From Acidobacteriota bacterium (GTDB taxonomy: Bacteria; Acidobacteriota; JAAYUB01; JAMOQF01): 34,459 bases of DNA. The stretch is taken from NCBI GenBank assembly GCA_027064125.1, contig JAMOQF010000168.1:1-34459 (forward strand), read 5' to 3'. The notes under the pieces were generated by a model, which did no database searches, was not told the origin of the DNA, and saw only the letters and a program-made list of their open reading frames with translations. This document shows, piece after piece, positions 1 to 34,459 of this stretch; positions within the stretch are counted from its first letter, which is position 1, and every line of letters begins with the position of its first letter. Made by a program: the position numbers and the translations under genes.

Positions 1-787
1 ATTCGCAATATTTTCTGGGAAAATTTCTAATCACCGGTTTAATTATTTTCTCCTCTATTTCTCTTTTCACTTCATCATCTATTAAATTTTCCCAGGCAAT
101 TGCCCCCATACCACCTGTATTGGGGCCCCTTTCTCCATCAAAAACCTTTTTATGGTCCCTTGAAGGCACAAAGGGGACAAAATTTTCCCCATCTGAGATT
201 ACCATATATGATAATTCCTTCCCTTCCAAAAACTCCTCCACCACAATTCTCTCACCTGCATCCTTAAATACTTTTCTCTCCATCATATCTAAAACAGTAG
301 AAATAGCACCCTTTTTATCATTTGAAATAACAACACCTTTACCAGCAGCAAGCCCATCACATTTCAAAACTACAGGAAAGGAAAATTTACCACCTTCAAT
401 ATCTGAAATCGCCCTTTTAGAAGAGTCATACACCTCAAATTTCGCAGTGGGAATGCCATATTCACTCATAAAATTTTTTGCAAAGATCTTACTACCTTCA
501 AGTTGAGATGCCACTTTTGATGGTCCAAAAATTTTTACCCCTCTATCTTCCATAAAATCCACAATTCCTTCAACAAGAGGATTTTCCGGACCAACAATAA
601 CAAGTTCTATACCCTTCCTTTTTATAAATTCATAAATCCTTTCAAACTCACTTAAATCCATCCTTTCACAAATTGCCTCTTCCATCCCATCATTTCCGGG
701 AATTGCAAAAACCTCACCACCATCTCTTTTAATTCCATATACAAGAGCATGTTCTCTACCTCCAGACCCCAGAATGAGAGTTCTCAT
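1..787 (-). CDS. purD: Phosphoribosylamine--glycine ligase (GARS), N-terminal part; runs off the window start
   Basis: Reverse-strand translation starts MRTLILGSGGREHALVYGIKRDGGEVFAIPGNDGM... and contains ...VVLKCDGLAAGKGVVISND... and ...RGPNTGGMGAIAW..., all GARS hallmarks. The start overlaps the ftsK stop by 3 nt (ATGA arrangement). Not in the ORF track because it is truncated at the edge. Confidence 0.93.
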   Translation of the reverse strand, partial: MRTLILGSGGREHALVYGIKRDGGEVFAIPGNDGMEEAICERMDLSEFERIYEFIKRKGIELVIVGPENPLVEGIVDFMEDRGVKIFGPSKVASQLEGSKIFAKNFMSEYGIPTAKFEVYDSSKRAISDIEGGKFSFPVVLKCDGLAAGKGVVISNDKKGAISTVLDMMERKVFKDAGERIVVEEFLEGKELSYMVISDGENFVPFVPSRDHKKVFDGERGPNTGGMGAIAWENLIDDEVKREIEEKIIKPVIRNFPRKYCE

Positions 788-3123
788 AAATTTCCCTCCT
801 CTTCATCCATTTTTTCAAAATAATCGGGGGGCAAAAGTACATCCCTCGGTTTTGACGCCGTTTCAGAGGGCCCAACAACACCCTCCCTTTCAAGCATATC
901 CATAATCCTTGCCGCCCTATTGTATCCTATACGAAAATGCCTTTGAATCAAAGAAGTGGACGCCTTTCTATTTGCCACAACAAACCTTTTAATCTTATCA
1001 TAAAGCGGATCCCCATCCTCAAAGGATTCCTTTACACCAAGGCCAAAGTTACCTCCTTTTCCATCATCTCCATAAGCCTCAACCTGAAAAACCTCATCCA
1101 TATAATCTGGAGGCCCTTTCATTTTCCAGAACTCACAGACAGCATTAACCTCATCACGACTTATGAAAGGACCATGTACCCTCATGGTTACAGAACTTGT
1201 TGCAGGTTTATAAAGCATATCCCCCTTCCCAAGTAACAGCTCTGCACCGCTGAAATCAAGTATTGTTCTGGAATCCATATTTGAAACAAGTTTAAAGGAT
1301 ATTCTTGCTGGAAAATTTGCCTTTATAACCCCGGTGATTACATCCACAGAGGGCCTTTGAGTCGCAATTATAATGTGAATACCTGCAGCCCTACCGGTTT
1401 GGGCTATTCTTTTCACAGCATCCACTATTGCCAGAGACAATTTCTTATTACTTGTCCCCTGTATTAAATCGGCATATTCATCTATTATAATTACCAGATA
1501 GGGCAATTTTTTAAAATTTTCTTCTCCATTTTCTAAAAATCTTGCAAGTTTTTCATTATACTCCTTAATATTCCTAACCTTAAATCTCCTCAACAACATG
1601 GTCCTCTCTTTAATTTCCTTAAGAGCCCAATTCAAGGCTGAACCAGCCCTATCGTGATCCAAAACCACTGGAACAAGCAGATGAGGAATATCCTCATAGG
1701 CACTCAATTCCACCCTTTTGGGATCAATTAAAATAAATCTCACATCTTCAGGAGTACTTTTATATAAAATGGAAACTATCATAGAATTGAGTCCCACACT
1801 TTTTCCAGAACCTGTGGAACCAGCAATCAATAGATGTGGCATCTGAGAAAGATCTTCCACAAAGGGAGTCCCATCAATTAATTTTCCAAGACCTATTGTC
1901 AAATTAGAAGGAGAATTCTTAAACTGGGGAGATTCCAGAATATCTCTCAACATTATAATCTCTCTTTTTTCATTGGGATATTCAATCCCTATGGTGCCTC
2001 TCCCGGGAATCCTTGAAATCCTTATGGATTCTGCAGCCAATCTTACCGAAAGATCCTCAGATAATTTATAAATATTTCTTACCCTCACCCCTTTAGCAGG
2101 TCTCAATTCAAAGGTAGTTACAACAGGTCCCCTGCTTATTCGCTCAATGGTTCCATCTACCTTAAATTCTCTTAATTTTTCAAGAAGATTTTCCCCCATC
2201 TTCCTCAATTTTTCCTCTTCTTCTTCATCCTTTAATTTATCCGATCCACTTTTCTTTAAAAGGGAAAGAGGTGGAAGATCTTTCTTTAAGTCAGATTGGG
2301 AAATATTTTTCAATCCACCTTTAAAGTAAGCATTCTCATCCACATTATTTTCTTCTATTTCAATGCCACCTTCCTCGGTTTCATCAGATGAAAGGGGAAC
2401 TTCTTCTATCCTACTCATTTCATCATTCCTTTTAAACCTTAACGAAAAATGGAATTTTCTATCTTCCACATCTTTAAAAGTATATGATTTATTATCATTG
2501 GTTCTCTTTTCCCCTCCTTCAAAGACTCCACTTTCATTAAAATTGGCGGAAATTTCCTTTCTTTTTCTGAAAAAATCCTTAATAAAGGAAAACACCCTCC
2601 TAAAAAAGTCAAGTAAAAATGAAAATCTAAAAAGAAGAAAAAATGAAGAAATTAAAAAAGTGAAAAGGAGTAAAAAGGTACCAACTTTATTGAAAAAGGG
2701 AAGAAGAAAATGGTATAAAGAGTAACCAATAATTCCACCATTTAAAAAATTTTCGCTAAATCTAATTGAAAAAAATTCAAGCAAAGAGGATAGAGAAAGA
2801 GTAAAAATTAAGAATCCCATCAAAAAAGGATAAATAGGGAATTCACTTTCATCCCTTCTTAAAAATAAAACATATATTCCACTTACCAATAAAAGTAAAG
2901 GGAAAAGAAAGGAAACATATCCAAAATATAGAAACAGGAATGAAGAAAGGTATGATCCCACTATTCCACATAAATTGTGGATCACTGGATTTTTAGAAAA
3001 GGTAATCAAGGACACATCTTGCGCATCAAATGAAATGAGAGATAAAAAGAAAAAAAGGGATAGAAAAAATAAAAAAATACCTAAAATATATCTAAAAACT
3101 TTACCACCCACATTTCTTCCCAT
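784..3123 (-). CDS. ftsK: DNA translocase FtsK/SpoIIIE family
   Basis: 779 aa: N-terminal TM segments, acidic linker, motor with Walker A GSTGSGKSVGLN, LVIIIDEYADL, ATQRPSVDVITGVIKANFPARISF, and C-terminal winged-helix gamma domain (DPLYDKIKRFVVANRKASTSLIQRHFRIGYNRAARIMDMLEREGVVG). Confidence 0.96.
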   Translation of the reverse strand: MGRNVGGKVFRYILGIFLFFLSLFFFLSLISFDAQDVSLITFSKNPVIHNLCGIVGSYLSSFLFLYFGYVSFLFPLLLLVSGIYVLFLRRDESEFPIYPFLMGFLIFTLSLSSLLEFFSIRFSENFLNGGIIGYSLYHFLLPFFNKVGTFLLLFTFLISSFFLLFRFSFLLDFFRRVFSFIKDFFRKRKEISANFNESGVFEGGEKRTNDNKSYTFKDVEDRKFHFSLRFKRNDEMSRIEEVPLSSDETEEGGIEIEENNVDENAYFKGGLKNISQSDLKKDLPPLSLLKKSGSDKLKDEEEEEKLRKMGENLLEKLREFKVDGTIERISRGPVVTTFELRPAKGVRVRNIYKLSEDLSVRLAAESIRISRIPGRGTIGIEYPNEKREIIMLRDILESPQFKNSPSNLTIGLGKLIDGTPFVEDLSQMPHLLIAGSTGSGKSVGLNSMIVSILYKSTPEDVRFILIDPKRVELSAYEDIPHLLVPVVLDHDRAGSALNWALKEIKERTMLLRRFKVRNIKEYNEKLARFLENGEENFKKLPYLVIIIDEYADLIQGTSNKKLSLAIVDAVKRIAQTGRAAGIHIIIATQRPSVDVITGVIKANFPARISFKLVSNMDSRTILDFSGAELLLGKGDMLYKPATSSVTMRVHGPFISRDEVNAVCEFWKMKGPPDYMDEVFQVEAYGDDGKGGNFGLGVKESFEDGDPLYDKIKRFVVANRKASTSLIQRHFRIGYNRAARIMDMLEREGVVGPSETASKPRDVLLPPDYFEKMDEEEGNL

Positions 3124-3179
3124 TACTCCCCCTGCCCCTGAATTTACTATTGAAGATTTAATTTTACCACAAAAAAATT

Positions 3180-3209
3180 ATTATATCCCCTTCATTAAAA
3201 GTTTTTCAA
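3180..3209 (-). promoter_or_regulatory. Predicted sigma70-type promoter for ftsK-purD
   Basis: Minus strand reads TTGAAA (3209-3204), an 18-nt spacer, TATAAT (3185-3180), located upstream of the ftsK start. Confidence 0.5.
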
Positions 3210-3262
3210 AAAAAGTTTTTTATTATAAAATATAGTTTAAAATCACCTTTAGGATAACTGTC

Positions 3263-3712
3263 ATGAAAAAAAAGGTCAGGAAAAAGTATATAGTAAACAA
3301 AAAAGCCCAGTATACATTCATAACAATTTTATTCCTCTGGTTCATAACCACAACCGCTTTAATAAGTTATTTCATAATGTTTAACATAGGCACTTTAAAA
3401 AAATTTCTCCCTGACAATCCCGACTCCGTAAAAATGATATCTGATTTTTCCATGAGAAGCTGGATGGTTTTTGGAGTTTATCTACTATCCTTTTTACTTC
3501 TTACAATCATACTTGGCTATTACACTTCAAACAGGGTCTTTGGCCCAATATACAGGCTCAACATTCACATAAATGAAAATCTTGAAAATAAAAGTCTTGA
3601 GCCTGTTCAATTCAGAAAAAATGACGAATTTCAATTTCTGGCACATACCTACAATGAACTCATAGAAAATGTGAAACTGATAGACAATGACAATCCATCA
3701 CAAAAAGATTAA
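3263..3712 (+). CDS. Two-TM protein with C-terminal HAMP domain, no output domain
   Basis: 149 aa: two hydrophobic segments followed by a HAMP-like GPIYRLNIHINENLENKSLEPVQFRKNDEFQFLAHTYNELIENVKL. The ORF ends just after the HAMP. Confidence 0.75.
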   Translation: MKKKVRKKYIVNKKAQYTFITILFLWFITTTALISYFIMFNIGTLKKFLPDNPDSVKMISDFSMRSWMVFGVYLLSFLLLTIILGYYTSNRVFGPIYRLNIHINENLENKSLEPVQFRKNDEFQFLAHTYNELIENVKLIDNDNPSQKD

Positions 3713-5195
3713 TTCCAAAGTTTTCATATTTTTATTTTTTTTACTTCTTTTTTCATACATCTATTCAAGGTCAGACACCCTTATAGTTGCAATTGATGGA
3801 AATCCAGTATCCTTAGACCCAAGAATTGGATACACACAGGTATCTGAACACGTATATGGTCTTATCTTTAATTCCCTTGTTAAATATGACAAAAATTTAA
3901 ATATTGTTCCAGATCTTGCAGAAAAATGGGAAATAGAAGGATATAAAAAATTTACCTTTTATCTCAAAAAGGGTGTTAAATTCCAGGATGGCAGAGAACT
4001 CACCTCAAAAGATGTTGCATACACCTTTTTATCCCTTATGGATAAAAATTTCATAAGCATAAAAAAAAGAAGTGTGGAAAATATCGAAAAAATTGTTCCA
4101 CAGGGAAAATATAAAATAACATTTTTCCTTAAAAAACCTGATTTTAATTTTCTCTCAAAGGTAATATCGCCAGGAATAGGAATTGTGGAATATGGCTCCC
4201 CAAAAGATGTATCTAAAAGCCCAATTGGAACAGGTCCCTTTAAACTCATAAATTACAAATATGGAGAACGGATAGTTCTTGAAAGAAATGAAGATTACTT
4301 TGGGGAAAAACCAAAGATAAAGAAATTAATACTTAAAATAATTCCAGACGAATCCACAATAGCACTTGAACTCAGAAAGGGAAGTGTTGACTGTACAATA
4401 AATACCCTTTCTCCAGATACAATTTATGAGATTAAAAAGGAAAAAACTCTTCAAATTAAAGTGGAAAGGGGCACAAACTATCAATATATCGGCCTTAACA
4501 TGGAGGATAAATATCTAAAAAATAAAGACGTCAGAAAAGCCATAGCCTATGGTCTTAATTTAGATGAAATTATAAAATATCTCTACAGGGGCTATGTAAA
4601 AAGGGCATATACAATCCTTCCACCGCAACATCCCTTCTATTCAGATAAAGTAATAAAGTATAACTACAATCCACAACTTGCCAAAAAATTTTTAAAAAAA
4701 GCCCACTTAAAAAAGATAACACTTGAGTATAAGGCATCTACAAATTTAAAATACCTACAGCAGGCACAGGTTTTTCAATATCAACTAAAAAAAATTGGAA
4801 TAAATTTAAAAATTACTTCCTTTGAATTTGCAACGGTTATATCTGACATAATAAATGGAAACTTTCAAATGTATAGTCTCATGTGGATAGGGGCAAACTT
4901 AACAGATGATTTTTTCTACGACCTATTTTACAGCAAAAACACACCTCCAAATGGGTACAATAGGGGTAGATTTTCAAATAAAGAAATGGATATTCTCCTC
5001 TTAAACCTTCAAAATTGTCTGAATGTGAGAAAAAGAAAAAAGATAGATGAAAAGATTCAATATTTAATCTCCGATGAACTACCCTATATAAGTCTCTGGT
5101 ATGTGGACACCATATTCGTAGGGAAAAGAGATTTAAAGGATATAGAACTCGACCCCACAGGAAGTTTATCATTTTTGACTGTTATTCACCGCTAA
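3687..5195 (+). CDS. Extracellular solute-binding protein, family 5 (peptide/nickel type)
   Basis: 502 aa: signal-like N-terminus, then LIVAIDGNPVSLDPRIGYTQVSEHVYGLIFNSLVKYDKNLNIVPDLAEKWEIEGYKKFTFYLKKGVKFQDGRELTSKDVAYTF, typical SBP_bac_5. Start overlaps the HAMP gene end by 26 nt. Confidence 0.9.
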   Translation: MTIHHKKINSKVFIFLFFLLLFSYIYSRSDTLIVAIDGNPVSLDPRIGYTQVSEHVYGLIFNSLVKYDKNLNIVPDLAEKWEIEGYKKFTFYLKKGVKFQDGRELTSKDVAYTFLSLMDKNFISIKKRSVENIEKIVPQGKYKITFFLKKPDFNFLSKVISPGIGIVEYGSPKDVSKSPIGTGPFKLINYKYGERIVLERNEDYFGEKPKIKKLILKIIPDESTIALELRKGSVDCTINTLSPDTIYEIKKEKTLQIKVERGTNYQYIGLNMEDKYLKNKDVRKAIAYGLNLDEIIKYLYRGYVKRAYTILPPQHPFYSDKVIKYNYNPQLAKKFLKKAHLKKITLEYKASTNLKYLQQAQVFQYQLKKIGINLKITSFEFATVISDIINGNFQMYSLMWIGANLTDDFFYDLFYSKNTPPNGYNRGRFSNKEMDILLLNLQNCLNVRKRKKIDEKIQYLISDELPYISLWYVDTIFVGKRDLKDIELDPTGSLSFLTVIHR

Positions 5196-5679
5196 CCTCT
5201 TTTTTTATCTCATCGAGACTTAACTCATATCTACTAAAGTGCTTTTTCATCTCCTCAGGCAACCTCATTATCATAACAGGACATGGTGCATTCTTAACAA
5301 CTTCAGATGTAGTTCTACCCAGAGTTTTTTCCCCCTTACAGGAGGGTCTGTGGGCTGAAATCATAATCAAATCAATTTCATTTTGAAGGGCATAATCTAT
5401 TATCCCCTTAGATGGGGACTCACTTTTTATGTGAACTTTTATTAAATTCAGGTCATCAAGGGCATTTTTCTGAACCGAATACTCCGGATTGTCTTTTATT
5501 ATATTGAAAAACTCATTTAAAACATCAAACCCTTTAGAAAGATCATCCTCCACAATAACATTTAAGAGATGAAGAGAAGCATTTGCCCTATTTGCAAACA
5601 TAATTGCGTATTCCAGCAAATCTACAGAATAATCGGTAAAATCTATTGGATATAAAATCTTTTTTATTATTTTCATCAA
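5182..5679 (-). CDS. Universal stress protein (UspA) family
   Basis: 165 aa: KKILYPIDFTDYSVDLLEYAIMFANRANASLHLLNVI... and ...ALQNEIDLIMISAHRPSCKGEKTLGRTTSEVVKNAPCPVMIMR. AAGGAG RBS upstream of the ATG. Confidence 0.88.
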   Translation of the reverse strand: MMKIIKKILYPIDFTDYSVDLLEYAIMFANRANASLHLLNVIVEDDLSKGFDVLNEFFNIIKDNPEYSVQKNALDDLNLIKVHIKSESPSKGIIDYALQNEIDLIMISAHRPSCKGEKTLGRTTSEVVKNAPCPVMIMRLPEEMKKHFSRYELSLDEIKKEVSGE

Positions 5680-5755
5680 ATCTCCTTAAAATTTTGTAAA
5701 GAATATTATAAAATTAATTTTAGTTATTTTAAATTAATTATTTTTGGAAAAGGTT

Positions 5756-6652
5756 ATGTCAATTTTAGATACAATTTTTAGTATTGAGCCATCAAAATAT
5801 GACTATCCCACACTTCCCCTTGAAGATCCATTAATTTCTGGTATCAGGAAAAAGCTACATCTTGAATTGCCAATTGAGACAAAAGAGGGCTATTACCTAA
5901 TAAACAACCAGTTAAAAATGGTAAATGAAGGGGAGGCAGGAGAGAAAATAGAAAAGATCTTAAAAGAGAGGGCAAATACTCTAAGGTTTTTAATAGATAA
6001 GATGCTTGAAAGTGCCATTTTGAATTCTTCAATTTTTGAATCCAACAGTTATTTCATCATACAAAATGGTCATCTGGTAATAGGAAGGATTAAGAGATTC
6101 TTCAAAAGCGAAGACATCTTTGAAATAAAATTTTACACCATATCTGAAAGCGAATTAAAAATCCACTACACTGACAAAATATACATAGGCGGCACCTTTT
6201 TGAACCTTCAATTTCCACATCTTCCATACGGCGGTTTAAATTTCTACATCGATTCCCTTTACGATCAAATTGAAACACTGAATTTCAAATCCAGGACAAA
6301 ATTAAAAAATAAGAAAAGATATGAAGGAACCTTTCTTCTCGAAATAAGGGAACTCGTTGAAGAAACAGTTAGTAGATCTCTAAATATACTATCACAACTC
6401 CCTTCTAAATTAAAAATTAAAAGGATATCTGAAAAGGAAACTGTGAGACGCCTCAATCTTTTGAGAGAAATGAAGCACTACCTTCTTGAACTTGCAGATG
6501 AAATTGGAGAATTTGAAAATGTTTTAAGAAATGACAAAGAGGAAAATTTCGCAAGATATGTAACGAAATTTAAAAAGGACGTTAAAAACACCATAAACTA
6601 CCTAAATTTCTACTATATAAGTCCTCTATCAATAAAACTCAGAAAAAAATAG
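5756..6652 (+). CDS. Hypothetical protein, no recognised family
   Basis: The ORF track starts at a TTG (5744). The ATG at 5756 has GGAAAAGG just upstream and is the more likely start. About 298-299 aa with a charged, probably coiled C-terminal half. Confidence 0.75.
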   Translation: MSILDTIFSIEPSKYDYPTLPLEDPLISGIRKKLHLELPIETKEGYYLINNQLKMVNEGEAGEKIEKILKERANTLRFLIDKMLESAILNSSIFESNSYFIIQNGHLVIGRIKRFFKSEDIFEIKFYTISESELKIHYTDKIYIGGTFLNLQFPHLPYGGLNFYIDSLYDQIETLNFKSRTKLKNKKRYEGTFLLEIRELVEETVSRSLNILSQLPSKLKIKRISEKETVRRLNLLREMKHYLLELADEIGEFENVLRNDKEENFARYVTKFKKDVKNTINYLNFYYISPLSIKLRKK

Positions 6653-6656
6653 AAAG

Positions 6657-7547
6657 TTATTTAAATCCCAGAAAACCAATTTCTTCCTCAAGGGAAAACT
6701 TAAACTTTTTATAAACCACATCCTTGGCCATGTTAATTAAATATAAAACATCTTCTGCTCTTCCATTGTCAAAGTTTACTATGAAATTTGCGTGTTTTTC
6801 AAAAAATTTCACCCCACCTCTTTTCACTCCCTTTAAACCAACCCTTTCAAGAATTACTCCCGTGGGCTCTCCAAATTCACGGTTGTTCTTAAAAATACAA
6901 CCGGCATTGGGATATAAAAATTGCCCCTTTAATTCCCTATCTTTTATAAAATGGTTCATCTTTTCAAAAATTTTTTTCTTCTTCCCTATCTTTAAAGAAA
7001 ATCTGACCTCAAAGATAAAAAGATTTACATTCCTCTGAAAAATGGTTTTCTTATATCCCAAAAAAATTTCATCCCTCTTTAAAACTTTCACATCCTTTTT
7101 AAAAGTATCAAAGGCCACAACTTCACTTACCACATCAGAAAATTCCTTTCCATAACACCTTGCATTCATAAATGTTGCCCCACCAACTGTTCCTGGAAGC
7201 CCATAAAATTCCTCAAGGCCAGAAAATCCATTTCCAGCCGAAAAAATTACAAGATCTTTAACTGAAGATCCCGCACCTACATTTAAGGAAATCCCACCCT
7301 CCTTTGAGGATGAAACTGAAATTTCATTTAACCTTCCAGTATAAACAACCACACCTCTGAAACCATCATCGGAAACCAAGATATTGGAGCCCCCACCTAA
7401 AACAAAAAAGGGAAGTTTTTCACCATGGATAAATTCAAAACAGCCCTTTAATTCTTCCAAATCAGAAGGAGAAAAAAAATAATCAGCCCTTCCTCCTATC
7501 TTAAAAGTTGTATAATCCTTTAAAGATACATCTTTCTCAAAAACCAA
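6657..7547 (-). CDS. murB: UDP-N-acetylenolpyruvoylglucosamine reductase
   Basis: 296 aa: SLKDYTTFKIGGRADYFFSP, FFVLGGGSNILVSDDGFRGVVV, GLEEFYGLPGTVGGATFMNARCYG, GYKKTIFQ, PNAGCIFKN. Confidence 0.95.
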   Translation of the reverse strand: MVFEKDVSLKDYTTFKIGGRADYFFSPSDLEELKGCFEFIHGEKLPFFVLGGGSNILVSDDGFRGVVVYTGRLNEISVSSSKEGGISLNVGAGSSVKDLVIFSAGNGFSGLEEFYGLPGTVGGATFMNARCYGKEFSDVVSEVVAFDTFKKDVKVLKRDEIFLGYKKTIFQRNVNLFIFEVRFSLKIGKKKKIFEKMNHFIKDRELKGQFLYPNAGCIFKNNREFGEPTGVILERVGLKGVKRGGVKFFEKHANFIVNFDNGRAEDVLYLINMAKDVVYKKFKFSLEEEIGFLGFK

Positions 7548-7574
7548 CTATAATCCCCTTTAAAACAAAAAAAA

Positions 7575-8654
7575 TTACTTATATCCAATGGCAGTATATC
7601 CCACCCAGTGGTGCAGATTACAGATTGCAGTTAAACCTATTCCAACATTTTCATCCAGAAGTTTTCCAAAGGTATAACTATCACCATATCTCAAAAAATA
7701 GCCTCTCAGTGGTTTCCCTTCCAATTTTTCTTTAATTAGATTCACACATCTCAGCCCATAGGGAATGGAAAAACAGCCACACCAGGTAATTTTATAGGGC
7801 CAGGAAACATCGTTGCTCCATACCTTCTCTGTAAATCTCTCCATATTTTTATCTGAAATCACCCCGGATAAAATACTTTGAGAGATAAAAATGTCATCCT
7901 TTACAGCCCTTTCATGCCCATAGTAGCAACAACCATAGGGAGCATAGTGATGCTTTCCCCACTCCCAATCCCCATAGTGCACACAGTCAGCGGATGAAAC
8001 AAAGGCTATATCTCTTCCCAATTTCCAGTGATTTCTCTTGATTAAATCTACAAAAATCTGAGATAGTTTCTCACTTGAAGATACCAGATCTTTATAGTTT
8101 AAAACCGGTACATATATGGGTAAAATATCCACATCCCTGTTATAGTATTGGATAAAGGGCAAAAGTGCTTCAATTGAGTGTTCTCCCTTTACCACAGGAT
8201 TATTTATGACATAAAAATCCTTTCCCAATCTCTTCTCTATCTCTTCCCTTAAGGGTGAAACCTTTATATTTCCATATACACCATAATAATATGGAAAGGT
8301 CCCAAAAATTAGTTTCTTTGTAAGGTGTTTTCTTCTTGCTGAATGGGTCACACCAAAAATTACAACGGTTTTAGCCCTTAAATTTCTCAAGATATTGTAG
8401 TAAACCCTTCCCGCATACAGGTGATCATCGTGGGGACATATCCCGTAAATCCATCTCACATCTGAATTTAAGCCATAACTTTTCAACTTCTCATCAAGTC
8501 CCTTTTTCTCAAGTTCTTCAGCCTTTTTTATTATTTTTTCTATCTGAAAATCCTTATAACAAAAACCCACCCTATCAACAGGATATCTTACCTGAGAAAA
8601 ATTAAAGGATAAGAAAAGCAAAATGGAAAAAAGAAAGATTATTAATCTTTTCAT
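7575..8654 (-). CDS. MEMO1-family (AmmeMemoRadiSam system protein B-like) protein with N-terminal signal sequence
   Basis: 359 aa: hydrophobic leader MKRLIIFLFSILLFLSFNFS, then GICPHDDHLYAGRVYYNIL, VIFGVTHSARRK, VKGEHSIEALLPFIQYY, FVSSADCVHYGDWEWG, matching the His-containing MEMO blocks. Confidence 0.82.
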   Translation of the reverse strand: MKRLIIFLFSILLFLSFNFSQVRYPVDRVGFCYKDFQIEKIIKKAEELEKKGLDEKLKSYGLNSDVRWIYGICPHDDHLYAGRVYYNILRNLRAKTVVIFGVTHSARRKHLTKKLIFGTFPYYYGVYGNIKVSPLREEIEKRLGKDFYVINNPVVKGEHSIEALLPFIQYYNRDVDILPIYVPVLNYKDLVSSSEKLSQIFVDLIKRNHWKLGRDIAFVSSADCVHYGDWEWGKHHYAPYGCCYYGHERAVKDDIFISQSILSGVISDKNMERFTEKVWSNDVSWPYKITWCGCFSIPYGLRCVNLIKEKLEGKPLRGYFLRYGDSYTFGKLLDENVGIGLTAICNLHHWVGYTAIGYK

Positions 8655-8788
8655 GATTTCCTCTCTCCAGAATTTCTAAAATAGAATAATAGCAAAAAAT
8701 GAGGGTCTTTTACAAAAGGTTATAACCTAACTTTAAAACTTTAAAAAAATTCCCGATAAATATCTACCACAACACAGAGACCAGATAA

Positions 8789-9000
8789 GGTGCCAGAATT
8801 TCAGCAGAAACATACCATAAATTTTGTGTCTGAGGGATTATAACAGAAAATATAATCTTCATTTCATTAATTTCTTCTTCAAATTTCACAGCGAAAATTG
8901 GAAAAGGTACCAGAAAAAACCAAAATTAAAGGTGTCAGGCAAAAAATTCAAGCGACATTTTGAAGGACAAACAAAAAAATTGAAATCTTACAAAAATAAA
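8789..9000 (+). repeat. Degenerate GGTGYCAGGCA-type intergenic repeat element, copy 1
   Basis: Motif-like words GGTGCCAG (8789), GGTACCAG (8906), GGTGTCAGGCA (8931). AAAGGTGTCAGGCAAAAA (8928-8945) is the exact reverse complement of 14489-14506, with flanking similarity. Confidence 0.6.
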
Positions 9001-9050
9001 ATCCTCTTGAAAAAATTAATGATTTAAACAAATTTTTTTTCTTCTATAAA

Positions 9051-9119
9051 TCTTCCTGGAAGACATTTGATAAAGGCAAATAAGAAATAAATCAAATCAT
9101 GGCAGGAAGAAAATCTTCC
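9051..9119. repeat. Pair of short perfect inverted repeats sharing the same arms
   Basis: TCTTCC-T-GGAAGA at 9051-9063 and GGAAGA-AAA-TCTTCC at 9105-9119. Confidence 0.55.
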
Positions 9120-9336
9120 GGCAGAAACCTATGATTAAAGAAAAGCCCTTTCCCTCTCTATAAACCTTTTGGACAAATTGGAGAGATTTTTAAAAATAAA
9201 AAAGCGCTTAAGAAATTTTTCTACCCACCATTTCTCTTCTATCCTGAAAGTAGATATTAAAAAGTTTCGCGCAATTAAGTTGACATTCCCCAATGTTCTT
9301 AGTTATTAAAATCCCTGCTATTTTATCTTTTTTAAC

Positions 9337-9364
9337 TTGAATGGAAGGAGAATAAAAATATAAT
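9337..9364 (+). promoter_or_regulatory. Predicted sigma70-type promoter for citDE-citF
   Basis: TTGAAT (9337-9342), 16-nt spacer, TATAAT (9359-9364), followed by GAGGTG RBS and ATG at 9399. A second candidate begins at TTGACA (9280-9285). Confidence 0.55.
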
Positions 9365-9398
9365 ATACTCTTTAAACTATTCCATAATGAGGTGAAAA

Positions 9399-10610
9399 AT
9401 GGAGACTAAAAGTGCCACCTGCGGAAGAAAGGGTGAAGGAGTCAGATCCGATTGTTTTGTAAAGATAGAAAAAATTAGTGGAAACTCCATAGAACTCGAT
9501 ATTTCAAGTAAGGTTGAAAGACTTTATGGAGATAAGATAAGGGAAGATGTACTTCAAATTTTAAATTTTTATAACTTAGAGGGAATAAAACTTACCCTTC
9601 AGGATTTTGGAGCATTGCCATTTGTTCTCTTTGCAAGAATTGAATGTGCAATTAAAAGACTTTTTCCCGAAATAAAAAGGGACTTTCTACCCCCTTTAAA
9701 CAAAGGGGTAAAGACAAAATGTATAAGGGAGAGATTCAGAAGATCGAGATTATATCTCCCCGGAAATGAGCCCAAATTTATGATAAATGCTGGAATCCAT
9801 AAACCAGACGGCATAATACTTGACCTTGAAGACAGTGTGTCCCCAGATGAAAAGGATGCAGCAAGAATCCTGGTTAGAAATGCCTTAAGGAGTATAAACT
9901 TCTATGAAAGTGAAAAAATGGTGAGGATAAATCAACTTCCAATGGGGCTTGGAGATCTTGAAGAAATTGTTCCCCAGCCTGTGGAATTAATACTCATTCC
10001 AAAGTGTGAAACAGAAGAAGATGTAATCAATGTGGATAAGAAGATATCTGAACTTGAAGAAAAAAGTGGCAGGAAAGAAAAAATACTTCTAATGCCAATT
10101 ATTGAAAGTGCAAAGGGTATAATGAATGCCTATAAAATTGCGGGGGCTTCAAAAAGAAATGTTGCCCTTACGATCGGACTTGAAGACTATACCGCAGACA
10201 TTGGTGCAGAAAGGACAGAAGAGGGAAGGGAAAGTTTCTACGCAAGAAGTGTAATAGTAAACGCTGCAAAGAGTTTTCACCTGCAGGCAATTGATACGGT
10301 ATATTCCGATGTGAGCAATATGGAAGGATTGAAAAAGGCAACCCTTGAGGCAAAGTCTCTGGGATTTGAAGGAAAGGGTTGTATCCATCCACGGCAGATA
10401 AAGGTAATACATGAAGCCTTTAAACCCACAGAAAAAGAAGTTGAAAAAGCCATGAAAATTGCAAAAGCCATTGAAGAGGCAAAGAAGAGGGGAAGTGGAG
10501 TAATATCTCTTGGAAGTAAAATGGTTGATCCCCCTGTGGTCAAAAGGGCTGAGAGAATTTTAAAACTTGCAAAAGAAATGGGGTTAATTCAGGAGGGAAA
10601 AAATGATTAA
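9399..10610 (+). CDS. citE: Fused citrate lyase acyl carrier protein (CitD-like) - citrate lyase beta subunit (CitE)
   Basis: N-terminal about 95 aa resemble CitD (SDCFVKIEKISGNSIELDISSKVERLYGDKIREDVLQILNFYNLEGIKLTLQDFGALPFVLFARIECAI). The rest is CitE: RSRLYLPGNEPKFMINAGIHKPDGIILDLEDSVSPDEKDAAR, LILIPKCE, GLEDYTADIGAERT, GCIHPRQI. Confidence 0.88.
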   Translation: METKSATCGRKGEGVRSDCFVKIEKISGNSIELDISSKVERLYGDKIREDVLQILNFYNLEGIKLTLQDFGALPFVLFARIECAIKRLFPEIKRDFLPPLNKGVKTKCIRERFRRSRLYLPGNEPKFMINAGIHKPDGIILDLEDSVSPDEKDAARILVRNALRSINFYESEKMVRINQLPMGLGDLEEIVPQPVELILIPKCETEEDVINVDKKISELEEKSGRKEKILLMPIIESAKGIMNAYKIAGASKRNVALTIGLEDYTADIGAERTEEGRESFYARSVIVNAAKSFHLQAIDTVYSDVSNMEGLKKATLEAKSLGFEGKGCIHPRQIKVIHEAFKPTEKEVEKAMKIAKAIEEAKKRGSGVISLGSKMVDPPVVKRAERILKLAKEMGLIQEGKND

Positions 10611-12153
10611 AAATGTTCTTGGAAGAGAACTGCCTGATGAAATAAATGGTAGAAAGACAATCCCCTTCATGGGGGTTGGAAAATATAGGCCTGAGGGGAA
10701 GAAGGCAGCCCCTCCAATTCCAACCTGTGCTGACTATCCACCGGATGGCAACAAGGTGGTTTCATCTTTAAGAGAAGCCTTTGAAAAATGTGGACTCAGA
10801 GATGGAATGACAATTTCAGCCCACCACCACTTTAGAAATGGGGATAAGGTTATAAATAAAATTTTTGATGTGGCACATGAAATGGGCGTAAAGGATCTCA
10901 CCTTTATTCCAAGTGCCCTTTTCCCATGTCACGAACCCCTGATAGATCACCTTAAAAATGGAACAATCCACCACATAGAAGGTAGTCTAAATGGTCCCCT
11001 TGGTAGATTTTGTTCAGAGGGTAAAATGAGGGGAATGGGGGTTTTGAGATCCCATGGAGGGAGATATCAGGCAATTCAGGATGGAGAAGTACACATAGAC
11101 ATAGCAGTAATTGCAGCTCCCTGCGCCGATCCCTTTGGAAATGCAAATGGCGTTTTTGGAAAATCTGCATGTGGACTACTTGGATTTGCCCTTGCGGACA
11201 GTCAATATGCAGATAGGGTAATTGTGGTTACAGATAACCTTGTGGATTTTCCCTGTGCTCCATTTCAGATTCATGGGAATTTGGTGGATTATGTTGTTGT
11301 AATGGATGAAATAGGTGATCCAACAAAAATTGTCTCAGGTACAACACAGATAACCAAAAGTCCAGATAGACTCTACATTGCAGAACTCATTGCAAGATTC
11401 ATAAGAGATTCAGGAATTATGAGGGATGGATTTTCATTTCAGGCTGGAGCAGGTGGAACAAGCCTTGCATTTGCAGTTTTTTTAAAGGAAATGATGAAAG
11501 AGGCAGGGGTAAAGGCGAGGTTTATAAGGGGTGGAAGCAATAAATATCTGGTTGAGATGCTTGAAGAGGGGCTCACCGACTACATACTTGATGGACAGAC
11601 CTTCGACCTTGCAGGTGTTGAATCAATAAGAAATCATCCCAATAAACACATTACAACTTCACCCTTTACCAGTTATAACTACCACTCAAAGGGAAATTTT
11701 GCCTCAATGGTTGATGCTGTAGTACTTGGGGCAACAGAAGTGGATATAAACTTCAATGCAAATGTGGTTACCCATTCCGATGGTGTACTTCTGCATGGAA
11801 TTGGAGGCTGGCAGAACTGCCTCTTTTCAAAATGCACAATCCTTGCGGTACCATCTTTCAGGGATAGGATACCGGTTATCGTGGATGAAGTGACAACACT
11901 CTGTGGACCTGGAGAACTGATAGATGTAATAGTTACAGAGAGAGGAATTGCCATAAATCCTCGCAGGGAAGACCTTATTGAATCTGTGAAAAATAGCGAT
12001 CTGCCAATCAGGAAAATTGAGGAGATAAAGGAAGAAGTGGAAGATATATGTGGTGGAAAGCCACAAAAACCCAATTGGGGAGATAAATTTGTGGCAGCCA
12101 TCAAGTGGGTGGATGGGACTGTAATTGACGCTGTTAAAAATGTAATTTTTTAA
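10603..12153 (+). CDS. citF: Citrate lyase alpha subunit (citrate CoA-transferase)
   Basis: 516 aa: NVLGRELPDEINGRK, LREAFEKCGLRDGMTISAHHHFRNGD, SGTTQITKSPDRLYIAELIARFI, FQAGAGGTSLAFAVFLK, IIVDEVTTLCGPGELIDVIVTERGIAINPRR, diagnostic for CitF. Overlaps citDE by 8 nt. Confidence 0.95.
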   Translation: MIKNVLGRELPDEINGRKTIPFMGVGKYRPEGKKAAPPIPTCADYPPDGNKVVSSLREAFEKCGLRDGMTISAHHHFRNGDKVINKIFDVAHEMGVKDLTFIPSALFPCHEPLIDHLKNGTIHHIEGSLNGPLGRFCSEGKMRGMGVLRSHGGRYQAIQDGEVHIDIAVIAAPCADPFGNANGVFGKSACGLLGFALADSQYADRVIVVTDNLVDFPCAPFQIHGNLVDYVVVMDEIGDPTKIVSGTTQITKSPDRLYIAELIARFIRDSGIMRDGFSFQAGAGGTSLAFAVFLKEMMKEAGVKARFIRGGSNKYLVEMLEEGLTDYILDGQTFDLAGVESIRNHPNKHITTSPFTSYNYHSKGNFASMVDAVVLGATEVDINFNANVVTHSDGVLLHGIGGWQNCLFSKCTILAVPSFRDRIPVIVDEVTTLCGPGELIDVIVTERGIAINPRREDLIESVKNSDLPIRKIEEIKEEVEDICGGKPQKPNWGDKFVAAIKWVDGTVIDAVKNVIF

Positions 12154-12158
12154 ATATT

Positions 12159-12174
12159 CCCCCTTTTTAGGGGG
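12159..12174 (+). promoter_or_regulatory. Hairpin CCCCC-TTTTTA-GGGGG at citF 3' end overlapping the RBS of the next gene
   Basis: Perfect 5-bp G:C stem. The 3' arm GGGGGA is the only Shine-Dalgarno-like sequence before the ATG at 12185. Could be a terminator or an RBS-sequestering hairpin. Confidence 0.5.
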
Positions 12175-12184
12175 ATTTTCCTCT

Positions 12185-14338
12185 ATGAAAAAAACTACTA
12201 TTTTTTATTTTCTAATTTCCTTTATTCTTTTTTCCCCCATATTTTCAGGGAAAACCCTGTATTTGAAGGATTTTTATATCCTTGACTATCCCATCTGGCA
12301 CTTTGTCGCAAAGGCACTAAAAAGGGGAATTATTCCCATGTGGAATCCCCTCTTAAACTTCGGTCAGCCCATTTTGACAAATGGGAATTACCTCATCTTT
12401 TATCCCCTCTCCTATATAAGAATATTTTTTTTCCCCCTATTTTCACTCAACCTGTTTGTAATGCTACATCACTTTTTAGGAATGCTCTTCTTCCATAAAT
12501 TACTGAAGGAAATGGACATTGATGAAAAAATATCCCTTCTGGGAGGGGTAATATATGGATTTACGGGGGTGGTAATATCCCTTTTTTATCTCATAAATCT
12601 TCTGCCCTATATATTTTTAACCCCATTTTTTTTACTTTCTCTCATTAAACTTCTAAAAAATGAAGGAAATAATTTTAGAAATATTTTTATACTTTCAATT
12701 TCCACAACACTTGTAATTTCCACATTTGAACCCCTATTTTTCATGGGAACAGCATTATCTGGAATTTTCATTCTCATGGGACAGAAACTACCTCCCGATA
12801 CTCTGAAAAAAATTTTAGTTTCCATACTTCTTTCAAGCCTCATATCCCTTCCTCTTTTAATTGAAGGATATAAAGATTATACGGGAAATATGAGATCTCT
12901 TTTAAACAAAGAAGTTAAAAATCTCTCAAGGGGATATGACTTTCCTCCTGAAGCATCCGGTGGATTTTTTTTTGATAACTTTTTTAAAGAGGACTTTAAA
13001 ATATCAAATAGCAAAAATATCTACAAAAAATATGGGGCAAGAAGTCCTCTTTTTATGACATTTTTTCTATCCTCATCACTATTACTCCCCTTTTTCTATT
13101 TCTTTTTTTATATAAAAAAAAGGGACCTCTTCCTACCATTGGGCGTAATTATATTTCTAATCCTCTCAATGGGGGGGTATTGCCCCATTGTAAAGAAATC
13201 ATTTCATCTAATCCCAATAATTTCAAATGGCAGATATTTTCAAAAGTTTACATTTTTCTTTTCCCTATTTTTTCTAATCACATCCATAAAAGGTTTTAAA
13301 GAAATAATTTACAGATACTCAAGGAAAAACCTGGTATTTTCTCTATTTCTCTCTGTAATATTACTTTCATCACTTCTTCTTATATCACCTGGAAAATTCT
13401 TTATTTCACCCATTTTTTTATTAATTTTCTTTTTCCTACTTTTTATTTCAAAAAGGGATTTTCAGAAAAGATACCTCATAATGTCTGTGGTCCTTTTTGA
13501 ACTACTATTTGGAAACTTGAGATTTATAAAATTTGATGTGATAAATCAAAAAAGATACTCCATCAAAAATCTGGATAAAAAATATAGAATGACATTTCTA
13601 ATGGATACTCAAATTATTACCAAGAAAAATGAAACAATAAAGGAATACATTGAAAAACTTACATCCATTAAATATCCCTTCCTGGGCTTTTTAGATAACA
13701 CATCATATGGATTTAATGAACCTGTGGATTTAATGGAAGAAACACACACCGCAAAACTCTCCCAATTTTTTAGAAGGCTTACCATGAGCCAGAAAATAGA
13801 AATCGCCAGAAAGTTAAATGTAAAATACATCACAACAACCAAAAATCTGCCATTAAAAAAGATATGGGAGAAAAATGATTTCAAACTATATGAAATAGAT
13901 GCATATCCAAAATTCTATTTTTCAAGGGGAATAAGAATTGGAGACATTGCCACCCTTTTAAATCCAGAGTTAAAATATATAACCGTCACAAAAATTCCCA
14001 TTGGAAATGGTTTTAACTTTAACGGTGGGAAAATATTAAGTATTAAAGATGAAATAAACAAAAAAGAACTTGAGGTAATCTCAAATGGGAAAAATTTACT
14101 CATCATAAATGAAACCTATTCCCCCAATTGGAGTTGTTATATTGATGGGAAAAGAGTCAAAATTTTCAGGGTAAATGACAACTTTATGGGAGTTTTAATC
14201 CCGAAGGGAAAACATGAATTAAGATTAAACTATTTACCTTCCACCCTTCCACCTGCAATTTTTATATCCATTCTAACCATCATCCTCTCCCTATACCTGG
14301 GGAGAAAGGCCACAATCAGCACATCCAACTCCACATAA
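12185..14338 (+). CDS. YfhO-like polytopic membrane protein (GT-C/PMT-like)
   Basis: 717 aa: many TM helices, N-terminal LDYPIWHFVAKALKRGIIPMWNPLLNFGQPILTNGNYLIFYPLSYI as in YfhO family, and C-terminal lumenal-type domain ending YSPNWSCYIDGKRVKIFRVNDNFMGVLIPKGKHELRLNYLP. Confidence 0.82.
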   Translation: MKKTTIFYFLISFILFSPIFSGKTLYLKDFYILDYPIWHFVAKALKRGIIPMWNPLLNFGQPILTNGNYLIFYPLSYIRIFFFPLFSLNLFVMLHHFLGMLFFHKLLKEMDIDEKISLLGGVIYGFTGVVISLFYLINLLPYIFLTPFFLLSLIKLLKNEGNNFRNIFILSISTTLVISTFEPLFFMGTALSGIFILMGQKLPPDTLKKILVSILLSSLISLPLLIEGYKDYTGNMRSLLNKEVKNLSRGYDFPPEASGGFFFDNFFKEDFKISNSKNIYKKYGARSPLFMTFFLSSSLLLPFFYFFFYIKKRDLFLPLGVIIFLILSMGGYCPIVKKSFHLIPIISNGRYFQKFTFFFSLFFLITSIKGFKEIIYRYSRKNLVFSLFLSVILLSSLLLISPGKFFISPIFLLIFFFLLFISKRDFQKRYLIMSVVLFELLFGNLRFIKFDVINQKRYSIKNLDKKYRMTFLMDTQIITKKNETIKEYIEKLTSIKYPFLGFLDNTSYGFNEPVDLMEETHTAKLSQFFRRLTMSQKIEIARKLNVKYITTTKNLPLKKIWEKNDFKLYEIDAYPKFYFSRGIRIGDIATLLNPELKYITVTKIPIGNGFNFNGGKILSIKDEINKKELEVISNGKNLLIINETYSPNWSCYIDGKRVKIFRVNDNFMGVLIPKGKHELRLNYLPSTLPPAIFISILTIILSLYLGRKATISTSNST

Positions 14339-14416
14339 AAACACCAAAAATTTAAATAGTTTCCCCATAAATATATTCTGATATTCCTGCCTTAATTCCC
14401 TATGCGCCAAATTTCC

Positions 14417-14545
14417 TGCCTGACACTTTTTTCTTTTTTTTCTCACAAGGTTCTCAAGGTTTAGTTTGTCCCCATTTAGATATTTAAGTTTTTGCCTGAC
14501 ACCTTTTATCCAAATCGTGCCTGGCACCATTTTTCCGTTTGATTT
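14417..14545 (-). repeat. Degenerate GGTGYCAGGCA-type intergenic repeat element, copy 2 (inverted relative to copy 1)
   Basis: Plus strand TGCCTGACAC (14417-14426), TGCCTGACACC (14493-14503), GTGCCTGGCACC (14517-14528); the last is near-palindromic GTGCC-T-GGCAC. Confidence 0.65.
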
Positions 14546-15790
14546 TTAAAACTTCAAAAGGACAAAAGTCTTTAGCAGATTATCAAGACGTCTGGGATAT
14601 TTCATCTCCCTTGTCCTATAATATTTCGCTTTAAAAATGAGATTTCTGTATAAACCCAATTCAAAAACAATCTCATTCCCTTCAATTTCAGTTTTACCTT
14701 CAAAACTTCCTGAATCGGGAAAGGAATCAAGCCATGCATCCCTTTCAAGTTTTCTGTGAATTAATTTTACCTGCCACTTCCCCAATCTATTTATTTTTTT
14801 CCATCCAAAAGTTGTTCCAAACAAAAAACCATTATTTGCCAGATCCACAGAAAAATTGTGAACAAATTCCCCATAAAAACTTAGAGAGTGCAAAAATCCC
14901 TTCATTGAAAACACAACTTCCATTTCAGGAACAAAAACATTGTAATCATATTTCAGTCTATTGTTTTCAACACTGTTAGTCTCCGATGAAAATTTAAGTT
15001 TGTTACCCCTAACTCTTATGGAATTATAGTAAGAGAAGGCTCCGCAAAAAGAAATGTCTTTAGAAAATTTAAACTTAGCCCCATCCTGAAAATAAACCAT
15101 GAAAGAATTCAAGTTTGTTGCATCACTTTTTAAAAAGAATATTCCCCCATTTAAAAAAATTGCTTCATCTCCATATTTCATCAATTTTGCGCCAATCCCC
15201 TTTGGTCTTAAATCTCTATCCCACAGAAGATCTGTCTCCTCCCACAGGGAAGATTGAAAACTTTTATATTTACCCACCCAGAATTTAAGGATTTTCAAAG
15301 GAAAATATTCCAGATAAATATTATCAAGTTTAAAACTTTCTTTCTTAAAAAGATTATCGAAGGAAACATCCCTCGACCTTGGATGTTTCCCCATGGAAGA
15401 AATCCCAAATCCCACTTTAAATCTTTTAGTAGGCCTTATAACACAATTTACCCCAAACCTTAACTCTTTTTTCTTCTTCACCTTACCATCCTTTTTGTCC
15501 CATTGATACTTAATTCTTAAATCTCCTTCTATATCCATTTTCTTTAACAACTTCTTGAAAAGTCCCCACCTAAATTTTTCCTCTCTTCCTTTCCTTTCTG
15601 TAATTTTTTGCATCTTAACCTTTGTTTCACCCATTTGACATCCCGGCGAAATAGGTCCCCTAATAAAACCTTTCAAAAAATGATTTCCCATGGGTTTAGA
15701 AATGAAAAAAGAAAAGGAAAATATAAAAAATAAAATAAAAACAGCAACTTTTATTTTAACTCTCAAGATATGTGAAGTAATATATGCCAT
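14546..15790 (-). CDS. Putative outer-membrane porin-like beta-barrel protein
   Basis: 414 aa: hydrophobic leader, then alternating amphipathic strands with aromatic residues (LRIKYQWDKKDG, FKVGFGISSMGKHP, DNIYLEYFPLKILKFWVGKYKSF, LLWDRDLRPKGIGAKLM) and terminal aromatic F (..LLKF). Confidence 0.65.
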   Translation of the reverse strand: MAYITSHILRVKIKVAVFILFFIFSFSFFISKPMGNHFLKGFIRGPISPGCQMGETKVKMQKITERKGREEKFRWGLFKKLLKKMDIEGDLRIKYQWDKKDGKVKKKKELRFGVNCVIRPTKRFKVGFGISSMGKHPRSRDVSFDNLFKKESFKLDNIYLEYFPLKILKFWVGKYKSFQSSLWEETDLLWDRDLRPKGIGAKLMKYGDEAIFLNGGIFFLKSDATNLNSFMVYFQDGAKFKFSKDISFCGAFSYYNSIRVRGNKLKFSSETNSVENNRLKYDYNVFVPEMEVVFSMKGFLHSLSFYGEFVHNFSVDLANNGFLFGTTFGWKKINRLGKWQVKLIHRKLERDAWLDSFPDSGSFEGKTEIEGNEIVFELGLYRNLIFKAKYYRTREMKYPRRLDNLLKTFVLLKF

Positions 15791-15922
15791 AAATCACTCC
15801 AAAAGAATCACCCTAAGGCAACTAAAATGCCTAAAGCAAAAATGGGAGATTAAATACCAAAATACGCATCTCACTTAGTTTTTTTATTACATCACTTTAT
15901 CTTTAAAAATTCATAGAAAGGC

Positions 15923-15945
15923 GGAAGGAGGATACCCCCCTTCCC
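15923..15945 (-). terminator. Possible intrinsic terminator downstream of the malic enzyme gene
   Basis: GGAAGGAGG-ATA-CCCCCCTTCC imperfect GC-rich hairpin just after the stop at 15958. The T-tract is weak on the minus strand. Confidence 0.4.
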
Positions 15946-15957
15946 ATAGAGATTAAA

Positions 15958-18216
15958 TTATATCACTCCTGAAGCAATGGCTGTAATTGTGGTTATATTT
16001 ACAATGTCCTCAACCCTTGAAGAATAATGGAGAACATTCACAGGCTTTTTCATCCCCAACAAAATGGGACCTATAGCCTCAGCATTACTCAAGTACTGTA
16101 CAAGTTTGTATCCAATATTTGCACTAAAAAGTTCCGGGAAAACAAGGATTGTAGCATCTCCAACAATTTTTGAATGGGGGAAGTTTTCCTTTACAAACTC
16201 TGGATCAAGTGCCGCATCAACCTGCATCTCTCCATCCACAATGAGATCGGGTCTACGTTCTTTTACAAGATTTACTGCCCTTTGAATCCTGCTCACATCC
16301 TCATTTCTGACACTCCCAAAACTGGAATAGGACAAAAAGGCAATCTTTGGCTCAATATCAAAAAATTTTGCCGCCTCAGAGGCCATAATTGCAATATCTG
16401 CAAGTTCTTCTGAGTCAGGCATTAAATTTACTGTGGTATCAGCCATTATCAGGATTCTATTTTCAAGGATCATCATATAAAGCCCTGCAACCCTTTCGAT
16501 ATTTTCTCTCACCCCAATTATTTCAAGGGCTGGTCTAATGGTTTCCGGATAGGAAGATGTTATTCCTCCAACAAGTCCATCCCCCATTCCAACCTCAAGC
16601 ATCATCATTCCAAAATAAAAGGGATTTAAGAGTTTTAACCTGGCCTGCCTTGGGGTCATCCCCTTATATTTTCTCAACTGATACAATTTATCCACAAATT
16701 CATCCATTCTGTCAAATTTGTGGGGGTTGTAGACCTCATAATCTTTAAATTCAAGTCCAAGGGATTTAATTTTTTCTTCAATTACCTCCCTATCTCCTAT
16801 CAGTACAGGCTTTGCTATATCCTCATCCAGAATCCTCTGACAGGCCCTTAAAATTTTATCTTCTTCACCTTCAGGAAAAATTATCTTCTTTTCATGATGT
16901 TTTACTTTATTTATGGCTATTCTCATTACTTTTTTAGAAAGTCCGAGCATTGCCTCAAGTTTCTCTTTATATTCCTCTATATCGTCAAAGGGTTTTTGTG
17001 CCACACCGCTTTCTATCGCAGCCTGCGCCACAGCAGGAGCCTCCCATAAAAGCACCCTGGGATCAAAGGGCTTTGGAATTATATAATCCCTTCCAAAGCG
17101 GAATTTTTCTCCCCCATATGCCTGAATAACAGAATCGGGCACATCTTCCTTTGCAAGATCTGCAAGGGCGTGGGATGCCGCAACCTTCATCTTTGAATTA
17201 ATCTTTGTGGCTCTTACATCAAGGGCTCCTCTAAAGATAAATGGAAATCCAAGAACATTGTTGACCTGATTGGGATAATCACTTCTACCTGTTGCCATTA
17301 TGACATCAGGCCTTGCTGCCTTTGCATCCTCGTAGGTAATTTCAGGATCTGGATTTGCCATGGCAAAAATTATGGGATTATCATTCATCTTCCTTACCAT
17401 TTCTTTGGTGACAAGCCCCTTTACAGAAACACCAACAAAAACATCCGCCCCCTCCATTGCCTCTTCAAGGGTTCTCAACTTTGTATCCTGGGCAAAAAAT
17501 TCTTTGTAGGGATTCATCCTCTCCTTTCTGCCTTTATATATAACTCCTTTACTATCAACAAGATATACATTTTCCCTTCTTATACCAAGTTCTATAAACA
17601 TCTTTCCACAGGCAATACCTGCAGCTCCTGCACCACATATTACCATCTTCATATCCTTTAAATCCTTCTCGACAATTTCAGCAGCATTTAAAAGGGCAGC
17701 TCCGGCAATAATCGCAGTACCATGCTGATCATCGTGAAAAACTGGAATATTCATGAGTTCTATTAATTTTTCTTCAATGTAAAAACACTCAGGAGCCTTT
17801 ATGTCCTCAAGGTTAATTCCACCAAATGTGGGTTCAAGTAGTTTTACCGCATTTATGAGTTCATCGGGATCCTCAGTTTTCAATTCAATATCAAAGACAT
17901 CTATATTTGCGAATCTCTTAAATAAAACTCCTTTACCCTCCATCACAGGTTTACCAGCAAGGGGACCAATATTTCCAAGTCCCAGAACCGCAGTTCCATT
18001 TGAAATAACAGCAACCAAATTTCCTTTGTTTGTATATTTAAAAACATCTTCTGGATTATCCTTAATATGCAAACAGGGAATTGCAACTCCAGGGGTATAA
18101 GCAAGAGATAGATCCCTCTGGGTAAGGCATGGTTTCGTGGCAATAACAGCCAGTTTTCCGGGTCTTCCCTCAGAGTGATAATTTAAAGCCTCTTCCTCTC
18201 TAATTTTTGCACACAT
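15958..18216 (-). CDS. maeB: NADP-type malic enzyme with C-terminal phosphate acetyltransferase-like domain
   Basis: 752 aa: [94 protein letters not shown]-terminal PTA_PTB-like [47 protein letters not shown]. Confidence 0.95.
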
Positions 18217-18227
18217 AATATATCCTC

Positions 18228-19820
18228 CTAAAATTTTATTTCTTCTCTATACTCTCCAAAAACCTCCCTTAAAGCATCAGATATTTCCCCAAGGGTGGCA
18301 TAATTTTTAACCGCTTCAATTATTGGAAACATTAAATTTTCATCCCCTTTTGCAACATCCTTAACTTTTTCAAGGGATTTTCTAACCGCATCTCCATCTC
18401 TTTCTTTTTTTAACCTTTTAACTCTTTCCACCTGTTTTCTTTCCATCTCCTCATCTATTTTCAATATATCGTAATTTTCCTCTTCCTCAATTTGAAATTT
18501 ATTTACTCCAACCACCACCTTCTCATTTTTTTCAATCTCCATCTGATATTTATACGCAGAATCCTGAATCTCTCTCTGAACATATCCCTCTTCAATTGCA
18601 CTTAACATTCCCCCCATTTTATCAATTTTTTCAATATATTCCTGAGCCCTTTTTTCAATCTCATCTGTTAACTTTTCTATGTAGTAGGAACCAGCAAGAG
18701 GATCCACAGTATCTGTAACTCCACTTTCATAACCTATAACCTGTTGAGTCCTTAAGGCAAGTCTTGCAGAACTCTCTGTGGGAAGGGAAAGTGCCTCATC
18801 CATTGAATTTGTGTGAAGAGATTGAGTTCCACCAAGTACCGCAGAAAGGGCCTGTATAGTTACCCTTACAACATTCACCATGGGCTGCTGGGCAGTTAAT
18901 GTGGAACCTGCTGTCTGGGTATGAAATCTCAACCGCCATGAAGATGGATTCTTTGCATTAAATCTTTCCTTCATTATCTTAGCCCAAAGTCTCCTCGCAG
19001 CCCTGAACTTTGCAATCTCCTCTAAAAAATTGTTGTGGGCATTAAAGAAAAATGAAAGTCTCGGAGCAAACTTATCCACATCAAGCCCCCTCTTTATCGC
19101 AGCCTCAACATATGCAATACCATCTGCAAGGGTAAAGGCAACCTCCTGAACTGCTGTGGAACCTGCCTCCCTTATGTGATATCCACTTATGGATATGGTA
19201 TTCCACTTTGGAACATATTTTGAACAGTAGTCGAAAATGTCAGTTATTATCCTCAAAGATGGTCGTGGGGGATATATATAAGTCCCCCTTGCAATATACT
19301 CCTTTAAAATGTCATTCTGAATTGTGCCAGACAGTTTTTCAGGTGATACACCCTGTTTTTCCGCAACTACTATGTACATGGCAAGTAAAATTGCCGCCGT
19401 GGCATTTATGGTCATTGAGGTGGAAACCCTATCAAGGGGAATCTCCTTAAAAAGTACCTCCATATCCTCAAGGGAATCTATTGCCACCCCAACTTTTCCC
19501 ACCTCTCCACGGGAAAGTGGATGATCTGAATCGTAGCCAATCTGTGTTGGAAGATCAAAGGCAACACTGAGCCCGGTCTGTCCCTGTTCAAGTAGATATC
19601 TATATCTTTTGTTAGATTCTTCAGCAGTTGCATACCCAGCATATTGACGCATTGTCCATAGTCTTGAGCGATACATTTCCGGATATACTCCCCGTGTGAA
19701 GGGATAAGATCCAGGCATTCCCAATTTTTCATCATAATCAAAGGGTTCAATATCTTCAGGTTTGTAAACAGTTTTTATCTCAATTCCCGATGAAGTAAAA
19801 AATTTCTTTTTTTCCTCCAT
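18228..19820 (-). CDS. Methylmalonyl-CoA mutase large (catalytic) subunit
   Basis: 530 aa: [135 protein letters not shown]. No B12-binding domain in this ORF. Confidence 0.95.
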
Positions 19821-19889
19821 TTTTTCACTCCCTATAAATTATCTAACTTTTTAACATAAATTTAAAAATATTACAATAATTAATATTTA

Positions 19890-20891
19890 TTAAAATTTTT
19901 TCTCAACAAGAGATAATATTAAAATATATCCCATAAGAGACAAAATTGAAAACAAAAAGAGAAAGTTATCAAGTTCTTTAATTTTAACAATCTTTTTCCT
20001 CTCAAAGGGTGTTTTTTCCATTTTATCTATCTTAGATGCTATTTCAAAAAGGGCATTTCCGTCCCTTGCCCTGAAATATTCTCCCCCTGTCTTTTTAGCA
20101 ATCTCTTTTAAAGTCTCCTCATCAAACTGGACCTTCCTCTTAACATATACCGGTTCATCAAAAACATTTAAACCCAATACTTCTGCCTCCTTCCCAGAAC
20201 CTATTCCAATTGTATAAATCTTAATTTCATATTCCCTTGCAAACTGAGCAGCAGTAAGGGGTGATATCTCTCCCTTATTATTGCTTCCATCTGTCATCAA
20301 AAGCATTACCTTACTCTTTGCCTTTGAATGTCTCAAAAGATTTATCCCATTTACAATTGCCATTCCTATTGCTGTACCATCCATATCAAATGGGATTAAT
20401 TTCACACTTTTTAAAAGTGCTATGAGAGATGTATGGTCCATTGTAAGGGGAGAAAGTACGAAACTGTTTGCAGCAAATAAAAGTAGGGCTATCCTATCGT
20501 TTTTCCTCATTTTTATAAACTTTTCAATCATCAATTTGGAAACTGTTAACCTATCTGGATCAAAGTCCCTGGCAGACATACTGGTTGAAATATCAAGGGC
20601 AATTGCTATATCAATTCCCTTTGTGGCAGGTTTAAAAAATATCTCCCTTTTTGAAAATTGAGATATCCCCAAAAAAAGGGAAGAAAAAAATATCAAAAGA
20701 AAAAAGATTTTAAAAAATTCAAATAGGCGCAAGATCCCTTTACTTAAATTCATCTTTTCAAAAAAGAAAAGCGGGAAAAGAGGTAATTTAACCCTTCTTT
20801 TTAAAAAAATATGGTATGAAAAAAGAGAAACAAAGAGAAGTATCAAAAAAACAATACCTCTTCCAGGATGTAAAAGGATATATCCATTCAT
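19890..20891 (-). CDS. VWA-domain membrane protein, BatA-like
   Basis: 333 aa: N-terminal TM segments, MIDAS DISTSMSARDFDPDRLTVSK, LLMTDGSNNKGEISPLTAAQFAREYEIKIYTIGIGS, C-terminal TM. Confidence 0.88.
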   Translation of the reverse strand: MNGYILLHPGRGIVFLILLFVSLFSYHIFLKRRVKLPLFPLFFFEKMNLSKGILRLFEFFKIFFLLIFFSSLFLGISQFSKREIFFKPATKGIDIAIALDISTSMSARDFDPDRLTVSKLMIEKFIKMRKNDRIALLLFAANSFVLSPLTMDHTSLIALLKSVKLIPFDMDGTAIGMAIVNGINLLRHSKAKSKVMLLMTDGSNNKGEISPLTAAQFAREYEIKIYTIGIGSGKEAEVLGLNVFDEPVYVKRKVQFDEETLKEIAKKTGGEYFRARDGNALFEIASKIDKMEKTPFERKKIVKIKELDNFLFLFSILSLMGYILILSLVEKKF

Positions 20892-20892
20892 A

Positions 20893-21771
20893 TTATTCTA
20901 CAAAATGACCCGAAATTTTAAGGGCCACATCTACCATTTTTTCAAAAAATGAACTCTCAAAAATCTGGGGGCTGAACTCAACCATTTCACAACTATTTAA
21001 TATCCAGATTAATTCCCCCCTTACAATGTGATTTTGAGAATCAAAAAACTCCTTTATCTCCTCATTGGTCAACTTCAAAAAATCCACCGAAAAATGTTTA
21101 CTCAAAAGTTCCCTCAAAAATTGACTGAGTAAGAAGGCAAAATATCTACTGTCCTTTTCATATATCCTGCCCTTTTTTAAAGCCTCAATTTTCCTTATAA
21201 TTTCAGAGGTAGTATCTCCTTCAAATTCTTCCACATTTTCCACAATCTCAACAATTTCCCTCTTTTTCTTTCTAAATCTAAAAAATAAAAAAATAACTAT
21301 AAAAAATAGAAAAAGTGGGATAAAAGCAAGCCTCCCATACCATCTTTTAATAACTACTTTGTATGGAGGTTTAAGGGGTTTGGGAGAAAGGGATTTCCCC
21401 ACAGTGGAGACAACCTCTAAAATAGGTGGAGAGTAATTTATTTTTTCTCCATTTAAAAAGACAGGTATAACAGGTAACTTCTTCTTTCCAAGAAAAAAGG
21501 GCTGGATTTTGTATAAAACTTCAAGATCTCTCCCTCTTTTTACTACTTTTACATCTCTTAAAAAAATATCAAAATATTTATTTCCCACTCTTTTATATTC
21601 CACATCTTTTCCAGCACATTCCCTTAATAAAATTCCATAATCAATCACATCTCCCAATTTGCATTTAGTTACATATACCCTTGAGGTAATCTCCTTTGAA
21701 AAAAAGGTTGTACAAACCAAAGAAGAAATTAACAAAAATAGCAAAAATCTATTCAAGGTAGATGAGTTCAT
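20893..21771 (-). CDS. Bat-operon-like membrane protein (BatD/DUF4381-like architecture)
   Basis: 292 aa: signal sequence, extracytoplasmic beta-rich domain, central TM (LAFIPLFLFFIVIFLFFRF), cytoplasmic helical domain. 1-nt gap to the BatA-like gene. Confidence 0.6.
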   Translation of the reverse strand: MNSSTLNRFLLFLLISSLVCTTFFSKEITSRVYVTKCKLGDVIDYGILLRECAGKDVEYKRVGNKYFDIFLRDVKVVKRGRDLEVLYKIQPFFLGKKKLPVIPVFLNGEKINYSPPILEVVSTVGKSLSPKPLKPPYKVVIKRWYGRLAFIPLFLFFIVIFLFFRFRKKKREIVEIVENVEEFEGDTTSEIIRKIEALKKGRIYEKDSRYFAFLLSQFLRELLSKHFSVDFLKLTNEEIKEFFDSQNHIVRGELIWILNSCEMVEFSPQIFESSFFEKMVDVALKISGHFVE

Positions 21772-22858
21772 ACTCAGTTGACCCCAATCCTATCTCTTCA
21801 CCATATTTTAAATGGGCAAACCAATCTATTTCAGGATGCAGTGCCCTTATCTTATCCACCTTTTTACCTTTTCTACCTATCTTCGACCGAGGAATTCCCT
21901 CCACACTTTTTAAAAGATCGCAACTTGCCACATCAATGGCTATGGGATCCCTTGAAAACAAAATTCCAAGATCTGGAACAATTGGATTATCAGAATAGGA
22001 AAAGCAATCGCAATCAGGGGTAATATCCAGTAAAAAATTTACAAAAATCGCCTTTTTTACAAGTTTTAAAACCGCATAAACCCCCTCAACCATTTTTTCT
22101 CCAAGATTTTCTGGCTTTTCACTCCATAAAATTTTAAGACAATTCTGGGGACATGCGGGAATACAATCAGCACAACCCTGACACTTTTCGTAATCAAAAT
22201 TCGCCTTTCCATCAACTATTTCTATAGCATCAAACTGACACACATCTGCACACACTCCACATCCTGTACAACAATCCCTATTTTTAAACTCAGGTCTAAC
22301 ACTGCTTGCATGCATTCTCTGTTTTGAAGATCTCCCCACAAGTCCCATACCTATATTTTTTATCGTCCCTCCAAATCCCGCCACAAGGTGTCCCTTGAAG
22401 TGGGCAAGACTTATAAGGGCATCTGTCACCTTTAAAACTCCACCAACCTTTAATTCCTTAAAATGCTTTAGATTAATTTCAACATTTACATTGTGTTCAG
22501 AAGCAAGACCATCCGCCATTATTATTGGGGCCCCAACCTGGGCATATCCAAAACCGTGCAAAATGGCAAGGGTTGTATGGTCAATGGCATCCGTCCTCAT
22601 ACCGTGATAGAGTGTTGATGTTTCAGTCAAAAATGGCTTTCCGCCTGATTCTTTCACAAAATCCACAACCTTCTTCACATAAATATGTCTCAAAAAAGCA
22701 GTATTTCCCTCCTCCCCAAAACTAAGTTTAATGGCCACCCTATCTCCACTATTAACAAAATCACTTCCCAACTTCTTCAATCCCACCAGAACCTTTTCAG
22801 CAAGACCTATTCTCCTTTTCCCAATTTCAGAAGGATAAAAATAAACTTTACTTTTCAT
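21749..22858 (-). CDS. DUF362-type protein with two [4Fe-4S] ferredoxin motifs
   Basis: 369 aa: VAIKLSFGEEGNTAFLRHIYVKKVVDFVKESGGKPFLTETSTLY, CTGCGVCADVCQFDAIEI, CQGCADCIPACPQNCLKI. Confidence 0.88.
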   Translation of the reverse strand: MKSKVYFYPSEIGKRRIGLAEKVLVGLKKLGSDFVNSGDRVAIKLSFGEEGNTAFLRHIYVKKVVDFVKESGGKPFLTETSTLYHGMRTDAIDHTTLAILHGFGYAQVGAPIIMADGLASEHNVNVEINLKHFKELKVGGVLKVTDALISLAHFKGHLVAGFGGTIKNIGMGLVGRSSKQRMHASSVRPEFKNRDCCTGCGVCADVCQFDAIEIVDGKANFDYEKCQGCADCIPACPQNCLKILWSEKPENLGEKMVEGVYAVLKLVKKAIFVNFLLDITPDCDCFSYSDNPIVPDLGILFSRDPIAIDVASCDLLKSVEGIPRSKIGRKGKKVDKIRALHPEIDWFAHLKYGEEIGLGSTEYELIYLE

Positions 22859-22860
22859 AT

Positions 22861-23076
22861 CTAATTCCCCTTTCTCTCCTCATAGGGTAAATTGTCAATA
22901 TTTCCCACAATGAAATTTTGAAGAACAACAAGATCTACAGAATTAACCTTTAGATCATATTTTACATCTGCGGCTTTTCCATTTATTTCATCCGATGTTA
23001 AATTGCCAGTTAAAAAACCTGCCAACAGAGAAACATCAGAGATATTAACCGCTCCATCTCCGTTTAAATCTCCCAT
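22861..23076 (-). other. Dockerin-like module (duplicated F-hand) within the secreted repeat protein
   Basis: First F-hand D-L-N-G-D-G-A-V-N-I-S-D is canonical. The second (D-V-K-Y-D-L-K-V-N-S-V-D) keeps D1/D5/N9/D12 and has K at position 3. Confidence 0.75.
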
Positions 23077-24876
23077 CTTTAAAGGAGAATCAATTGAAAC
23101 ATTGATGGTAAAATCTCCTTCAGATGCTCCATCCACACTTAAAAAATAGAAGCCCTTTTCAAGGTTATTAACCACCAGACACTCATTGCCGTAAGCAATC
23201 AAATTATCTCCACTTCTGCAATCACTTAAAAGAAAAAGATCCAGATCCACAGGGGGGCTTGGGTCAAAGGTTATCCCAAGAAATGAATCCTCATCTATTT
23301 TTATTTTATAGATGTATTCCTTTCCACTTTCATCCCAGGATACATCAGTGTAGGAATTGATGTTGCTTTCACCAGATGAAGTGTTGCCCGAATAATCCCC
23401 AGCACCTGTTATCGAATCATCATAACAATCCAATAAAGTGCAATCCACCTGAAGGGTAAACTCATGATTCTCAAGGTCAGAGGAATCCACTGATAAAAAA
23501 TATGTTCCCGAAGAAATCATTTTAGTAAATTGAAAACTTCCATAACCTATACAACTTCCCTCATCTTCACAATCTGTAAGGAGATATACACGTAAATTTG
23601 AATCTCCACTTAATTTCACCGTAACATAACCATCCTCAGACATGTTAAACTTATACACGCATTCCTTTCCTACCTCATCATAAAAACCACAACTATAGTG
23701 TTCCCTCTGTGCAATTCCATCCTGAGTGTTTCCATTGATCGTTGAACCACACGATATTTCACTTAAAAAACAGGAAGAAGGGGTGGAATAAAAATCAAGG
23801 TCATATTGGGAACCAAGTCCATCATCACTATCTATTACAAGATAATAACTGCCAGAGGCAAGATTCTGGGTCAATTCTCCAACACCCGTTGCAATGCAAC
23901 TTGAAGGATCCCCACACTCATTTAAAATAAATATTCTGTGAGGTGAAGCCTCATTAGAAAGATAGACATCCACAAGACTGCTTTCACTCAATGAAAACTT
24001 ATATATCTTTTCAGGTCCACTTTCATCCCCATTATAACAGTTGTAGTTATCATAAATTCTATTTCCTCCATAGGTGGTGTCACTGTCACTATAGGAAGTT
24101 CCAGTTATTTCCTTATCAAAACAATCATAAAAATTTACAATTATTCTATAATTTCCCCCTTCCGAAGGAGGACTGTCAATTGAAATATAATAATCACCGG
24201 CAGATAGTTTCTTGATTAAACCATCTGTCCCAACATCAATACATGTATCCCCATCATTACAATCTGTAAGCAAAAAAATTGAAAGATTGTAAGATGTTAT
24301 CAATTCTATTTTAACAATTTTTTCCCCATCAAGGTGAAAGTGATATACATATTCACTACCACTAAAATCATTTGAACCTGCACATACATAATGCGAAATG
24401 ACATTATCTCCATTTGTTGTATTTCCCACTTCATCTATATCTCCAGTTATTTCTTCATCAACACAGCTAAAGAGACAGGAAAAACTAAAGGAAAATTCCC
24501 CTTCAGAACCATTATACCCATCTATAACAAGATAGTATGTTCCGGGATCAAGGTCCTTAACAATTTCATTATCCCCATACGCTATACAACTATTGGAATC
24601 TGCGCAATCAGTCAAAATAAACATATCAAGATCAGCCCCTAAACTTTCAAAGGAAAAATCTACCCTCGTCCACTGATCCAGGGTAAACCTATATATTTTC
24701 TCTTTTCCTCCTTCTTCCCAATTACAACAGGAATACACATCAAAATTTAAACTTCCATCTACCGTTGTTCCACTTATGGTATCTCCACACACAATATCTC
24801 CATCAAAGCAGTTTTGAGAATATAAAAAAATAGAAATCATGAAAAATATAAAAGTTAAAAAAAGAATTCTCTTCAC
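22861..24876 (-). CDS. Secreted protein with five Cys-containing PPC-like repeats and a C-terminal dockerin-type module
   Basis: 671 aa: signal sequence, five about 110-aa repeats with a recurring (I/L)(F/L)(L)(T/S/N)(D/E)C.D..(S/T)CI..G...(L)..G.Y(Y/F)(L/I)S/V.D core, then GDLNGDGAVNISDVSLLAGFLTG...AADVKYDLKVNSVDLVVLQNFIVG. Confidence 0.82.
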   Translation of the reverse strand: MKRILFLTFIFFMISIFLYSQNCFDGDIVCGDTISGTTVDGSLNFDVYSCCNWEEGGKEKIYRFTLDQWTRVDFSFESLGADLDMFILTDCADSNSCIAYGDNEIVKDLDPGTYYLVIDGYNGSEGEFSFSFSCLFSCVDEEITGDIDEVGNTTNGDNVISHYVCAGSNDFSGSEYVYHFHLDGEKIVKIELITSYNLSIFLLTDCNDGDTCIDVGTDGLIKKLSAGDYYISIDSPPSEGGNYRIIVNFYDCFDKEITGTSYSDSDTTYGGNRIYDNYNCYNGDESGPEKIYKFSLSESSLVDVYLSNEASPHRIFILNECGDPSSCIATGVGELTQNLASGSYYLVIDSDDGLGSQYDLDFYSTPSSCFLSEISCGSTINGNTQDGIAQREHYSCGFYDEVGKECVYKFNMSEDGYVTVKLSGDSNLRVYLLTDCEDEGSCIGYGSFQFTKMISSGTYFLSVDSSDLENHEFTLQVDCTLLDCYDDSITGAGDYSGNTSSGESNINSYTDVSWDESGKEYIYKIKIDEDSFLGITFDPSPPVDLDLFLLSDCRSGDNLIAYGNECLVVNNLEKGFYFLSVDGASEGDFTINVSIDSPLKMGDLNGDGAVNISDVSLLAGFLTGNLTSDEINGKAADVKYDLKVNSVDLVVLQNFIVGNIDNLPYEERKGN

Positions 24877-27164
24877 TTTACTTTCCCTCCAAATGGTAAC
24901 CAGATAGTATAGTATTTATCCACATAAATATCACTCTTTTTTAATTTCAATTTTACCGAAGCAATTTCACCAATCTTTCTCTCTATATCTTTTCTCAATA
25001 CATCAAGTTCCCTATTAAATTCAGTTTCAAGTGCCTCTATTTCCTCCTTAATGACATCCATCTCAGATTCAAGTTTTTTAACCTTTAGTTCCATTTTTTT
25101 AGTCAATCTCCTCTTTCTTGCCGCCTTTGAAACTATAGTTCTCGATCTGGAACCAAGAAAAAAAGAAAGAAGAGATTCTCCCGCACTAAGATATTCTTCC
25201 CTTTTTCTACCTTCATATTCCTTTTTAGCTATTTCATAATCAAAATTTTTCTTTTCAAGTTTTTCCTTTAACCTCAATAATTTTTTCCCATACCTATTTC
25301 TCAACTTTTCCGATTTAGCCTCAAGTATATTTTCCAACTCATCCCTCAACCTATTTAGAAATTCCTCCCTCGATTCACCCAGGTCACTATGCATTTTGAA
25401 AAATTTATTTACATAAATAACAACATTTTCCTCCCTGTACACATCCACAATTGCACTTTTTAAAAGATTTTCAAGATATTTCTCATCCTTAAATTCATAA
25501 GATATATCGGAGTATCTGGCAAAATCTGGAATAGATGGTGATAAATCCTTTACTGAAAAACCATATAAGTTTTTCCACTCCCCAATTAAATTCTCATTTA
25601 AAGGCCCATAAATCCTATAAAAGAGCATATTTCTGTATATACCATATTTTGAGGAGGTAAAATTAGCAGTAAGTTTTGCAAGGATGTATGGGTAAAAAAC
25701 ACTCTCTTCTTCAAACTCGGGATATAACGCGGAAAATTTCTGATAAACAGGATTATCTCTTGTTATTACGTATATATCACCATCTCCAACCCCGTCTACT
25801 CTATCATTTGAAATGGTTTCACTTAATATTTTTTCCGCCGGAAAATTTTTTTTCAAGTCAAAATTTCGTATCTCATCGAGGGTTATGGGCCCTCTTAAAT
25901 AACTAATAGCCCATCTTGTGGTAATCTTTTCAATTTCCCCCCTCTTACTATTTCTATAAATAAACTCCCTCTGTTTTAATCCACTAATTTTCTGTGATAA
26001 AAGTTTTCTGTCAATCCCCCCTCCAGAAAAATCCATGCCATCGAGAAGTCTTTTTTGATCCTGTTTTGTTATGAGTCTTCCTATGAACCATACCCCCATA
26101 TTACCTATTGCCTTATAATCAATGTCTACCGGATTCTGAGTGGAAAGAATTACACCGAGTCCAAAGGCCCTTGCCTGTTTTAATAAAGTCATTAAAGCCC
26201 TTTTTGTTGGAGGATTGTCAGGATATGGTGGGACATAACCAAAAACCTCATCAAAATATAAGACATATCTTAAATCATCACTACCACTTAAACTTCTAAT
26301 ATAAGTCAATATCTGCGATAAAAGAAGGGAAATTGCAAACATCCTCTCCTTTTCGCTCAGGTGGGCAATGTAAAAAATGGAACATCTGGGCCTTCCATCA
26401 CTACTCTCAAGCATATTTCTTACATTAAACCTTTCTCCTTTAAACCAATCAGCCATATATGGAGAGGCCACAAGGGAATTCATTTTAAAAGCCAACTCCA
26501 TTCTATCATCCCGGGGATAAATTTTGTCCACCTTAAAAACCCCTATCTTTTCAAAAGGGGGATCTTGAATCGCCGAAATAAGTGTATCAAAGCCTATTTC
26601 TACCCCCTTTCTGGAAAAGTAATCTATTATTGTGGAAAGTAAAAGAGACTCCCTATTTAAAGCACCTCCTCCCTTTACACCTATAAGAGAAAGAATGGAA
26701 TCCACAACAACAGAAAGGGTTTCCTTCCCTTTAACTCCAGATAAAATTCCTCCTATATTTAAAGGAATCCCTGCCTCAGAATTGGGGGTAAAAATTGAAT
26801 AGATAACATTGTCCTTGATGGATTCCATATAATTTGAATCAATCCCCCATCTAAAAAGCCCCTCCCTCCACTTCTTGGATTCACTCTCAGCCACTTCATC
26901 GCTTCCACCCTTCACCCATTTCTTAAAAGATTCTATGGAAAAATCTGGAAAATTTAAGAGGAGATTTGTCAAATCTCCCTTTACATCTATGGCTATAACA
27001 GACTTACCCTCTTTTAAAAGTTCCTCAATCATAATTATACCCAGAGCCGTTTTACCACTACCTGTCATACCAACTATCATACCGTGGGTTGTTAAATCTT
27101 TACTTTTCAATAAAAACCTATTGGAGATCTCATTCCTCTCATTTAAGATGCCTCCAATATACAC
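24873..27164 (-). CDS. HerA/DUF87-like ATPase with C-terminal coiled coil
   Basis: 763 aa: HGMIVGMTGSGKTALGIIMIEELLKEGKSVIAIDVKGDLTNLL (Walker A), LRYVLYFDEVFGYVPPYPDNPPTKRALMTLLKQARAFGLGVILSTQNPVDIDYKAIGNMGVWFIGRL (Walker B/sensor), highly charged helical C-terminus. Confidence 0.85.
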   Translation of the reverse strand: MYIGGILNERNEISNRFLLKSKDLTTHGMIVGMTGSGKTALGIIMIEELLKEGKSVIAIDVKGDLTNLLLNFPDFSIESFKKWVKGGSDEVAESESKKWREGLFRWGIDSNYMESIKDNVIYSIFTPNSEAGIPLNIGGILSGVKGKETLSVVVDSILSLIGVKGGGALNRESLLLSTIIDYFSRKGVEIGFDTLISAIQDPPFEKIGVFKVDKIYPRDDRMELAFKMNSLVASPYMADWFKGERFNVRNMLESSDGRPRCSIFYIAHLSEKERMFAISLLLSQILTYIRSLSGSDDLRYVLYFDEVFGYVPPYPDNPPTKRALMTLLKQARAFGLGVILSTQNPVDIDYKAIGNMGVWFIGRLITKQDQKRLLDGMDFSGGGIDRKLLSQKISGLKQREFIYRNSKRGEIEKITTRWAISYLRGPITLDEIRNFDLKKNFPAEKILSETISNDRVDGVGDGDIYVITRDNPVYQKFSALYPEFEEESVFYPYILAKLTANFTSSKYGIYRNMLFYRIYGPLNENLIGEWKNLYGFSVKDLSPSIPDFARYSDISYEFKDEKYLENLLKSAIVDVYREENVVIYVNKFFKMHSDLGESREEFLNRLRDELENILEAKSEKLRNRYGKKLLRLKEKLEKKNFDYEIAKKEYEGRKREEYLSAGESLLSFFLGSRSRTIVSKAARKRRLTKKMELKVKKLESEMDVIKEEIEALETEFNRELDVLRKDIERKIGEIASVKLKLKKSDIYVDKYYTIWLPFGGKVK

Positions 27165-27165
27165 A

Positions 27166-28986
27166 CTAAACCTCCTGATTATTAAAAAAGATTATATTTA
27201 CCTCGGTACCTTCACCCTTTTTAGAAATGATCTCCACATCCCCTCCATAGGAAACCACAATTTTTCTAACAAGGGCAAGCCCCAACCCCACACCCCATGA
27301 CTTTGTGGTAAAAAATGGTGTAAAAATTTTGTCCATATCCTTCTCATCTATACCAATTCCATTGTCTTTAATTTTAATTATATTCCCCCTTTCAGAATCC
27401 TTATAAATAGATATCTCTATCCTCTTTTCCCTTTCACCAACCATGTTTAAAAAAGATTCTATACTATTTTGAATCAAATTCTCAATAGATCTCATAAACA
27501 ACACTCTATCTCCAGTAATTTCAAAACAATCCCTTTTTTCAAGTAAAATTTCTATGTCATTCAGTATATCCTCTTTTTTTTCAATAACCTCTTCAACTAC
27601 CTCGCACACATTAAAAACCTCTCCAGATGCCTCAAGGGGCCTTGAGAAATCCAGAAAATCAGTAACAATTTTATTTAAATTTTCAACCTCCTTCATCAAA
27701 AAATCATACCTCTTTCTATTTTCACCTTTTCCAAGGATTTCACCAAACATTTGAAGATATCCAGAAATTGTCGAAAGAGAATTCTTAAACTCATGTGCAA
27801 TTCCAGCAGACATCTGCCCCATCTGTGATAACTGTTCTTTTGCCTCCAGCCTTTCTTTTAACCTCCTTATCTCAGTGACATCCTCAAAAATCGCAATAAC
27901 ACCATTAAACTCAGAAGATGGGGAAAAATAGGGCAAAAGGCTTATCCTCCATATTCTATCCCCAATTGGGAAAAAATTAATTGCACTTGATTTGTGCTGT
28001 TTGTAAACATTTTTAAATACCTCTATTACCTCTTCACTCCCCTTAAAAATATCTTCAAAATTTTTGTTTTTAAAATAAATTTTGCTTTTCCCAAACACCT
28101 CAAGTCCCATTGAATTACTATCCAAAAAAATCCCTTTATCGTCAAAGGTAAATATTCCTATATTAATGCCCTCTATGAAGTCTCTAAACAATTTTTCAAT
28201 TGTGTCGGCTCTATTTCTCTCCTTTTCATGCATCTTTTTTAATTCAAGTTCCTTTTCCTTTAACCTGGCAATAATTCCTCTAAAAGTGGACAATACAAAA
28301 TCAACCTCATCCTGATCTTTTTTCATTTCAGACGAAACCACATTGGATGTCTTTGCCTCCTTTATTATATTTTCATATGGTGAAACAAGTCTTCTCAAGA
28401 AGTATATAAAAAGGGCAATTAACGAAACCACAAAAACAAGTTGTGAAATGGCTATAAGTTGTGTAATTGTGTCAGAGGGAAATTTAAAAGGAGTTGGAAC
28501 TACATAGTAGATGTAATATTTAACCCTCCCATAATTATCAAAAATGGGATAAAAACAGACAAGGGTATCAATATACCCGCTCAAATAAAAAGAATACCTG
28601 TAGAAAAAGAAATCTCCAGGTGAAGGCAATTCTCCACTTGTCTTTTTAGGATTTAACCTCTCTTTAAATTTTTTTGAAAAGGGAAAATAGGAAACATCGT
28701 ATATCAATCTTTTTTGAGAATCGAAAATCCTTATCAGATATAACTTTTCCTCTGCAGAAAATTTATCAAGTTGTGATCTTTTATATTCACCACTATCAAT
28801 TTTTGAAATTATGTACTTTAACCTCACATTTATCCGCTCAAGCACCACAGAATCCCTATTTAAAGTTATTTCTTTTCTAAGCCTCTTGTTATCCCAGGCA
28901 AGTAAAATATTCATTAAAACAATTGAAATAACCGATATGGAAACCACAAAACCTATGACATAAACCTGTAATCTATACTTTCTCAT
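27166..28986 (-). CDS. Membrane PAS-domain sensor histidine kinase (NtrB-like catalytic core)
   Basis: 606 aa: two TM helices around an extracytoplasmic sensor, PAS-like FIEGINIGIFTFDDKGIFLDSNSMGLEVFG, HisKA MGQMSAGIAHEFKNSLSTISGYLQ, HATPase NLIQNSIESF, IKDNGIGIDEKDMDKIFTPFFTTKSWGVGLGLALVRKIV. Confidence 0.93.
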   Translation of the reverse strand: MRKYRLQVYVIGFVVSISVISIVLMNILLAWDNKRLRKEITLNRDSVVLERINVRLKYIISKIDSGEYKRSQLDKFSAEEKLYLIRIFDSQKRLIYDVSYFPFSKKFKERLNPKKTSGELPSPGDFFFYRYSFYLSGYIDTLVCFYPIFDNYGRVKYYIYYVVPTPFKFPSDTITQLIAISQLVFVVSLIALFIYFLRRLVSPYENIIKEAKTSNVVSSEMKKDQDEVDFVLSTFRGIIARLKEKELELKKMHEKERNRADTIEKLFRDFIEGINIGIFTFDDKGIFLDSNSMGLEVFGKSKIYFKNKNFEDIFKGSEEVIEVFKNVYKQHKSSAINFFPIGDRIWRISLLPYFSPSSEFNGVIAIFEDVTEIRRLKERLEAKEQLSQMGQMSAGIAHEFKNSLSTISGYLQMFGEILGKGENRKRYDFLMKEVENLNKIVTDFLDFSRPLEASGEVFNVCEVVEEVIEKKEDILNDIEILLEKRDCFEITGDRVLFMRSIENLIQNSIESFLNMVGEREKRIEISIYKDSERGNIIKIKDNGIGIDEKDMDKIFTPFFTTKSWGVGLGLALVRKIVVSYGGDVEIISKKGEGTEVNIIFFNNQEV

Positions 28987-28992
28987 AAAATC

Positions 28993-29823
28993 CTATCCAG
29001 CCAAAAATTTGGAAATAATTCTCATTCCAAATAAAACGAATAAAACCGCAGTGCCACACAGAAATGTCCCAAAGGGGAGTTCATACATTTTATCCTTTTT
29101 CTTTATAAAAATCAGATAGGCACCCACGAGACCTCCTATTATCCCCCCAATGGAAATAACATAAAATACAAGCATGGGGCCCAAAAGAGCCCCAATAAAT
29201 CCAATGAGAACAATATCCCCATGTCCCAACCCCTCTATTTTCTTTACAAGATAAAAGGAAACCGCAACAATTACAAAAAGCAATATTCCCAAAAAGGCTC
29301 CCATGAAGGATGTTATATAGACCGGGAGATTGAAACTACTCACATCAAGGCCCAGAACTTTAATCACCTTCATCCCTAAAAAACTCTGGGAAATTATAAT
29401 CACATTATATGGTGAAAAAAGGAGGGAGATAAACATACCTCCAAAATTTAAAAGATGGGGAAGAATTCTGTGGTCAAGATCTATAAAGGCAAGTACAATC
29501 AAAATTTCAGATAAAAAAAGAAAAAGAAAAAAAGAGGGAGAAAAAAAGTACTCCCTGTATAAAATTAAAAATAAAACCCCATTTAACAATTCTACAAATG
29601 GGTATCTGAGGGAAATTTTCTCCCCACACTTCCTACACTTTCCCCTTAAAATAATATAACTCAAAATGGGGATATTATCGTAAAAGGCTATTTTTTCACC
29701 ACATTTTGGGCAGTGGGAACGGGGGAAAATAACTGATTCCCCAATGGGGATACGGTAAATACACACATTTAAAAAACTTCCAGCAATGAGACCAAAAATA
29801 AATAGCAAAACTTCAATAAACAT
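28993..29823 (-). CDS. pilD: Prepilin peptidase (type IV leader peptidase)
   Basis: FIEVLLFIFGLIAGSFLNVCIYRIP, CPKCGEKIAFYDNIPILSYIILRGKCRKCGEKIS zinc motif, AFIDLDHRILP and GHGDIVLIGFIGALLGP catalytic Asp blocks. Start moved to 29823 (Met25 of the track ORF), with GGAAGGTGA RBS upstream. Confidence 0.93.
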   Translation of the reverse strand: MFIEVLLFIFGLIAGSFLNVCIYRIPIGESVIFPRSHCPKCGEKIAFYDNIPILSYIILRGKCRKCGEKISLRYPFVELLNGVLFLILYREYFFSPSFFLFLFLSEILIVLAFIDLDHRILPHLLNFGGMFISLLFSPYNVIIISQSFLGMKVIKVLGLDVSSFNLPVYITSFMGAFLGILLFVIVAVSFYLVKKIEGLGHGDIVLIGFIGALLGPMLVFYVISIGGIIGGLVGAYLIFIKKKDKMYELPFGTFLCGTAVLFVLFGMRIISKFLAG

Positions 29824-29865
29824 TAAGCAATCACCTTCCAATTTCCTTTTAAATATGAAGAAAAT

Positions 29866-29895
29866 ATTATACAATCTTAACTTATATTTACACAA
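29866..29895 (-). promoter_or_regulatory. Predicted sigma70-type promoter for the pilD-to-VWA operon
   Basis: Minus strand TTGTGT (29895-29890), 18-nt spacer, TATAAT (29871-29866). It lies upstream of 29823 but inside the longer track ORF, supporting the shorter pilD start. Confidence 0.5.
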
Positions 29896-29924
29896 TACTA
29901 AAGAAAAAAAGGAGAAAATTAGGT

Positions 29925-31499
29925 ATGTTCGATACCCTATCTAAAGGATTTAAAAACATAAAAAACAAATTACAGGGGCTTGAAGAATTAAATGAGAGGG
30001 TAATAGATGATGCGTTGCAGGATGTAAAACGCTCTCTATTGGAAGCAGATGTGGCCTTTGATGTAGTCAAGAAATTTCTCAGAAATGTCAAAGAAAAGGC
30101 AATGGGGGAAACCGTAAGGGTAAAGGTAAAACATAAAGATAAGAAGATTAAAATAAAACCTGAGGACATGTTCATAAAAATTTGTGAGGATGAACTGGTA
30201 AATCTTCTCGGCCCAGTGGATGCTTCACTGAAAATAAATGAATATGAGCCCACCAAGATAATGCTTGTGGGACTTCAGGGATCAGGTAAAACAACAACTG
30301 CCGGCAAAATGGCAAAACTTCTGATGAAAAATGGAAAAAGTGTGTTGCTCGTGGCAGCAGATGTATATAGACCCGCTGCAATAGAACAGTTAAAGGTCAT
30401 TGGCTCACAACTTGGCGTAGATGTGGTTGCAAAAGAGGGAGAAAATCCAGTAAAGATATGTAAAGATGCCATTGAAGTTGCAAAGGAAAAAAACATAGAT
30501 GTGGTAATATTCGATACCGCAGGAAGGCTTGCAATAGATGAAGTTTTAATGAAGGAACTTGAAGAAATAAAAAAAGAGACAAATCCCGAAAATATATTTC
30601 TCGTATGTGATGCAATGATTGGTCAGGATGCAGTTAATATGTCCATGGCCTTTGATAAAAGGCTTGATGTTGACGGATTTATAATGACCAAATTGGATGG
30701 AGACACGAGGGGTGGAGCAATACTCTCAGTTAAGGAGGTAACCGGTAAACCAATTAAATTTGTAGGTATAGGGGAATCCTTAGACAAATTTGAAGAGTTT
30801 AGACCTGAAGGCTATGCGTCGAGAATTCTGGGATTTGGAGATATTGTGGGACTTGTTAAAGATTTTCAGGAAGTGGTGGATGAAAAGGAAGCAGAAGAGG
30901 AACTCAACAGAATATTAAAGGGCGGATTTACAATGGATGATTACTTAAAACAGATAAAGCAACTTCGTAAAATGGGTTCCTTAGATGAAATAATAGAAAA
31001 AATGCCCGGATTCAGCGATTCTCTACCTGAAAACTTTACCTTTGACGAATATGAACTGGTAAAAATAGAAGCCATGATAAACTCCATGACCCCCCTTGAA
31101 AGGGCAAAACCCCAGATAATCAATCAGAGTAGAGCGGCAAGAATTGCAAAAGGTAGCGGAAGGAAAATCAATGAGGTGAGAAATTTAGTTGCACAATTTA
31201 TGTCCATGAAAAAGATGATGGATCAATTTGCTGCAGCATCAGGATTTTTTGGAAAAATTCCCGGCCTGAAACAACTATCCCAATTAAAACAGATGCAAAA
31301 ACTACTTGAAGGAGGAGACCCTTCCAGTTTTTCAGATTTACTGTCAGGATTAAGGGGGTTCAGGAAAAAATTTGATCCCACAGCCTCTTTCAGGGAAATG
31401 TCAAAAGAGGAGAGAAAAAAACTTAAAAATAAAAGAAAAGAACAAAAAAAGGCAAGGAAAAAACAGAAGTCCAAAAATAAGAAGAAAAAGAAAAAATAG
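29925..31499 (+). CDS. ffh: Signal recognition particle protein Ffh (SRP54)
   Basis: 524 aa: MLVGLQGSGKTTTAGKMAKLL, VAADVYRPAAIEQL, VIFDTAGRLAIDEVLM, TKLDGDTRGGAILS, KFVGIGESLDKFEEFRPEGYASRILGFGDI, Met-rich M domain, poly-basic tail. Confidence 0.97.
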   Translation: MFDTLSKGFKNIKNKLQGLEELNERVIDDALQDVKRSLLEADVAFDVVKKFLRNVKEKAMGETVRVKVKHKDKKIKIKPEDMFIKICEDELVNLLGPVDASLKINEYEPTKIMLVGLQGSGKTTTAGKMAKLLMKNGKSVLLVAADVYRPAAIEQLKVIGSQLGVDVVAKEGENPVKICKDAIEVAKEKNIDVVIFDTAGRLAIDEVLMKELEEIKKETNPENIFLVCDAMIGQDAVNMSMAFDKRLDVDGFIMTKLDGDTRGGAILSVKEVTGKPIKFVGIGESLDKFEEFRPEGYASRILGFGDIVGLVKDFQEVVDEKEAEEELNRILKGGFTMDDYLKQIKQLRKMGSLDEIIEKMPGFSDSLPENFTFDEYELVKIEAMINSMTPLERAKPQIINQSRAARIAKGSGRKINEVRNLVAQFMSMKKMMDQFAAASGFFGKIPGLKQLSQLKQMQKLLEGGDPSSFSDLLSGLRGFRKKFDPTASFREMSKEERKKLKNKRKEQKKARKKQKSKNKKKKKK

Positions 31500-33041
31500 A
31501 TGGATGAAAAAATAAATAAAAATGATGAGTTGTCAGGAGTTGCAAAGGGGGCACTTTTAGGTTTTGTTGGCCAATTTGTTGAAAAGGGTGTTGGCTTTTT
31601 ATACAACATATTTCTTCCAATCCTTATAGGAATTTCAAATTATGGAATTTATACAATGGCAATTTCCATCACCCACATCGCCACAATCCTATCTTTCGGT
31701 GGACTTACCACCGGCATTGTCAAAAAGGGCAGTGAATTTTTTAGTGAAAAAAAATTTGGGGAACTGTTCTCATTAGTGAAGTTCTCCCTATATTTTTCCA
31801 TCACCACGTCATTAATTTCAATAATTGTAATATTAACCTCTTCAAAATATATATCAGAAATCCTATTTAAATCTAAAAACTTTAAATGGGTTCTTGACAT
31901 ACTTTCCATTTCAATTCCATTTACAATTGTTACCGGAATTTTACTCAGTTTCACAGTGGCTCTGAAAATTGTCAGATACTCAATTGTGGTCAAAAACATT
32001 CTGGAACCAATACTAAAATTCCTTCTCTTTTTATCTCTTTTTGCACTCGGTTTTAAATTAAAAGGGGCAATTTTTTCTTTTACTTTCACCATGATGATCT
32101 GCAGTTTAATATCAATTTTCATTTTTTCTAATGTTAAGAAAAAACTCCCATTGAAAAAGCCCCAAAATATAGATAAAAAGGGACTCTTATCTTTCAGTTT
32201 TCCCTTGATAATTCCCATGCTCTTTTACAACATATTAATGTGGTCAAACACCATCATTCTGGGAATACATGAAAGCAACTACAAAGTGGGATTGTTTTCT
32301 ATAGGTTATAAGATTTCCATGCTATTTCTAATATTCATAAACGCCTTTATAGTCCCCATGGAACCACGTATTTCAAAATTTATTTTAGAAAAAGACATAA
32401 AAGGATTAAAGGAATTTCATCACATAATAACCAGATGGATTTTTTTACTGGGGTTACCAGTTATTTTCTTTATGATCTTTTTCTCAAAGGAGATACTATT
32501 TGCCATAAATCCAAAATTTGAACCAGCCTGGATATTTTTAACAATTCTATCAATTGGTCCCATATTTATCTTTCTAAGCGGTCCCGCATCAAGCATTCTT
32601 GTAATGAGTGGAAAATCAAATTGGCAATTTTACAACACTTTTTCCCTCCTCATATTTAATTTTTTCATGGCAATTGTTCTCACAAGAAACTTAGGTGCAA
32701 CAGGCATTGCAATATCTGTATCTTTAACCTATTTTATTTTTGCAGCCTTAACATCAACTGAGATTTTTAAACTCTTTAAATATATGCCAATTCCAAAATC
32801 CATACTCAAAATTCTACTAATAAATGGAATTCCAATAATATTACTGTTTTTTATAAAAAAAATCTCTTTTTTTTCTTCAAGATGGCAAATAATACCTGAA
32901 ATGGCCATATATTTTGTCTTTATTGCAATTTCCTATCTCATTTTTGAAAGTAAAAATAAAAAAGAGGAAGATTTAACACTTCTCAAAGAAACCTACTACA
33001 GGATAAACGATCACTTTAAAAATCCTGAAAAATATCTCTAA
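31500..33041 (+). CDS. Oligosaccharide/polysaccharide flippase family membrane protein (MOP superfamily)
   Basis: 513 aa polytopic protein: GALLGFVGQFVEKGVGFLYNIFLPILIGISNYGIYTMAISITHIATILSFGGLTTGIVKKGSEF and GPASSILVMSGKSNWQFYNTFSLLIFNFFMAIVLTRNLGATGIAISVSLTY. Starts directly after the ffh stop (TAG|ATG). Confidence 0.85.
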   Translation: MDEKINKNDELSGVAKGALLGFVGQFVEKGVGFLYNIFLPILIGISNYGIYTMAISITHIATILSFGGLTTGIVKKGSEFFSEKKFGELFSLVKFSLYFSITTSLISIIVILTSSKYISEILFKSKNFKWVLDILSISIPFTIVTGILLSFTVALKIVRYSIVVKNILEPILKFLLFLSLFALGFKLKGAIFSFTFTMMICSLISIFIFSNVKKKLPLKKPQNIDKKGLLSFSFPLIIPMLFYNILMWSNTIILGIHESNYKVGLFSIGYKISMLFLIFINAFIVPMEPRISKFILEKDIKGLKEFHHIITRWIFLLGLPVIFFMIFFSKEILFAINPKFEPAWIFLTILSIGPIFIFLSGPASSILVMSGKSNWQFYNTFSLLIFNFFMAIVLTRNLGATGIAISVSLTYFIFAALTSTEIFKLFKYMPIPKSILKILLINGIPIILLFFIKKISFFSSRWQIIPEMAIYFVFIAISYLIFESKNKKEEDLTLLKETYYRINDHFKNPEKYL

Positions 33042-33097
33042 ATTTTAAATAACTCTAAACTTGATTTAATCTGAAAATAAATTATAATTTCCATTGT

Positions 33098-33172
33098 GGA
33101 CAGGTAGTTCAGTGGGAGAACGCCCGTCTCACACGCGGGAGGTCACCGGTTCAATCCCGGTCCTGTCCACCA
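33098..33172 (+). tRNA. tRNA-Val (anticodon CAC), CCA encoded
   Basis: Acceptor GGACAGG/CCTGTCC, D-arm GTTC..GAAC, anticodon arm CCCGT-CTCACAC-GCGGG (anticodon CAC), T-arm CCGG-TTCAATC-CCGG, 3' ACCA. Confidence 0.95.
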
Positions 33173-33330
33173 TATCTCTATCTTTAATTTCATTTTTACC
33201 AATAAGGCAATGAAAATTTAAACTTTATAAGACAACTGAACAGGCATTTTAAAATTAATTGTATCAGGTAAAAAATTTCCCACAACAATCCCACTGTAAT
33301 TGCATCAGGAATTTTGATTTTACTTGATAA

Positions 33331-34290
33331 TTATTTTGAAGACAGTTTCTCCTTTAACAATTTGTTCCTGTACTCCTCAAAATACCTTTTGACACTTATC
33401 TCCCAGTATTCCCTCTTTGCCTCCTCCTTTATTATGGCAAGCATCCTCTTATCGCACTCCTTCTCTCTCCGCCTTAAAAACTTAAGATAAATTTCCTCCC
33501 ACCTATCTGGATACATTTTCTTCAATAAATCCTTTACCTCATCCATGCTCTTTTCTATATACACATGGCATCTCTCAAAAAAGAATAATTTTTCTTCATA
33601 TGAAAGATTTTTCTCCGGATCTTTTACACTTTCTTTTATTGCATACTTCACATGATCATAATCTGAATAATACTTCCAAAAATAATAGGAAAGAGCATCC
33701 CTGACCCCCAACTCAAGAGCCTTCTTTAAATACCTCTTCCCTTCCTCTATCCTGTAAGTTCTAAAATACACATCACACATCCTGAAATACAAAACTTCAA
33801 GAAGCCTCCGCTTACTAAACCTCATGGTATAAATATCGTAAATACCACCACCAGCCGCATTCTTAAACTTGAATATAAAATCTCCACCTGCAATCTTTTT
33901 AGCACCACACATATAAAAATTGTAAATACTGGGACTACACAACGGATCTTTACACTTAAATACAAATTCCCCACATTCAATCTTCTTCAATAAATTAATC
34001 TCTCTCTTTAAAAGATTATACAAAGTATAACTATGATTAAACTCTTCACCCAAAACAATATTCTCCAAAGCAAATAAATTTGCCCATGTCTCTTTATCCT
34101 TATTCAATAAATAATATTTGTAAGAAAGCATATCCCTTTCAAATCCCCTTGTGTTCATTATCATAGCATAAAAATGTTTAATCCCGGACATTCTGAGCCT
34201 AAAACAATCATAGGTTCTCGTTGCATAAAATACAAAAAAAATAATTAAAAGAAAAAATATTAGATAAAAAATATATCTTCTTCTAACCAT
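33331..34290 (-). CDS. Hypothetical membrane-anchored protein with an internal motif duplication
   Basis: 319 aa: N-terminal TM anchor (YIFYLIFFLLIIFFVFY), then soluble helical region, possibly TPR-like (EEGKRYLKKALELGVRDALSYYFWKYY). Confidence 0.7.
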   Translation of the reverse strand: MVRRRYIFYLIFFLLIIFFVFYATRTYDCFRLRMSGIKHFYAMIMNTRGFERDMLSYKYYLLNKDKETWANLFALENIVLGEEFNHSYTLYNLLKREINLLKKIECGEFVFKCKDPLCSPSIYNFYMCGAKKIAGGDFIFKFKNAAGGGIYDIYTMRFSKRRLLEVLYFRMCDVYFRTYRIEEGKRYLKKALELGVRDALSYYFWKYYSDYDHVKYAIKESVKDPEKNLSYEEKLFFFERCHVYIEKSMDEVKDLLKKMYPDRWEEIYLKFLRRREKECDKRMLAIIKEEAKREYWEISVKRYFEEYRNKLLKEKLSSK

Positions 34291-34459
34291 AAATCACCGC
34301 CTTAAACTTACCTACACTTTTTCTGACAGCATAAAAAACCATACGAAAAGGTATTGTTGCCAGCCCCATTACAAAACCTTTTACAAGAGTTATCCTGAAA
34401 TAGCTTTTGCAAGCCTTCTTCATCGCTTCCAAAGATTCCTTGATTATTTTTTTACTTAC
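34283..34459 (-). CDS. C-terminal end of an unidentified ORF, truncated by the window end
   Basis: Open frame of 58 codons plus TAG: VSKKIIKESLEAMKKACKSYFRITLVKGFVMGLATIPFRMVFYAVRKSVGKFKAVIYG*. It overlaps the start of the downstream gene by 8 nt, typical of co-transcribed genes. Confidence 0.5.
   Translation of the reverse strand, partial: VSKKIIKESLEAMKKACKSYFRITLVKGFVMGLATIPFRMVFYAVRKSVGKFKAVIYG

Follow-up and report, generated by a model that had tools for sequence, protein, structure and literature searches.

A widespread CitD–CitE fusion form of citrate lyase, probably dependent on ordinary coenzyme A in free form

Introduction

Citrate lyase is the textbook example of an enzyme that has a CoA-derived prosthetic group of its own, together with genes dedicated to its maturation. 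The locus described here, from an Acidobacteriota bacterium, raises the question of how such an enzyme could work when the residue that bears the prosthetic group is replaced. It lies in a stretch of 34,459 nt (referred to below as the window), in which one gene appears to combine the carrier subunit CitD (gamma) with the lyase subunit CitE (beta). An earlier note, made from the sequence alone, offered two alternatives, namely that the attachment site has shifted by one residue or that the fusion works without the canonical covalent cofactor.

A carrier domain and a lyase domain in a single gene

The open reading frame begins with ATG, is preceded immediately on its 5' side by GAGGTG, encodes 403 aa and overlaps by 8 bases with citF. 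The features of the locus, with the evidence for each, are as follows.

9399..10610, plus strand: CitD–CitE fusion protein, 403 aa (Pfam, NCBIfam, AlphaFold2)
9399..9671, plus strand: CitD/MdcC-like domain, residues 1–91, core 5–88 (PF06857, domain model, Foldseek to MdcC)
9423..9452, plus strand: changed acceptor loop, residues 9–18 (G-R-K-G-E-G-V-R16-S17-D18), with Arg in the prosthetic-group column (alignments)
9738..10607, plus strand: CitE (beta) domain, residues ~114–403 (Pfam, fold matches, alignment to malyl-CoA lyase)
10603..12153, plus strand: citF, citrate lyase alpha (transferase) (PF04223, E 3e-146; TIGR01584, 533 bits)

That this gene is a CitD–CitE fusion, as the earlier note had claimed, is borne out by the presence of both PF06857 and PF03328 in the one 403-aa frame: in Pfam, residues 17–87 match PF06857 (ACP; the CitD/MdcC acyl-carrier family) with E 2.4e-15 and 57 bits (cut-off 25.1), and residues 115–331 match PF03328 (HpcH_HpaI; the CitE family) with E 5e-55. 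The NCBIfam models place the fusion under the equivalog cut-offs of both citE (TIGR01588; E 8e-96, score 320, cut-off 443) and citD (TIGR01608; E 2e-13, score 50.7, cut-off 63.5), and the CitF of the window lies above the curated equivalog cut-off of 501 for TIGR01584. The CitF, CitE and CitD components of the prosthetic-group citrate lyase (EC 4.1.3.6) are all found in the window system, which has neither the acceptor serine nor CitG/CitX nor CitC.

Structure prediction with AlphaFold2, using 47 aligned sequences, gave a model of the whole fusion with a mean pLDDT of 93.7 and a pTM of 0.91. In a fold search, structures of malyl-CoA lyase, CLYBL and CitE were found to match its CitE part. Since the whole model gave CitE-like matches only, among those listed, the carrier domain was modelled separately (pLDDT 92.6). 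Comparison of this domain with MdcC of malonate decarboxylase (5vit_C) using Foldseek yielded TM-scores of 0.62/0.62 (prob 1.00, E 0.01), the best two-way TM-score among the carrier-domain matches listed, and only the 46th in rank by E-value. The N-terminal region is thus predicted to fold like MdcC, the sole solved structure of this carrier type, in keeping with the earlier assignment of this region to CitD.

Arginine in the column of the acceptor serine

In canonical carriers, the acceptor Ser is found two residues before a conserved Asp (GTLESGD in E. coli CitD; VVGSGD in MdcC), and Ser is at the same position in four canonical CitD sequences from the window's phylum (AGTMQSSD, AGSFESSD). 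When the acceptor column was assigned by gapless alignment anchored on this Asp, the window fusion was found to read Arg16-Ser17-Asp18, with Arg16 in the acceptor-Ser column and Ser17 alone remaining, exactly as the earlier note had aligned it. The note had called the serine 'displaced': the acceptor Ser is indeed missing, and it is better described as replaced by arginine. Compared with canonical CitD, the loop ahead of Asp18 has three extra residues, and residues further upstream therefore do not align one to one. Arg occupies the acceptor column in 84 of the 86 fusion genomes parsed, the two exceptions having Lys (G526) and Ser (G634), whereas Ser stands there in all of the canonical CitD/MdcC sequences compared. 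The single Ser at the canonical column, in the Ser-Ser-Asp of G634, counts against a cofactor-free reading; G634 is also without CitG. In the loop ahead of Asp18 there are about three Arg/Lys residues on average in the fusions versus none in canonical CitD, a figure that is approximate, as about two fifths of the rows were parsed from 1–5 residues further upstream. The rare loop motifs are Ser-Ser-Asp at locus L102 (G634) and Lys-Ser-Asp at locus L103 (G526).

The residue that follows the acceptor column is Ser in 83 of the 86 fusions and Ala in three (G052, G096 and G325), in each of which CitF adjoins the fusion (71–72% identity). Both G052 and G096 encode an intact fusion and an intact CitF despite Ala at this position, and they fall in different subclades of the CitE tree, a distribution which suggests two separate losses of Ser17, one in each lineage. 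The third genome adds little: it is a congener of G096, and in its draft the fusion frame breaks off after the carrier domain (open frame of 139 aa). The retention of Ser17 in 83/86 fusions points to some constraint on this residue and counts against the cofactor-free reading. One alternative is that Ser17 bears ordinary 4'-phosphopantetheine, donated by the AcpS/Sfp-type transferases of the cell, which are near-universal; however, the predicted fold is MdcC-like and unlike that of a fatty-acid ACP, an Asp-Ser-Leu-type motif is absent, and Ala variants occur at the Ser17 position, all of which makes this explanation highly improbable.

Absence of the maturation genes

None of citC, citX and citG is present in the window, which agrees with the earlier reading of this stretch, and a search of the window's own genome (2.58 Mb, 222 contigs, 94% complete) for CitG, CitX and CitC was also empty. 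The same pattern holds more widely: CitG was found in 0/92 fusion genomes, and CitX and a full-length CitC match each in 0/57. Weak CitC matches (20–35 bits) in fusion genomes were rejected, as they cover only about positions 9–108 of the 182-position model; true CitC proteins score 193–224 bits. In the stand-alone CitD genomes of the window's phylum (G111, G207, G306 and G410), CitC, CitX and CitG are encoded in the same cluster in four of four cases, and one of these genomes (G207) shares its taxonomic family (f5) with several fusion genomes. The difference between 4/4 and 0/57 gives a Fisher's exact p of about 2e-6, uncorrected for relatedness and based on four control genomes, three of them close relatives, with most genomes being drafts. 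Genome incompleteness as the cause of the missing accessory genes was rejected on the basis of the pattern across 57–92 genomes, together with the positive controls from the same phylum.

These absences bear directly on whether the prosthetic group could still be attached, on Ser17, by unrelated or highly diverged enzymes. The conservation of Ser17 in 83/86 members would accord with such a role, and unrelated enzymes of synthesis and attachment would be invisible to homology searches, but Ala stands at this position in two lineages with CitF alongside, and neither CitG nor CitX occurs in any fusion genome searched. Attachment at Ser17 is consequently considered very unlikely. The first of the two earlier alternatives, a shift of the attachment site by one residue, is disfavoured by the Ala variants and the lack of CitX (0/57) and CitG (0/92), whilst the evidence strongly favours the second, an enzyme that functions with no covalent cofactor.

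Conservation, distribution and origin of the fusion

A search for related loci recovered 16, from records named WOR-3, Caldithrix, KSB1, Krumholzibacteriia, Gemmatimonadetes, Bacteroidetes, Myxococcales and others; 15 of the 16 have a readable N-terminus, and each of these is a fusion whose motif is of the same kind. In the window's phylum, PF06857 was detected in 46/396 genomes (41 fusions, four stand-alone canonical CitD proteins and one MdcC), and in the phylum of G052 it was detected in 36/395 genomes, all of them fusions. The R-S-D motif, recorded in the earlier note for a single protein, is the signature of a large multi-phylum family. With identical architecture in dozens of genomes, misassembly or chance fusion was rejected. 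In a search of a plasmid collection, CitD and CitE were canonical and encoded by separate genes in all of the annotated best matches, and no description of a CitD–CitE fusion or of a cofactor-free form was found in the open-access literature, the part of the literature that was searched (subscription papers lay outside it). Pfam detects both domains, and the fusion may therefore sit in databases uncommented; it is a widespread form of citrate lyase, apparently undescribed. At one locus in the phylum of G052 (L125, genome G598), the fusion appears to be frameshifted in the draft, with a TRSDC motif in another frame; the broken frames near the carrier domain at this locus and at L081 (G325) represent either a real frameshift or a draft error.

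The partner subunit and the catalytic residues are strongly conserved. CitF was found in 59/62 genomes searched, the exceptions being G074 (where a 5' piece of citF runs off the contig), G084 (where the fusion lies at the edge of a contig) and G216 (an MdcC genome with no fusion). Its mean identity is 72% among fusion operons and 42% against canonical CitF. The fusions are ~45–60% identical across phyla, and the CitE part of the window fusion is 41% identical to E. coli CitE. Four predicted catalytic or metal-binding residues (R176, E236, D263 and D377), mapped by alignment to the Arg, Glu, Asp and lid Asp of malyl-CoA lyase (PMC3832036), are invariant in 47 fusions. The loss of the acceptor Ser and of the accessory genes, along with the frames broken in two drafts (G325 and G598), could be taken to mean that the fusion is an inactive, degenerating remnant, but invariance of the predicted catalytic residues at this level of identity across phyla, the high identity of CitF and the retention of citF in nearly all genomes leave such decay with very little probability.

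In a tree of the CitE part (IQ-TREE), the fusions form one clade (SH-aLRT 99), which is sister to the canonical CitE group (92), and the joint group (91) is set apart from five CitE-like paralogues, with the outer part of the tree uncertain owing to the long branches that lead to these paralogues. A placement of the fusion CitE among the CitE-like lyases that use free CoA is not supported by this tree. The simplest history would involve a single fusion, the acceptor having been lost at that time or soon after.

A proposed cycle on free acetyl-CoA

Taken with the apparently functional CitE and CitF, the missing covalent arm makes free acetyl-CoA the natural carrier, a choice which would also explain the loss of CitG, CitX and CitC together. 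We consider it likely that the fusion system is an ATP-independent citrate lyase without covalent cofactor, in which CitF and CitE cycle on free acetyl-CoA and the carrier domain serves as a scaffold and/or a non-covalent dock for CoA; we infer that the carrier is free CoA, that the substrate is citrate and that the loop has this role. In this scheme, CitF would move CoA from free acetyl-CoA onto citrate (acetyl-CoA + citrate -> citryl-CoA + acetate), the CitE domain would split citryl-CoA into oxaloacetate and acetyl-CoA, and the acetyl-CoA would re-enter the cycle, giving citrate -> oxaloacetate + acetate as the net reaction. Synthesis and attachment of the cofactor (CitG/CitX) and acetyl priming (CitC) would be dispensable. 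The former carrier domain, fused to CitE, would act as a scaffold that joins CitE with CitF, and/or its Arg/Lys-rich loop, including Arg16, would hold the CoA phosphates non-covalently, this docking role being put forward as a hypothesis. There is precedent for the use of free CoA thioesters. Dimroth and Eggerer are said to have reported in 1975 that isolated citrate lyase subunits act on CoA thioesters. Characterised CitE-like enzymes act on free CoA thioesters (PMC3832036), and in malonate decarboxylase MdcD–MdcE decarboxylates free malonyl-CoA (PMC5534430). In that enzyme MdcC forms a bridge between transferase and decarboxylase (PMC5534430); the fusion carrier domain may likewise bridge CitE and CitF.

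Comparison with known systems helps to define what is retained and what has changed. The canonical ATP-independent citrate lyase of Klebsiella and E. coli (CitD–CitE–CitF with CitC, CitX and CitG) has the alpha and beta chains and the carrier family in common with the fusion system, and CitE and CitF are adjacent in both; the fusion system differs in that the carrier is joined to CitE, the acceptor Ser is changed to Arg, the loop is three residues longer and positively charged, and citC, citX and citG are lacking. MdcC of the biotin-independent malonate decarboxylase (5vit_C) has the fold predicted for the N-terminal domain of the fusion, but unlike it is a chain of its own, with phosphoribosyl-dephospho-CoA attached to Ser25. 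Malyl-CoA lyase, CLYBL and M. tuberculosis CitE have the TIM-barrel fold and the corresponding catalytic residues in common with the fusion CitE. The free-CoA CitE-like lyases act on free CoA thioesters (PMC3832036), an activity attributed to the fusion CitE by inference, and unlike the fusion they have neither a CitD domain nor a CitF partner and are paralogues outside the group of canonical and fusion CitE.

On balance, it seems somewhat more likely than not that this is a second, widespread type of citrate lyase, independent of citC/citX/citG and dependent on free CoA, in which the carrier domain has been kept, fused and rebuilt as a non-covalent CoA binding or docking domain. If so, a covalent swinging arm can be surrendered for free CoA whilst the carrier fold is retained, and the annotation rule that a genome without citG/citX has no working citrate lyase would be wrong for many uncultured bacteria. 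Genomes in which no citrate-cleaving step has been recognised would also gain one, as a candidate component of a reductive or reversed TCA route. Of the two directions, cleavage is the more probable for such an enzyme, as the equilibrium of citrate lyase favours it.

Gene neighbourhood and substrate

Proteins encoded near the fusion were scanned at loci L012, L017, L024 and L025, and those at other loci were grouped by BLAST. In L012, L013, L015 and L017, the fusion is preceded by an aconitase-family gene of ~600 aa together with separate large and small subunits of the aconitase/isopropylmalate-dehydratase type; the end of what seems to be the same arrangement is visible in L078, and an aconitase-family gene lies upstream of the fusion in L023, L024 and L025. 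A gene grouped with an isocitrate/homoisocitrate-dehydrogenase-family protein is found in L017, L022, L023, L025 and L098. Citrate synthase (PF00285) is encoded in the window's genome and in 49/62 genomes. Together, the aconitase- and isocitrate-dehydrogenase-family neighbours and the occurrence of citrate synthase make citrate/isocitrate metabolism the likely field of the fusion system. No PF00285 citrate synthase was found in the WOR-3 genomes G040, G041 and G043 (L012, L013 and L015, respectively), despite their citrate lyase/aconitase cluster, and these may have a Re-citrate synthase or none.

The aconitase/homoaconitase- and isocitrate/homoisocitrate-dehydrogenase-family neighbours of several relatives leave the substrate unfixed, and would be in line with a cofactor-free lyase for another tricarboxylic or 2-hydroxy acid (e.g. 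citramalate, homocitrate or methylcitrate). The same genes are, however, equally compatible with citrate/isocitrate chemistry, and CitF scores above the curated citF equivalog cut-off; a different substrate is regarded as unlikely, though it is the most probable of the alternatives considered here, and citrate is retained as the more likely substrate.

Several further features of these neighbourhoods were observed. Upstream of the fusion in L012, L013, L015 and L017 (L012:2032-5780, for example), and in line with it, a single-chain aconitase-family protein of ~604 aa (large plus C-terminal domain) is encoded beside a two-subunit enzyme of the aconitase/IPM-dehydratase type, making two aconitase-type enzymes per cluster. 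In family f44, about 1.7 kb separates the fusion from citF in L097 (G308) and L082, the gap in L097 containing an ORF of ~467 aa with no Pfam or NCBIfam match, and in L084 of the same family citF is on another contig. In the window, a malic enzyme fused to phosphotransacetylase was identified with Pfam and, beside it, a look-alike of the methylmalonyl-CoA mutase large subunit was recognised by eye (15958-18216 and 18228-19820, both minus strand), which looks like C3/C4 acid metabolism near the citrate lyase. Finally, citF is followed in the window by a gene for a hydrophobic protein of ~720 aa (12185-14338, plus strand), a homologue of which also follows citF in a relative of the same genus (L021:2259-4451).
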